NCBI GenBank assembly: GCA_017412045.1 | Contig: JAFQOX010000128.1 | Location: 93,012-146,181 of the forward strand | DNA length: 53,170 bases | DNA from: Clostridia bacterium | Lineage (GTDB): Bacteria; Bacillota; Clostridia; Oscillospirales; CAG-272 | Reading direction: 5' to 3' | The notes under the pieces: model-generated | What the model was told of the DNA's origin: nothing | The model's database searches: none | Seen by the model: only the letters and a program-made list of their open reading frames with translations | Part shown: positions 1 through 53,170 of the stretch, piece after piece | Numbering within the stretch: position 1 is the stretch's first letter | Layout of the letters: each line of letters opens with the position of its first letter | Translations under genes and position numbers: made by a program

Positions 1-1082
1 AGCGAGATCAGCGCTTTTTCCAAGGCTTCGGGCGAATGCGCGTAATCAATATAGACGGAAAAATCCGTTGGCAGGTCGAGCTTCTCCATTCTGCCCGACG
101 GTGTGCGCAGCTTTGTGACCGCGGCTTCGACGGCTTCGGGCGACACGCCCTCCAGAAGCGCGCAGGCGATTGCCGCCGCGCTGTTTTCGACGTGGAAATT
201 TCCCACGGCGGGGAATTTAACGTCGAGGCTCTGCGTTCCGCATTGAAGCCGATAGCGGATCTCTCTGCCGTCGCAGATCGGATCGCGGACGTAAAATTCC
301 GCCTCGGGGTCTCTTCCGTAATAATAGACGTCGCCCGCGGCGGAGAATCCCATATAGCGGGCTTGCCCGTCGCCGATATGAATGACGGCGTTTTTGGCGT
401 GAGTGAAGAGGGAGGCTTTCACGTCCCGATACGCTTCCCAGGTTTTATGATAGTCCAGATGGTCGCGGGAAAGATTGGTGAATACGGCGGTTTCGAATTC
501 CAGCCCGTACAGACGGTGCTGGGCGATGGCGTGCGAGGACGCTTCCATCACGACGGTCGAGATGCCCGCGTCCTTCATTTTGCGGAGCAACGGATAGAGA
601 ATCTCGGGCGGCGGCGTGGTATAGTCGGCGCGCAGATGCGTTTCGCCCGCCGTGTATTCCACCGTTCCGATGAGCCCCGTCGGTATCCCTGCTTCGCAGA
701 GAAGCGTATACAGGAAGGAGGAAACGGAGGTTTTTCCGTTCGTTCCCGTGACGGCGATCAGGCGAAGATCCTTTGCAGGATCGTTTTCGTAACGGCGCCA
801 GGCGAGCGAATAGCTTTTTCTGACGTTTTCCGCTTCGATAACGGGAATGGAGATCGGTCCGATCCTTTTTGCGCCGCCGGGGGAGGTGACGATTGCCGCC
901 GCCCCTTTCGCGGGCGCATCTTTTGCGTAGTCGAATCCGCTTTCGTGAAAGCCGTCTCCGCAAAAAAAGACGTCGTTTTCCGAGAGCCTGTGAAAATCGG
1001 ACTCCGGTTTTCCGATCCCGATATCGGGAATTTTTTCGGGAGAGCGTATCTCCCCGGGCTGGATGATGTGAGATAAATGCAT
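1..1082 (-). CDS. murE: MurE, UDP-N-acetylmuramoyl-tripeptide synthetase, 3' end cut by window edge
   Basis: This ligase adds the third amino acid (meso-diaminopimelate or lysine) to UDP-MurNAc-L-Ala-D-Glu in the cytoplasm. About 360 residues are visible on the minus strand, with no stop before the window edge; family members have about 480-500. Visible motifs are the ATP-binding loop VTGTNGKT (residues 111-118), the Mur-ligase segment TNLSRDHLDYH (about 202-212) and the lysine in YRDVKASLF that is carbamylated in this family. The ATG at 1082 is preceded by GGAGG with short spacing. The DNPR-type motif that separates DAP from Lys enzymes lies outside the window. It is the last visible gene of the rsmH-ftsL-spoVD-murE cluster but is separated from spoVD by a 366-base repeat region. 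Confidence 0.95.
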   Translation of the reverse strand, partial: MHLSHIIQPGEIRSPEKIPDIGIGKPESDFHRLSENDVFFCGDGFHESGFDYAKDAPAKGAAAIVTSPGGAKRIGPISIPVIEAENVRKSYSLAWRRYENDPAKDLRLIAVTGTNGKTSVSSFLYTLLCEAGIPTGLIGTVEYTAGETHLRADYTTPPPEILYPLLRKMKDAGISTVVMEASSHAIAQHRLYGLEFETAVFTNLSRDHLDYHKTWEAYRDVKASLFTHAKNAVIHIGDGQARYMGFSAAGDVYYYGRDPEAEFYVRDPICDGREIRYRLQCGTQSLDVKFPAVGNFHVENSAAAIACALLEGVSPEAVEAAVTKLRTPSGRMEKLDLPTDFSVYIDYAHSPEALEKALIS

Positions 1083-1121
1083 AAATCCTCCGGAAATATA
1101 AAGCAATATTTCTTTTTAACC

Positions 1122-1207
1122 TATAGGAATTTGCTCAAAACGGTTCCGCCGTTGAGCAAAGCATCAAGGTAGTACGAACAACGATACGGCGACGCGCCGC
1201 TTTTTTA
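1122..1207 (+). repeat. Structured repeat family, copy A
   Basis: This is the most diverged copy. It begins ATAGGAATTTGCTCAAAACGG and folds into a hairpin in which AACGG pairs with CCGTT and TTTGCTC pairs with GAGCAAA. It ends in CGGCG-ACG-CGCCG followed by six T residues. It shares the ATAGGAA start, the GATA segment before GGCG and the terminal hairpin with copies B, C and D. Confidence 0.7.
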
Positions 1208-1210
1208 TCG

Positions 1211-1313
1211 CATAGGAAATTGCGCAAATAGAACCTCGCCGTTTATATCGTTTGGATACAGTCTTAACTGCGATAGGCGAGCAACCTCCAGCGGGCGTTG
1301 CCCGCTTTTTTAT
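1211..1313 (+). repeat. Structured repeat family, copy B
   Basis: The unit starts CATAGGAAATTGCGCAAA, continues through ACCTCGCC and TTTGGATACA, then GATAGGCGAGCA, and ends in AGCGGGC-GTT-GCCCGCT followed by a T-run. CTCGCC can pair with GGCGAG about 40 bases downstream. The end is a good intrinsic terminator on the plus strand. Confidence 0.85.
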
Positions 1314-1315
1314 AC

Positions 1316-1417
1316 CATAGGAAATTGCGCAAAATCAACCTCGCCGTTTTGCGTTGTTTGGATACAAGAATAACTGCGATAGGCGAGCAGCTTCGAGTGG
1401 GCGTTGCCCACTTTTTT
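1316..1417 (+). repeat. Structured repeat family, copy C
   Basis: It lies 105 bases after copy B and is very similar. CGCAAAA pairs with TTTTGCG to form a hairpin whose loop carries CTCGCC, and this loop can pair with the downstream GGCGAG. The terminal hairpin is GTGGGC-GTT-GCCCAC, a compensated change from GCGGGC/GCCCGC in copy B, followed by six T residues. Confidence 0.85.
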
Positions 1418-1448
1418 ACGTCCGGGATTTAAACATTTTTCTTTTTGA

Positions 1449-3761
1449 TCAGTCTGTAAAGTTTGTGTGTCGGATATCGACGGTGATGACGGTTCCCTTG
1501 GGCGCGGTGGCGCCTGCTTCCAGGGACTGGGACATGACGATTGCGCCGGAGCCGTTGAGCGCGCCCTCGAGGTGAATATTAAAGCCCGCATTGGCAAGCG
1601 CCTTGTTGGCTTGCGCGGCTGTCATACCGAGAATATTGGGAACGACGGCAGTTTTTTCTTCCGCGACTTCGCTCGTATAGAGGATGACGAGTCCGTTATC
1701 CTTGGAAAGCGTGCTGTTTGCGGGAGGAACCTGATTGATAACGCTGCTTCCGGAGCCGACGATCTCGTAGGAAAGACCTGCTTCGCTGAGGCGCATAATG
1801 GCTTCGTCCAGAGATGTGCCGCGGTAATTGGGGAGCTTGATCTCCAACTTCGCGAGCTCTTCGTCCGTGTATTCGGGCTCGATGCCGAGATAGGGAAGAA
1901 CGTCTGCGAGCGTTTTGGAAACGTAGGGAGCGGCGGCGGTGCTGCCGTAGCGGGAGCCGATCGTGGGTTCGTCTACGATGATGATGCAGATGACCTCGGG
2001 ATCGTCTGCCGGCGCGTAAGCGACCGTGGATGCAATTCGTTTGGTGCCGGAGGTACCCTTTTCGGTCGTACCCGTTTTCGCGGCGACGGAATAGCCCTGA
2101 ACGTAGGCGTTCTTTGCGCCGCCGTCTCCGGATACGCCGTCCGCGAGAATTTTGGAAATGGTGCTTGCGGTTTCTTCGCTGATGACCTGTCTGACGGCGG
2201 TTGTGCCGAAGCTGGCAATGACGTTTCCGTTGTCGTCGACGATTTCCTTGACGACGTGAGGAACGACCATCGTGCCGCCGTTTGCGACTGCGGCTACCGC
2301 GGCGATTTGCTGAATGGCGGTGACGTTGTAGCGCTGACCGAAGGAGTAAACGGCAAGGTCGACGCCGGTCATGTTTTCCGCGGGAGTATAGATGGAATTG
2401 GCTTCGCCGGGGAGGTCGATGCCGGTTTTGCTGTCAAGGCCGAACGCCTTGAAATAGCGTCCGTAGGTGGTGGTGCCAATACGCTCCGCCAGCTGCATCA
2501 TGGCGGGGTTGCAGGATTGCTGGAGCGCGCCTGCGAAGTCCAGCGTGCCGTGACCGGTTCGCTTATGGCACTGGATGGGCTTATGCCAGCCGCTGACCAG
2601 ATATCCGCCCGTGCAGGTAAAGGTGTCGGAAAGAGAAGCCAGACCCTCCTCCAGCGACATGGAGGTCGTGAAGATTTTGGACGTAGAGCCGGGCTCGTAA
2701 GTATCGGTCAGACATTTGTTCGTCCAGGAGCGGAAGAGGATCTCCGTCTTCTTTTCAAGATACTTCGTGGAGTCCGCGCCGTAAAGTGCTGCGTATTCCG
2801 CGAGCGTCTGATCGTAATAAGAGGGGATCTCACGGGGATTGTTGAGATCGAAGTAGGGATAGGTAGCCATGGCGTATATTTCGCCCGTTTTGACGTTCAT
2901 GATGATGCCGCAGGAGCGGTCCTTGCTGCCGCCCTCGATCGCGGCTTCCTCCAGATGCTTTTCCAGATAGCTTTGGATATTGTAGTCGATCGTCGTGACG
3001 AGGTTTGCACCGTTTTCGGCATCGATATACGTTTCGTAGTTGTAGGGCATGGCGCCGTGCTTTCCGTTCTGCGCGGTCATGATTTTGCCCGACGTGCCGG
3101 AGAGGGCTTTGTTATACTGATATTCCAAGCCGTAAAGACCGCCGTCGTTACCGCAAAAGCCGATGACGTGAGCGGCAAGTGTGCCGAAGGGATAGACGCG
3201 CGTGGTCGTTTCGGCGAAATTGATCATCATGGAAAGGGTGACGTCCTTGTCGCTCTCGCAAAAGACGGTGTCCTTGTGTTCCAGCATAAAGGCGCGGATT
3301 TTGTTCGTGATCTCCTTATCGACGTTTTTCTGGATGGTGCGGTCTCGGTATTTGGATTTGCTCGCCTCTGCGTAGACGAAATCGTATTCCACTCCGAGAA
3401 TTTCGGAAAGCTTTTCGGAGATCAGCCCTTTGACGTATTCGGGATCGTCTGCCTTTGCGATATAGGCAGGGTCAAGGAATACGCGCTCGGTGGTATAGTT
3501 GGCGGCGAGCGTGACGCCGTTTCTGTCCATGATCGTGCCGCGGGCGGCGACGATTTCCGTTTCGTAGAGCATTTGCTCCAGCACGAGCTTTTTATAATGA
3601 GTATGACGGATCACCTGAAGATAGAAGATCCTTCCGATGACGACCAACGCCAGCACGGAGCATACGGTGAAAACGATGAGTGCGCGAAGCTTCATTTCCG
3701 AGGGCTGTCTGCCCAGCAGAGAAGTGGGCTTTGATGATTCGGGTTTGTGAACGTTTGACAT
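1449..3761 (-). CDS. spoVD: SpoVD/FtsI-type penicillin-binding protein with two PASTA domains
   Basis: A class B PBP transpeptidase for septal or spore-cortex peptidoglycan, 770 residues. It has a short cytoplasmic tail, one membrane segment at about 30-50, a PBP dimerisation region, then the transpeptidase domain: active-site STSK at about 358-361, SCN at about 416 and KTGT at about 561. Two PASTA domains fill roughly residues 640-770. The ATG at 3761 is chosen because GAAAGGA lies nine bases upstream; an in-frame extension to 3893 lacks a ribosome binding site. Position after rsmH and ftsL fits either FtsI or SpoVD. The PASTA tail and a spore-forming host favour SpoVD, but the vegetative FtsI role cannot be excluded. 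Confidence 0.92.
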   Translation of the reverse strand: MSNVHKPESSKPTSLLGRQPSEMKLRALIVFTVCSVLALVVIGRIFYLQVIRHTHYKKLVLEQMLYETEIVAARGTIMDRNGVTLAANYTTERVFLDPAYIAKADDPEYVKGLISEKLSEILGVEYDFVYAEASKSKYRDRTIQKNVDKEITNKIRAFMLEHKDTVFCESDKDVTLSMMINFAETTTRVYPFGTLAAHVIGFCGNDGGLYGLEYQYNKALSGTSGKIMTAQNGKHGAMPYNYETYIDAENGANLVTTIDYNIQSYLEKHLEEAAIEGGSKDRSCGIIMNVKTGEIYAMATYPYFDLNNPREIPSYYDQTLAEYAALYGADSTKYLEKKTEILFRSWTNKCLTDTYEPGSTSKIFTTSMSLEEGLASLSDTFTCTGGYLVSGWHKPIQCHKRTGHGTLDFAGALQQSCNPAMMQLAERIGTTTYGRYFKAFGLDSKTGIDLPGEANSIYTPAENMTGVDLAVYSFGQRYNVTAIQQIAAVAAVANGGTMVVPHVVKEIVDDNGNVIASFGTTAVRQVISEETASTISKILADGVSGDGGAKNAYVQGYSVAAKTGTTEKGTSGTKRIASTVAYAPADDPEVICIIIVDEPTIGSRYGSTAAAPYVSKTLADVLPYLGIEPEYTDEELAKLEIKLPNYRGTSLDEAIMRLSEAGLSYEIVGSGSSVINQVPPANSTLSKDNGLVILYTSEVAEEKTAVVPNILGMTAAQANKALANAGFNIHLEGALNGSGAIVMSQSLEAGATAPKGTVITVDIRHTNFTD

Positions 3762-3848
3762 TTTTTCGATTCCTTTCAACCGCATGAATCGATTTGTTTG
3801 GGGACTTCCCGATAAGATCATAATGAAAAACGCGGAAAAACAAGATAA

Positions 3849-3882
3849 AGAGAGGCTACCGTTTTCCGATAATGTCCTCTCT
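3849..3882 (-). terminator. Possible attenuator hairpin between ftsL and spoVD
   Basis: On the minus strand AGAGAGG pairs with CCTCTCT across a 20-base loop, and the hairpin is followed by a T-rich stretch with TTATCTTGTTTTT. It sits in the 175-base gap between ftsL and spoVD and could reduce read-through. The T-run is interrupted, so this is tentative. Confidence 0.35.
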
Positions 3883-3936
3883 CTCTGCTTCATGTCGGTA
3901 TAGTATTATATATTTGTTTTTTGGATTTTATGATGA

Positions 3937-4335
3937 TTATTCCGTCGAATCTGCGTCTGGATTGCTTTTCGGCTCGATATAGATGATTTTTCCGCCGTCC
4001 TCCGAGAAACCGAGCGCCTTGACCGCTTCGATGATCTCCGCGAAGGAATATCGGTGATCCAGATCGTTTTTCAGAGATTCTTCTTTCGCGGCAAGCGCCA
4101 CCGTCTGTTTTTTCAGCGAGGCGATCTCGGAGGACAGCTCTGAAATATGAATGATGGAGAATATAGTGACGAGGATCAGCGCAGTCGAAATGATAAATGT
4201 GGCGACGGGGATCAAGGGGAAGGGCGTTTTCTTTTCGGCGTTTCGGGTTTTATATTCTTTTCCGCCGAAAAATACGTCAGCCAAGAAGGTTTTCAGGGAA
4301 AATTTATTAGAGGCGGGTTGCTTCATTTTTGACAT
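3937..4335 (-). CDS. ftsL: FtsL-like septum protein
   Basis: A small bitopic membrane protein of 132 residues. It has a basic cytoplasmic N-terminus, one hydrophobic segment (around LIPVATFIISTALILVTIF), then a short coiled coil rich in Glu, Lys and Leu. This architecture, and its place between rsmH and a class B PBP, identify it as FtsL, which forms a complex with DivIC and DivIB at the septum. The sequence itself is poorly conserved, as is usual for the family. The ATG at 4335 follows AAAGGAG with seven-base spacing; an upstream in-frame ATG at 4356 overlaps the rsmH stop but has no comparable site. Confidence 0.8.
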   Translation of the reverse strand: MSKMKQPASNKFSLKTFLADVFFGGKEYKTRNAEKKTPFPLIPVATFIISTALILVTIFSIIHISELSSEIASLKKQTVALAAKEESLKNDLDHRYSFAEIIEAVKALGFSEDGGKIIYIEPKSNPDADSTE

Positions 4336-4352
4336 TGCACAGCTCCTTTCCG

Positions 4353-5300
4353 TCAATCGTCATCGCATTTTTCAACGATACGAAGCTTTGCGCTGTGAGA
4401 ACGGTGGTTGTATTGCAACTCCTCCTCGCCGGGAAGAATCGGCTTTTTATTGATCAGACGGACGACGGGCTTTTTGCCGCATACGCAAACGGGATAGGAG
4501 GGAGGGCAGGTGCAACCCGTCGCGAGCGCGTTGAAGGTGTGCTTGGCGGCGCGGTCCTCAAGAGAATGGAAGGTGATGACTGCGATTCTGCCGCCCGGAT
4601 TCAGACGGTAAGCGATGGATTTCAGTGTGGGCTCAATGATCGAAATTTCGGAATTGACCTCGATGCGGATGGCTTGAAACGTCTTTTTCGCGGGATGGTG
4701 ACCGACGGCGAGTAATTTTTTGGGCGTGACGCTTTTGATGATATCCACAAGCTCCGTGGTGGTTTCCACGGGCTTGATCGCCCTTGCCTTTGCGATCGCG
4801 CCGGCGATGCGGGAGGCGTTGCTGTCCTCTCCGTATACGGAAATGATGCGGCGAAGCTCGGATTCGCCGTAGGTGTTGACGACGTCGTAGGCTGAGAGCG
4901 AGGCAGACTCGTTCATCCGCATATCCAGAGGGGCTTCTGCATTATAGGAGAAGCCGCGCTCGGGTGTGTCGAGCTGGTAGGAGGAAACGCCGAGGTCGAG
5001 CAGAGCGCCGTCCACGCGCGCAATACCGAGTTCGTCGAGAATATCCGAAAAAGCGGAAAAGTTATTTTTCACGAAAATGATTTTGTCTTGATACGGCGCG
5101 AGGCGCTCGCTCGCGGCAGCAATGGCGGCGGCATCCTGATCAATGCAGATCAGCTTGCCGTTTTCGAGACGCTTGACGATCTCCAGGGAATGACCGCCTC
5201 CGCCCAGCGTACAGTCGACGTAGACGCCGTTCGGCTTGATGTCCAGCGCCTCAATACATTCGTTAAGCAGGACGGAAATGTGATAAAACGTATGTTCCAT
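4353..5300 (-). CDS. rsmH: RsmH, 16S rRNA (cytosine-1402-N4)-methyltransferase
   Basis: RsmH (MraW) methylates C1402 of 16S rRNA near the P site using S-adenosylmethionine. The 315-residue protein has the typical length. It shows the SAM-binding loop DCTLGGGGHS (29-38), DLGVSSYQLD, the ERGFSY segment and the conserved end with NHRSHSAKLR. It is the first gene of the visible division cluster. The usual mraZ neighbour is absent: about 620 bases of non-coding DNA lie upstream. AAAGGA is present upstream of the ATG with fairly long spacing. Confidence 0.96.
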   Translation of the reverse strand: MEHTFYHISVLLNECIEALDIKPNGVYVDCTLGGGGHSLEIVKRLENGKLICIDQDAAAIAAASERLAPYQDKIIFVKNNFSAFSDILDELGIARVDGALLDLGVSSYQLDTPERGFSYNAEAPLDMRMNESASLSAYDVVNTYGESELRRIISVYGEDSNASRIAGAIAKARAIKPVETTTELVDIIKSVTPKKLLAVGHHPAKKTFQAIRIEVNSEISIIEPTLKSIAYRLNPGGRIAVITFHSLEDRAAKHTFNALATGCTCPPSYPVCVCGKKPVVRLINKKPILPGEEELQYNHRSHSAKLRIVEKCDDD

Positions 5301-5383
5301 AAATTTTATAATCCTTTTTCATCATCCGGAAGCATTCCGTTTTCCACCGTTTTTCTTGCGATCGGTGCGTGCGGGAATGAAAT

Positions 5384-5435
5384 TGTGGAAAGGTGGAAAA
5401 CAACTGTGGAAAACTTCGTGGAAACTGTGGAAAAC
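5384..5435. promoter_or_regulatory. Clustered TGTGGAAA repeats in the rsmH leader (MraZ- or DnaA-type sites)
   Basis: TGTGGAAA occurs at 5384, 5405 and 5426, exactly 21 bases apart, with two further GTGGAAA units interleaved at 5393 and 5418. They lie between the candidate rsmH promoter and the rsmH start. MraZ binds short direct repeats in the same position in other bacteria. TTTTCCACA, the reverse complement of TGTGGAAAA, also fits a relaxed DnaA box (TTWTNCACA). The sequence cannot separate the two options. Confidence 0.55.
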
Positions 5436-5469
5436 TTATTTTTGACCGTTTTTGAGGGTCAACATAGAT

Positions 5470-5498
5470 ATTATAAAGGATATACCTTGAAAATGCAA
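5470..5498 (-). promoter_or_regulatory. Candidate sigma-A promoter for rsmH-ftsL
   Basis: On the minus strand TTGCAT (5493-5498) and TATAAT (5470-5475) are separated by 17 bases. Transcription would start near 5463, giving a leader of about 160 bases that includes the TGTGGAAA repeat cluster. Confidence 0.65.
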
Positions 5499-5689
5499 GA
5501 CTTTTTACCGAAAAAAAGACGATTTTTCATATCGGATTTGTGGAATAATTCCTCTCGCTTCGGGGCGAAATCCAACGAAAAATTTTTTTGTGGAAAGAAA
5601 AAAACGGGTTTTCCACATGGAAAATCCAAGTGGGATTCCAAATGCAATCGGACAAAATCAAACGCCGTTTTTCTGTCATGCTTCCCGAG

Positions 5690-5829
5690 CAACAGCATTT
5701 ACTTTTTTTAGGGTTTGTTTGAAAAATAGCGATATGACCAAAAGTGAGGAATTTTTTCGTAGAACAAGCTGATTTTTTGCCGAATGTAAAAAATCTTATC
5801 TTTTTCACATTCGAAAGTAAATGCTGTTG
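5690..5829. repeat. 16-base perfect inverted repeat enclosing a nested hairpin
   Basis: CAACAGCATTTACTTT (5690-5705) has its exact reverse complement at 5814-5829. Inside, CGAATGT (5781-5787) pairs with ACATTCG (5807-5813), extended by A and T runs. The 140-base unit has the shape of a small non-autonomous mobile element or a large cruciform. No target duplication is obvious. It lies just upstream of the GH3 promoter. Confidence 0.6.
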
Positions 5830-5853
5830 TCCTGAAATACTGTCCGAAAAATC

Positions 5854-5882
5854 TTGCAAAAAATTTTACTTCATGCTAAAAT
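5854..5882 (+). promoter_or_regulatory. Promoter of the GH3 gene
   Basis: TTGCAA (5854-5859), a 17-base spacer and TAAAAT (5877-5882), with TG one base before the -10 box (extended -10). It sits about 40 bases upstream of the GH3 start. Confidence 0.7.
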
Positions 5883-5923
5883 AAAGGCAGTATTCCAATA
5901 TTGCAACAGAAAGGAAATTGAAT

Positions 5924-8059
5924 ATGAGATTATCCAAGGAAACGGAACGTAAAATTACGGAAATGCTTTCGGAGATGACCGTGGAAGAAAAGGTAGCGCA
6001 GATGCAGCAGGTCAGCTATGAGAGCTTTCGTCCCGAGGTGTTCGAGCGGTTCTGTAAGCTCGGCGGCGGCTCCTTTTTGCACGTTCTCGGCGAGGAAGCA
6101 GATGCCATCCGCGCGCAGGCGGCACAAACCCGTATGAAAATTCCGCCGATCTTCGGTATCGATGCCATTCACGGACATTCTCTGCTCAACGGCGCGGTCA
6201 TTTTCCCTTCCCAGCTCGCTTGCGCGTGCTCGTGGAATCCTGAGCTGATCGAGGAGATGGGCAGGGTGACGGCGCGAGAAGTCAACGCCGACGGTCTGGA
6301 CTGGGTCTTTTCTCCCGTTTTATGCATTGGCAGAGATACCCGATGGGGACGTGTGGACGAAACCTTCGGAGAGGATCCCTATCTCGTGGGCGTTCTCGGT
6401 GCCGCTATTGTCAAGGGCTACGAGGAGGACGGCTTGGTCGCTGCTTGTGTGAAGCATTATATCGGATACGGCGAAGCGACGGGCGGCAGGGATTCTTACG
6501 ATACCGAGGTGTCGATGCGTAAGATCAGAGAGGTCTTTCTGCCTCCCTTCCGAAAGGCGGTCGAGGCGGGCACCTCGACGGTCATGACGGCTTACGGCTC
6601 CGTATCTGGCGTCCCCATGACCGTGCACGGAAAGCTTTTGCGCAAGGTCCTGAAGGAGGAGCTCGGCTTCGAGGGCTTCGTCGTGACGGACTGGTACAAC
6701 GTGGGCTCCCTGCGCACGAAGCAAAAGGCTGTGGAAAGCTATCGCGACGGCGTACGCCTCGCCGTGGAAGCAGGCAACGATATGAGCATGAATTCCTATC
6801 AGTTTTACGATCATGCGATCGCGCTTGCAAAATCAGGCAAGCTTTCCATGAAATATATCGATGAGGCAGTGCGCCGTATTTTGCGTGTGAAATTTTCTCT
6901 GGGCTTGTTTGATGAAAGCAAAAAGCGCTTGCCGCGCGAGGTGATCGGTTCTGCCGCGCACGTGGAGGTCAACCGCAGATTGACGAGAGAAAGCATGGTT
7001 CTGCTGGAAAACAACGGTATTTTGCCCTTAAAGGCGCAGCCGAAACGCATTGCGGTGATCGGTCCGAACGCGGACGACGTCAGAGCGCAGTACGGAGACT
7101 GGACCTTCTTCTCACATCCGCACGAATCTCCTGCGGACTGTATGCCGAGCGGCGATTATTATACGGTTCTCCGCGGCGTGCGGACCGTCTTTTCCGAAAG
7201 CGAGGTCGTATACGCCAAGGGCTGTGACGTCATGGAATATTCCGACGACGCCATGCTGGAGGAAGCCGTAGCGCTGGCGCAGAGCGCGGATATCGTAATC
7301 TGCGTGATCGGCGACTGCCTGAAGCAGAACGGCGAAAGCCGAGACCGCGCGAACTTAGAGCTTTCGGGCAGACAGAACGAGCTGGTGCGCCGTCTGAAGG
7401 AAACGGGCAGACCGATCGTGACCGTGTTGGTGAACGGAAAGCCTCTTTGCATCGGCGAAGCGGTGCGCAACAGCGATGCCGTCATTGAGACGTTCAACGG
7501 CGGTGATCTGGGCGGTCTGTGCGCGGCGGAGCTGATTGCGGGAAAGTGGAATCCTTCCGGCAAGCTTCCGATCTCGTTCCCGCGCGTGTCCGCACAGATT
7601 CCGTGCTACTACAACCAATATCCGGGCTGGCACGGCGATAAATATATGGACGTGGAGCAGGGAAATCTGTATGATTTCGGCTACGGACTTTCTTTCACGT
7701 CGTATGCGTATTCCGACGTCACGCTTTCGTCTGCGACGGCAAAGGCGGGAGACGTCCTGACCGTTTCCGTGGACGTCACCAATACGGGCGGCATGGACGG
7801 CTATGAAACGGTACAGATGTATTACAGTGACCGCTTCAGCTCGGTGCTGACGCCCGAAAGACAGCTTTGCGGATTCCAAAAGGTCTTTATCAAGGCAGGT
7901 GAGACCGTCCGCGTGGAGCTGCCGCTTGCGGTCAACGATCTCTCGCTCGTCGATGCGTGGGAGCAGACCGTTTTGGAGCCGGGTGTTTTTGACATCATGG
8001 TCGGCGGAAATCTGAAGGCTCTGAAAACGGCGGAGCTTGTGATCGAATCAAAATCATAA
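5924..8059 (+). CDS. GH3 family beta-glucosidase (or beta-xylosidase)
   Basis: A glycoside hydrolase family 3 enzyme of 711 residues that removes beta-linked sugars from the non-reducing end. The N-terminal TIM barrel has FGIDAIHGHS, GRDTRWGRVDETFGEDP and the nucleophile aspartate in VVTDWYNVG (about residue 255). The alpha/beta sandwich and C-terminal fibronectin-like domain (YDFGYGLSFT onward) are complete. There is no signal peptide, so it should act in the cytoplasm on imported oligosaccharides or glycosides. The ATG at 5924 has AAAGGA eight bases upstream; a TTG six bases earlier is in frame but less well placed. Substrate specificity cannot be read from the sequence. It is probably co-transcribed with the isomerase-like gene that follows. 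Confidence 0.93.
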   Translation: MRLSKETERKITEMLSEMTVEEKVAQMQQVSYESFRPEVFERFCKLGGGSFLHVLGEEADAIRAQAAQTRMKIPPIFGIDAIHGHSLLNGAVIFPSQLACACSWNPELIEEMGRVTAREVNADGLDWVFSPVLCIGRDTRWGRVDETFGEDPYLVGVLGAAIVKGYEEDGLVAACVKHYIGYGEATGGRDSYDTEVSMRKIREVFLPPFRKAVEAGTSTVMTAYGSVSGVPMTVHGKLLRKVLKEELGFEGFVVTDWYNVGSLRTKQKAVESYRDGVRLAVEAGNDMSMNSYQFYDHAIALAKSGKLSMKYIDEAVRRILRVKFSLGLFDESKKRLPREVIGSAAHVEVNRRLTRESMVLLENNGILPLKAQPKRIAVIGPNADDVRAQYGDWTFFSHPHESPADCMPSGDYYTVLRGVRTVFSESEVVYAKGCDVMEYSDDAMLEEAVALAQSADIVICVIGDCLKQNGESRDRANLELSGRQNELVRRLKETGRPIVTVLVNGKPLCIGEAVRNSDAVIETFNGGDLGGLCAAELIAGKWNPSGKLPISFPRVSAQIPCYYNQYPGWHGDKYMDVEQGNLYDFGYGLSFTSYAYSDVTLSSATAKAGDVLTVSVDVTNTGGMDGYETVQMYYSDRFSSVLTPERQLCGFQKVFIKAGETVRVELPLAVNDLSLVDAWEQTVLEPGVFDIMVGGNLKALKTAELVIESKS

Positions 8060-8096
8060 AAATAAAATTAAAAATAAAATAAAGGAGGAAAACGAT

Positions 8097-9029
8097 ATGT
8101 ATATCAGTATTTCAACGGGCGCAGAGCTCAGCCGTCTGGGTATTGACGGCGGTATGAAAGCCATCAGCGAGGCAGGCTTTGAGGCGATGGACTTCGGTCT
8201 GGACGGCTTTTTGACGTGGAGGGATGCCACCCGCCCCGAAACGACGGAGATCCCCTTTTTCTCGGATGACGGGGAGATCGCGCGTTATACGGAGGAGATC
8301 AAGGCAACCGCGAAAAAGTACGGCTTGCGCTTCGGACAGTTCCACGCGCCCTTCCCGACCTACAATCCGAGAAATCCTCTCTGCGGAGAGAATATGAAGA
8401 TGGCTTGCAGAAAGAGCATTGAGATCACGGCTGCTTGCGGCTGTGATACGATCGTCATTCACCCCTGCTTTGCGTGGGAGATCGATAGGCCTTTGGATCC
8501 CGAGGAGGAATGGAAGGTCAATATTGATTTTTACTCCTCGTTTATTCCGACTCTCAAAAAATGCGGTGTGAAATGCTGTCTGGAGAATATGTTTATCACG
8601 GACGGCAAATCGGGCAAATCCTACGCGGCGACGTGCTCCTGCATTCCGACTGCCTGCCGCTATATCGACACGCTCAACGAGATCGCGGGAGAAAAGCTGT
8701 TCGGCTTCTGTCTGGATACGGGACATTTGCAGATCGTGGGAGGCGATCTGGAATTTGCAGTCCGTGAGCTCGGAGACCGTCTGATCGCGCTCCACGTCCA
8801 CGATAACGACGGTATGCACGACGATCACAATACTCCCTATGCGGGCGGTATCACCAGATGGGAAAGATTCTTCAAGGGTCTCCGCGAGGTCGGCTATCAG
8901 GGCAATATGAATTTCGAAACGGGCGGCGTGGTCAACCGCTATCCCGAAAAGCTGATCCCCTCGATCCTGCGCCTGCTGGCAGATACGGCGGCGTATTTCC
9001 GTGAAGAGGTGCAGAAGCCTAAGGCATAA
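8097..9029 (+). CDS. Sugar phosphate isomerase/epimerase-family TIM barrel
   Basis: A 310-residue protein of the xylose-isomerase-like/AP-endonuclease-2 superfamily. Metal-ligand segments are visible: an early glutamate region (FEAMDFGLDG), FHAPFP, HPCF, the glutamate of CLENMF, LDTGH, HVHDND and FETGG near the end. Family members isomerise or epimerise sugars or cyclitols, or act on keto-sugars. It follows the GH3 gene by 37 bases with a strong AAAGGAGG site, so it probably handles a sugar released by that enzyme. Inositol catabolism or a 3-keto-glycoside route are possible, but nothing nearby confirms either. Confidence 0.85.
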   Translation: MYISISTGAELSRLGIDGGMKAISEAGFEAMDFGLDGFLTWRDATRPETTEIPFFSDDGEIARYTEEIKATAKKYGLRFGQFHAPFPTYNPRNPLCGENMKMACRKSIEITAACGCDTIVIHPCFAWEIDRPLDPEEEWKVNIDFYSSFIPTLKKCGVKCCLENMFITDGKSGKSYAATCSCIPTACRYIDTLNEIAGEKLFGFCLDTGHLQIVGGDLEFAVRELGDRLIALHVHDNDGMHDDHNTPYAGGITRWERFFKGLREVGYQGNMNFETGGVVNRYPEKLIPSILRLLADTAAYFREEVQKPKA

Positions 9030-9089
9030 AGCTGAAAGACGCGGCAACGTTTCCTTGTCAATCAAAAGCGAGCAACGCTCGCATAAAGT

Positions 9090-9114
9090 AATAGCCCCGA
9101 CCTACGGGGCTATT
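9090..9114. terminator. Hairpin terminator between convergent genes
   Basis: AATAGCCCC (9090-9098) pairs with GGGGCTATT (9106-9114) around a seven-base loop. It lies between the isomerase gene (plus) and the ABC exporter gene (minus). T-rich sequence follows on the plus strand only after some bases, so termination may be moderate. Confidence 0.7.
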
Positions 9115-9118
9115 GTAT

Positions 9119-10984
9119 TTATGCTGTTTTTTCTGTGTAATACTGTGCTTGCGCGTGCCAAAGCTCGTGATATTTTCCCTTTTCATCGGCAACAAGCTCG
9201 TCATGCGTACCGAACTGAACAACACTGCCGCCATCGAATACGGCGATTCTGTCGCAGAAGCGGCAAGAGGAAAGACGATGGCTGATGTAGATTGCGGTCT
9301 TATCTCCAACAATGTTATTGAAATTGGAGTAGACGTCGGCTTCTGCAATAGGATCGAGCGCGGCAGTCGGCTCGTCAAGAATGATAAACGGCGCGTTTTT
9401 ATAAAGTGCACGGGCAAGCGCGATCTTCTGCGCTTCGCCGCCCGAAATCTCCACGCCGTCTTTTTCAAAATTGCGATAGAGATACGTTTCCGTTCCTTTT
9501 TCGAGCTTATCCAAACGCTCACCGAAATTGGCTTCCATCAGGCTTTGTCTTACCTTTTCTTCGTCATAATCCGTGCTTGCCGCTACGTTCTGACCAAGCG
9601 TAAAGGCGAAAAGATTAAAATCCTGGAATACAACGGAGAAAATGGAGTGATATTCTTTGTAGTCATACTTACGGATATCAATGCCGTTGAGCAAGATCTG
9701 TCCTTCTGTTGGGTCGTAAAGACGGCACATGAGCTTGATCATCGTCGTTTTGCCCGAACCGTTCATGCCGACAACGGCGAGCCGTTCGCCGATCTTAAAT
9801 TTGAAGTTGACGTGACGGAGCGCCCAAAAATCCGTATTTGGATATTGGAAAGAAACGTCTCGGAATTCTACCTCATATTCACGGTCATCGCGTTTCTCCA
9901 CAGGGAGTGTTCCTTGAATCATGTGAGAGGGTGTTTCGATGAAATCAAAATAGATCTTCGTGATCTCGTTGTTGTAACGAAGTGTTTCAAACGTGCTGAC
10001 AAGCGAGCTGACTGCGTCCGTAAATTTCAGAATGGAACTGATATACTGCGAGATCGAACCGACCGAAAAACGTCCTACAAGAGCGGAAATCCCGGCAAAC
10101 GCATAAAGAATGATCTGCATGAGCGTCGCTATGATTTCGCAAGGAATCGTTCTGTGCTTCACTCTGTATTTGTTGTAATTTTTCATGATTTCGTGCGATT
10201 CCTTGAACGTTTGCTCCAAACCTTGAGAAAGAATCGGTTTTTGCTGATAAATCCGCACGTTCATGGGTCCGGATCCGCTCGAAAATGCACCGAGAATGGC
10301 ATTGATAAATTGATTGAAAAACGGCATTCTGCGGTCAATTTCACTCACTCGAAAACGGGTACATTTTGCGTTACAGTAAGAAGTAAAGTATACGGAAAAT
10401 ACACAGAACAAGAGAATGAAAACGGCAAAATAGGGTGTTACGATGAATTTAGCCATACCAAAAAGATGTTTCGGATATGGAGAAATGAAAAGCTCTAAGG
10501 TCAGCGCAACAGAAAAAATGATTGTGAAAACATATCCAATCATAGTCGGAAAATCGCGTTCAAATGACCGTAGACCTCCTGTGTTCATATTTTCATGCTG
10601 CTTGATTCGATTCAGTGTTTTTTGCGTTTCTACCGTATCTACCATATCGTAATCCATTGCAGATATTTTACTGTTTTTAGAATAATTATAATTTTGGCTG
10701 AAAATAGTCCTGCGGATATTGATGAAATAATTCAGGATTGCTTTCATCATTACCACAAAGAAATCAAGAAAAACCGTAATCCCCGCCATCAAAAGCGTCT
10801 TCTCCCACGGCTCGCCCGCAAGAATCATATCCACGATCCGCGCCGCCATATAGATATTGATAAAGGGAGAAAGCGAATTGAAAATGGCTCGGATGATATT
10901 CAAGATCATCAATCCACGGCTCAGAGATTCAATATGCTTCGCCGTTTTCCAAAACATTTTGATATCTTGGACAAATTTTTTCAT
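9119..10984 (-). CDS. ABC exporter half-transporter, second subunit
   Basis: An ABC transporter with an N-terminal six-helix membrane domain fused to an ATPase domain, 621 residues. Walker A GMNGSGKTT is near residue 400, signature ISGGEAQKIALARA near 512 and Walker B IILDEPTAALD near 535, followed by a switch histidine in YISHRLSS. It overlaps the preceding exporter gene by four bases (ATGA) and they surely form a heterodimer. Such pairs in Clostridia export peptides, drugs or lipids. The association with a LytTR/GHKL system suggests export of, or defence against, a peptide or antimicrobial. The region is richer in A and T than its surroundings, which hints at acquisition. Confidence 0.9.
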   Translation of the reverse strand: MKKFVQDIKMFWKTAKHIESLSRGLMILNIIRAIFNSLSPFINIYMAARIVDMILAGEPWEKTLLMAGITVFLDFFVVMMKAILNYFINIRRTIFSQNYNYSKNSKISAMDYDMVDTVETQKTLNRIKQHENMNTGGLRSFERDFPTMIGYVFTIIFSVALTLELFISPYPKHLFGMAKFIVTPYFAVFILLFCVFSVYFTSYCNAKCTRFRVSEIDRRMPFFNQFINAILGAFSSGSGPMNVRIYQQKPILSQGLEQTFKESHEIMKNYNKYRVKHRTIPCEIIATLMQIILYAFAGISALVGRFSVGSISQYISSILKFTDAVSSLVSTFETLRYNNEITKIYFDFIETPSHMIQGTLPVEKRDDREYEVEFRDVSFQYPNTDFWALRHVNFKFKIGERLAVVGMNGSGKTTMIKLMCRLYDPTEGQILLNGIDIRKYDYKEYHSIFSVVFQDFNLFAFTLGQNVAASTDYDEEKVRQSLMEANFGERLDKLEKGTETYLYRNFEKDGVEISGGEAQKIALARALYKNAPFIILDEPTAALDPIAEADVYSNFNNIVGDKTAIYISHRLSSCRFCDRIAVFDGGSVVQFGTHDELVADEKGKYHELWHAQAQYYTEKTA

Positions 10985-12792
10985 GCGCTTACCTCCTCCT
11001 TATAATAGTGACTCTGTACCTCGTAAAGCTCGGCATATTTGCCACCCGATGCCATCAATTCATCATGCGTACCACATTCCGCAATAGTGCCGTTTTCGAG
11101 AAAGAAAATGCGGTCGCAGAAGCGTGTGGAAGCAAGCCTGTGAGAGATAAAAACAGAAGTTGTATTTTTTGTGAGATCGTTATATTTCTGATAGATCTCA
11201 TTTTCCGCAATCGGATCGAGCGCACTCGTCGGTTCATCAAGAATAACAATGGGGGCTTCTTTATAGAGCGCACGGGCAAGCGCAAGCTTTTGCTTTTCAC
11301 CACCGGAAAAATCCACAGCATCTTCGTGCAGCGTGCGCCCGAATTTGGTTTTCATGCCGCCCGGCAGACTGTCTATCTTCTCTGAAAGCCCCGAAAGACG
11401 TACAACCTCTTTCAGTTTTTCATCGTCCGTCTTTCCGAACGTAATATTTTCTTCAATTGAAAAAGGAAGTACGTCAATTTTTTGAAAAACAGCGGCAATA
11501 TTTTTATAATATTCCTCAATATTGTACGCCGAGATCGGTTTTCCGTCCAAAAGGATTTCACCCTCTCGCGGAAGGTAGAATCCGCACATCAGCTTAATGA
11601 GTGTCGTTTTACCTGCACCGTTCAGACCGACAATGGCAATCTTCTCTCCACTGCGAATTTTGAAAGAAATATTTTTGAGAGTATCCTTATCTTTACCTTG
11701 ATAGGAAAAGCTCACACTGCGAAATTCAATTTCGGGTGCATATTTCGGAAACGGTACGCCTTCTCCGTGATTGAATTTGTCCTTATCGTCTATAAAATCA
11801 CGAAAATCCGTGACACCGAGAGATTGACTATACATCGTGTTATAGGTATTGATAATCCCCCAAAGGTAATGCGAATATTGTCCGATCAATGCAAAATAGA
11901 AAATAAATTCAGAAGCGGAAAGTTCTCCTTTGGCTATTTGATAAACCAAAACACCGTAAGCCAAACCATCACGCAAAAGCGTTAGCGTTGCTGTAATCAA
12001 TTTGGATATGATTGAGCGTTTTTCTCCTTTTTTGCTCCATTCCACGCGCTCACCAAGAAGCTTGTGATACATATCGTCAAACCAACCTGCAATCCCATAC
12101 AAACGCATATCCTTTGCCGCGCTGAGATCACCCAGCTTTCTTAAAACATAATTGATCCGTCGGTCTTTATCGTACCATTTGTCTTTATTTTTATGGTTCC
12201 AATCCGTATTCAACTTACCTACGTAGTAGAGTACGATTGTCGTAATAAAAAGCAAAAAAACAATGACAGGAGAAATATTCCATATCAAAACGGAATAGAG
12301 AAAAAGTCCTACGATATTAGAAAAAATATCAGTAAGATAAGTAAATATGTTTTCGGTTATCGTATCGTTTGCCCCAGTAATGTGAAAAGCCTTTTGGTTT
12401 TTCATATTAAAATCAGGATCTTCCATTTTATAGTAATCACAATCGAAGATACGATAGTTAACCATATGCATAAACTGCGTACGATTATCGATGCTACATC
12501 CATCGCTGACCGCCCCAAAGATGTTATGTATCAAATGCACAGCAAAAAGCGAAAGTGAAAGCAAAACGATTGCAGCAAGTATCCGTTCCTCCGTATACCC
12601 GTTTGAAACGTATTCCACGATGGTGGACGGTAAAAGCGCCGAAAGCGGTCCTACCGCTACGGTCAATGGCACGCAGATTGCGGAGATCACCATCATCATG
12701 GGACTGAATTTCCACGATAGTCGGCAAACGTACCATATATTTGAAAGAAAACTGTATTTTGGCTTTTCTTTCTTTTGTTTTTTCTTTTTCAT
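10981..12792 (-). CDS. ABC exporter half-transporter, first subunit
   Basis: Partner of the following half-transporter, 603 residues: an extended lysine-rich N-terminus, membrane domain to about residue 310, then an ATPase domain with Walker A GLNGAGKTTLIK (about 390), signature FSGGEKQKLALARA (about 498) and Walker B VILDEPTSALD. Both subunits keep a full signature motif and the Walker B glutamate, so two active ATP sites are expected. The ATG follows AAGGAGG. It has a separate promoter with LytTR-type direct repeats and a structured leader of about 140 bases. Confidence 0.9.
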   Translation of the reverse strand: MKKKKQKKEKPKYSFLSNIWYVCRLSWKFSPMMMVISAICVPLTVAVGPLSALLPSTIVEYVSNGYTEERILAAIVLLSLSLFAVHLIHNIFGAVSDGCSIDNRTQFMHMVNYRIFDCDYYKMEDPDFNMKNQKAFHITGANDTITENIFTYLTDIFSNIVGLFLYSVLIWNISPVIVFLLFITTIVLYYVGKLNTDWNHKNKDKWYDKDRRINYVLRKLGDLSAAKDMRLYGIAGWFDDMYHKLLGERVEWSKKGEKRSIISKLITATLTLLRDGLAYGVLVYQIAKGELSASEFIFYFALIGQYSHYLWGIINTYNTMYSQSLGVTDFRDFIDDKDKFNHGEGVPFPKYAPEIEFRSVSFSYQGKDKDTLKNISFKIRSGEKIAIVGLNGAGKTTLIKLMCGFYLPREGEILLDGKPISAYNIEEYYKNIAAVFQKIDVLPFSIEENITFGKTDDEKLKEVVRLSGLSEKIDSLPGGMKTKFGRTLHEDAVDFSGGEKQKLALARALYKEAPIVILDEPTSALDPIAENEIYQKYNDLTKNTTSVFISHRLASTRFCDRIFFLENGTIAECGTHDELMASGGKYAELYEVQSHYYKEEVSA

Positions 12793-12826
12793 TTCTATAC
12801 CTCCTTATGAGCAATGAAAAATATGA

Positions 12827-12886
12827 GTTTTGAGGAGGTTTGCAAGGCAAATCCGCGCGGTACTTTTTGCGCGGAAGCCTCAAAAC
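12827..12886 (-). promoter_or_regulatory. Leader stem-loop before the ABC exporter genes
   Basis: On the minus strand GTTTTGAGG (12878-12886) pairs with CCTCAAAAC (12827-12835). An inner stem CCGCGC/GCGCGG (12869-12874 with 12853-12858) sits on top. It lies 35 bases before the exporter start codon and has no T-run, so it is not a simple terminator. It may affect mRNA stability, translation or an alternative fold. Confidence 0.55.
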
Positions 12887-12888
12887 TT

Positions 12889-12915
12889 TTAGGTGAAAAA
12901 GGATCCCTTTTTCAC
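12889..12915 (-). CDS. Possible 8-residue leader peptide ORF
   Basis: A GTG start preceded five bases away by AAAGGAG encodes MKKGSFFT and then a stop. It begins only about 20 bases after the predicted transcription start of the exporter operon and overlaps a perfect 12-base-pair hairpin (12891-12917). Short leader ORFs overlapping hairpins control several antibiotic-responsive genes by ribosome stalling. This is inference: the peptide is tiny and could be chance. Confidence 0.3.
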   Translation of the reverse strand: MKKGSFFT

Positions 12916-12917
12916 CT
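12891..12917 (-). promoter_or_regulatory. Perfect palindromic hairpin in the exporter leader
   Basis: AGGTGAAAAAGG (12891-12902) is the exact reverse complement of CCTTTTTCACCT (12906-12917), with a three-base loop. On the exporter mRNA it would hide the start of the mini-ORF. It is not followed by T residues. Confidence 0.6.
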
Positions 12918-12941
12918 TGACTCCTTTCTTCTTACGCTTTC

Positions 12942-12970
12942 ATCTTATCACAAGAAATAAAAGAAGTGTG
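12942..12970 (-). promoter_or_regulatory. Weak, probably activated, promoter of the ABC exporter operon
   Basis: On the minus strand an extended -10 box TGATAAGAT (TAAGAT at 12942-12947) lacks a recognisable -35 box at the proper distance (12965-12970 reads CACACT). Direct repeats end seven bases upstream of that position. This is the layout expected of a promoter that needs an activator bound next to the -35 region. Confidence 0.55.
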
Positions 12971-12977
12971 GATTTTG

Positions 12978-13009
12978 GCACGAGTGGTATTGTATTTCGC
13001 ACGAGTGGT
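12978..13009 (-). promoter_or_regulatory. LytTR-type direct repeats (response-regulator binding sites)
   Basis: ACCACTCGTGC occurs twice on the minus strand (12999-13009 and 12978-12988), exactly 21 bases apart. LytTR-family regulators bind pairs of about 9-base direct repeats with this two-turn spacing. The gene of a LytTR regulator lies one kilobase upstream, so this is a likely target site for activation of the exporter. Confidence 0.7.
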
Positions 13010-13026
13010 GCGTTCAGCACGTAAAA

Positions 13027-13054
13027 CGGCGAGAGCGATCAGTCGCACTCGCCG
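13027..13054 (-). terminator. Terminator after the GHKL kinase gene
   Basis: On the minus strand CGGCGAG pairs with CTCGCCG, with an inner TCGC/GCGA extension separated by an A-A mismatch, followed by TTTTAC. It separates the two-component genes from the exporter operon. Confidence 0.65.
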
Positions 13055-13064
13055 ATATATATTC

Positions 13065-13745
13065 TTAAAGCGGGAGCATAACCTCCGTCGCAAAAACGCC
13101 TTCCTCATGCTGACGGTTTACGTAACCGCCGTATTTTTTTGTAATGCTGTCAATACGAAGAAGTCCGAAGCCGTGAGAGCTGCTGTCATTTTTTGTCGTG
13201 CGGTATTTTCCGTTTTCTCTTGTTCGCATACCAAGATAGGAATTGGTGACGGAAATGTAAAGCTGACCTTTCAGAACACCGATATAAACACGGATAAATC
13301 GTTCTTCTTCCTTTTCCAAGGTTAAACAACCCTCAATGGCATTATTCAAAAGATTACCGATCAGCGCACAAAGCTCCACCTCGGAAACCGTAAGCTTGTC
13401 AGGCACAGTTGCCTTCGCGTTTACAGCGATATGTTTACTCATGGCAAGCGTGATCTTACTATTGAGTGCCGCATCGACCATCACGTTTCCCGTTTTGAGA
13501 ACGGTATCGACCGTGCGAAGTTCCACACCCATTTTATCAAGGTAGGTCTTCAGTTCTTCATGATCGCCTTTCTCCAAAAGGGTATTCATATTTTGCACAT
13601 GATTCGCAAAGTCATGTCGCCAGCCGCGCACCTGTCGGTACATATTCTGCACCTCATCGAGATGGCGTTCCACAATATCATTCTGATAGGCGGCAATACG
13701 CCTGTCAATCATTTTTCCAAACAGAAAGTCAAAAAGGCGAGCCAT
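13065..13745 (-). CDS. Soluble GHKL-domain histidine kinase (AgrC-like, no membrane domain)
   Basis: The 226-residue protein has the catalytic core of an AgrC/ComD-type kinase: the phospho-acceptor region WRHDFANHVQNM (about residues 41-52), the N-box NLLNNAIEGC and the G-box HGFGLLRI. Unlike AgrC it has no membrane-spanning sensor domain. The N-terminus is a short amphipathic or coiled-coil stretch. The start overlaps the response-regulator stop (TAATG), so the two are translationally coupled. It probably senses a cytoplasmic signal or partners with the exporter for sensing, as some resistance systems do. The short N-terminus is not a truncation artefact, because it is abutted directly by the upstream gene. 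Confidence 0.88.
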   Translation of the reverse strand: MARLFDFLFGKMIDRRIAAYQNDIVERHLDEVQNMYRQVRGWRHDFANHVQNMNTLLEKGDHEELKTYLDKMGVELRTVDTVLKTGNVMVDAALNSKITLAMSKHIAVNAKATVPDKLTVSEVELCALIGNLLNNAIEGCLTLEKEEERFIRVYIGVLKGQLYISVTNSYLGMRTRENGKYRTTKNDSSSHGFGLLRIDSITKKYGGYVNRQHEEGVFATEVMLPL

Positions 13746-14458
13746 TACATTTTACCCCTATAATAATCAATAAATTTTTGGTTTACTACCGCATACATTC
13801 GACGGGAAAGCGGGATCAAAGCACCGTTATCAAGAATCACATCCGTCTTGGTAATCCTTGTAATGTGGCGAAGTCCGACAAGATAACTGCGATGGGAGCG
13901 CACGAAAGAGGCATCAAGCTTTTTCTCCAAGTCATTGATACCGATCTTCGCAGTTTCATTTCCGCTTGTGAGCGTCAAAACCGTATCGTGTCCTTTGGCT
14001 TCTGCCAACATGATTTCCGAAAAATTTATGCGCAACAAGCCGTTTTCCGTTTCCAAAACGAGGGATTCTTCCTTATGTCCGAGATTTTCTATCGCTCTGT
14101 CAAGAACGGCAAACAGCTTTTCTTTTTTTACGGGCTTCATCAGATAATGAAGTGCCGCCACCTCAAAGCCCTCTGACATGAAATCGGGATAGCCCGTAAT
14201 AAAAACGATTTGCACACGGTTATTGCCTTCGCGCACCTTTTTTGCAAGATCAATTCCGTTCATCTTCGCCATTTCAATATCAAGGAGCAAAATATCGTAA
14301 TTCCGGTTCTCCGCATAGTCAAAGAGAAAGGCTTCCGACGAGGGGAATTCCGAAAAAGCGGATAGGTGTTCTTTTCGTTCCGACCATTCGGAAACAATAT
14401 CTTTTACGTATTTTATTTGATTTTGTTCGTCATCGCAAATAGCTATATTCAGTTTCAT
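13745..14458 (-). CDS. LytTR-family response regulator
   Basis: A 237-residue AgrA/LytR-type regulator. The receiver domain covers about 1-120 with acidic residues DDE (10-12), the phospho-acceptor aspartate in LLLDIEM and lysine in MKPVKK. The C-terminal LytTR DNA-binding domain shows FVRSHRSYLVGLRHITRI and LPLSRR. It pairs with the adjacent soluble GHKL kinase. A sigma-A promoter lies directly upstream. Direct repeats before the exporter genes are its likely target. Confidence 0.93.
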   Translation of the reverse strand: MKLNIAICDDEQNQIKYVKDIVSEWSERKEHLSAFSEFPSSEAFLFDYAENRNYDILLLDIEMAKMNGIDLAKKVREGNNRVQIVFITGYPDFMSEGFEVAALHYLMKPVKKEKLFAVLDRAIENLGHKEESLVLETENGLLRINFSEIMLAEAKGHDTVLTLTSGNETAKIGINDLEKKLDASFVRSHRSYLVGLRHITRITKTDVILDNGALIPLSRRMYAVVNQKFIDYYRGKM

Positions 14459-14486
14459 GTTTTCTCCGATCGTATGATTTTATATC

Positions 14487-14515
14487 ATTATAGCATAAAA
14501 TGAATTTCTCTGCAA
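14487..14515 (-). promoter_or_regulatory. Promoter of the LytTR-GHKL operon
   Basis: On the minus strand TTGCAG (14510-14515), a 17-base spacer and a perfect TATAAT (14487-14492) with TGC just before it (extended -10). It is 28 bases upstream of the response-regulator start. Confidence 0.75.
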
Positions 14516-14601
14516 TCAATTTTTATCGGGTTCCTACTGTATCATGAAAAAGGAAAGCACGGATTCCCAAAACGCTCTAAAGCTTGCGACGTGCAGAAAA
14601 T

Positions 14602-14702
14602 GAAAAGCGGGTAGCGCCCGCTGGAAGTTACTTGCCTATCCAGGCTTTGCTTATATCCAAACACTGTAAAACGGCAAGATCCGTTTTGCACAATTTCCTA
14701 TG
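14602..14702 (-). repeat. Structured repeat family, copy D
   Basis: It reads on the minus strand, opposite to copies A-C, and lies 13 kb away. It starts CATAGGAAATTGTGCAAAACGG and ends in AGCGGG/CCCGCT plus TTTT. AAAACGG pairs with CCGTTTT. The internal pairing is CTTGCC with GGCAAG, where copies B and C have CTCGCC with GGCGAG, so both partners changed together. It begins directly after the T-run of the rpsA terminator. Confidence 0.85.
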
Positions 14703-14708
14703 CAATAA

Positions 14709-14742
14709 AAACTCCCGCAAACCGTTTGATTTGCGGGAGTTT
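14709..14742 (-). terminator. Terminator of the ispH-rpsA gene
   Basis: AAACTCCCGCAAA and TTTGCGGGAGTTT form a 13-base-pair stem with an eight-base loop, followed on the minus strand by TTTTTATT. It is a strong intrinsic terminator 28 bases after the stop codon. Confidence 0.9.
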
Positions 14743-14770
14743 ATTTTTAAAATTTTTGGTATGCCGAGGA

Positions 14771-16744
14771 TTATTCAGCAGCAGCTTCTTCAGCGGCAGC
14801 AGCTTCGATGAGCGCGCGGATGGAGAGGCTTACCTTGTGGTTTTCGTTGTCGATGTCAACGATCTTTGCGTCAACAACCTGACCGAGGGTGAGAACCTCT
14901 GCGGGAGCAGCGATTCTTCTGTTAGCGATCTGGGTGATGTGGATGAGACCGTCAACGCCGGGGATGATCTGTGCGAATGCACCGAAGGGCATCATGGAAA
15001 CGATGGTTACGGGAGCAACGTCACCGATTGCGTACTTGTCGGTGAAGAGCTTCCAGGGGTTGGTAGCTTCGGTCTTGTAGCCGAGAGAGATTCTGTTTCT
15101 TTCGCGGTCGAAGTCCTTAACGAATACTTCGAGAGTATCGCCGATGGAAACTACGTCCTTGGGAGAAGAAATGCGGAGCCAGGAGAGTTCCGTGGTGTGA
15201 ACCATACCGTCAACGCCGCCGAGGTCAACGAATGCGCCGTAGGAAGTGATGCTCTTAACCTTACCGGTGTAGTGCTTGCCTACTTCGATGTTAGCCCAGA
15301 AGTTTTCGAGAAGCGCTTTTCTTTCTTCTCTGATGATGATACGGATAGAACCGATCGCGCGCTTTCTGTCTTCCTTGATTTCGATGATTTTGAATTTCTG
15401 CTTGGTGCCTACGATGCTCTGAAGATCACCGTTCTTGGGAACGTTGGTCTGGGAAGCGGGGATGAAGATTTTCTGAGAGAGCGCGTATGCGATAACGCCG
15501 CCCTTAACGGCTTCGGTGATTTTGCCTTCGAGAACTTCGTTGTTTTCTTTAGCGGCAACAATCTTTGCCCAATTGTTGTGTGCATCAACCTTCTTCTTGG
15601 AAAGAGTAGCGATACCGTCGAGGTCGCTTACGCGTACTGCAACGGCTTCTACCTCGTCACCGACCTTGAAAAGGTCTTCGAGCTTAGCCTGGGGATCGTC
15701 GGTTACGTTGTCAAGTGTAAGCACGCCGGTTACCTTAGAACCGATGTCTACGTGCACTTCGGTATTGGTTACCGCAATCACGGTGCCTCGAACGGTGTCT
15801 CCTGTATTTAAAGTTTTAAAAGATTCCTCAAGAAGTTGTGCGAAATTTTCCTGTTCGCTCATGGTGTTTTGTACCTCCTCAATGATATTGCCGGGTGTGG
15901 AAGCTCCGGCAGCGATGCCGACTTTGCCGGTCATCTTTTTAATATGTAGCGGGATGTCGCGCGCGGTTTCGATGAAATAGGTTTCCACGCAATTTTCTCT
16001 GCTGATGTCGTAGAGCTTTTTCGTGTTGGAGCTTTCGCGGCCGCCGATGATGAGCATGGCGTCGCATTCGCGGGACAGTGTTTCTATTTCCCTCTGGCGC
16101 GTTTCCGTAACATTACATATTGTATCAAAAAATAAAGCGTTTGTATATAGTTTTTTGAGAAATTTTTTGCAATTTTGATAATCTTCCAAATTGTGCGTCG
16201 TTTGAGAGGCTAAAATGATTTGTTTCGATCCAATTTGTTGTGCAAAATTTTCTTTGAACGCTTTTTCCAACTCGGAAAAATCCGAAAAAATGCGAAAATC
16301 TCCACGAATATAGCCCGCAATGCCGACGATTTCGGGATGCACGCTGCTACCGATCAGGATCGTGAAGGTCTCGTCCGACGTATGGTTCTCCATGATCCGG
16401 TAGATCTTGGCGACGAAGGGACAGGTCATATCATGGACGGAGGATCCCGGATTTTTTTCCGTAAAAGCGCGGAGCTTTTCCAGCACCGAGGGAGAGACGC
16501 CGTGCGTGCGGACGACGAAAATCGAGCGGGGCGCCGCCGTTTTCAGGTCCTCGTCCAGACATTCTTCACGCAGGATGCCGACGCCCTTTTCGGCGAGACT
16601 TTGCGTGACGATGGGATTGTGTATCAGGGAGCCGACGGTGTAGATCTTCGCGCCCGTGTTTTGCTCCGTCAGTGAGAACGTGGCATCGACGGCGCGCTTG
16701 ACACCGAAGCAGAAGCCTGCGTATTTTGCGACTTTGATTTCCAT
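14771..16744 (-). CDS. ispH-rpsA: IspH fused to ribosomal protein S1 (four S1 domains)
   Basis: One 657-residue polypeptide joins two functions. Residues 1 to about 285 are 4-hydroxy-3-methylbut-2-enyl diphosphate reductase, the last enzyme of the MEP isoprenoid route, with the three iron-sulfur cysteines in AGFCFG (C12), HDMTCPF and TICNVTE. From about 300 onward four S1 RNA-binding repeats follow (for example GDTVRGTVIAV and GKHYTGKVKSITSYGAFVDL), ending in an acidic, alanine-rich tail. The fusion is known in Clostridia and is intact here with no stop or frameshift. It is the third gene of a run cmk-plsC-ispH/rpsA, with two bases between plsC and it. Confidence 0.95.
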   Translation of the reverse strand: MEIKVAKYAGFCFGVKRAVDATFSLTEQNTGAKIYTVGSLIHNPIVTQSLAEKGVGILREECLDEDLKTAAPRSIFVVRTHGVSPSVLEKLRAFTEKNPGSSVHDMTCPFVAKIYRIMENHTSDETFTILIGSSVHPEIVGIAGYIRGDFRIFSDFSELEKAFKENFAQQIGSKQIILASQTTHNLEDYQNCKKFLKKLYTNALFFDTICNVTETRQREIETLSRECDAMLIIGGRESSNTKKLYDISRENCVETYFIETARDIPLHIKKMTGKVGIAAGASTPGNIIEEVQNTMSEQENFAQLLEESFKTLNTGDTVRGTVIAVTNTEVHVDIGSKVTGVLTLDNVTDDPQAKLEDLFKVGDEVEAVAVRVSDLDGIATLSKKKVDAHNNWAKIVAAKENNEVLEGKITEAVKGGVIAYALSQKIFIPASQTNVPKNGDLQSIVGTKQKFKIIEIKEDRKRAIGSIRIIIREERKALLENFWANIEVGKHYTGKVKSITSYGAFVDLGGVDGMVHTTELSWLRISSPKDVVSIGDTLEVFVKDFDRERNRISLGYKTEATNPWKLFTDKYAIGDVAPVTIVSMMPFGAFAQIIPGVDGLIHITQIANRRIAAPAEVLTLGQVVDAKIVDIDNENHKVSLSIRALIEAAAAEEAAAE

Positions 16745-16745
16745 A

Positions 16746-17363
16746 TTATTTCCGATCCTCTTTTCCGAGCTCGCAGATGCGTTCGAAGATCAGTCTGGAA
16801 GCCGCGTTGTATTCCGCCATATTGCTTCTTTCGGGCGAAAAGCCGAGCTCCTCGTAAGCGATGGGCTTACCGATGATGACCGTTACCTTGCGGAACAGGC
16901 GGACTCTGTAATTTTTGGTTTTGATATGTACGGGGAGGATGCTGCATTTGGAACGGTATGCAAAGAGACCGACGCCGCCCTTGGCATCGTCAACGCAGGG
17001 CTCCTTGTCGGGAATACGCGTGCCCTGGGGGAAAAGTCCGACGTAGTTGCCCTTTTCCAGAACCTCGATGGTGGATTTGATGGCTTTCAGGTCGCCCGCG
17101 CCGCGATTGACGGGGATCGTACCGAAGGAGGTGAGGATCTTTCGGAGAATCGGATTTTTAAAGAGCTCTTTTTTTGCGAAAAAATAGATCTGTCTCTTCA
17201 GGCGTGTGCCGATGAAGAAGATGTCGTGCATACTGATGTGGTTGGCGCAGATGATGCAGGCGCCTTCCTTCAATTCGTTTTCCAGACCGATGACCTCCAC
17301 GCGGAAGAAAAGCTTGTAGATGGGTCTGAAGATCATCTGCAAAAAGCGGTACATTTTTGTCAT
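16746..17363 (-). CDS. plsC: PlsC, 1-acyl-sn-glycerol-3-phosphate acyltransferase
   Basis: It makes phosphatidic acid from lysophosphatidic acid at the inner membrane. The 205-residue protein carries the acyltransferase box NHISMHD (NHX4D) and the later block GLFPQGTR, with no extra domain. The ATG at 17363 overlaps the cmk stop (ATGA) and has AAAGGGA nine bases upstream; an in-frame TTG at 17372 is less likely. It is encoded between cmk and ispH-rpsA, the usual order in Clostridia. Confidence 0.93.
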   Translation of the reverse strand: MTKMYRFLQMIFRPIYKLFFRVEVIGLENELKEGACIICANHISMHDIFFIGTRLKRQIYFFAKKELFKNPILRKILTSFGTIPVNRGAGDLKAIKSTIEVLEKGNYVGLFPQGTRIPDKEPCVDDAKGGVGLFAYRSKCSILPVHIKTKNYRVRLFRKVTVIIGKPIAYEELGFSPERSNMAEYNAASRLIFERICELGKEDRK

Positions 17364-18046
17364 GATAAGCAATCCCTTTCTGATTGATTCGTTTTTTCGC
17401 GTATGATTCGGAGCGCGGTTTCGATGACGGTGTCAAAATCACCGGAGTTATCGAGGAAGACGGCATCCTCTGCGGGGATGGCGGGAGCGATCTCGCGGGT
17501 GCTGTCCTGAAGGTCGCGCGCCTTCATGGCTTCGTATACCTCCTGCTCGGTCGTGACCTCGCCCTTGGCGATCAATTCCTTGTAGCGTCTGCGCGCGCGT
17601 TCACGGTCGGAGACGGTGACGAAAAATTTTACCTGCGCGTTTGGGAGAATGACGGTACCGATGTCGCGGCCGTCCATGATGACGTTATGCTCTGCGGCAA
17701 TATTTCTCTGGAGAGAAAGCAGATGCGCGCGGACCTCGGGGATGGCGGATACCTTGGAGGCGTAGGCGGAGATTTCGTTCGTGCGGATGAACCCGCCGAC
17801 GTCCTCTTCTCCGAGATAGATCTTCTGCTCTCCGTTCACGAAGCCGAGAGAAATTTTCAGGGAGGGGAGCAGAGCGATGATTTCGGCTTTGCTGTCGGTT
17901 GCGATACCCGCGCGTTTTACGGCGAGACCGATGGTTCTGTACATGGCGCCCGTGTCGGTATAGATATAACCGAGCTTGGCCGCGATGGCTTTGGCGAGGG
18001 TGCTTTTTCCCGCGCCGGAGGGGCCGTCAAGAGCGATGTTGATCAT
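17360..18046 (-). CDS. cmk: Cytidylate kinase
   Basis: It phosphorylates CMP and dCMP with ATP. The 228-residue protein starts INIALDGPSGAGKSTLAKA (P-loop) and has TGAMYR, the DGRDIGT block and the lid region SDRERARRRY. Length and motifs are typical. It overlaps plsC by four bases and follows the BaiN-like gene by 47 bases with a GAAAGGA site, so it probably shares the transcript that begins at the ABC-F gene. Confidence 0.96.
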   Translation of the reverse strand: MINIALDGPSGAGKSTLAKAIAAKLGYIYTDTGAMYRTIGLAVKRAGIATDSKAEIIALLPSLKISLGFVNGEQKIYLGEEDVGGFIRTNEISAYASKVSAIPEVRAHLLSLQRNIAAEHNVIMDGRDIGTVILPNAQVKFFVTVSDRERARRRYKELIAKGEVTTEQEVYEAMKARDLQDSTREIAPAIPAEDAVFLDNSGDFDTVIETALRIIREKTNQSERDCLS

Positions 18047-18093
18047 GAGAAAAGATCCTTTCTTACGTTATTTTTTGTGGTTGGAAGGTTGAA

Positions 18094-19338
18094 TTATGCT
18101 TCTGCCGCCGCGGTTGCCGCCGCGTGCGCGGTCGCGAATGCGATCTGGAGATTGAAGCCGCCCGTATAAGCGTCGAGGTCGATGACCTCACCTGCGAAAT
18201 AGAGGTTCGGACAAAGCTTGGAGCGCATGGTATGCGGTTCGATCTCCTTGACGGAAATGCCGCCGCTGGTGACGATCGCTTCCGTGATCGGGCGGAAGCC
18301 CGTGACGGAGACGGGGATCCCCTTCATCAGTGCGACCACGCGTCTGCGTTCCTCTGCGGTGACGGCGTTGATTTTTTTATCGGGAGAGATTCCCGTCAGC
18401 CTGATGAAGGGCTCGCGCAGCTTGGCGGGCAGGAGTGCGTCGAAGGCGTTGGCGAAATTGCGATTTTTGTTTTTTTCGAAATCGGAGAGCATTCGTTTGT
18501 CCAGCGTCTGCGCATCCAGCGCGGGCTTCAGGTCGATGGATACGACGTATCGGTCTTTCTGCATCGGACGGAGATGGGCGGACGCGGAAAGGATCATCGG
18601 ACCGCTGATGCCGAAATGGCAGAAGAGCATTTCTCCGAAATCCTTGTAAACGACTTTTTTCTTGGCGGTATCCGTGACGGTGACGGAGACGTTTTTGAGA
18701 GCAAGTCCCATGGAAGCCGCGCAGATCCCGTCGTCGGAGGTCAGACCGACGAGGGAGGGGATCGGCTCCTTGACCGTATGTCCGACGGACTGTGCCAGAC
18801 GGTATCCGTCGCCGGTGGAGCCCGTGACGGGATAGGAAACGCCGCCCGTGGAAAGGATCACGGCGTCAAAGCCTGCGTGACTGCGCTTTTCCGTTACCAC
18901 GCCGCAGAGCGTTCCGTCCTCTGCCCGTATGAAATCGGTGACGCGCTCGGTCAGGATATGAACGCCGTTTTGCAGGCAGAACTTCTTGAGCGCCAGCACG
19001 ATATCCACGGCGCGGTCCGAAACGGGGAAAACGCGGTTGCCGCGCTCCGTTTTGAGCGGTACGCCGAGCTCCTCAAAGAACGCCATGGTGTCGGCGGGGG
19101 AAAATCGGTTGATGGCGGAATAGAGGAATTTTCCGTTTGCCGTAATATTTTTGATGAATTCCTCGGGGGTGCAATTGTTGGTGACGTTACAGCGACCCTT
19201 TCCCGTAATGCCGAGCTTTTTGCCGAGCAGGGCATTGCGCTCGAAGAGCGTGACCTTTGCGCCGCGTTTTGCCGCGTAGCCTGCGGCAAGCATACCGGCG
19301 GCGCCGCCGCCGATGACTGCGATTTTTCTTTCGTTCAT
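18094..19338 (-). CDS. BaiN/YhiN-family flavoprotein (HI0933-like oxidoreductase)
   Basis: A 414-residue FAD protein of the HI0933/YhiN family. It starts with the dinucleotide-binding motif AVIGGGAAGMLAAGYAAKRG and shows GKKLGITGKGRCNVTN, LSTGGVSYPVTGSTGDGY and the C-terminal TSGGISVKEI, YFAGEVID and GGFNLQIAFATA. One family member (BaiN) reduces bile-acid intermediates, but most are uncharacterised and widespread, so no substrate is assigned. The ATG at 19338 follows GAGGA; an in-frame upstream start at 19365 would overlap the ABC-F gene. It lies between the ABC-F gene and cmk. Confidence 0.9.
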   Translation of the reverse strand: MNERKIAVIGGGAAGMLAAGYAAKRGAKVTLFERNALLGKKLGITGKGRCNVTNNCTPEEFIKNITANGKFLYSAINRFSPADTMAFFEELGVPLKTERGNRVFPVSDRAVDIVLALKKFCLQNGVHILTERVTDFIRAEDGTLCGVVTEKRSHAGFDAVILSTGGVSYPVTGSTGDGYRLAQSVGHTVKEPIPSLVGLTSDDGICAASMGLALKNVSVTVTDTAKKKVVYKDFGEMLFCHFGISGPMILSASAHLRPMQKDRYVVSIDLKPALDAQTLDKRMLSDFEKNKNRNFANAFDALLPAKLREPFIRLTGISPDKKINAVTAEERRRVVALMKGIPVSVTGFRPITEAIVTSGGISVKEIEPHTMRSKLCPNLYFAGEVIDLDAYTGGFNLQIAFATAHAAATAAAEA

Positions 19339-19361
19339 AGCATCATCCTCAAATTTGATTT

Positions 19362-21275
19362 TCAAGATTTATTTTCCAGGAGAAATGCCTCCGCATCTTC
19401 CATATCGGCGAAAAGCGCATCGATACGGTCGTCGATCTCGGTCATTCTTTGTGAAATTTCGGAAAGACGGACGTAGTCGGTCGCGGCGGAGGTGTTCATT
19501 TCCTCATCCAGCGCGGCTTTTTCCTCCTCCAGCTCTTCGATTTCCGTTTCCGCGCGCTCGATGCGTTTTTCGGCTTTTCGGATTTCGGAGAGGAGCTTTT
19601 TGTTTTCCGCATATCTGAGCTTGCCGTCGGATTCCTTTTTTTCCGTTTTGACCGCGGCTTGCGCGCTCGTGCGGCGCGTTTCCCTGAATTCCAGATATTC
19701 GTCAAACGTGCCGTGATAATCGTAAAATCCGCCCGAAAGGTCAAAAATACGGGTGGCGAGCTTTTTCATGAAATAACGGTCGTGAGAAACCGCGATGATC
19801 GTACCGCCGAAGGCGAGGAGCGCGTTCTCCAGTGCCTCTCTGGAGGCGATGTCCAGATGGTTCGTCGGCTCGTCGAGGATCAGCAGGTTGACCTTGGAAA
19901 GGATCATTTTGCAGAGCATAAGTCGCGCTTTTTCACCGCCCGAAAGGACGGAGATCTTTTTCTCGATATCCTCTGCGAAGAAGAGGAAGCCCGCGAGTGC
20001 GGTGCGGATCTGCGTGATCGTCAGCTTCTCGTGTGCGTCGCAAAGCTCCTCCAGAACGGTTTTGTTCTCGTCGAGCGTACGCTGCTCCTGATCGTAATAG
20101 CCGGCGATAACGCCGGTGCCGTATTCGATCACGCCGCTGTCGGCTTCCGTAAATCCCCCGAGGATCTTGATGAGCGTGGATTTGCCACAGCCGTTGGGAC
20201 CCATGATGACGACGTGATCCTTCTTTTTGATCATGAAGGAAACGTCGGAGAAGAGGCGGCGTTCTCCGAAGGATTTCGCGAGCCCGTCCGCTTCCAGCAC
20301 GTCGTTCCCGCTCTCCGCGGCTTCCGCGAAGGCGAGACGAATGCTTCCCGGCGCGCGCTCCGGCGCGTCGATCTTTTCCATATGCTCGATCTGCTTTTTC
20401 TTGCTGGCGATCGTGATATAGTTGTGCTCCTGACCGAAGTGGATCTGCGTTTGTATGATACCCTCGATGCGGGCGATCTCCTTTTGCTGAAGATCGTACA
20501 TTTTTTGCTGTCTTTTGATGGCTTCGGTCTTTTGCGTGACGAACGCGGTATAGTTGCCCGTGTAAAGCTCCGCCTTCGTATTTTCGATGTCCAGAATCTT
20601 CGTCGCGGTCCGATCGAGGAAATAACGGTCGTGCGAAACGAGCAGAAGCGTTTTGGGGTAGGCGCGCAGATGCTCCTCCAGCCAGAACAGCGTGTCGGTA
20701 TCCAGATGGTTGGTCGGCTCGTCGAGGATGAGGATATCGGGCTCGATGAGGAGCAGGCGAACCAGCGCGAGGCGCGTTCTTTCGCCGCCGCTCAGAGTGT
20801 CGATGGTTTTGGATTGCTCGGATTCGGGGAAGCCGAAGCGGGTGAGCATGGAGCGGATACGGGATTTGTATTCGTAACCGCCGATTTCTCTGAATTTTTC
20901 GGTGAGAGCGGCGAATTCGGTAATGGCGCGCTCGTTATGAGCGCCCGTTTCGATTTCCGATTGCAGAACGGCGAGGCGCTTTTCGATCCGCCTGCATTCT
21001 CCGAACGCGCTCTCCATTTCTTCCGTGAGCGTTTTGTCGCTTTCCAGCATGGCGTTTTGCTCGAGCATACCGATGCTTTTGCCCTTGGCGATAAAGACCT
21101 GTCCGCCGCTGGGCTCGGTCGCGCCCGCGATGATGCGCAGAAGCGTGGATTTGCCCGCGCCGTTGACGCCGACGATGCCGAGGCGATCGCCCTCGTTGAT
21201 CGAAAAATTTATTTTTTGCAGAATGATGTCCGTCCCGTATTCCAGACGGACGTCGCTTACGCTGAGTATGGTCAT
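19362..21275 (-). CDS. ABC-F family ATPase (Uup/EttA-like)
   Basis: A soluble protein of 637 residues with two ABC domains and no membrane domain. First Walker A GVNGAGKSTLLR (about 36) and signature LSGGERTRLALVRLL; second Walker A GPNGCGKSTLIK (about 360) and signature LSGGEKARLMLCK. Both domains keep the LILDEPTNHLD block. A linker and a charged coiled-coil C-terminus (about 545-637) resemble Uup or YfmR. ABC-F proteins act on the ribosome, either to resolve stalled translation or to protect against antibiotics. The housekeeping context and length favour a translation-factor role. Confidence 0.92.
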   Translation of the reverse strand: MTILSVSDVRLEYGTDIILQKINFSINEGDRLGIVGVNGAGKSTLLRIIAGATEPSGGQVFIAKGKSIGMLEQNAMLESDKTLTEEMESAFGECRRIEKRLAVLQSEIETGAHNERAITEFAALTEKFREIGGYEYKSRIRSMLTRFGFPESEQSKTIDTLSGGERTRLALVRLLLIEPDILILDEPTNHLDTDTLFWLEEHLRAYPKTLLLVSHDRYFLDRTATKILDIENTKAELYTGNYTAFVTQKTEAIKRQQKMYDLQQKEIARIEGIIQTQIHFGQEHNYITIASKKKQIEHMEKIDAPERAPGSIRLAFAEAAESGNDVLEADGLAKSFGERRLFSDVSFMIKKKDHVVIMGPNGCGKSTLIKILGGFTEADSGVIEYGTGVIAGYYDQEQRTLDENKTVLEELCDAHEKLTITQIRTALAGFLFFAEDIEKKISVLSGGEKARLMLCKMILSKVNLLILDEPTNHLDIASREALENALLAFGGTIIAVSHDRYFMKKLATRIFDLSGGFYDYHGTFDEYLEFRETRRTSAQAAVKTEKKESDGKLRYAENKKLLSEIRKAEKRIERAETEIEELEEEKAALDEEMNTSAATDYVRLSEISQRMTEIDDRIDALFADMEDAEAFLLENKS

Positions 21276-21331
21276 GATTTTATATTCCCTGTTATCTTAA
21301 TATTGAAGTGAAAAAATCCTCACTTTATTCT

Positions 21332-21361
21332 ATTATACATCGAAAATGGTCGGATTGTCAA
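21332..21361 (-). promoter_or_regulatory. Promoter of the ABC-F operon
   Basis: On the minus strand a perfect TTGACA (21356-21361), an 18-base spacer and a perfect TATAAT (21332-21337). It is divergent from the deoB promoter, with about 40 bases between the two -35 boxes. Confidence 0.8.
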
Positions 21362-21401
21362 TTTTAATCTTGAAAGTTGATTGAAAAAGATGAAATTTCG
21401 G

Positions 21402-21430
21402 TTGCGAAATACGGGATTTTATGATATAAT
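21402..21430 (+). promoter_or_regulatory. Promoter of deoB-cdd
   Basis: TTGCGA (21402-21407), a 17-base spacer and a perfect TATAAT (21425-21430), 45 bases before the deoB start. Confidence 0.75.
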
Positions 21431-21475
21431 ATAGGTGGACTTGATTTTTGAATTTTGGAAAAGGAAAGAATTGCG

Positions 21476-22642
21476 ATGAAAACCAAACGAATTTTTTTAA
21501 TGGTGATGGATAGTTTTGGTATTGGCGGCGCAAAGGATGCTCAGCGTTTCGGAGATATTGGAAGCGATACGCTGGGTTCTTTGATAAAAACGGAAGGCTT
21601 TGAAGCCCCCACGCTTGCTTCTCTCGGACTTTTTCATATTGACGGTGTCGACCGCTCTCTTGCAAAGACGGAGCCTGTTGGCGCATACGGCCGTTTGTGT
21701 GAGCAGTCGGAAGGAAAGGACAGCACCATCGGGCACTGGGAGCTGGCGGGCATTCGCTCGTACGAGCCGCTTCCGACGTACCCGAACGGATTTCCGAAGG
21801 AGATCACAGATGAATTGGAACGCCGTACCGGCAGAAGGGTGCTTTGCAATCGGACGTATTCAGGCACGGACGTGATCCGCGATTACGGCGAGGAGCATTT
21901 GAAAACGGGCGGGTTGATCGTTTATACCTCCGTAGACAGCGTTATGCAGATCGCGGCGCACGAGGATATCGTGCCGACGGAGGAGCTTTACGGTTGCTGT
22001 AAAATTGCAAGAGAGATTCTTGTCGGCGAGCATTGCGTGGGCAGAGTGATTGCGCGCCCGTTTACGGGAGAGTGGCCCTTCCAACGTACGCCGTACAGAC
22101 ACGATTATTCCGCGGTTCCGCCCGGACCCACGGTTCTGAATCTTTTGAAACAGCGCGGTCTGGAGACGATCGCCGTCGGTAAGATCAACGATCTTTACGC
22201 GGGTGCGGGTATTTCCGAGGCGATCCGCACGGGAAGCAACGAGGAAGGCATGGCGGTTGCATCCGCTCTTCTGAAGAGGGATTTCCACGGACTTTGCTTT
22301 GTGAATTTCGTGGATTTTGATACGGTTTACGGACATCGCCGCAACGCGAAGGGATACGCGGAGGCGGTTATGAAATTGGACGCGTGGCTTGCCGGCTTCA
22401 TTTCCGGCATGCGCGAGCATGACGTTCTGATCATCACGGCGGACCATGGCTGTGATCCCACGTATCGGGGTACGGATCATACGAGAGAAAACGTTCCCGT
22501 TCTGGTATACGGAAAGGAAATCAAGCCGGGCAATCTCGGCGTGCGCGAATCCTTCTCGGACGTTGCGGCGACGGTTGCGGATATGTTTGACGTTCCGTAT
22601 GATCTGAACGGAGAAAGCTTCAAGAAGGATCTGATGAAATGA
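21476..22642 (+). CDS. deoB: Phosphopentomutase
   Basis: It interconverts ribose or deoxyribose 1- and 5-phosphates, linking nucleoside phosphorolysis to central metabolism. The 388-residue protein belongs to the alkaline phosphatase superfamily and has the metal ligands in VMDSFGIGGA, the catalytic threonine region KDSTIGHWE, and DHGCDPTYRGTDHTRE near the C-terminus. The ATG at 21476 follows AAAGGAAAG; an upstream in-frame start at 21455 has no such site. It overlaps cdd by four bases, so the pair forms a nucleoside salvage operon. Confidence 0.95.
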   Translation: MKTKRIFLMVMDSFGIGGAKDAQRFGDIGSDTLGSLIKTEGFEAPTLASLGLFHIDGVDRSLAKTEPVGAYGRLCEQSEGKDSTIGHWELAGIRSYEPLPTYPNGFPKEITDELERRTGRRVLCNRTYSGTDVIRDYGEEHLKTGGLIVYTSVDSVMQIAAHEDIVPTEELYGCCKIAREILVGEHCVGRVIARPFTGEWPFQRTPYRHDYSAVPPGPTVLNLLKQRGLETIAVGKINDLYAGAGISEAIRTGSNEEGMAVASALLKRDFHGLCFVNFVDFDTVYGHRRNAKGYAEAVMKLDAWLAGFISGMREHDVLIITADHGCDPTYRGTDHTRENVPVLVYGKEIKPGNLGVRESFSDVAATVADMFDVPYDLNGESFKKDLMK

Positions 22643-23031
22643 AGGATTTTGATCGAAAAGCGCTTTTGCGGGCGGCAATGGCGGCGAGAAAATTTTCCTA
22701 TGCTCCCTTTTCTCATTTTTATGTGGGAGCCGCGCTCCTGAGTACGGATGGCAGAATATTTACGGGCTGTAATATCGAAAATTCCGCCTATTCCCCGACG
22801 CTCTGTGCGGAACGCTGTGCGGTTGCGAAGGCGGTTTCCGAGGGCGTGCGGGAATTCGCCGCGATTGCGGTCGTCGGTCCCGAGGACGGGGAAACGACGC
22901 CATGCGGCGTATGCAGGCAGGTTCTGTATGAATTTTGTGACGAGAATCTCGTCGTTCTCTGCGGCGGCACGGACTCGCATTATACCGAAACGACGCTCGG
23001 GGAACTTTTGCCAAAGGCGTTCCGTCTGTGA
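22639..23031 (+). CDS. cdd: Cytidine deaminase
   Basis: It deaminates cytidine and deoxycytidine to uridine and deoxyuridine. The 130-residue protein is a typical small homotetrameric type with zinc-binding CAERCAVAKA and PCGVCRQ motifs, and substrate residues in GCNIENSAY. It starts inside the deoB stop (ATGA), so translation is coupled. Confidence 0.95.
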   Translation: MKDFDRKALLRAAMAARKFSYAPFSHFYVGAALLSTDGRIFTGCNIENSAYSPTLCAERCAVAKAVSEGVREFAAIAVVGPEDGETTPCGVCRQVLYEFCDENLVVLCGGTDSHYTETTLGELLPKAFRL

Positions 23032-23054
23032 CGAGACCTGAATAAAAATGAATA

Positions 23055-23096
23055 AAAAATGCCTCGTTCCGACGGTTGAAGGAACGGGGCATTTTT
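23055..23096. terminator. Bidirectional terminator between cdd and sigF
   Basis: AAAAATGCCTCGTTCC and GGAACGGGGCATTTTT form a 16-base-pair stem (one G-T pair) with a ten-base loop. A and T runs at the base serve both strands, ending deoB-cdd on the plus strand and sigF on the minus strand. Confidence 0.9.
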
Positions 23097-23192
23097 ATTA
23101 TGGCAAAAGTAAAAGCGGGATCTGGGTTTCTTCGATACGGCAGACGACGGGTACGCAGATTGGCGACCGACAATCGAGAAGAAGGAAAAACA

Positions 23193-23930
23193 CTAAAATT
23201 GTTTTCGTAAAAACTCAAATATCTTTTTTTCCTCTCGGGAGACCTTGACCTGCGTGATGCCGAGAATTTCGGCGGTCTGCTGTTGGGAAAGATCGCGGTA
23301 GAAGCGTAGCTTGATGATCTGCTGACTGCGCGAATCCAGCTTGGCAATCGCTTCCGCCAGCGCCAGCTTGTCCGTCATTTCCTCGATGATATTTTCGCTT
23401 GCGGGCGTAACGGCTTCCAGCGTCGTGCCGTCGTCATCGTTTCCGAGCGTTTCCTGTAAGGAATAGATGGGACATACGGCATCGAGCGCGTAAGCGATGT
23501 CCTCCACGCTCATATCGCAGACCTCCGCAAGCTCGGAAAGCTTGGGCTCTCGTCCGTGGAGTTTTGTAAAATCCTCCTTGGCTTTCATGATAACGGTTCC
23601 TTTTTTGCGCAGATCGCGGCTGACCTTGATCATACCGTCGTCGCGCAGAAAACGCCGTATTTCACCGATGATCAACGGAACGGCGTAGGTGGAGAAGGCG
23701 GTTCCGAATTTCAGATCGAAGCTTCGGGCGGCTTTCAGCATACCGATCGTGCCGATTTGCACGAGATCCTCGTATTCGACGTTTCTGCCGATGAAACGGC
23801 GCGCAACGGTTTTGACCAGTCCCATATTCTGGGCGATCAGCTGATCCATTGCTTTTCGGTCGCCATCCTGGGCGGCTTTGATCAAATCAAAATTGTCGCA
23901 GGTTTTTTCATTTTCCATGCATTCAGACAT
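23193..23930 (-). CDS. sigF: Sporulation sigma factor F
   Basis: It directs early forespore transcription. The 245-residue protein has sigma region 2 (NMGLVKTVARRF, YEDLVQIGTIGMLKAA), region 3 and region 4 (LSQQQTAEILGITQVKVSREEKK, a helix-turn-helix). Identity rests on gene order spoIIAA-spoIIAB-sigF and on its similarity to SigF rather than SigB or SigG. It follows spoIIAB by 72 bases. The purine-rich site lies about 17 bases before the ATG, unusually far. No in-frame start lies between them, and a second ATG is four codons inside. Confidence 0.93.
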   Translation of the reverse strand: MSECMENEKTCDNFDLIKAAQDGDRKAMDQLIAQNMGLVKTVARRFIGRNVEYEDLVQIGTIGMLKAARSFDLKFGTAFSTYAVPLIIGEIRRFLRDDGMIKVSRDLRKKGTVIMKAKEDFTKLHGREPKLSELAEVCDMSVEDIAYALDAVCPIYSLQETLGNDDDGTTLEAVTPASENIIEEMTDKLALAEAIAKLDSRSQQIIKLRFYRDLSQQQTAEILGITQVKVSREEKKIFEFLRKQF

Positions 23931-24002
23931 AATTTTTCGTTTTCTTTGACTCCTTTCCTCGGAGACTGCCGAAGCAGAAAAATCATACTGTCTCGTCCGA
24001 AG

Positions 24003-24455
24003 TTATGTACTTCCTTTCAGAGGAGAGGCAAGCTTGCGCGTCAAGGTGATGCGGGTTCCTTTTCCCGGCGCGGAAGTGACCGAGAGTCTGTCCGAAAAGC
24101 TTTCCATAATGGAAAAGCCCATGCCGCAACGGTCCTCGTCGGGGCAGGTCGTAAAGAGCGGCATTCTTGCGCGGGCGACGTTCTCGATGCCGCATCCGCG
24201 GTCGGTAACGGTAATACGGACGCTGCGGTCGTCAAAGGATTTGGCGTCGAGCACGATCGTTCCGACGGTTCCTCGGTAGCCGTGCACGATACAGTTTGTG
24301 ACGGCTTCGCTGATGGCGCATCGGATATCTGCCAGCTCGTCCACGGTAGGATCGAGCGGCAGAAGAAAGCCGGAAATGATGCTTCTTGCCAGCGCTTCAT
24401 TTTCGGACCGTGATAAAAACGTACAACGAATTTCGTTCAAGGCTTTTTTGGGCAT
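24003..24455 (-). CDS. spoIIAB: SpoIIAB, anti-sigma F factor and serine kinase
   Basis: It binds and inhibits sigma F and phosphorylates SpoIIAA. The 150-residue protein is a GHKL-fold ATPase with AISEAVTNCIVHGY (N-box), VTDRGCGI (G1 box) and GMGFSIMESF. The ATG at 24455 is chosen because AAAGGA lies ten bases upstream. A longer in-frame version starting at 24482 would overlap the spoIIAA stop but has no ribosome site. The length is close to that of B. subtilis SpoIIAB. Confidence 0.94.
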   Translation of the reverse strand: MPKKALNEIRCTFLSRSENEALARSIISGFLLPLDPTVDELADIRCAISEAVTNCIVHGYRGTVGTIVLDAKSFDDRSVRITVTDRGCGIENVARARMPLFTTCPDEDRCGMGFSIMESFSDRLSVTSAPGKGTRITLTRKLASPLKGST

Positions 24456-24478
24456 ATGTTTAACATCCTTTCTGTGCA

Positions 24479-24796
24479 TCAAGTTTTGGTTGTTTGAATG
24501 ATACGGTCAAGACCTGCCATTTTCAACATTCTCATGACACGCGCGGACGGATTCCGGAGCATCAGGGACGCGCCGATTTCCTTGGCTTTTGCCAGGCGTC
24601 CCATGATGAGCCCCAGACCTGAGCTGTCCATAAAATCCACCCTTCCAATGTCAATGATCAGTGTTTTCGGCATTCGTTTGAACAATGCTTCGTCGATTTG
24701 CGAACGTACGGAGACCGCGCGGTGATGGTCGATTTCGCCGCCGATCTCTGCGATGACCGTGTCTTCCTCGTAGGAAAGACGAAGTGCTTCTTCCAT
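24479..24796 (-). CDS. spoIIAA: SpoIIAA, anti-anti-sigma F factor
   Basis: When dephosphorylated in the forespore it displaces SpoIIAB from sigma F. The 105-residue STAS-domain protein has the phosphorylation site in DFMDSSGLGLIMGR. The ATG at 24796 is preceded by GGAGG; upstream in-frame sequence to 24907 crosses a terminator and is not coding. I could not find a sigma-H promoter match in the 80 bases upstream, although this operon is sigma-H driven in Bacillus. Confidence 0.94.
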   Translation of the reverse strand: MEEALRLSYEEDTVIAEIGGEIDHHRAVSVRSQIDEALFKRMPKTLIIDIGRVDFMDSSGLGLIMGRLAKAKEIGASLMLRNPSARVMRMLKMAGLDRIIQTTKT

Positions 24797-24878
24797 TTGA
24801 TATCCTCCATTTTCTTTGTATCTCTGCAATGTAAAAACGGCGAGGATGATTTTGAGCATTTTTCCTTGAAAATAAAAA

Positions 24879-24907
24879 ATGCTATCCTTTGCTTTTAAGG
24901 ATAGCAT
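24879..24907 (-). terminator. Terminator of the 25108-27368 operon
   Basis: ATGCTATCCTT and AAGGATAGCAT form an 11-base-pair stem with a seven-base loop, followed on the minus strand by TTTTTTATTTT. It ends the small-protein operon before spoIIAA. Confidence 0.85.
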
Positions 24908-24943
24908 ATTTTTTATGAAAAATTTGTTGCATTTTCGTGTCGA

Positions 24944-25100
24944 CTTACTTTTTTCTTTGCGAAAAGAAAAAAGTAAGCAAAAAAGAAACGGGTCGTATCG
25001 GCTTTTGCTTTTGTCCGGATGTTTTGTGCAGACCTTTTTGCGAAAAGAAAAGGTTCAGCGTTCCCCTTTGTAAGGGAAAAGGATAAAAGTTTTTATAAAA
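24944..25100. repeat. Cluster of three palindromes
   Basis: A 15-base-pair hairpin (24944-24958 with 24963-24977) closes on a GCGA tetraloop. A second hairpin around TTTTTGCGAAAAG lies at 25032-25054 and a third near 25073. The first two share the GCGAAAAG core. It resembles dispersed intergenic palindromic repeats, but no second copy is visible in this window. Confidence 0.6.
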
Positions 25101-25107
25101 ATATCAA

Positions 25108-25425
25108 TCAGAAAATTCCTTGATTGTATTTTTTCTGCACGCGCCACAGGCATATAAACCCTATGCCGAAACCGACGAACAGAACGGCAATGGCGGTGAT
25201 GACGATAGGCTTGGAATCTCCCGTAAGGGCGATCAGTCCGCTGAACAGGGGCGCGAGTCCGACGACAAACAGAGCTTTTCCAAAGGCTTTTCCGTATGCC
25301 TTGCGGTCGGTCACCTTCGTTTGATGGTAATCGTGGATCAAGTTGGTATTTCCTCTGTAAATGGAGGTGCTGATGACCGTAAAAAGAACGGAGACGGAAA
25401 ACATGATAACGGAGTAGAGCAGCAT
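25108..25425 (-). CDS. Small membrane protein, DUF3784-like
   Basis: A 105-residue protein with three predicted membrane segments: one at the N-terminus (LLYSVIMFSVSVLFTVIS), one near 60-80 and one near 82-100. Between them is a polar, basic loop with HDYHQTKV and YGKAFGKA, a pattern typical of DUF3784. Function unknown. The ATG at 25425 has a strong GAAAGGAGG site; the longer frame to 25470 overlaps the methyltransferase gene. It is the last gene of a minus-strand run ending at the terminator 24879-24907. Confidence 0.8.
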   Translation of the reverse strand: MLLYSVIMFSVSVLFTVISTSIYRGNTNLIHDYHQTKVTDRKAYGKAFGKALFVVGLAPLFSGLIALTGDSKPIVITAIAVLFVGFGIGFICLWRVQKKYNQGIF

Positions 25426-25450
25426 GGCAATGCCTCCTTTCGCTGGCAGG

Positions 25451-26236
25451 TTATCTTTTTTGGTATTCAAACAGGCGATAGAGCTTTTTTGAGAAGCCTC
25501 CGGCGTAGAGCTTTCGGAAGATGAATTTTTCGGCTCCGCGCAGCTCGTCGATGAAAGCTTGCGGCGTCATATCGTGTTCTTGGGTGAAAATCAGATCGCC
25601 GTTTTGCAGGAAGCGCGGATCATCGATGCCGTATACCTTGGTCACGCCGACGTCGTTGATGGGATTTTTATATTTTGACATTTTGGAGGCAAGGCTTGTA
25701 TAACAATCCATGAAAAGAGATATGCTTTGAAAATGGGCGTTCAAAGCTCCGAAAAAGTTCTGCAATTCCTCGGCGGTCAGATACATACTGACGCCTTCCA
25801 TGATGACGACGGCGCTTTGCCGTTCGGGAATACTTTTCAGCCATTCGGGATTCCGTACGTCACCCTCGATCATAATATAGTTGGAAGAATCTGCATAATA
25901 TTTTTTGCGTTCGCGGATGACCTCGGGAAAATCCACGTCATACCAACGAATGTGTTCATTACCTATTCTCTGAATTCTGCCGTCCATGCCGCAACCGATA
26001 TGGAGCACGGCGCTATTCTCTGGCAAGGGGAGATTTTCTTTGACGAAGCGGTCAAAGACTGCGGCGCGGATTCCCATATAATAGGCGAGCCATTTGGATT
26101 TTGATTTGCCCTTCAGAGGAAATCCTTCTTTTTTCCAGATTTCCTCCGCTTTGGGATCGGAGAGAAATAAGCCCTTGTGGCTGACGAATGCCTTTCCGTA
26201 TAATGGAATGTATAGAGTTTGATTGATCTTGTTCAT
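25451..26236 (-). CDS. LCM-type SAM-dependent methyltransferase
   Basis: A 261-residue protein of the leucine carboxyl methyltransferase superfamily, many members of which make O-methyl esters of proteins or small acids. Visible are the SAM motif VLHIGCGMDGRI, the acidic YDVDFPEVI that follows it, and the VIMEGVSMYLTAEE block. The N-terminal region with DPKAEEIW is also typical. The ATG at 26236 follows GGAGGAGA. The substrate is not evident; bacterial members include polyketide-type O-methyltransferases, but there is no biosynthetic cluster here. Confidence 0.85.
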   Translation of the reverse strand: MNKINQTLYIPLYGKAFVSHKGLFLSDPKAEEIWKKEGFPLKGKSKSKWLAYYMGIRAAVFDRFVKENLPLPENSAVLHIGCGMDGRIQRIGNEHIRWYDVDFPEVIRERKKYYADSSNYIMIEGDVRNPEWLKSIPERQSAVVIMEGVSMYLTAEELQNFFGALNAHFQSISLFMDCYTSLASKMSKYKNPINDVGVTKVYGIDDPRFLQNGDLIFTQEHDMTPQAFIDELRGAEKFIFRKLYAGGFSKKLYRLFEYQKR

Positions 26237-26240
26237 AAAC

Positions 26241-26657
26241 TTAAATCTCCTCCGAATCGTAAACGTAAAGGTCGATATCAATCTCCGTTCTCGTTGCGTG
26301 GCAAAAATCAATGACGTCGAGCGTGGGAGCAAGACAGGGATGGATGCCGCCGGCATAAACGGAGGGGACGATTTCCAAGCAAAAGCTGACGGCGTTCTCT
26401 TTTTGAATCATGTTCAATAGACCGATTTTATCCAGAAGAGGAGCGATGGTTTTTCTCATTTGGTTGGCGGTAATGGCATCGTACTCGTCGCATCTGCCGA
26501 TCGTCCAGCGTGCAAAATCGTACGCCGTACCGTTACGGCGAAGATCTCCGATTTTCCACGATTTTTCGGGCTTCAGACCTAACAGGTCCGATACGCGGTC
26601 GGGTTCAAAATCGCCGACGATCGTAAAGTAAGTATAGCAGCTGTTTTTCGTTTCCAT
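26241..26657 (-). CDS. DUF4279-family protein
   Basis: A 138-residue soluble protein. Its start (YFTIVGDFEPDRVSDLLGLKPEKSWKIGD) and middle (WTIGRCDEYDAI) match the DUF4279 pattern, a family often encoded near toxin or immunity genes and thought by some to be immunity-like. Function unknown. It sits four bases upstream of the methyltransferase start and 38 bases after the next gene, inside the same minus-strand run. Confidence 0.75.
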   Translation of the reverse strand: METKNSCYTYFTIVGDFEPDRVSDLLGLKPEKSWKIGDLRRNGTAYDFARWTIGRCDEYDAITANQMRKTIAPLLDKIGLLNMIQKENAVSFCLEIVPSVYAGGIHPCLAPTLDVIDFCHATRTEIDIDLYVYDSEEI

Positions 26658-26695
26658 GTCGGGATCCTTTCAGTTTTTATGGGATTGAGCGGTAT

Positions 26696-27043
26696 TCAAC
26701 TTATGTTGATATGCGCTGCCAGAAGCATGGATTGGTCGTAATCCTCACAGAAGGTATAGCCCAAAAAGGCGGAAGCTTCTTCTTTGCGGATCTCGCCGTT
26801 TTCTTTTTTCAGGATGACGAACTTTTCATCCGAGCAATAGAGGAGCGCGAAGGACGTGCCGTTCGTTTTGCTTCTGCCGTGATAGGGATCGATCCAGGTA
26901 AGATTTTCTCTGTCAAGCGTATCAAAGTCATAGTTTACCTCCTCGAGCCAGTAGGAATCGTTGAAATTGGCTCTGAAAACGTATTCGACCGTGATGATCA
27001 TACGGTTTTTTCGGATCGTTTCGATGGTGGGTTTATTCGTCAT
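26696..27043 (-). CDS. Hypothetical protein, 115 residues
   Basis: I do not recognise this soluble protein. It is rich in aromatic and acidic residues, with a central DPYHGRSKTNGTSFALLYC stretch and a C-terminal YTFCEDYDQSMLL. No signal peptide or membrane segment is seen. Its start overlaps the end of the preceding gene by 11 bases, which supports translation and co-regulation. Confidence 0.65.
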   Translation of the reverse strand: MTNKPTIETIRKNRMIITVEYVFRANFNDSYWLEEVNYDFDTLDRENLTWIDPYHGRSKTNGTSFALLYCSDEKFVILKKENGEIRKEEASAFLGYTFCEDYDQSMLLAAHINIS

Positions 27044-27368
27044 TCCGTTCTTCTCCTTTTTCAGAGGAATTGTTGTCCTGCGGATCGTCCGCTTCGATGT
27101 TTTCCTCGGCGGATTTTCGGTTTTTGGTGTCGATCAGAGCGTCGATGCGCTTTTCCAAATCCTCGATCTTTTTTTCAAGCTTCGTGATAGTTTCGTTGAA
27201 TGCGAATACGAAGACAGATAAAATGAGCGCCGCGCCGAGCTCGATCAGGACCGGATCGCCGCTTTCAAAAAGCTTCCAGCCTCCGAAAAATACGGTCAGA
27301 TAGACGACGGCAAAGCATAAAAGAAAAATTCCAGCCCATCGCAACAGTGATTTGAGCTTATTTTTCAA
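27033..27368 (-). CDS. Small membrane protein with coiled coil
   Basis: A 111-residue protein of unknown function. Two membrane segments (about 9-25 and 38-55) are followed by a coiled coil (ITKLEKKIEDLEKRIDALI) and a charged, disordered tail. The start is a TTG at 27368 with AAAGGAGG eight bases upstream; the longer in-frame ORF to 27569 extends into AT-rich non-coding sequence and crosses a terminator. It is the first gene of the run down to 25108. Confidence 0.65.
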   Translation of the reverse strand: MKNKLKSLLRWAGIFLLCFAVVYLTVFFGGWKLFESGDPVLIELGAALILSVFVFAFNETITKLEKKIEDLEKRIDALIDTKNRKSAEENIEADDPQDNNSSEKGEERNDE

Positions 27369-27481
27369 GGGAAGCGCCTCCTTTTTCAGCCTGTGAGTTA
27401 AGATTCTATCAATATGATAGCACAAAACCTTGAAAAAGTAAATATGACAGCACATTTTTACCAATACTGCCGAGAAAAAAG

Positions 27482-27507
27482 AAAAGCTCCGAAAAATCGG
27501 AGCTTTT
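27482..27507 (-). terminator. Hairpin terminator in a divergent intergenic region
   Basis: AAAAGCTCCGA and TCGGAGCTTTT form an 11-base-pair stem with an AAAA loop. On the minus strand it is followed by TTTTCTTTTTT, so it should stop leftward transcription. No annotated gene lies immediately upstream on that strand, which suggests an unrecognised short transcript or a relic. Confidence 0.75.
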
Positions 27508-27563
27508 GAACTATGCATTATGTCTTTTTGCTTGACAATCAAGGCATACAAAATAACAAAAAT

Positions 27564-27738
27564 GTACACCTATCAGTCTAATAGATGTACATCTCCATTC
27601 ATTATTATACATTATATATAAATAAGAATCAATAGATTTCAATAAAATTTCAATAAAAATTTTATTTTTAACTCTTAAAAAAGGAATTATCGCTGTTTCA
27701 ATCGAAAAAATATACACCTGTTAGACTGATAGATGTAC
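27564..27738. repeat. Pair of inverted 27-base palindromes flanking 121 AT-rich bases
   Basis: Each end is an imperfect palindrome of the form GTACAYCT...AGRTGTAC. The left copy (27564-27590) and the reverse complement of the right copy (27712-27738) agree at 23 of 27 positions. This could be two operators for one dimeric regulator that loops DNA, or the terminal repeats of a small non-autonomous element. No flanking duplication is visible. Confidence 0.7.
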
Positions 27739-27817
27739 GAATCCATTTGTAATATCGGAGCCGAGCGGTAAAGCGGCGATCGTAAGCGACTCCAAAAAAT
27801 ATAGAAGGGAGATGATT

Positions 27818-29353
27818 TTGCTTGATATGTCGGATCGACAAATAATATCATGGAAGCCTGCGGTATTTCGCATTTTTTGCGCGGTTTTGATCCTGTGCGT
27901 CACAGGCGCGTGGCTGTTGTGGAGTCGGGATGATGATTTGACCGAGCAGTACAGCATTCAGATTGTGGAGCCGACCTGTACGGAAAATGGATATAGTCTG
28001 TATACCCACATTGAAACCGGAGAGGTAACGGTAAGGGATGTGGTTGCAGCCAAGGGGCACACCTTTGATCCATGGGTGTTGATTGCTGTCGGCGATGAAG
28101 TCAACTGCGGCTTTTCCAAGCGCGTCTGCGAGGTTTGCGGTCATGAGGAAACGCGGGCAGAGTATCCGAATTTGCCGATTTCCAGAATTTCGCTCTACGG
28201 TTCTCTGGATGGAATCGGGAAAAAGGCGGAAGTATCGATGACTGCTTGTTTGGAGCTGGCGGAGGATGACATTTCATTGGAATGTTACGCCACGCTGAAA
28301 TATCAGGGGCATATTTCCTTGTCCTATAACAAAAAGAACTTTACGCTAAAGCTGTACAACGACAAGGATCATCAAAAGAAGAATAAGCTGAAGCTCAGCC
28401 ACTGGAACGAAGAGAACAAATACATTTTGAAAGCCAATTATGTGGATGCCAGCCAGTGCAGAAATTTGGTTTGCGCAGATGTGTGGGCAGATATGTGCGC
28501 CGCGCGTCCGTTGCTTCCCAAAGAACTTCATACGCTGTCCAATTACGGCGCGGTGGACGGATATCCGGTGGCAATTTATCTCAACGACCGTTTTTACGGT
28601 CTCTTTACGATGAATCTTCATAAAGATGACGATCTCTTTGCCATGAAGGAAGGCGCGCAACACGCCATCATGATTTGTAACCATGGTTCTATGCCGGAGG
28701 CGACGTTCCATGCCGAGGCGGAATTCACAGAGAACAGTCCATGGGAAGTGGAGTATTGCGGAACAAAAGACGACGCATGGGCAAAGGACAGCTTCAATGA
28801 GCTGATCCGATTTGTGAGAATCAGTGATGACGCAACCTTCCGTAAAGAGCTTTCTGCGTATTTGGACGTGGATGCCGCCATTGATTATCTGATCGCTCTG
28901 TATGCCTTGGGGCTTACCAACCACACGGATCAGGATCTGGTGCTTGTAAACTACGGCGACGTGTGGATCCCGTCGCTGTATGATATGGAAACGGCTTTCG
29001 GCTTGGCAGAAGGCGGTTCCGACCTGCATGATCCTACAGTATTTTTGCCGACTCGTGACGGTGACGGATGGAACTCCGATACCGGTCACTTGCTTTGGGA
29101 CCGATTGCTTCAAAACTTCGGGGATGAGATTTGCGCAAGGTATCAAATCTTACGGACTCAGATTCTGGATCCCCAAACGCTCTGTAACCGCGTCACGGCT
29201 TTTACGGACAGAATTCCCTCTGTGATTTATGAGGAGGAAGAGGAGATTAATCCTCATCCTCAATCATATGGAGAGAGCAAAGCGCAAATTTTAAATTATA
29301 TACCCGGGAGAATTGAAGCATTGGATAAAATTTTTTTGAAAGGATTGAATTAA
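27818..29353 (+). CDS. Membrane-anchored CotH-family kinase
   Basis: CotH proteins are atypical secreted or cell-surface kinases; in Bacillus CotH phosphorylates spore-coat proteins. This 511-residue protein has an N-terminal membrane anchor (about residues 15-32) and a small module with PTCTENGY and CEVCGHEETR. The kinase core has SYNKKNFTLKLYND, EENKYILKANYVDASQCRN, YGLFTMNLHKDDD and the metal-binding-type YDMETAFG (about 388). GAAGGGAG lies six bases before the TTG at 27818; the ATG at 27812 would be too close to that site, and an ATG at 27827 is the other option. It starts a four-gene cohesin-dockerin run; the next ATG comes one base after its stop. Unlike many clostridial CotH proteins it has no dockerin. 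Confidence 0.88.
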   Translation: MLDMSDRQIISWKPAVFRIFCAVLILCVTGAWLLWSRDDDLTEQYSIQIVEPTCTENGYSLYTHIETGEVTVRDVVAAKGHTFDPWVLIAVGDEVNCGFSKRVCEVCGHEETRAEYPNLPISRISLYGSLDGIGKKAEVSMTACLELAEDDISLECYATLKYQGHISLSYNKKNFTLKLYNDKDHQKKNKLKLSHWNEENKYILKANYVDASQCRNLVCADVWADMCAARPLLPKELHTLSNYGAVDGYPVAIYLNDRFYGLFTMNLHKDDDLFAMKEGAQHAIMICNHGSMPEATFHAEAEFTENSPWEVEYCGTKDDAWAKDSFNELIRFVRISDDATFRKELSAYLDVDAAIDYLIALYALGLTNHTDQDLVLVNYGDVWIPSLYDMETAFGLAEGGSDLHDPTVFLPTRDGDGWNSDTGHLLWDRLLQNFGDEICARYQILRTQILDPQTLCNRVTAFTDRIPSVIYEEEEEINPHPQSYGESKAQILNYIPGRIEALDKIFLKGLN

Positions 29354-29354
29354 A

Positions 29355-32300
29355 ATGAAGCAAAAATGGAAAAAACTCCTCAACGTCTGTTCCGTTGTGG
29401 CGTTGGTTGCGGCAATTGTGGTTTCCGCCGGCATGATGCTCTTCAGCGAAGTCATGGCGGGCTGGAACGGCACGACTGCAACAGCGTTTGCATCGGGAAG
29501 CGGAACGGAGGCAAACCCCTACGTGATCAATACGCAAAATCAGTTGGGGTACTTTATGAAGCAGCTGAATGCAGGCGTGACTTATGAAGGTCTGTATATC
29601 AAGCTGGATACCAATCTGGATATGACCGGAGGCAAATGGTCGGTGAATGAAAGCGCGTCCTTTGCAGGTACTTTCCTGGGAAACAATAAAACGCTGACCA
29701 TGGACAGTAACTTTCTCGGTACCATTGCCGCAACGGGCAAGGTGGATTGGTTAAATCTGAAGGGCTCGGGTACTTTGAGCACACCGCTTTTGTGCTACGA
29801 TAATAACGGTACCATTCAGAACTGCCGTGTCAGCGGCGACGTGAGTATGAGCCAAATTGAACAAGCCGCCCTGCTGTGCTTGAACAACAACAGCACCGGC
29901 TTGGTCGTGAACAGCTGCGGCTTCGGTTCTGTATACGGCGATAGCGAGAACCAGGATTCCAGCTGTTATGTGGGCTGGATCAGCAAGAGCAAGGGCACGA
30001 TCAAGAATTGCTATGCTGTGCTGACCCTCGAAGGTAGCGCTCCCGGTTCATATAACAAGCTGTATACCGGGCAGATTACTGCGGAAGGCACTTATGAAAA
30101 CTGTTACGGCGGCACTGATGCTATCTCATACGATGTATCTTTCGTCGCAAAGTTGAATGCGTCCGTGGGTGCATCCGGCTATATGTGGACGGCTGACAGC
30201 AGCAACGTCAACAAGGGGTATCCCATTATCAAGGAGTGTCTGTCCGCGACGACAAATCTGTCCGGCTCTGCGGAATCCTTGGTGGTATTCCATACTACCA
30301 CCTTCTCTGCAACACTCACTTCCTCCGAAACGGGTTGCACGATTTATTATACGCTGGACGGCACGGATCCCAGCACGTCCGGCACCCGTAAAACCTACAG
30401 CTCGCCGATTTCGATCGAGCAGGATACGGTTATCACCTCCGTTGCTTGCAAAAACGGCGTTTACGGCGTGTCCACCCGTCAGCAGATCGTACGGCTTTTG
30501 GGCGCAGGTACTACGGAATCTCCCTATATCGTTTCCACCAACAAGCAGCTTTACGCCATCCGTCTGGAGCCTGACAAGGTCTATGAGCTGAACCGTGACC
30601 TGGATTTCACCAATGATCCCAAGAATGATCGGGGTGCGAATTGGGAAAGCATTCCGTCCTTCTCGGGTGAATTGCGCGGCGGAGGACACAGCATTACCGG
30701 GCTGTCTTCCGTTACCGGCGGCTTGGTGGACGTTAACAATGGTCATATTCAGGAGCTGCGTCTGATCGACCACCAGCTGAGTGTGTCCGGCGCTACGGAG
30801 TCTTACTTCGGCGCGATTGCCAACTCCAATCATGGCACGATCACACGTTGCTATGCGGGCGCGGATCCCGATGCTGATATATATACGGAGGTCACCACCT
30901 CTGCCGGCGGCATTGCGGGTCGTAATGACGGAACGATCAGCTATTGCGGCACTTCCGGCACGCTGAAGCTGAAGTCGTCCGATCTTTACAATCTCATTTC
31001 TATGGGCGGTATCGCCGGTTACGGCACCGGAATCGTTCGGAGCTGCTACAGCAATATGGCGCTGTATAGCCCGAAGAGCAATCATGATTCGGGACTTACC
31101 ATTGGCGGTATTTCCTATTGCAACGCGGTGTATGACAGCCGATTCGACGGAATTTGTGTGATTTACAGCTATATTACCCACTATGGCGTCGGCTCCGCGA
31201 CAGGCACTTCTCGAGGTATTTTTAATGGCGGAGCGATATTTACCGTACCAGAAGGCACTTCCTCCAAACCTTATTACGCTAAGGAAACCGATCTTTACAC
31301 CCTCAGCGGATGGAAGGAGTCTGATTATTCTGCATTTGATTTCGACAGTGTTTGGATGATGACCGCCAGCGGTCCTATGCCTCAGGGTATTATGGGTGCA
31401 GACGGCCGTTGTATGTCCAAGTATTCCTATACTGAGCCTACCTGCACCGCTAACGGCAGCGCCGTTTCTTACGATATCCTGAATACCGGTTATCGCAAGA
31501 CCGAGACTCTGCCCATGTCGGATCACAGCTACGAGTCCGTCGTTACAGATCCCACCTGCACGGATAAAGGCTATACCACGCATACCTGTGACTGCGGTGA
31601 CAGTTACGTTTCTGACGAAACCGCCGCTTTGGGTCACACTTACGGCAGTACGCCCGAATGGATCTGGACAGGCGATTCTGAAAACGGTTATACGGCTGCG
31701 ACTGCGAAGTTTACTTGTTCCTGCGGCCATGAGGAAACCGTGACCGCTGTTGTATCCGCTCAGACCACCGATGCCACCACCGAGGCGGAGGGACAGACCG
31801 TTTATACCGCATCTGTGACCTTCAACGAAACGGAACACACCGATACCAAGACCGTTTCCATTCCCAAGATTACGGTATTTACCGTCAATGGCACGGTGTT
31901 CAGTTGGAATGATACGGACGATGCCATCTGCCTGTTGTACGGCAGCGATGTCGATGATGCCGTTATCCTTGCCGCTTGGAAGAACGGCGGCGAATATGGG
32001 GCGCTCTACACCGCGATCAAGGGCAGCATCACGGATGCAACCGTGGACGGTAAGGCGATCAAGTCCCAGACGTTCACCTTTGAGGGCGTTACAGCCGGCA
32101 CCTACAAGCTGGTGCTTCTGAAGCCCGGCAAGTACGTTCCCAAGATCGTGGAAGTTGAAGTCACCAACGAAGCGGTTGACGTAGGTCAGCAGAACCTCTG
32201 GCTGTACGGCGACGTGAATTATGACGGTGTGATCAATTCCAGAGACGTGCTCCAGGTGAAACGTTACATCAACACCAAGGGATCGGTCATCACAACCGGT

Positions 32301-32432
32301 ACGGCTGATGAAATTGCCGAAAAGATCAGAGTTTGTGATATCAACGGCGATGGTGTGATCAACTCCAGAGATGTGCTCCAGATGAAACGTTATATCAATA
32401 CAAAGGGATCTTTGTTTAACAATTTTAAATAA
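29355..32432 (+). CDS. Large secreted dockerin protein with beta-helix and CHB_HEX-type domains
   Basis: A secreted protein of 1025 residues. After a signal peptide, two regions look like right-handed beta-helix or GLUG-type repeats (about 50-300 and 385-680), separated by a chitobiase/hexosaminidase C-terminal-like module (GCTIYYTLDGTDPSTSG, about 325-375). Two surface repeats with PTCT and CGD or CGH motifs follow (about 685-860), then an X-module-like domain and a C-terminal type I dockerin. The dockerin has two calcium loops, GDVNYDGVINSRD and CDINGDGVINSRD, each followed by a VKRYINTKG-like helix. No glycoside-hydrolase domain is recognised. AAAGGA precedes the ATG. Confidence 0.85.
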   Translation: MKQKWKKLLNVCSVVALVAAIVVSAGMMLFSEVMAGWNGTTATAFASGSGTEANPYVINTQNQLGYFMKQLNAGVTYEGLYIKLDTNLDMTGGKWSVNESASFAGTFLGNNKTLTMDSNFLGTIAATGKVDWLNLKGSGTLSTPLLCYDNNGTIQNCRVSGDVSMSQIEQAALLCLNNNSTGLVVNSCGFGSVYGDSENQDSSCYVGWISKSKGTIKNCYAVLTLEGSAPGSYNKLYTGQITAEGTYENCYGGTDAISYDVSFVAKLNASVGASGYMWTADSSNVNKGYPIIKECLSATTNLSGSAESLVVFHTTTFSATLTSSETGCTIYYTLDGTDPSTSGTRKTYSSPISIEQDTVITSVACKNGVYGVSTRQQIVRLLGAGTTESPYIVSTNKQLYAIRLEPDKVYELNRDLDFTNDPKNDRGANWESIPSFSGELRGGGHSITGLSSVTGGLVDVNNGHIQELRLIDHQLSVSGATESYFGAIANSNHGTITRCYAGADPDADIYTEVTTSAGGIAGRNDGTISYCGTSGTLKLKSSDLYNLISMGGIAGYGTGIVRSCYSNMALYSPKSNHDSGLTIGGISYCNAVYDSRFDGICVIYSYITHYGVGSATGTSRGIFNGGAIFTVPEGTSSKPYYAKETDLYTLSGWKESDYSAFDFDSVWMMTASGPMPQGIMGADGRCMSKYSYTEPTCTANGSAVSYDILNTGYRKTETLPMSDHSYESVVTDPTCTDKGYTTHTCDCGDSYVSDETAALGHTYGSTPEWIWTGDSENGYTAATAKFTCSCGHEETVTAVVSAQTTDATTEAEGQTVYTASVTFNETEHTDTKTVSIPKITVFTVNGTVFSWNDTDDAICLLYGSDVDDAVILAAWKNGGEYGALYTAIKGSITDATVDGKAIKSQTFTFEGVTAGTYKLVLLKPGKYVPKIVEVEVTNEAVDVGQQNLWLYGDVNYDGVINSRDVLQVKRYINTKGSVITTGTADEIAEKIRVCDINGDGVINSRDVLQMKRYINTKGSLFNNFK

Positions 32433-32450
32433 GAACAGGAGAAAATTATC

Positions 32451-34568
32451 ATGAAAAAACGTATTGCCTCATTTTTTATGGCACTTTGTTTTGTGATCGT
32501 CATGCTTCCGACGACGGTGTTGGCTGTAGGCGAACATGGAATTTCCGTCAGTGCAACAGAGGTAAAGAACGGCGATACTTTCACAGTAACGCTGACGATT
32601 CCCGCTATCAGCGAGCCTTTGTCCAATCTTGATTTGCAAATCAGCTTTGATTCTTCTGCGTTTGAAGTCATTGAGTATACAAAACCTGCATTTGCAGGTA
32701 TGAGTAATACCACCGGTGAAGCGAATGCTGTCGGAAAGATTACTTGTATGCATGAATCTGAGACGGGTGATAATGATCTTACCGGCTTGCAAAGCGGCGG
32801 AACCATGACCGCTACCTTCAGAGTGAAGGAAACGGCCGAAAGCGGGTCCTACAACTTCGAAGTGATTGAATACGTGTTGGACTCTATCGATGAAAACACG
32901 TATGAATCTGTCAATAGAGCTCCCGCTGGCGCTGTCAAAACCGCGACCGTCAACGTTATTTCCGCCACCGACCCCTATACTGCCAATATCTCTGCCAACG
33001 ATACGGAATTTACCGTTGACGATGAAGTTGCCGTTACCGTGAACGTGGGTGGCGCCATCGGCAGCTTTGCGTCCGCCGAGATCACCTTGACTTATGACCC
33101 GGACTACTTGACCTTGAAAGAAAATCACACACTCAACGGCGCAAGCATGACCGTGAATAACGGTACCATCAAGCTGGTGGACTATGGCGAAACCAACGCC
33201 TACCCCGCCGCATACGTACTGAACTTTACCGCGGCGCAGGCGACCGCTTCTGCAACTACCGTTACTTTGACCGAGGCAAAATTCAGCACCGCCGAGAATG
33301 CGATCAGCTCCGATTTGATCGACGCCGTCGGTAAGAACGCGCTGAGCCTCACCGTCAAGAACGCGGATCTGGAGGTAACTCTTCCCGTAGGCGGTGTTGT
33401 TACCGGTAACTACACGGTTCCTTACGGCGACGATTACACCTTCGCCGCAAAGAACAATACTACCTATATGTACTATGACTATACAGTCACCGCGACTATG
33501 GGCGGACAGGCTGTCACCGCGCAGTATAATGGGGACGGAACCTGGACCGTCGCAAACGTCACCGGAGATCTGGTGATCAACGTAACCGAAACTCCCAAGT
33601 CTTATGGCGTAACCGTGAACGGTGACAATACCGTGACTGCCGAAGAGATCGCAAGGGTCACCACTTCCGCAAACACGGCGGCTTATATGACCGCTCTGAC
33701 CTACACCTTGCCCAACGGATTGGCTGCCACCGACACCGTGGACGGTTATCATTACGTTGCGACCGTAACCGTGGGCGGCGTTTCCTATATTGCTTCCGCC
33801 AGTGGTCTGACCTATACCGTCGCCGGCACTGCTGTTACCGGTGATATCGTGATCACGCTTTCCAAAGTGATTGATCCTGCCGAGTCCGTTAACGTGACCA
33901 TTCAAAATTCCAATGAAATTCAGAAGGAAGGCACGACTGTTACCGAATTCGTTGCTGACAAAAACAGCCAAGTTACCCTGACATTGGTTCCCGAAGTCGG
34001 CTATACCTATGTGATCAACGACGGCACCAAGAATCTGACCGTGAACGATGACGGCACCTTCACCGTTGATATCGGTACGACTGCCGTTACGATCAACGTC
34101 ACCAAGACTTTGGATGTGACCTCTGTTAACGTTCAAAATTACATCCAACTGAACGATACCGTTATGTGGTTGGTTACGATCAATGGCAACGGTACGGCAG
34201 AGATCAACGGCAAGACCTACAGCTATGGCGGTCAGAATATGTACTGGTCCTCCAAATATCAGGCGTACTGCTATCTGGTTGTTGCCCAAACTCTGAGCGT
34301 TGACACCGCAAAGGCAGCCATTGGCGATACGTTGATCGAGGCTAACGCGATTGACGTTGAGTACAATATGGATGTGAACAACACCAACGGCAACGTTGAT
34401 GCAAACGACGCACAGTTGGTTTACAATATGTACCAGACCAAGGCTTACGATGGCTTTGATACGGTTGGTATGATCAAGTTCCTGGAAGCTGACCTGAATA
34501 ACACTGTCGGTGTGGATGCTACTGACGTTCAGGTGATCCTCAACAATATTCTGAACATTACCGGCTGA
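32451..34568 (+). CDS. Secreted bi-cohesin-like protein with C-terminal dockerin-like region
   Basis: A 705-residue secreted protein. After a signal peptide it has two cohesin-like domains: about 25-165 (VKNGDTFTVTLTIP, NLDLQISFDSSAFEVIEY) and about 170-300 (FTVDDEVAVTVNV, SAEITLTYDPDYLTL). A middle region of Thr-, Asn- and Val-rich Ig-like repeats follows. The last 70 residues resemble a dockerin, with DVNNTNGNVDANDAQLV and DLNNTVGVDATDVQVIL loops. A protein with both cohesins and a dockerin is organised like an adaptor scaffoldin: it could hold two dockerin partners and itself dock on an anchored cohesin. Cohesin assignment is by pattern only. Confidence 0.8.
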   Translation: MKKRIASFFMALCFVIVMLPTTVLAVGEHGISVSATEVKNGDTFTVTLTIPAISEPLSNLDLQISFDSSAFEVIEYTKPAFAGMSNTTGEANAVGKITCMHESETGDNDLTGLQSGGTMTATFRVKETAESGSYNFEVIEYVLDSIDENTYESVNRAPAGAVKTATVNVISATDPYTANISANDTEFTVDDEVAVTVNVGGAIGSFASAEITLTYDPDYLTLKENHTLNGASMTVNNGTIKLVDYGETNAYPAAYVLNFTAAQATASATTVTLTEAKFSTAENAISSDLIDAVGKNALSLTVKNADLEVTLPVGGVVTGNYTVPYGDDYTFAAKNNTTYMYYDYTVTATMGGQAVTAQYNGDGTWTVANVTGDLVINVTETPKSYGVTVNGDNTVTAEEIARVTTSANTAAYMTALTYTLPNGLAATDTVDGYHYVATVTVGGVSYIASASGLTYTVAGTAVTGDIVITLSKVIDPAESVNVTIQNSNEIQKEGTTVTEFVADKNSQVTLTLVPEVGYTYVINDGTKNLTVNDDGTFTVDIGTTAVTINVTKTLDVTSVNVQNYIQLNDTVMWLVTINGNGTAEINGKTYSYGGQNMYWSSKYQAYCYLVVAQTLSVDTAKAAIGDTLIEANAIDVEYNMDVNNTNGNVDANDAQLVYNMYQTKAYDGFDTVGMIKFLEADLNNTVGVDATDVQVILNNILNITG

Positions 34569-34580
34569 TCCCACATAGCA

Positions 34581-34610
34581 TACTGCTCCTCTCGTAAGGG
34601 AGGAGCAGTA
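34581..34610 (+). terminator. Hairpin between adaptor and anchor genes
   Basis: TACTGCTCCTC and GAGGAGCAGTA form an 11-base-pair stem with an eight-base loop. No T-run follows, so it may act as a partial terminator or an mRNA-stabilising end that lowers expression of the last gene relative to the scaffoldin. Confidence 0.6.
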
Positions 34611-34643
34611 CATTATGAATCCTTAATTTGAAAGGGAAACCCT

Positions 34644-35513
34644 ATGAACTTCAAAAAATGGCTCCTTTTTCTTTTATCGAGCCTATTTCTGTCTCTGTCG
34701 CTTTGCGCTCCGGCGATGGCGGCGGAGAATCCTTCGTTTCGCTATGAGATCACGGTAGACGGGAGGGACACCGTAGAGGTTACCCCCGGCGAGATCATCA
34801 CCGTTACACTCTACCTGTACCGAACCGATTCAGACAAGGCCTACGTGATGTATGCCATGCAGGACGAGATACGCTACGACAGTGAATTTCTGGAGCTGGT
34901 GCCGAATAGCGTCCTGCTGTCAAATGGCGTCAGCTCCACGGATATTGCCGTGGGCGACGGCTTGCGTGAATTCTACATGAACTACGTGTCGATGTCCGGC
35001 GGCGCGCAGTGGCAGAGCAAGACTCGTATCGGCTCCTTCCAATTGATGGTTACCGCAGAGAGCGGCGTAACCACACTGACCAGCAAAGATTTTCTGGTAT
35101 CTCTGCCTGACGGCAGCGGCAGCTACGATTGCGAATCCAAGGACTTGACCGTTATTCTTTCCACTGCTTGTACCGTAAAGTTTGAAAGCAACGGCGGGAC
35201 TCCCATCGAACCGATCACTGCGATCTACGGCGAACTGCTGTCTCGTCCCGAAACGCCTGTACGAGAGGGCAAGCAACTGGTCGGCTGGTTCAAGGATATT
35301 CATCTGACCGAAGAATGGAACTTTGAAACTGACACGGTGAGCGGTAACATGACGCTGTATGCCAAGTGGGAGGACGGCACCGCTGATCCTGACGATCCCG
35401 ACGTGGATGACGATGCCTTCGATTATCGCCCCGTGCTGATTTTGACACCCGTTGCGATTGCACTGCCGCCGGCTGTATATCTGCTTATCTGCAAGTTAAA
35501 AAAACGAAGCTGA
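34644..35513 (+). CDS. Membrane-anchored cohesin-like surface protein
   Basis: A 289-residue protein with a signal peptide (cleavage near APAMAAE), a single cohesin-like domain (about 30-170: VTPGEIITVTLYLY, DEIRYDSEFLELVPNS), an InlB/Listeria-Bacteroides-type repeat (about 177-243: VKFESNGGTPIEPI, GWFKD, MTLYAKWED), a short acidic linker (DPDDPDVDDD) and a C-terminal membrane helix ending in KLKKRS. No LPXTG motif is seen, so anchoring is by the membrane helix. It would present one cohesin at the cell surface, fitting the last element of the cluster. Confidence 0.82.
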   Translation: MNFKKWLLFLLSSLFLSLSLCAPAMAAENPSFRYEITVDGRDTVEVTPGEIITVTLYLYRTDSDKAYVMYAMQDEIRYDSEFLELVPNSVLLSNGVSSTDIAVGDGLREFYMNYVSMSGGAQWQSKTRIGSFQLMVTAESGVTTLTSKDFLVSLPDGSGSYDCESKDLTVILSTACTVKFESNGGTPIEPITAIYGELLSRPETPVREGKQLVGWFKDIHLTEEWNFETDTVSGNMTLYAKWEDGTADPDDPDVDDDAFDYRPVLILTPVAIALPPAVYLLICKLKKRS

Positions 35514-35560
35514 AATAAAGGCAAATAAGAATGTCTGTAGCTTCTCTGCAAAATCGAACG

Positions 35561-35615
35561 AAACCCCACTGTTCAGACAAGTGTGAAAACATACTTGCGC
35601 TGAACAATGGGGTTT
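35561..35615 (+). terminator. Terminator of the cohesin-dockerin cluster
   Basis: AAACCCCACTGTTCAG pairs with CTGAACAATGGGGTTT with one mismatch. A second stem CAAGT/ACTTG sits inside, and the hairpin is followed by T residues. It lies 48 bases after the last gene. Confidence 0.8.
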
Positions 35616-35656
35616 TCTATGCGCGGTTAAATGATTGGTGTGAATGCGATAAAAAA

Positions 35657-35681
35657 ACAGCCCCCAAAAAATGGGAGCTGT
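35657..35681 (-). terminator. Duplicate of the rpsI terminator
   Basis: ACAGCCCCC...GGGAGCTGT is nearly identical to the real rpsI terminator at 36641-36664, including the seven A residues on its left, which become a T-run on the minus strand. It forms part of a duplicated rpsI 3' end. Confidence 0.8.
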
Positions 35682-35698
35682 AATTTCGACGATAAAAT

Positions 35699-35713
35699 AA
35701 TTATCTCTTGGAG
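35699..35713 (-). other. Probable attachment-site copy of the rpsI 3' end
   Basis: CTCCAAGAGATAATT on the minus strand repeats the last codons and stop of rpsI exactly (second copy 36694-36708), 995 bases apart. Together with the duplicated terminator, it is what remains after an element integrates into the end of a gene and restores it. No integrase gene remains in the interval. Confidence 0.6.
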
Positions 35714-35836
35714 TTTTAAGAACGCCGTTTGATATCGTGAATAGCGTGAGTATCGTCGCATAAAGTGTTGCACCAAATTTGCACCAAAATCACACCAACG
35801 CTTAACGCCTACTCAGCTCGACAAATTGGAATTTGT

Positions 35837-36496
35837 TTAATCATTTTCGGAAATCCGTTTCTTTGCCCAAGAAAACAATGTTTCGGACATTGAATTGAAA
35901 TCTATGGGTGCACCATTTTTTAAACTCAAAAAGATTTCCACGATGGCTCGTTCATCATAAGATACAACTTGGAGCAATTCTTTTTGATAGCTGATGTATT
36001 TACACGTTTGTTTGAAAGTAATAGCCTGTACAACAAAAGAGGCAGATTTATATAACCCTTTCAAAATATCTTCGCTCTTTTCGTGCAACATATTATGAAC
36101 ACAACCGTGATAGATATTGCAAACTCCGATTTTAATTGCTCTATCAACATCACTTTTGTCAACAATAGCTAACACTTCATCAAGGTTTCCTTTGACCGGT
36201 GTGGTATCGTTGCAAAATTGGAAAAGGTCTGATGGTTCCCAATTCAAAATTTCATCTTTACCGGAGAGAAATCCGCAAATTAATTCCCTATGAGGCAGGG
36301 TATTCAGCATATTATTATAAGTTTTAATGTCCAAAGCGGACAATTCATCAAGAATTACAACAACATCAATGTCGCTTGTATTTGTCGCTTCACCGCGACC
36401 GTAGCTGCCTTGCAAACCGACAAACCATACACGGTTTAGAAAAGTTTTGTTTAGTGACTGCAAGAAGTTTTGCATCCAGACAGTAATATCTATCAT
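35837..36496 (-). CDS. Nucleotidyltransferase-domain protein
   Basis: A 219-residue soluble protein with the pol-beta-type nucleotidyltransferase motif GSYGRGEATNTSDIDVVVIL (about 29-48), where GS and the DxD aspartates form the active site. The C-terminal helical half resembles aminoglycoside- or antitoxin-type nucleotidyltransferases but is not specific. It could modify a small molecule, a tRNA or a protein. Composition is clearly more AT-rich than the surrounding genes, and it is the only gene between the two copies of the rpsI end, so it is probably cargo of an integrated element. GAGG precedes the ATG. Confidence 0.8.
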   Translation of the reverse strand: MIDITVWMQNFLQSLNKTFLNRVWFVGLQGSYGRGEATNTSDIDVVVILDELSALDIKTYNNMLNTLPHRELICGFLSGKDEILNWEPSDLFQFCNDTTPVKGNLDEVLAIVDKSDVDRAIKIGVCNIYHGCVHNMLHEKSEDILKGLYKSASFVVQAITFKQTCKYISYQKELLQVVSYDERAIVEIFLSLKNGAPIDFNSMSETLFSWAKKRISEND

Positions 36497-36640
36497 TTTA
36501 ATCGCCTCATCAAATTCAAGTTTATCTATTAGTTGTATTATACCATAAAAACGGTGAAAAGTAAATAGGACGGCAGAGTTTTTACAAATTGAACCGCCCT
36601 TTTTGATTAAAGCAAATCGTGATCGTTTTCACGCAAAAAA

Positions 36641-36664
36641 ACAGCCCCCGAAAACGGGAGCTGT
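36641..36664 (-). terminator. Terminator of rplM-rpsI
   Basis: On the minus strand ACAGCTCCCG pairs with CGGGGGCTGT around a four-base loop, followed by TTTTTTTGC. It lies 31 bases after the rpsI stop. Confidence 0.85.
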
Positions 36665-36693
36665 AATTTTTTCGAAAAGTATTCGCAAAAACC

Positions 36694-36708
36694 AATTATC
36701 TCTTGGAG
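36694..36708 (-). other. rpsI 3' end, second copy of the candidate attachment core
   Basis: This 15-base stretch covers the final codons and stop of rpsI and matches 35699-35713 exactly. It is the likely chromosome-side junction of the integrated element. Confidence 0.6.
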
Positions 36709-37097
36709 AACTGGGGAGCGCGACGAGCGGCTTTGAGACCGTACTTCTTTCTTTCCTTCATTCTGGGGTCACGAGTGAGGAGACCTGCCTTCTTGAGCAT
36801 GGGCTTGTAGGTTTCGTCAGCCTGAAGAAGAGCCTTTGCAACGCCGTGACGGATTGCGCCTGCCTGACCGGAAATACCGCCGCCCTGAGCAGTGCAAACG
36901 ATGTCGAACTTGCCTTCGGTGCCGGTTACGGCGAAGGGCTGGTTAACGATGAGCTTGAGGGTTTCGAGACCAAAGTAGTCGTCGATATCTCTCTTATTGA
37001 TGGTGATCAGACCGGTGCCGGGGTAAATACGAACGCGGGCAACGGATTTTTTTCTTCTACCGGTACCGTAGAAGTAGGGTTTAGCACTTGTATACAT
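36696..37097 (-). CDS. rpsI: 30S ribosomal protein S9
   Basis: A 133-residue protein with the typical [18 protein letters not shown] start, [19 protein letters not shown] middle and the basic C-terminus RAPQFSKR that reaches the P site. It follows rplM by 21 bases and shares its promoter. Confidence 0.98.
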
Positions 37098-37118
37098 GGT
37101 TCTTCAAACCTTCCTTTC

Positions 37119-37547
37119 TTATACGGTGTAGGTAATGGGCTGCTGAGCCTGCTGCTTGTGTTCAGCGCCTGCATATACCTTGAGACGAGTGATGCTGCGG
37201 TCGCCGATCTTGTTGTGGGGGAGCATACCCTTAACAGCGAGCTGCATTGCGAGCTCAGGCTTGGTTGCCATGAGGGTCTTGTACTGGGTTTCCTTCAGAC
37301 CGCCGATGTAACCGGTGTGACGGCGATAGTATTTCTGTTCGAGCTTCTTGCCGGTGAGAACAGCCTTGCTTGCGTTGATAATGATAACGAATTCACCGCA
37401 GTCAACGTGGGGGGTGAATTCAGGGCGATGCTTGCCTCTGAGAATGTTAGCGGCAGCGACAGCGGTCTTACCGAGGGGCTTGTTAGCCGCGTCGATGACG
37501 TACCATTTACGTTCCAGAGTCTCTTTTTTTGCCATAAAAGTAGACAT
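37119..37547 (-). CDS. rplM: 50S ribosomal protein L13
   Basis: A 142-residue protein with [35 protein letters not shown] and [26 protein letters not shown] precedes the ATG. It is the first gene of the L13-S9 operon, driven by a near-consensus promoter about 65 bases upstream. Confidence 0.98.
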
Positions 37548-37576
37548 TGATAACTTCCTCCATAAAATAAATCTTC

Positions 37577-37592
37577 AGGACAGGGGTGTCCT
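37577..37592 (-). promoter_or_regulatory. Hairpin in the rplM leader
   Basis: AGGACA and TGTCCT form a six-base-pair stem around CCCC within the roughly 60-base leader. L13 operons of Firmicutes often have a structured autoregulatory leader in this place, but I cannot confirm that this is one. Confidence 0.4.
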
Positions 37593-37612
37593 TTCTTTGT
37601 GTAACGCATGAG

Positions 37613-37641
37613 ATTATAACACAATCTTTTCGGCTTGTCAA
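37613..37641 (-). promoter_or_regulatory. Promoter of rplM-rpsI
   Basis: On the minus strand a perfect TTGACA (37636-37641), a 17-base spacer and a perfect TATAAT (37613-37618), as expected for a highly expressed ribosomal operon. Confidence 0.9.
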
Positions 37642-37791
37642 CACCTTTTTGAAAAATTTTTTATTTTTTTAAATTTAGCAAATCAACATCTCGTTTTTTC
37701 TCTCGAAATCTCCCGTTTTCTCGCTTAAACGCAAATGTGAAAAATGAAAATTTTTTCTGCGCCGTATTTTTATTTTTTTGTAAGTTGTTTA

Positions 37792-37820
37792 TTGCATTTG
37801 AAAAAGAAATATAGTATAAT
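37792..37820 (+). promoter_or_regulatory. Promoter of prfA operon
   Basis: TTGCAT (37792-37797), a 17-base spacer and TATAAT (37815-37820), 40 bases before the prfA start. It is divergent from the rplM promoter across about 150 AT-rich bases that show no other feature. Confidence 0.75.
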
Positions 37821-37860
37821 ATAAAATGGTATGGATTTTTGAAGGAAAGGGGAGATTTTT

Positions 37861-38943
37861 ATGTTGGATAAGCTTTTGGGCATCGAATCCCGCTTTGAAC
37901 AGCTGGAGGAGAGCTTCTCCATGCCTGAAATTACGGGAAACGCCGAGCGCTTCCGCGAAATGATGAAGGAGCATAAAAAGCTGGCTCCGATCGTTGAAAA
38001 ATTCAGGGAATACAAGCGGGCGAGGGATGCGGAGCAGGAGGCTCTCCTGTTATTGGAGGATGCCGACGGCTCGGACGCGGAGATCCGCGAGCTGGCGGCA
38101 GAGGAGCTTGCCGAGGCGAAGGAGAAGATCGCCGCTTGCGAGCGCGAGCTGCAAATTCTGCTTTTGCCGCGCGACCCGAACGACGATAAAAGCGTGATCG
38201 TGGAGATCCGCGGCGGCGCGGGTGGTGAGGAATCGGCTCTGTTCGCCTACGATCTTTACCGTATGTATTCCATGTACGCGGCGTCCTCCGGATGGAAAAC
38301 GGAGCTGCTTTCCTTGAACGAAACGGGATTGGGCGGCTTCAAGGAGGTTTCCTTTTCCGTGGACGGAGACGGCGCTTATTCCAAATTGAAATTTGAAAGC
38401 GGCGTGCATCGCGTGCAACGCGTTCCGCAGACGGAATCGCAGGGCAGGATCCACACGTCGACGGTGACGGTGGCGGTGCTTCCCGAGGTGGAGGAGGTTG
38501 AGGTGGATATCAATCCCGCCGATCTCGAGATCGAGACCTGCAAATCCAGCGGCGCGGGCGGTCAGCATATCAATAAGACCGAATCCGCGATCCGTATCCT
38601 CCACAAGCCGAGCGGCATCGTGGTGGAATGTCAGGAGGAGCGAAGCCAATTCAAAAACCGCGACAAGGCGATGAAGCTTTTGCGCGCCAAGCTTTACGAT
38701 ATTGAAAAAACGAAGCGGGACAGCGAGATCGCGGACGAACGCCGCCGACAGGTCGGTACGGGCGATCGAAGCGAGCGCATCCGCACCTATAATTTCCCGC
38801 AGGGCAGAGTGACCGATCATCGGATCGGGCTCACGCTCTATACGCTGGATACCTTTATGAACGGAAAGATCGATGCCGTCGTCAACGCTCTGATCTCCGC
38901 AGACACGGCGGAGCGCCTCGGCAAGGGTGGCGAGACGGCTTGA
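37861..38943 (+). CDS. prfA: Peptide chain release factor 1
   Basis: It terminates translation at UAA and UAG. The 360-residue protein has the GGQ motif in [17 protein letters not shown] and the conserved end with [26 protein letters not shown]. The codon-recognition loop should lie around 185-190 ([20 protein letters not shown] is just after). It is the first gene of a plus-strand run. Confidence 0.97.
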
Positions 38944-38945
38944 GA

Positions 38946-40025
38946 ATGGATAAAGCAAAAATTACGATGAAAACAGAATTGATAACGATAGATTTTACGA
39001 AGCCTCTTGCCGGACAGCTCACGCTTCCCGCAGAGATCCTTGCAGGGGGCGGTCTCGTCGCATTTCCGACGGAAACGGTCTACGGACTCGGCGGAAACGC
39101 TTTGGATGCGGATGCGGCGGGAAAAATATACGCGGCGAAGGGTAGACCGAGCGACAATCCGCTGATCGTGCATATTGCACGGCCCTCCGATGCCGAAAAA
39201 TACGCGTACACGAACGCGCTCTACGAAAAGCTGGCGAAGGCTTTTATGCCCGGCCCGCTGACGGTCGTGCTTCCGAAAAGGGAAAACGTCCCCTGCTCGG
39301 TCACGGGCGGACTCATGACGGTCGGCATCCGATGCCCCGGCGATCCCGTGGCGAGAGAACTGATCCGCCTTGCGGGCGTTCCGATCGCGGCGCCGAGCGC
39401 CAACGTTTCGGGCAGACCGAGCCCCACGGCGGCAAGCCACGTCGCGGACGATCTGAACGGCAGGATCGATTGCATCATTGACGGCGGAGAAGCCGAGGTC
39501 GGTCTGGAATCCACGATCGTCAAGATCGACGGTGAACGTCTGATCCTTCTGCGTCCCGGCGCGATCACGCCCGAGATGCTGCGCGCGGTATGCGAGGAGG
39601 TCGTTCTGGACAACGGCATTCTCGACCGTCTGCCCGAGGGAAAGGCTCCCGAGGCGCCCGGTATGAAATACCGCCATTACGCGCCCCGCGCGCGGGTGCA
39701 TCTGCTCCGCGCAAAGGACGAAAACGATGATACATTCGATGAAAAGGCGATTGCCTTTTTCCGTGAGAAGCTGGCGCAGGATCCCTCGGTCGGCATTTTG
39801 TGCTACGACGAGCATCTGCCCTTCCTGCAGGGAGCGCACGTATATTCCTACGGTGAAAAGGCGGATGACAGGGCGCACTCCCATCTCCTTTTCGACTGCC
39901 TGCGCCGTTTCGACGAAACGGATGCCGCCGCGATTTACGCGGTCGTGGGAAAAACGGAGGGCATCGGACTCGCGCTCTATAACCGTATGCTGAAGGCTTC
40001 GGCGTATACGGTCATCTATATTTGA
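38946..40025 (+). CDS. L-threonylcarbamoyladenylate synthase (Sua5 type)
   Basis: It makes threonylcarbamoyl-AMP for the t6A37 modification of tRNAs that read ANN codons. The 359-residue protein has the YrdC domain (GLVAFPTETVYGLGGNA, AKGRPSDNPLIVHI, APSANVSGRPSPT) and a complete C-terminal Sua5 domain (SPGMKYRHYAP-like segment APGMKYRHYAPRA and beyond), so it is the long form. It begins two bases after the prfA stop. The start at 38946 is not strongly supported by a ribosome site; an ATG at 38967 is another option. Confidence 0.94.
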   Translation: MDKAKITMKTELITIDFTKPLAGQLTLPAEILAGGGLVAFPTETVYGLGGNALDADAAGKIYAAKGRPSDNPLIVHIARPSDAEKYAYTNALYEKLAKAFMPGPLTVVLPKRENVPCSVTGGLMTVGIRCPGDPVARELIRLAGVPIAAPSANVSGRPSPTAASHVADDLNGRIDCIIDGGEAEVGLESTIVKIDGERLILLRPGAITPEMLRAVCEEVVLDNGILDRLPEGKAPEAPGMKYRHYAPRARVHLLRAKDENDDTFDEKAIAFFREKLAQDPSVGILCYDEHLPFLQGAHVYSYGEKADDRAHSHLLFDCLRRFDETDAAAIYAVVGKTEGIGLALYNRMLKASAYTVIYI

Positions 40026-40054
40026 TTATGAACGAAAACAAACGGAGGAAGGCT

Positions 40055-40642
40055 ATGCTGATCGGACTGACGGGTATGTCGGGCGCGGGAAAAAGTACGG
40101 TTGCCGCGCTTTTGGAAAAAAAGGGCTTTCGCATCATTGATTGCGATGCGCTCGTGCACGCGCTTTATGAGGATATTCGCTATACCCGATTGATCCGGGA
40201 CGCTTTTGGTGAAGAATACGTATGCGGAACCGCGGTTGACCGAAAAAAACTCGGCGCTCTGGTCTTTTCCGATGCGCAAGCCTTGCGGAAGCTCAACGAC
40301 ACGGTGTCCCCCTTCATCATGCGCGCCGTGACGGAGCGGATCGAGGAGGCGAAGGCGGGCGATGCGTCCGCCGTGCTGGATGCGCCCCTGCTCTTTGAAT
40401 ACGGGCTGGAGTCGTATTGCGATTCCGTGATCGGCGTAACGGCTGATTTGGAAACGGCGGTCAGACGGCTCTGCGCCCGCGACAGCCGTACGGAGGAAGA
40501 AATACGCGCGAGATTGCGCTCGCAGCACGGTGCGTCCTTTTTTCGGGAGCGTTGCGATTACGTGCTGGAAAATAACGGCAGCGAAGAAACGCTCTCGGCT
40601 TCCCTCAACGATATATTGGAAAAAATGTATATATACAGATAA
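40055..40642 (+). CDS. coaE: Dephospho-CoA kinase
   Basis: It performs the final step of coenzyme A synthesis, ATP plus dephospho-CoA. The 195-residue protein has the P-loop GLTGMSGAGKSTVA, the DCDALVHALY segment and VLDAPLLFE. The ATG at 40055 follows CGGAGGAAGG; an in-frame start at 40022 would overlap the upstream stop without a good site. Confidence 0.94.
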   Translation: MLIGLTGMSGAGKSTVAALLEKKGFRIIDCDALVHALYEDIRYTRLIRDAFGEEYVCGTAVDRKKLGALVFSDAQALRKLNDTVSPFIMRAVTERIEEAKAGDASAVLDAPLLFEYGLESYCDSVIGVTADLETAVRRLCARDSRTEEEIRARLRSQHGASFFRERCDYVLENNGSEETLSASLNDILEKMYIYR

Positions 40643-40662
40643 ACGGATAAGGTGGTGCCGAC

Positions 40663-41745
40663 GTGACTCGCATATTGTTCAGAAAACTTTTCCGACTCGG
40701 CGCGCTTGCCGCATTCTTTGCGGTCATGCTGTTTTCAACGGCATCCGGTCACGCGAGGCGCTTCATCGACGCGGGCGCTTATCCGCGTGAATACCGCGCG
40801 CACGTGGAGCAGCACGCGAGCTTTTACGGCATGGAGCCGAATCTGGTTTACGCCATCATCAAGGCGGAAAGCGGCTTCCGTCCGCACGTCGTTTCCTATG
40901 CGGGCGCGGTCGGTCTTATGCAGATCATGCCCGAGACCTATGAAAAGGATATTTGCGGAAAGATCGGCGCGGAAGCGGACGCCTCCCTTTTATACGATCC
41001 CGAAACGAATATACGGGCGGGCGTCTGGTATTTTTCCAGATGGTACGCTTATTACGGCACGTCGGTAGAGGCGTTGGCTGCCTATCACGCCGGCGTCGGC
41101 AACGTCAACAAGTGGCGCGCCGCGGGCTACGTGGACGAATACGGCATTCTGGACGTCGAGCAGATCCCGATCAAGGGTACGCGGAATTACGTGAATACCG
41201 TTCTTTATTATAAATCTCAGTACGACGCGCTTTACGGCACGGTTGCCGAAGCGGGCAAGCGGATCCACGAGAATATCTGTCACGAATGGGCGGTATATTA
41301 CGGCGCGGAGTACGGGATCGATTCCCGCCTGATCCTGGCGGTGATCCGCGCGGAAAGCACCTTCGATCCCGAATGCCTTTCGCATTCCGGCGCGAAAGGA
41401 CTCATGCAGATCCTGCGCTCGACCTATAACGAGGATATCAAGGTCCATTTGAATCTGGAGGAGGATTACGCGGATCTGTCGAACGGAAAATTCAACGTGA
41501 TGTGCGGAACGTACTATCTGAATTGGCTGTCCCGTTATCTGACGGGGACGGAGCAGGTCGTCGCCGCGTATAACGGCGGCATCGGAAACGTGCGGAAATG
41601 GCTGAAAAACGAAGCCTATTCCGCAGACGGAAAGACTCTGATCGTGGAGAACATCCCGAACGAGGGCGTGCGGAATTACGTAAACAAGGTCATGAAATAT
41701 TATAAGGAATACTGCGCGCGTTATCCTGACCGTGTCTCCGGATAA
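40663..41745 (+). CDS. Lytic transglycosylase with two SLT domains
   Basis: It cleaves peptidoglycan glycan strands outside the membrane. The 360-residue protein has a hydrophobic N-terminal segment (about 8-28), then two SLT domains in tandem. The first (about 50-195) has AIIKAESGFRPHVVSYAGAV and GLMQIMPETY; the second (about 215-355) has AVIRAESTFDPECLSHSGAK and GLMQILRSTY. Each keeps the catalytic glutamate in AES and the AAYxxGxGNV motif. Most relatives have one domain, so this looks like an internal duplication. The start is a GTG with AAGGTGG upstream. There is no LysM or other wall-binding module. Confidence 0.9.
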   Translation: MTRILFRKLFRLGALAAFFAVMLFSTASGHARRFIDAGAYPREYRAHVEQHASFYGMEPNLVYAIIKAESGFRPHVVSYAGAVGLMQIMPETYEKDICGKIGAEADASLLYDPETNIRAGVWYFSRWYAYYGTSVEALAAYHAGVGNVNKWRAAGYVDEYGILDVEQIPIKGTRNYVNTVLYYKSQYDALYGTVAEAGKRIHENICHEWAVYYGAEYGIDSRLILAVIRAESTFDPECLSHSGAKGLMQILRSTYNEDIKVHLNLEEDYADLSNGKFNVMCGTYYLNWLSRYLTGTEQVVAAYNGGIGNVRKWLKNEAYSADGKTLIVENIPNEGVRNYVNKVMKYYKEYCARYPDRVSG

Positions 41746-41788
41746 GCATTTGAAAATCGAAAATTTTTTTAGAGAAAGGAAATATATT

Positions 41789-43189
41789 ATGTCAGAAACC
41801 AAATCTCAAGCACAGCTTCTCAAGGAACAGCTCTTTTATAAGGCGCAAAATACTTATAACGCGCTTTCCGACGAGGACATCAGCGCGGCGTACGATTACG
41901 CCGAGGGCTACAAAAAGTATCTGGATGCAGGCAAAATCGAGAGAGAATGTGTGAAGGAAAGCATCAAAATGCTCGAGGCGGACGGCTTTACGCCCTATAC
42001 CTTCGGTATGCCCGTGACCGCAGGCGGTAAGTACTACTACAACAACCGCGGCAAGGGTCTTTCCGCTTTCGTGATCGGTACCGAAAGCATCGAAAACGGC
42101 GTATATTTCGCCGCTTCCCACATCGATTCTCCCCGTGTCGACCTCAAGGCGCATCCGCTCTATGAGGCTGACGGTCTCGGCTATCTCAAGACGCATTACT
42201 ACGGCGGCATCAAAAAATACCAGTGGACGGCAATTCCGCTCGCGCTCCACGGCTCCGTCGTCAAGGCTGACGGCTCCGTCGTGGATATCGTCATCGGCGA
42301 GGACGATTCCGATCCCGTATTCTATATCGACGACCTTCTCCCCCATCTCGCGGCGGATCAGATGAAGAAGCCCATGAAGGACGCGATCGCAGGCGAGCAG
42401 CTCAACATTCTTTCCGGCTCCAAGCCCTTCGAAAGAAATCTTCCCGAGGGCGTCAAGCTCAATATCATGAAGATCCTGTATGACAAATACGGCATGACGG
42501 AAGCGGATTTCATCAGCGCGGAGATCGCCGCCGTTCCTACCTTCAAGGCGCGTGACGTCGGCTTTGACAGAAGCCTGATCGGCTCCTACGGTCACGACGA
42601 CCGCGTTTGCGCGTATCCCTCTCTCACCGCTCTGATGGCGGTCAAGAATCCTCAGCATACCATTATGGCGATTCTTGCCGATAAGGAAGAGGTCGGCTCC
42701 GACGGTAACACCGGTATGCAGAGCGTGATGTATTTCGACGTTATCAACGACCTCGCGAGAACCTTCGGCGTTTCCGATATCGTCGTCAGAGCCAATTCCA
42801 AGTGCCTCTCCTCCGACGTAAACGCCGCTTTCGATCCCAACTTCCCCGAGGTTTCCGAAAGAAGAAACTCCTGCTTCGTCAACAACGGCGTCGTTATCAC
42901 CAAGTATACCGGCGCGAAGGGTAAATCCGGCACGAACGATGCCTCCGCTGAATTTGCGGGCTATATCCGCAACCTTCTGGACGCGAAGGGCATCGTCTGG
43001 CAGACCTCCGAGCTCGGTAAGATCGACCAGGGCGGCGGCGGTACGGTTGCGAAATATATTGCAAAGCACAATATCGACGTGATCGACCTCGGCGTACCGG
43101 TGCTCTCCATGCACGCGCCCTACGAAGTCGTTTCCAAGACCGACGTTTATATGGTTCACAAAGCGCTCGTCGCTTTCTTCGGTGCATAA
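41789..43189 (+). CDS. M18-family aminopeptidase
   Basis: A cytoplasmic zinc aminopeptidase of 466 residues. Metal-binding segments are visible: ASHIDSPRVDLK, DKEEVGSDGNTGMQS and the C-terminal PVLSMHAPYEV. Members remove N-terminal, often acidic, residues from peptides. The ATG at 41789 follows GAAAGGAAA; the longer frame to 41732 is not supported. It may be co-transcribed with the transglycosylase gene, 43 bases upstream. Confidence 0.94.
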   Translation: MSETKSQAQLLKEQLFYKAQNTYNALSDEDISAAYDYAEGYKKYLDAGKIERECVKESIKMLEADGFTPYTFGMPVTAGGKYYYNNRGKGLSAFVIGTESIENGVYFAASHIDSPRVDLKAHPLYEADGLGYLKTHYYGGIKKYQWTAIPLALHGSVVKADGSVVDIVIGEDDSDPVFYIDDLLPHLAADQMKKPMKDAIAGEQLNILSGSKPFERNLPEGVKLNIMKILYDKYGMTEADFISAEIAAVPTFKARDVGFDRSLIGSYGHDDRVCAYPSLTALMAVKNPQHTIMAILADKEEVGSDGNTGMQSVMYFDVINDLARTFGVSDIVVRANSKCLSSDVNAAFDPNFPEVSERRNSCFVNNGVVITKYTGAKGKSGTNDASAEFAGYIRNLLDAKGIVWQTSELGKIDQGGGGTVAKYIAKHNIDVIDLGVPVLSMHAPYEVVSKTDVYMVHKALVAFFGA

Positions 43190-43202
43190 TCCGATTGCAT
43201 TT

Positions 43203-43230
43203 TGCCCAATCTCCCACGGGAGGTTGGGCA
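43203..43230 (+). terminator. Terminator after the M18 gene
   Basis: TGCCCAATCTCCC and GGGAGGTTGGGCA form a 13-base-pair stem (one T-G pair) with a two-base turn, followed by TTTTCTCTTC. Confidence 0.8.
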
Positions 43231-43319
43231 TTTTCTCTTCTCTGTCATACTTTTCGGCTTTCGTGCATATGATGGCTCATGTATAAGCTCATATATCAAT
43301 GGAAAATCGGAGGAAACTC

Positions 43320-44249
43320 ATGAATACACAAATGTACAAACCCGAAGGCTTTTTCGCGGGACAGGACGGAAGAGAAACGTTTTATTCGCAGAGCGCGCTG
43401 GAAAAGGCGGCGGCAACGGGGAAGATATTGGAAGCGCAGGCTCTGCTCTGCGATGCGGAATTTTCGCTCTACGTGGATCTGGGCTCGATGAAGGGCAAGA
43501 TCCCGCGTTCGGAGGCGGCGTACCAGCCGTCGGGGGAAGAGATCAAGGACATTGCCGTCATTACGCGCGTGGGCAAAACGGTCGCTTTCAAGGTGATCGG
43601 CTTTTCTCTTGAAAACGGAGAAACGGTTGCCCTCCTCTCCCGAAAGGCGGCGCAGAAGGCATGCATGGAAAATTATCTGATGACACTCTGCCCCGGCGAC
43701 GTCGTGGATGCGCAGATCACTCATCTGGAGCCGTTCGGCGCTTTCGTCGATATCGGCTGCGGCGTCGTTTCCCTGCTCTCCATCGACTGTATTTCCGTAT
43801 CGCGCATTTCCCATCCGCGCGATCGCTTTTATACGGGTATGCCCATCAAGGCGGTGATCAAAAATATCGATTACGATAGCCTTCGTATTTACGTTTCACA
43901 TAAGGAGCTGCTCGGAACGTGGGAGGAGAACGTATCGAAATTCGAGGTCGGTCAGACGGTTGCGGGCATCGTGCGCAGCATAGAGCCATACGGTATTTTC
44001 GTGGAATTGACTCCCAATCTCGCAGGACTTGCGGAATATCGGGAGGGCGTTTTGCCCGGACAGCGCGCGGCGGTATACATAAAGAACATCATTCCCGAAA
44101 AAATGAAGGTGAAGCTGGTTCTGGTGGATGCCTACGGTAGCGCCGCGCCGACGGACTATCGGCTGGATTATTTCGAAACGGGCACTCATATCGATCGCTT
44201 CGTCTATTCTCCCGCCGCTTGCGAGAGAAGAGTTGAAACGAATTTTTGA
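43320..44249 (+). CDS. S1-domain RNA-binding protein
   Basis: A 309-residue protein containing three S1-type oligonucleotide-binding folds: one N-terminal (LYVDLGSMKGKIPRSEA), one central (DVVDAQITHLEPFGAFVDIG) and one C-terminal (GQTVAGIVRSIEPYGIFVEL). It resembles short S1 homologues of Firmicutes whose function is unclear; possible roles are in translation or RNA decay. The organism also has S1 repeats fused to IspH, so this may be a specialised paralogue. CGGAGGAA precedes the ATG. Confidence 0.87.
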   Translation: MNTQMYKPEGFFAGQDGRETFYSQSALEKAAATGKILEAQALLCDAEFSLYVDLGSMKGKIPRSEAAYQPSGEEIKDIAVITRVGKTVAFKVIGFSLENGETVALLSRKAAQKACMENYLMTLCPGDVVDAQITHLEPFGAFVDIGCGVVSLLSIDCISVSRISHPRDRFYTGMPIKAVIKNIDYDSLRIYVSHKELLGTWEENVSKFEVGQTVAGIVRSIEPYGIFVELTPNLAGLAEYREGVLPGQRAAVYIKNIIPEKMKVKLVLVDAYGSAAPTDYRLDYFETGTHIDRFVYSPAACERRVETNF

Positions 44250-44285
44250 CCATTGGAGAGACCTGACTCAATTTGCTGAACGCTT

Positions 44286-44335
44286 CAAACAAAAAACACT
44301 TGCAACCATTATGGAATGCAAGTGTTTTTTGTTTG
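44286..44335. terminator. Strong bidirectional terminator between convergent operons
   Basis: A perfect 19-base-pair stem joins CAAACAAAAAACACTTGCA (44286-44304) and its reverse complement (44317-44335) around a 12-base loop. Runs of A and T within the stem serve both strands: the S1-domain gene and trkH. Confidence 0.9.
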
Positions 44336-44431
44336 GATTGTTAATCAATTGGAAGCATTTCCCGAATTTGAGGCGGACCTCTTTCTGTTTGCTTGCTTTG
44401 CGCAAATTATCCTGAATGAGACGGCTCTGCG

Positions 44432-45964
44432 TTACCAATATTTTTTCGGAATCGTCTCGTCGGACTTGAGGTCTTGCTTTTTGAGCTGGTTCAGCTTTCT
44501 TTTTCTTGCCAGCTTTTTCTGCTCGCGGATTTTTTTCCACGTGAAGGGGGAGAAAAGGATCATCATGGGCATGATCTCCAATCTGCCGAACAGCATGTTG
44601 AGCGCAAGCAGGAATTGTGAAAAGAGCGAATAGCCGGAAAAATTTCCCGTGGGACCGACCTCCTTGAGACCGGGACCGATATTGTTGAGGCAAGCAATGG
44701 TTGCGGTGAGGTTGGTTTCCAGACTGTATCCGTCGATGGAAATGATGAAGGTGGTAAAGACCAGCAGCAACAGATAGAGCGCGAGATAACCGATGGCGGA
44801 GCGAACGACATCCTCTTCAACGGGCTCTCCGTCCAGCCGCACCACGTTGACGGATTTGGGGCGCAGTACGTGGCGGATTTCCCGAAGCGTGCCTTTGCAG
44901 ATGAGAATGACGCGTGAAATTTTAAGACCTCCGGCGGTGGAGCCTGCGCAGGAGCCCATTAACATAAGGAGTATGAGGATGCTTTGGGAAAGCGCCGGCC
45001 AAAGATTGAAATCTGCGGTCGCAAATCCGCAGGTGGAGATGATCGTGGTGACCTGAAAGAACGCGGTGCGAATGCAATCGCCTGCATTTTCAAACAGCTT
45101 CCATGTATTGGCGGCGATGGCAACGGTTGAAATCAAGCAAATTGCAAGGAAGGTATAAAGCTCTTCATTTTTGCGGATCTCGCTCCATCGCTTGATAATC
45201 ATAAAGTAATAGAGATTGAAATTAATGCCGAAAAGGAGCATGAAGATCGCTATTACCCATTCTACGGCGGGATTGTTGTAGCCTGCGATGGAATTATTGA
45301 GTACGGAGAAGCCGCCCGTGCCCGCCGTGGCGAAGGCGTTGACTGAGGCGTGATAAGCATCCATTCCGCAAAGCAGAAGAATGAAAAACAGGAGCACCGT
45401 CATAACGACGTAGATTCCGTAAAGGATGAGCGCAGAATTTTGCATTTTCGGAACGAGCTTCCCCTTGGTGGGACCGGGGACCTCGGCGCGCATAAGATAC
45501 ATGGTCTGACCGCCTGCGAGAGGCAGGATTGCAAGCATGAAAACCAGAACGCCCATACCGCCGATCCAATGCGTAAAGCTGCGCCAAAACAGAATGCTTT
45601 TCGGAAGGCTTTCGATTTCCGTCAGTATGGAAGCACCCGTCGTGGTGAATCCCGATGCGGTTTCGAAGAATGCGCTGATGAAATTCGGAATCGTCCCGCT
45701 GGCGACGAAGGGGATCGCGCCGAAAACGGACATGAGCAGCCATGCGCCCGCAACGCAGATGAAACCCTCTTTGGTATAAATTTGCGTATTTTGGGGCTTC
45801 AGAATAATAAAGGGCACGGAGATCAGGATCAGAATTCCGATCGTGATGAGAAAGGGTCGGATGCTTTCTCCGTAAAGCAGGGCGACCAACAGCGGAAAAA
45901 GGAGAAGCCCTGCTTCAATCAGCAATATGATACCTAAAAGGTATCGGATCATTTTCACGTTCAT
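44432..45964 (-). CDS. trkH: TrkH/KtrB-type potassium transporter
   Basis: The membrane pore of a potassium uptake system, 510 residues with about ten membrane helices arranged as four pore repeats. Selectivity-filter-like segments include ASGFTTTGAS, ATAGTGGF, STCGFATADF and CLNNIGPG, and MGSCAGSTAGGLK is typical of TrkH/KtrB. It overlaps trkA by four bases and is surely its partner. Confidence 0.94.
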   Translation of the reverse strand: MNVKMIRYLLGIILLIEAGLLLFPLLVALLYGESIRPFLITIGILILISVPFIILKPQNTQIYTKEGFICVAGAWLLMSVFGAIPFVASGTIPNFISAFFETASGFTTTGASILTEIESLPKSILFWRSFTHWIGGMGVLVFMLAILPLAGGQTMYLMRAEVPGPTKGKLVPKMQNSALILYGIYVVMTVLLFFILLLCGMDAYHASVNAFATAGTGGFSVLNNSIAGYNNPAVEWVIAIFMLLFGINFNLYYFMIIKRWSEIRKNEELYTFLAICLISTVAIAANTWKLFENAGDCIRTAFFQVTTIISTCGFATADFNLWPALSQSILILLMLMGSCAGSTAGGLKISRVILICKGTLREIRHVLRPKSVNVVRLDGEPVEEDVVRSAIGYLALYLLLLVFTTFIISIDGYSLETNLTATIACLNNIGPGLKEVGPTGNFSGYSLFSQFLLALNMLFGRLEIMPMMILFSPFTWKKIREQKKLARKRKLNQLKKQDLKSDETIPKKYW

Positions 45965-47328
45965 ATGCGTAGGATGTCCTTGATGTTTTTCATTTGTCCC
46001 TGTGCCGTTACGATAATGACGATATCTCCGCTGTAAATCTCGTCGTTTCCGTAAGGGATCATGACGCGGTTGTTTCGGACTATGCAGGCGATCAGAATAC
46101 CGTGGCGTTTTTGCAGAAGCCTCAGAGGAATATTCGTAAGACCCTCGATGTCCTTTTTGATTCGGAATTCAAGCGCCTCCATGCGGTCGTTCATAAAGCG
46201 GCTGAGGGATTCGATTTCCGAGGTTTCGTTGCTGCTGGCGTTTGCGACGGCGCGCACGTAGCGAACGATATTATAAACGGTGGAGGTCTGCGGCGAAATG
46301 ATGCTGTCCAGACCTACTTCTCTGAAGAGCTCTGCATACGACATGGAATTGACGCGGGTGATGATTTTACCACTCGAAACGGTTTGCGCGTACATGGAGA
46401 TGAGCACGTTTTCTTCATCGGAATCGGAAATGGCGAGAAATGCATCGATCTGCTCCAGACCTTCCTCCAGCAGGAGCTCCTGCTTGGTTCCGTTATCGCA
46501 AATCACGGTGCAGGGGCAACGCTCGGCAAGCTCGCGGCAACGGACCTTGTCTTTTTCAATGATGGTCATTTTGATTTTGCTTTGATGGAGCATTTTCTGC
46601 AAATAATAGGTCGTACGTCCTCCGCCGACGATCAACACATTTTTGACGGGATCGCTGTAAAGTCCGAACTCCTTCAACAGATGGGGGAGATCTTCTTCCG
46701 AAGCGGTGATGCAAACCTCGTCGCCGGCCTCCAAGTAAAAATCACCTGACGGAATATAGATGATCTCGTCACGCAATACCGCGCATACGAGGAATCCGTA
46801 ATGGAAGATGCCGCGGAGATCAATCAGCTTTTTTCCGCAGAGAGGGGCGTTTTTGGTTATCGTAAATTCAACAAATTCGACTCGTCCGTGACTGAAGGTA
46901 TCAACTTTTGCGACGGATGGAAAACGGAGCATACGGTGGATGGCTTTAGCGACTGCGAGATCGGGGTTCACGGTAAAGGAAAGATTCATTTCTTCTCTCA
47001 TGAAATTCATGAGCTCAGCGTATTCCGGTGTGCGTACACGGGCGATGGTATGCTTTGCGCCGAGCTTTTTTGCGGCGGCACAGGCGAGGATGTTGATTTC
47101 ATCGCTTAGAGTGAGCGCGATCAGGAGATCAGCTTTTTCAGCGCCCGCCTCACGGAGCACGGCGACGTCGGCTCCGTTTCCGGCGATTCCGAAAATATCA
47201 CAAATATTGGATATTTCATTCAAGATGCTTTGATCTGTGTCAATGACGGTGATGCTGTGTCCTTCGGCGGCAAGCTGCTTGCAAATAGCGGCTCCGACGG
47301 TGCCTCCGCCGATGATGATGATTTGCAT
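45961..47328 (-). CDS. trkA: TrkA, regulatory subunit of potassium uptake
   Basis: A cytoplasmic nucleotide-binding protein that gates TrkH. The 455-residue protein is the full TrkA form: two RCK units, the first starting MQIIIIGGGTVGAAICKQLA, the second with VLIVGGGRTTYYLQKML, each followed by a TrkA-C domain. The ATG at 47328 has AGGAGG nearby; the longer frame to 47391 is not supported. It lies downstream of the M50 protease gene in the same direction. Confidence 0.95.
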   Translation of the reverse strand: MQIIIIGGGTVGAAICKQLAAEGHSITVIDTDQSILNEISNICDIFGIAGNGADVAVLREAGAEKADLLIALTLSDEINILACAAAKKLGAKHTIARVRTPEYAELMNFMREEMNLSFTVNPDLAVAKAIHRMLRFPSVAKVDTFSHGRVEFVEFTITKNAPLCGKKLIDLRGIFHYGFLVCAVLRDEIIYIPSGDFYLEAGDEVCITASEEDLPHLLKEFGLYSDPVKNVLIVGGGRTTYYLQKMLHQSKIKMTIIEKDKVRCRELAERCPCTVICDNGTKQELLLEEGLEQIDAFLAISDSDEENVLISMYAQTVSSGKIITRVNSMSYAELFREVGLDSIISPQTSTVYNIVRYVRAVANASSNETSEIESLSRFMNDRMEALEFRIKKDIEGLTNIPLRLLQKRHGILIACIVRNNRVMIPYGNDEIYSGDIVIIVTAQGQMKNIKDILRI

Positions 47329-47338
47329 AGAAAACCTC

Positions 47339-48433
47339 CTATTGATAATTAGCGTATTGTTTGTTGATATAATCGAGCTGATTTTGTTCAAATTCCGCTT
47401 CTGCCCGATACGGCGCTTTTTTGATTTTCAAGCGGAGCTCTGCGAGCGCTTTTTCTGCATTTGCCGTGTCCCTTTTGATCAGGAGCCGATAGGCGTAAGT
47501 TGCTCTGTGAAACGACGCGAACGTACGGAAGGCGGGTGTTTTTTGAATGCTTTCAAGGTATTCGTCCGTACGGTCTGAGAGCGAGCCGTCCGCTTCTTTT
47601 CCGAGGAGGCTTCCCAGATATACGGCTTCGATCTGTAAAACGCCTTTGTAGAGAGGAGCGACGGATTTCGCGTGATCGAGAGCAGAAAATGCGATCTCTC
47701 TTGCCCTTTCATAGTCTCCCGTATCCTCCGCGCGCTCGACGGCGGCGAGGATCTGCCAGAAAATCAGAGGGTTGGAGAGCTCCTCCTTTTCGGGCAGGAA
47801 GAAGAGATCGTCCGGCATATCCGCGGTGCGGATATTCTGCGCGTGCAGAGCGACGTATTCGAGCTGATTCCAAAGGGCGCTTTGGGCAACTTCGCTTTTC
47901 AGTGCCATTTTCAGATTGGTGGCATCGTTGATCATGCTTTTTCCGTTGGTCGGTATGGCGTTCATCAGATTCATGACGAACGACACGAAACCAAAGATAA
48001 AGAGAATCATACGGAGATCCAAGCTCTCCCCTGACAATCCCACGATGATGGGGATCAGGGAGAGGACGCCGCAAAAGAGAATGCCGCCGAGGTTATAAAG
48101 GACGAAGGGAAATTTCCCGTTCTTTTTTCGCGGCGGCGCCATCAGGCATTGACCGCCCGTGCCGGGAATGGACATCCGTCGGATCGCCCATTTGCCTTCT
48201 GCTTTCACCAGCATAAAGGAGAAAACGCGGAAGGAAACGAAGCGGTAGCCCGTCAGAAGTCCGAAGATCAGATGACCGAGCTCGTGCGTGACGATCATAA
48301 AGAGGATCGAGGCAAGCATTGCGAGAATGACCGCAAGAGGGTGCTCGGTCGTTTGTGATAAGAACCAATATATCGCAATGAAATAGATCGCAAGCAGAAC
48401 GGTCGAAAGAATTTTTTTGATTTTTGTTTTCAT
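47339..48433 (-). CDS. M50-family membrane metalloprotease
   Basis: A site-2-protease-like membrane enzyme, 364 residues. The zinc motif HELGH (about 50-54) is inside a membrane segment. About five helices are followed by a cytoplasmic, helical, TPR-like C-terminal half of about 180 residues. The usual third motif NPDG is replaced by NAIPTNGKSMIND, which still supplies an aspartate. Substrate unknown. It lies between the GH2 and trkA genes, with 24 and 10 bases between them, so the four genes probably share one transcript. Confidence 0.85.
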   Translation of the reverse strand: MKTKIKKILSTVLLAIYFIAIYWFLSQTTEHPLAVILAMLASILFMIVTHELGHLIFGLLTGYRFVSFRVFSFMLVKAEGKWAIRRMSIPGTGGQCLMAPPRKKNGKFPFVLYNLGGILFCGVLSLIPIIVGLSGESLDLRMILFIFGFVSFVMNLMNAIPTNGKSMINDATNLKMALKSEVAQSALWNQLEYVALHAQNIRTADMPDDLFFLPEKEELSNPLIFWQILAAVERAEDTGDYERAREIAFSALDHAKSVAPLYKGVLQIEAVYLGSLLGKEADGSLSDRTDEYLESIQKTPAFRTFASFHRATYAYRLLIKRDTANAEKALAELRLKIKKAPYRAEAEFEQNQLDYINKQYANYQ

Positions 48434-48457
48434 CTGAGAGCCCTTTCCCGTAAAAAC

Positions 48458-51400
48458 TTATCGGTATTGAACCAATCGGTTATAGAAGCTTCTCGCGACG
48501 GGATTCGTCAGATGGGATTCCAGATCGACCTCGTTGATGATCAGCTTTCCTTTGCCGATCTCGAATTCCGCGCAGGCGAGGGCGGGATAGAGGGGTTGAC
48601 CCCACGCGCTGCCGCGCAAGCTGTTGCCGCTGGTCAGAATGGGCTTTGCGCCTTCCGCGGTAAAGGTACAGCGAAGCAGAGGCGTGATCCTGTCCGCTTG
48701 CTCGTCATACCAAAGGCGGAAATCGTAGGGGGTATATCCCTCTGTGAGCGGATGTCCCGTTTTTCTCGATACGAAATGGAGCGGGCGCATACCGCAGGCC
48801 TTGACCTTGATCTTCACGGTGTCGAACTGATATTCGCCGGGACGCAGACCGTTCAGGATGACGGTCGCGCCGTTGCGCACGAGCTCCGTCAACTTTTCTT
48901 TTTCGACTTCCGCCGTTGCGGCATCTGCGATGACGGCGGTCGGCTCGGCAATTTCTTCTTCCCGGAAAAATTCCATGGGCTCGTCGCAATAATGAATGAC
49001 AGCTCCGTTTTTATCCAGCAGAATCGCACGCAGGGTATAAGCTTCGCGGCTCTCCGTGCGCGGCGCGGTGAAGGTGATCTCGCCCTGTATGAACGAGCTG
49101 TTTTCTCCGAACACCGCGTCGTATTCGCCCGAAAGCGTGAGAGAGCCGTCCTTTTTCAGAAGCTCCAGACGGATCTTGTGGCCGTCGGCGGAGATATGCG
49201 TATCGTTGCAGATGAAGAGCTCCGTTCTGACGGGCTCTCCGGAAAAATACGTTTTTCTGTCCGAGCGTATATTGATCATCAGGGGAGTCAGGGCATCCAT
49301 GTAAGCAAAAAAGGCGGGCTTGGGATTGCGTTCGCAGTCAACGATGGTTTTCATCCATCCCGAGGGCCATGCGTCGATAAAGAGGTGGATGGCGATCGTG
49401 ACCATATTCGGATCGCGGCGGAAGGCTTCCGTTTGCAGCTTGGTTCCGAAGCTCTGATGGATATGGCTTTCTCTGACCCAATCATCCAGATTATCCTGTG
49501 TGTCGTAATAGAAATAGTGCATATTGCCGCTCTGGGAATCTTTGATTCTCGCGGGTGTCCACGTTTTTTCTTCCTCGCTCGTAGCGGGGAGCCATTCCTT
49601 CGGATAGCGCGCACGCATAAGCGGGACGGGGTCGAGTCCCTCCGCGCCGAATTCGCCGCAGCCGTAATACCAGCCATCCTTGACACCAAGCCAATAGCCT
49701 CGGTGAAGCTTGCCCATATCGATGCCGTGACCGTTGTACCAGGTACAGTAGCAATGGTTGTCGGGAAGCGTGCTGTCCGGCGGATCGTAGTCGCCGTCGA
49801 TATGCTTGATCACGCGGTCGGGGTTGAGAAGGCGGACTGCCGAATCGCAGGCGGCGTAAAAGGCATCCGTTTCCTCGCGCACGAGATGTCTGTGGGGACG
49901 GTTGCCGCCGTTTGCCATCGGCTCGTTCATATAAGTGATCAGAATGCTCGAGGGGTGGGAGCGGATTCTCTTTTCCATTTCCTCCGATTGGCGTACGCCC
50001 TCGGCGAATTTCGTTCGGCGCATGACCGTGAAGAGCGGGAGGTCAGTCTGGAGCATGAGACCGATCTCGTCGCAGAGCGCATAGACCTCCTTTTGCACGG
50101 GGCGTTGTGTCAGACGGAGGAAGTTCATATTGCAGGCCTTTGCCATGAGCATATCGTAGAGGAGCATATCGAAGTCTCCGCGCAAAACATCCTGCTGTTC
50201 AAAGCCCATCGTATTCGCGCCGCGCAGACGGATGGATTTTCCGTTGAGATAGAACATCCCCTTTTTCTCGGAGGTGAGATCCTGTGTGAAGCTTCTCATG
50301 CCGAAGGAGCAGACGGCCGTATCGCGCAGCGTGTCCTCCGTATAGAGCGAGATTTGCGCCTCGTAGAGATAGGGCGTATCGGGGGACCAGAGGCGCGGAT
50401 TTTCCATGGGGAAACGAAGCTTGATCAGATTTTCGCCCTTATGGAAATTCAGCTTGATCAGATCCTTCTTTTTGCTTTCGTCTGTCAGATCGGAAATGCG
50501 GATCATATCGCCGCGGTCGGCGTTGGAAAGGGTGATCGGCTCGTAGGGATATTGCTCTACGACCGTTTCTTCAAAATTTCTGCCGTAAACGGAATAGCAC
50601 AGCTTGACGTTTTTGAGCGGCGCGTAATCGCAGTTGTACACCTCGCACCAGACCTCAAATTCGGAGGTCTCCGGCAGGGGGCGCACGAAAACGTCGGAAA
50701 TATACGCGCGCTCACGGATCTCCACCGTCACGCCCTCGCAGATGCCGAAGCCGGGAGGGCAGTGGTGCCAGCCCGTTTCGCTGTCGTCGTAGCCGTAGCC
50801 GGTCGCGGCGTACATTTTATCGCCCTCCAGACGGACGGGCTCGCTCGTGGGGCCTTGGTTTCCGCCGTAAACGTAGTCGTTTCTGACGGTGACGACGAGC
50901 GTATTTTCGCCGTCGCGCAGATAAGGCGTGCAATCAAATTCGAAGGCGCTGAAGAAGCCCTCGTGCATACCGAGGAAGCTTCCGTTGAGAAAAACCTCCG
51001 CGATATAATCCACGCCGTCAAAATGCAGCCATACGGATTGATGGGGGGCAGGCTTTTTCAGGAAAAAGCCCGTGCGATAATAGCTGACGGCGTTTCCCGT
51101 AGGACCCGCGTAATAGGGGACGTTGATATTTTGCCATTCGCCCGCGCCGCAGAGCACGCGTGAAAAATCGGCAAGGTCATCCTCCGTCTGCTCACGCATT
51201 TGAAACTCTTTTAAAATAAAGGTTGTCCGCGCGCTCGGTGGCTTAGGTGCGAGCTTCTGCATGAAGGGGGCATAATATTCGCGGAGTGATTCGATCTGCG
51301 CGTCCAGCTTCGTGCGGGAATCCGGCTTTTTGTAGACCGCCGTCGGCAATTGGTTTTCAGAATATCGGAGAGGTAGGGATACGCCGTTTTTGGGTGTAGG

Positions 51401-51472
51401 CTCAGGGAAGATCAAGGGAAGGCGTTTGGAGCCGATTTCACCTGCGGCGATTGCACCAAAAAAATCTGCCAT
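48458..51472 (-). CDS. GH2-family glycosidase
   Basis: A large glycoside hydrolase family 2 enzyme of 1004 residues, of beta-galactosidase/beta-glucuronidase type. The N-terminal sugar-binding domain (WLHFDGVDYIAEVFLNGSFLG, HEGFFSAFEFD) and the Ig-like domain precede the TIM barrel, where the acid/base is in LITYMNEPMANG and the nucleophile probably in CGEFGAEGLD. There is no signal peptide, so it acts in the cytoplasm. The C-terminal part is an accessory beta domain. Substrate unknown. The ATG at 51472 follows AAAGGA; a TTG at 51478 is in frame. Confidence 0.92.
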   Translation of the reverse strand: MADFFGAIAAGEIGSKRLPLIFPEPTPKNGVSLPLRYSENQLPTAVYKKPDSRTKLDAQIESLREYYAPFMQKLAPKPPSARTTFILKEFQMREQTEDDLADFSRVLCGAGEWQNINVPYYAGPTGNAVSYYRTGFFLKKPAPHQSVWLHFDGVDYIAEVFLNGSFLGMHEGFFSAFEFDCTPYLRDGENTLVVTVRNDYVYGGNQGPTSEPVRLEGDKMYAATGYGYDDSETGWHHCPPGFGICEGVTVEIRERAYISDVFVRPLPETSEFEVWCEVYNCDYAPLKNVKLCYSVYGRNFEETVVEQYPYEPITLSNADRGDMIRISDLTDESKKKDLIKLNFHKGENLIKLRFPMENPRLWSPDTPYLYEAQISLYTEDTLRDTAVCSFGMRSFTQDLTSEKKGMFYLNGKSIRLRGANTMGFEQQDVLRGDFDMLLYDMLMAKACNMNFLRLTQRPVQKEVYALCDEIGLMLQTDLPLFTVMRRTKFAEGVRQSEEMEKRIRSHPSSILITYMNEPMANGGNRPHRHLVREETDAFYAACDSAVRLLNPDRVIKHIDGDYDPPDSTLPDNHCYCTWYNGHGIDMGKLHRGYWLGVKDGWYYGCGEFGAEGLDPVPLMRARYPKEWLPATSEEEKTWTPARIKDSQSGNMHYFYYDTQDNLDDWVRESHIHQSFGTKLQTEAFRRDPNMVTIAIHLFIDAWPSGWMKTIVDCERNPKPAFFAYMDALTPLMINIRSDRKTYFSGEPVRTELFICNDTHISADGHKIRLELLKKDGSLTLSGEYDAVFGENSSFIQGEITFTAPRTESREAYTLRAILLDKNGAVIHYCDEPMEFFREEEIAEPTAVIADAATAEVEKEKLTELVRNGATVILNGLRPGEYQFDTVKIKVKACGMRPLHFVSRKTGHPLTEGYTPYDFRLWYDEQADRITPLLRCTFTAEGAKPILTSGNSLRGSAWGQPLYPALACAEFEIGKGKLIINEVDLESHLTNPVARSFYNRLVQYR

Positions 51473-51508
51473 AGTCAAAATCCTTTCTGTAAAAATATCT
51501 TTTTCCTA

Positions 51509-51537
51509 ATTATAACGCATTTCTATAAAAATATCAA
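51509..51537 (-). promoter_or_regulatory. Promoter of the GH2-M50-trkA-trkH run
   Basis: On the minus strand TTGATA (51532-51537), a 17-base spacer and a perfect TATAAT (51509-51514), 36 bases before the GH2 start. Confidence 0.75.
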
Positions 51538-51567
51538 TAAATTTTTTTGAATTCTTTCGCTGAGGGG

Positions 51568-51596
51568 TTTACCGCGGCATTTTTTTGCTTTATAAT
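51568..51596 (+). promoter_or_regulatory. Promoter of the glycosyltransferase gene
   Basis: TTTACC (51568-51573), a 17-base spacer and a perfect TATAAT (51591-51596), 37 bases before the start codon. The -35 box is weak. Confidence 0.6.
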
Positions 51597-51633
51597 GAAA
51601 ATGGAAATATTTTACAAATCGAAAGGCAGGATT

Positions 51634-52848
51634 ATGAAGAAAAGCGTATTGATCATCGGCATCACAATGGCGGCGGCGGGAAGTGAAAAATCGTTTCTGT
51701 CCTTTGCCGCCCATGCAATCGATTACGGAAAATATGACGTGGATCTGCTTCTGGCGAAACGGGAGGGGGATTTTCTGGACCGTATTCCCAAGGAAATCCG
51801 CGTTCTGGATATGGGAGAATGGGGCGACCTCTTTTTATTGGATCGGAAAAACGCGCTGTCCTTGATCGTGAAATACGGTGTCTGCCGAAATCCCGTTCGT
51901 CTGTTGCGATTATTCCCCGATATCCTGAAAAGATTGACCCGACGCTCGGCAGAGGAAAAGACGTTTGCCGCTCACAGAATATGGATGACGCTGATGAATG
52001 GTATGCCCGCGTGGGAAAAGCCGTACGATATTGCGCTGGCGTATTGGGGCGACAGAACGATGTTTTATATGGTGGATAAGGTCCGCGCGAAACAGAAAAT
52101 CGCGTGGCTTCACTTTGATTACGGAAAACCGCCCCGCGAGGACGCGCTTTACGAACAATATTTTTCCGCCTGCGATCGTGTGATTACGGTTTCGGGAGAA
52201 ATCGAAGAATCCTTAAAGCGCGCGCTGCCCCGTATTGCGCCGAAAATTCTGACCGTGGAAAATATCGTGGATGAAAATGAAATTCTGCGGGCAGCCGAGG
52301 ACTCCGCAGATTTCGGGGACGATTTTCGCGGCATCCGCATCGTGACGATGGGCAGAATCTGCGGGCAGAAGGGATACGATCTTGCCGTTCCCGCCGTGGC
52401 GCGGTTGAAAAAAGAGGGGTATCCCGTCAAATGGTATATTCTGGGGAAAGGGAGTGACGATGAGGAGCAGGCGCTTGCAGAACGGATTCGGGCTTGCCGT
52501 GCGGAGGATGCCGTTTCGGTTCTGGGAGTGAAAAAGAATCCTTATCCTTATATAAAGGAAGCTGATATTTATATGCAGCCTTCCAGACACGAGGGGAAGC
52601 CGATCTCCGTGGAGGAAGCTAAGATTCTTTGTAAACCGATTCTCGTGACCGCTTATACTTCTGCCGGCGAGCAGCTGGAACACGGAAGGCTCGGGCTCAT
52701 TACGGATATTTCGGAAGAGGGAATTTACAGAGGTCTGAAATCTTTTTTGCAAAATGAAGCGCTTCGACACCAATATTCCCGTACTTTATCGGAAAGAAAA
52801 AAAGAAAAATCGGAAATTTTTTTGGAAAAATTATTGGATCCCAATTGA
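51634..52848 (+). CDS. Group 1 (GT4-like) glycosyltransferase
   Basis: A 404-residue cytoplasmic or membrane-associated GT-B enzyme that transfers a sugar from a nucleotide donor. The C-terminal half has the family pattern VTMGRICGQKGYDLAVPA, KWYILGKGSDDE and the donor-binding MQPSRHEGKPISVEEAKIL with its conserved glutamates. The N-terminal acceptor half starts SVLIIGITMAAAGSEKSFL. The ATG at 51634 has AAAGGCAGG upstream; a longer frame to 51547 crosses the promoter. It is alone, so the acceptor (polysaccharide, teichoic-type polymer or glycolipid) is unknown. Confidence 0.9.
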   Translation: MKKSVLIIGITMAAAGSEKSFLSFAAHAIDYGKYDVDLLLAKREGDFLDRIPKEIRVLDMGEWGDLFLLDRKNALSLIVKYGVCRNPVRLLRLFPDILKRLTRRSAEEKTFAAHRIWMTLMNGMPAWEKPYDIALAYWGDRTMFYMVDKVRAKQKIAWLHFDYGKPPREDALYEQYFSACDRVITVSGEIEESLKRALPRIAPKILTVENIVDENEILRAAEDSADFGDDFRGIRIVTMGRICGQKGYDLAVPAVARLKKEGYPVKWYILGKGSDDEEQALAERIRACRAEDAVSVLGVKKNPYPYIKEADIYMQPSRHEGKPISVEEAKILCKPILVTAYTSAGEQLEHGRLGLITDISEEGIYRGLKSFLQNEALRHQYSRTLSERKKEKSEIFLEKLLDPN

Positions 52849-53170
52849 ATTTTCTGAAGAAAAAATGAGAAAAAACAAGAAAAATGAAAAGAATTTCAAA
52901 AAAATTCGACTGAAAACAGGAGAAAAAACGTGAAATTGGAATTGAAACGGATCAATAAAACGATATAAACAATTCATTTTCAAAAAAGAATAAAAAATAT
53001 TAAAAAAATCTTAAAAAATTTCAAAAAAAGTATTGACATTTGAAAAGGGATGTGATATACTACATGAGCGCTCGACGGAAGGGCGCAAAAAACAACGGTC
53101 CTTGAAAATTGAACAACAACAAATAAGAACGAATTAAGATCTCGTTAATAAACTTTGAACACAAAGTACT
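52849..53170 (+). other. AT-rich upstream region and leader of an rRNA operon
   Basis: The first 180 bases are packed with A- and T-tracts, as in UP elements of rRNA promoters. The promoter (53033-53061) follows, then a hairpin GCGCTC/GGGCGC (about 53068-53086) and the leader word CCTTGAAAATTGAACAAC, typical of pre-16S leaders in Firmicutes. The 16S gene itself is not reached. Confidence 0.8.
53033..53061 (+). promoter_or_regulatory. rRNA operon promoter
   Basis: A perfect TTGACA (53033-53038), a 17-base spacer and TATACT (53056-53061), preceded by A-rich UP-like sequence. The downstream leader supports its assignment to an rRNA operon. Confidence 0.85.

Follow-up and report, generated by a model that had tools for sequence, protein, structure and literature searches.

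The last three of four consecutive plus-strand genes in the window (the whole stretch of 53,170 nucleotides that was analysed) probably form a self-contained, non-cellulosomal surface-display cassette, in which the joint at the anchor is shared among loci and the joint at the client is private to each locus. The first gene of the run encodes a CotH-domain protein and, judged from its motif and its occurrence, would be best explained as a neighbour peculiar to this lineage, its active-site motif being altered. The features on which this reading is built are the following, with coordinates in the window:

27812..29353, plus strand: CotH-domain protein P0001, 513 aa, N-terminal hydrophobic helix at residues 11-39 (ORF, Pfam, hydropathy)
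27947-28156 and 31527-31742, plus strand: Cys-rich PTCT..G segment, residues 46-115 of P0001 and 725-796 of P0002 (2e-6)
28919..28936, plus strand: residues N370-H-T-D-Q-D375 of P0001 (alignment A5; D370 and N375 in 13/13 relatives)
29355..32432, plus strand: client P0002, 1025-aa secreted protein (ORF; Fn3_assoc, GLUG below cut-off, dockerin)
32205..32399, plus strand: symmetric type I dockerin of the client, residues 951-1015 (Pfam, solved dockerins, symmetry)
32451..34568, plus strand: adaptor P0003, 705 aa, two cohesins and an X-like domain plus dockerin (X+dockerin) at the C-terminus (ORF, six-frame search, fragments, profile)
32544..32879, plus strand: adaptor cohesin 1 (PF00963, 5.0e-9 six-frame; fragment 1e-9)
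32997..33299, plus strand: adaptor cohesin 2 (PF00963, 5.1e-6 six-frame; fragment 1.6e-6)
34104..34565, plus strand: X-like pre-dockerin domain and asymmetric dockerin of the adaptor (alignment A4; Dockerin_1 0.01; 4uyq_B 0.015)
34581..34610, plus strand: inverted repeat without a T run between adaptor and anchor genes (by eye; missing from the list of the promoter and terminator scan)
34644..35513, plus strand: anchor P0004, 289 aa, cohesin, Flg_new and C-terminal membrane helix (ORF, Pfam, six-frame search, hydropathy)
34767..35090, plus strand: anchor cohesin (PF00963, 2.6e-5 six-frame; fragment 2.4e-5)
35172..35366, plus strand: Flg_new (Listeria-Bacteroides) repeat of the anchor (Pfam, 4.1e-18)
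35430..35498, plus strand: C-terminal membrane helix of the anchor, residues 263-285 (hydropathy)

The four open reading frames of the ORF list (513, 1025, 705 and 289 aa) are separated by 1, 18 and 75 bases, and sequences resembling ribosome-binding sites were seen by eye 5' of genes two, three and four; that of the client gene, AAAGGA, sits within the end of the CotH gene. The first-pass annotation had placed four consecutive genes with these domains at 27818..35513; the genes and domains are borne out by ORFs, Pfam, the six-frame search and hydropathy, whereas the start moves to the first ATG, at 27812. As had also been claimed, Pfam, NCBIfam and fragment scans recognised no carbohydrate-active catalytic domain in any of the four proteins, and no hydrolase was seen in the window; NCBIfam matched solely within the Flg_new region of the anchor. 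A promoter and terminator scan of the locus gave results near chance. The hairpin at 34581-34610 perhaps tunes the adaptor to anchor ratio or the stability of the mRNA.

The client was described earlier as a secreted dockerin protein of 1025 residues, in agreement with the signal-like N-termini seen in the hydropathy plot of the proteins and a Dockerin_1 (PF00404) match of 1.1e-16 (61.2 bits against a cut-off of 22.9); solved dockerins are matched with a best value of 3.1e-6. It also carries Fn3_assoc (3.8e-10) and a GLUG match under its Pfam cut-off, and Pfam revealed no hydrolase domain in it. The adaptor is less conspicuous. Scanned whole it gave no Pfam match, and scanned in pieces it gave both cohesins and a weak Dockerin_1, in line with the two-cohesin protein with a dockerin-like end that had been proposed. 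The cohesin fragments of adaptor and anchor score 39.1, 28.8 and 25.0 bits against a cut-off of 24.1, and all three cohesins pass in the six-frame search. The Dockerin_1 match at the adaptor C-terminus has 16.5 bits, under the cut-off of 22.9; among adaptor homologues, those of L084 (26.3 bits) and L082 (23.6 bits) are above it and those of L080 and L083 below. No Pfam family exceeded its cut-off in the approximately 300 residues between cohesin 2 and the dockerin.

Searching the PDB with the adaptor alone returned nothing useful. An 18-sequence profile of the adaptor family matched scaffoldin cohesins among the solved structures (best 3l8q_A, 9.3e-10), with a weak match to the scaffoldin dockerin 4uyq_B at profile positions 619-679, which is the expected place, and weak antibody-chain matches confined to profile positions 8-70. 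Because this profile matches solved scaffoldin cohesins, a reading of the cohesins as unrelated Ig folds is not favoured. Profile searches gave cohesin and dockerin matches for the three partners, the adaptor's dockerin being the weak one. As a whole protein, the anchor has a Pfam Cohesin match of 6.9e-5 (23.5 bits, just below the 24.1 cut-off). Its profile, A3, matched no cohesin among the solved structures; in hhalign it aligned with other cohesins at 88.9%, over 51 columns only, and with the adaptor family at 97.8%, the match lying partly over leader peptides. The label of membrane-anchored single-cohesin protein given to it holds for the cohesin and the C-terminal helix but is incomplete, as a Flg_new repeat is additionally present.

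The three genes recur elsewhere. Profile A3 identified 22 loci in named MAGs, many of them labelled as coming from the gut of sheep, goat, deer or buffalo, and had matches in 6 of 295 genomes of the family, 9 of 394 of the order and 8 of 386 of the class, overlapping sets that each include the own genome. This amounts to 36 distinct loci besides the window, namely the 22, eight more (L142-L149) and a further six (L192-L197), L191 being a repeat of L126; L106, L124, L125 and L123 are the same loci as L080, L081, L082 and L084, respectively. Among the 36 anchor matches, the weakest, with values as high as 3.7e-11, are possibly ordinary cohesins, and the loci are not independent, as L112, L114, L115 and L119 on the one hand and L118 and L120 on the other look closely related. 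Adaptor homologues, some of them partial, are present in 7 of the 295 family genomes, the own one included.

The pairing of the anchor gene with X+dockerin is specific. At 29 of the 36 other anchor loci (21/22, 6/8 and 2/6 by locus set) X+dockerin adjoins the anchor, lies one small gene off or is fused to it; within the set of 22 it is directly upstream at 16 loci, separated by a small cohesin gene at 4 and fused at 1. In L127, a single protein of 941 aa unites LRR_5, a weak cohesin match, X+dockerin and the anchor cohesin. Two of the seven loci with no adjoining X+dockerin are at contig ends (L146, L192) and five are not (L111, L148, L193, L196, L197). As for controls, the X+dockerin profile had a match in one of 40 cohesin loci of the family that have no such anchor and in none of 20 further regions; the anchor profile matched nothing in these 60 neighbourhoods. 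In L119:1529-10978, three X+dockerin and two single-cohesin proteins stand in a row, likely an expanded version of the arrangement.

The cell-side and cargo-side proteins vary among these loci. Three SLH repeats replace the membrane helix in L081/L124, L082/L125, L084/L123 and L142, and in ten loci (L110, L112, L114, L115, L117-L122) the third protein, judged by eye, finishes with a Flg_new-like repeat and lacks both helix and SLH, so that "anchor" may misname it there; that of L112 has two Flg_new stretches by Pfam. A Dockerin_1 protein above cut-off stands beside the adaptor at 14 of the 22 loci, and a Pfam-supported client dockerin is absent from L110, L111, L113, L116, L120 (unscanned), L122, L123 and L127. 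Other domains of the clients are LRR_5 (L108, L124, L125), beta-helix (L109, plus FIVAR below its cut-off), GLUG (L112 and L115; below cut-off in L114 and L126) and Ig-like (L117, L121, L126).

The two joints are conserved in opposite ways. Over 19 loci (L110, L111, L122 and L127 left out), the anchor cohesin averages 0.54 in pairwise identity and the adaptor dockerin 0.47, whereas adaptor cohesins 1 and 2 average 0.19 and 0.31, respectively; the Flg_new repeat of the anchor, at 0.55, is about as conserved as its cohesin. Each half of a client dockerin has a 14-residue helix; the two helices, marked by eye in 16 of 20 sequences (L118b, L120b, L121b and L123 omitted), are 0.78 identical within a protein (lowest 0.36), a value reached by none of 10,000 shuffles, and among loci the helices are 0.24 identical. 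The halves of the adaptor dockerin are 0.26 identical within the protein and 0.66 and 0.44 among 21 loci (L107 and L119c skipped). Since most clostridial dockerins are symmetric as a matter of course, this trait by itself does not set the client apart. For enzyme dockerins, passages of PMC5429695 describe internal symmetry as permitting two-way binding and asymmetry as accompanying one-way binding. Read by this rule, the identities make the client joint look two-way and locus-private, and the anchor joint one-way and shared.

In the assembly that we propose, the anchor would hold its C-terminal helix in the membrane and present its single cohesin outward, and the X+dockerin end of the adaptor would dock into that cohesin. 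Each adaptor cohesin would receive the symmetric dockerin of one 1025-aa client, and, since there are two of them, a single stub could show up to two copies of this giant at the surface, where it would have no catalytic role and would probably be an adhesin. Between anchor and adaptor the joint would be a standard common to the loci, and the adaptor-client joint would have diverged into a key private to each locus. Who binds whom, the stoichiometry and the adhesin role are what we infer from sequence; the chain itself, from anchor cohesin through adaptor to dockerin client, had been suggested by the first-pass annotation and is supported by the recurrence of the three genes and the opposite conservation of the joints. 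If true, it would be a natural modular display kit with one cell-side coupling and exchangeable cargo couplings.

Non-cellulosomal cohesins and dockerins are known, Peer et al. 2009 being cited for such pairs, and their architecture is mostly unexplained; a standard joint combined with a private one makes the question testable. Cohesin-dockerin assembly without a cellulosome is a kind already known, to which the cassette would add a variant, and full-text searching, in those parts of the literature that it covers, gave no description of the three-gene cassette. The nearest likeness is the anchoring of scaffoldins, for which sections of PMC5429695 describe how the ScaB dockerin of Ruminococcus flavefaciens, bound to the ScaE cohesin, tethers a scaffoldin to a surface cohesin protein, and an excerpt of PMC11557425 defines classes of polyvalent adaptor, SLH anchor and membrane-helix anchor. 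Here too the adaptor is predicted to be held, through the dockerin that it carries, by a cohesin protein at the surface; unlike cellulosome anchoring, however, the evident client in the window is a non-catalytic giant next door, and no hydrolase with a dockerin above cut-off was found in the own genome. R. flavefaciens also has non-catalytic dockerin proteins (LRR, transglutaminase-like and others of unknown kind), and some of its group 4 dockerins were suggested in PMC2930009 to have a part in structuring the cell surface, although that organism has 223 dockerin proteins (as given in a passage of PMC5429695) and the window a three-gene cassette. The two-protein assembly of Clostridium perfringens, treated in part of the text of PMC5429695, places cohesin-dockerin outside cellulosomes as well, but its dockerin is reported as single-mode, whereas the client dockerin of the window is symmetric and an adaptor layer is added.

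The remaining gene of the run had been read as a kinase beside its likely substrates, such that CotH would phosphorylate client or adaptor and govern assembly at the cell or spore surface. The label of membrane-anchored CotH-type protein agrees with a Pfam CotH match of 1.4e-24 over residues 162-500 and the hydrophobic stretch at residues 11-39. In favour of the kinase reading, the CotH and client genes lie one base apart with the AAAGGA of the latter inside the former, Ser and Thr together make up 21% of the client and 20% of the adaptor, and the CotH protein and the client have in common the Cys-rich PTCT..G segment, which matched no Pfam family. Segments like it are seen in many large proteins of the family.

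The surveys argue against this reading. A CotH profile broadened over two rounds, the second with 52 rows, matched the window CotH, a second CotH gene of the own genome on a different contig (1e-61) and four genes in L087. It matched nothing in 611 kb from the 36 other cassette loci, in 676 kb from 40 other cohesin neighbourhoods of the family or in 288 kb from 20 control regions. Those strong relatives of P0001 that were examined are solitary, with no cohesin or dockerin neighbours. The four-gene unit is thus rejected, since CotH does not co-occur in the other cassette loci; of the gene order surveyed in relatives, the three-gene core recurs and the unit including CotH does not. The active-site motif is a second objection. 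In alignment A5, which has 14 rows, thirteen sequences carry D at column 370 and N at column 375, and P0001 carries N and D there. In a wider set of 27 distinct sequences, one of them cut short, 26 have a residue at column 370: 21 show D, the 4 from L087 show E, and only P0001 shows N. At column 375, 20 sequences show N and 5 show S, and D is seen only in P0001. We take D-x4-N to resemble a kinase catalytic loop and D370 to be equivalent to D228 of B. subtilis CotH, an inferred mapping by which P0001 shares the Pfam CotH domain of that spore-coat kinase but has Asn at the putative catalytic column. PDB searches for CotH found no structure onto which to map P0001. In B. subtilis, according to passages of PMC7821199, the D228Q and D251A forms of CotH are inactive. 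The reciprocal N370/D375 swap might retain some chemistry, and a CotH domain is not necessarily a working kinase.

Locus L087 is a real exception in kind. In L087:76-14121 (G193:C41), from the same family, an LRR_5-cohesin-dockerin gene and a two-cohesin gene are followed on one strand by four tandem CotH genes (Pfam, 7.5e-24 to 8.5e-31), with neither anchor nor X+dockerin; a cohesin system free of hydrolases has here been paired with CotH independently. If a 2.6 Mb genome carries about two CotH genes, as the own one does, we estimate that one chance neighbour in the DNA scanned would be unsurprising, so that two CotH-cohesin loci offer a lead but do not make a pattern. CotH-like proteins also occur in some cellulosomes (stated in part of PMC12484212). 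As for the spore surface, SpoIVA was found in the own genome (1.7e-113) and in 10 of 11 genomes tested, the own one included, so the organism is probably a spore former, and nothing observed links the cassette itself to spores. Phosphorylation of client or adaptor by CotH is unsupported and, in our judgement, unlikely, and it is kept alive because of L087; should the CotH gene matter, help in assembly is more likely than phosphorylation. A possible, tentative extension of the display cassette would be a scattered family in gut Clostridia with one shared coupling of anchor and adaptor, different giant adhesins being exchanged by way of symmetric dockerins private to each locus; here it would also have recruited a CotH relative, its putative catalytic Asp and metal-site Asn reciprocally swapped, to serve the adhesin either as a pseudokinase that aids assembly or as a transferase of atypical kind.

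A reduced cellulosome, whose adaptor would recruit carbohydrate-active enzymes that were lost or are absent from the draft genome, has some points in its favour: the ruminant gut labels of many relatives, the CBM9 repeats in the large neighbour of L123, which has no dockerin, and a GH10 domain joined to the adaptor dockerin of L110. The GH10 is the sole hydrolase domain seen in the 22 loci, and on its account hydrolases are not strictly excluded from cassettes. Against this, clients carry mainly LRR, GLUG, beta-helix and Ig-like domains, and each of five other cassette genomes yields 1 to 5 dockerin matches when E values up to 0.01 are counted. The own genome has 2.57 Mb in 158 contigs and is 87.7% complete; in it, the cohesin profile matched the three cohesins of the window above cut-off and one weak candidate elsewhere, and the dockerin profile matched the client above cut-off, the adaptor below it and one weak candidate elsewhere; no dockerin-bearing glycoside hydrolase was above cut-off. 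A primary scaffoldin would have many cohesins and a CBM for cellulose; here there is the two-cohesin adaptor, with no CBM in the four proteins and no further cohesin above cut-off. A full cellulosome is rejected for this genome, its cohesin and dockerin inventory being nearly closed to the cassette, and we consider the reduced form very unlikely. Most improbable would be direct binding of the client dockerin to the anchor cohesin with the adaptor as a separate decoration, since the anchor cohesin is conserved across loci and client dockerins are not, and the conserved adaptor dockerin accompanies the anchor gene and is fused to it in L127.

The display cassette probably lies in a variable region of the genome, as indicated by the missing window genes at the corresponding sites of congeners. 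Six congeners have no anchor and retain the three downstream genes, which by reading encode ribosomal proteins S9 and L13 and release factor 1; none of the window genes tested between 22.5 and 36.5 kb was found upstream of these three at E 1e-8, the upstream DNA available being at least 3.6 kb in four congeners and less than 0.4 kb in two. Genes with a tyrosine-recombinase-like C-terminus were seen by eye near the cassettes in L148:8851-9723 (minus strand) and L149:1711-2601 (plus strand), which suggests mobility or shuffling, and there is a similar gene in L197:4847-6100. A MoxR-type ATPase-like gene, also recognised by eye, is found near the cassette with further membrane genes alongside at L112:14804-15739, L114:14798-15733, L115:14843-15778 and L191:3787-4734.
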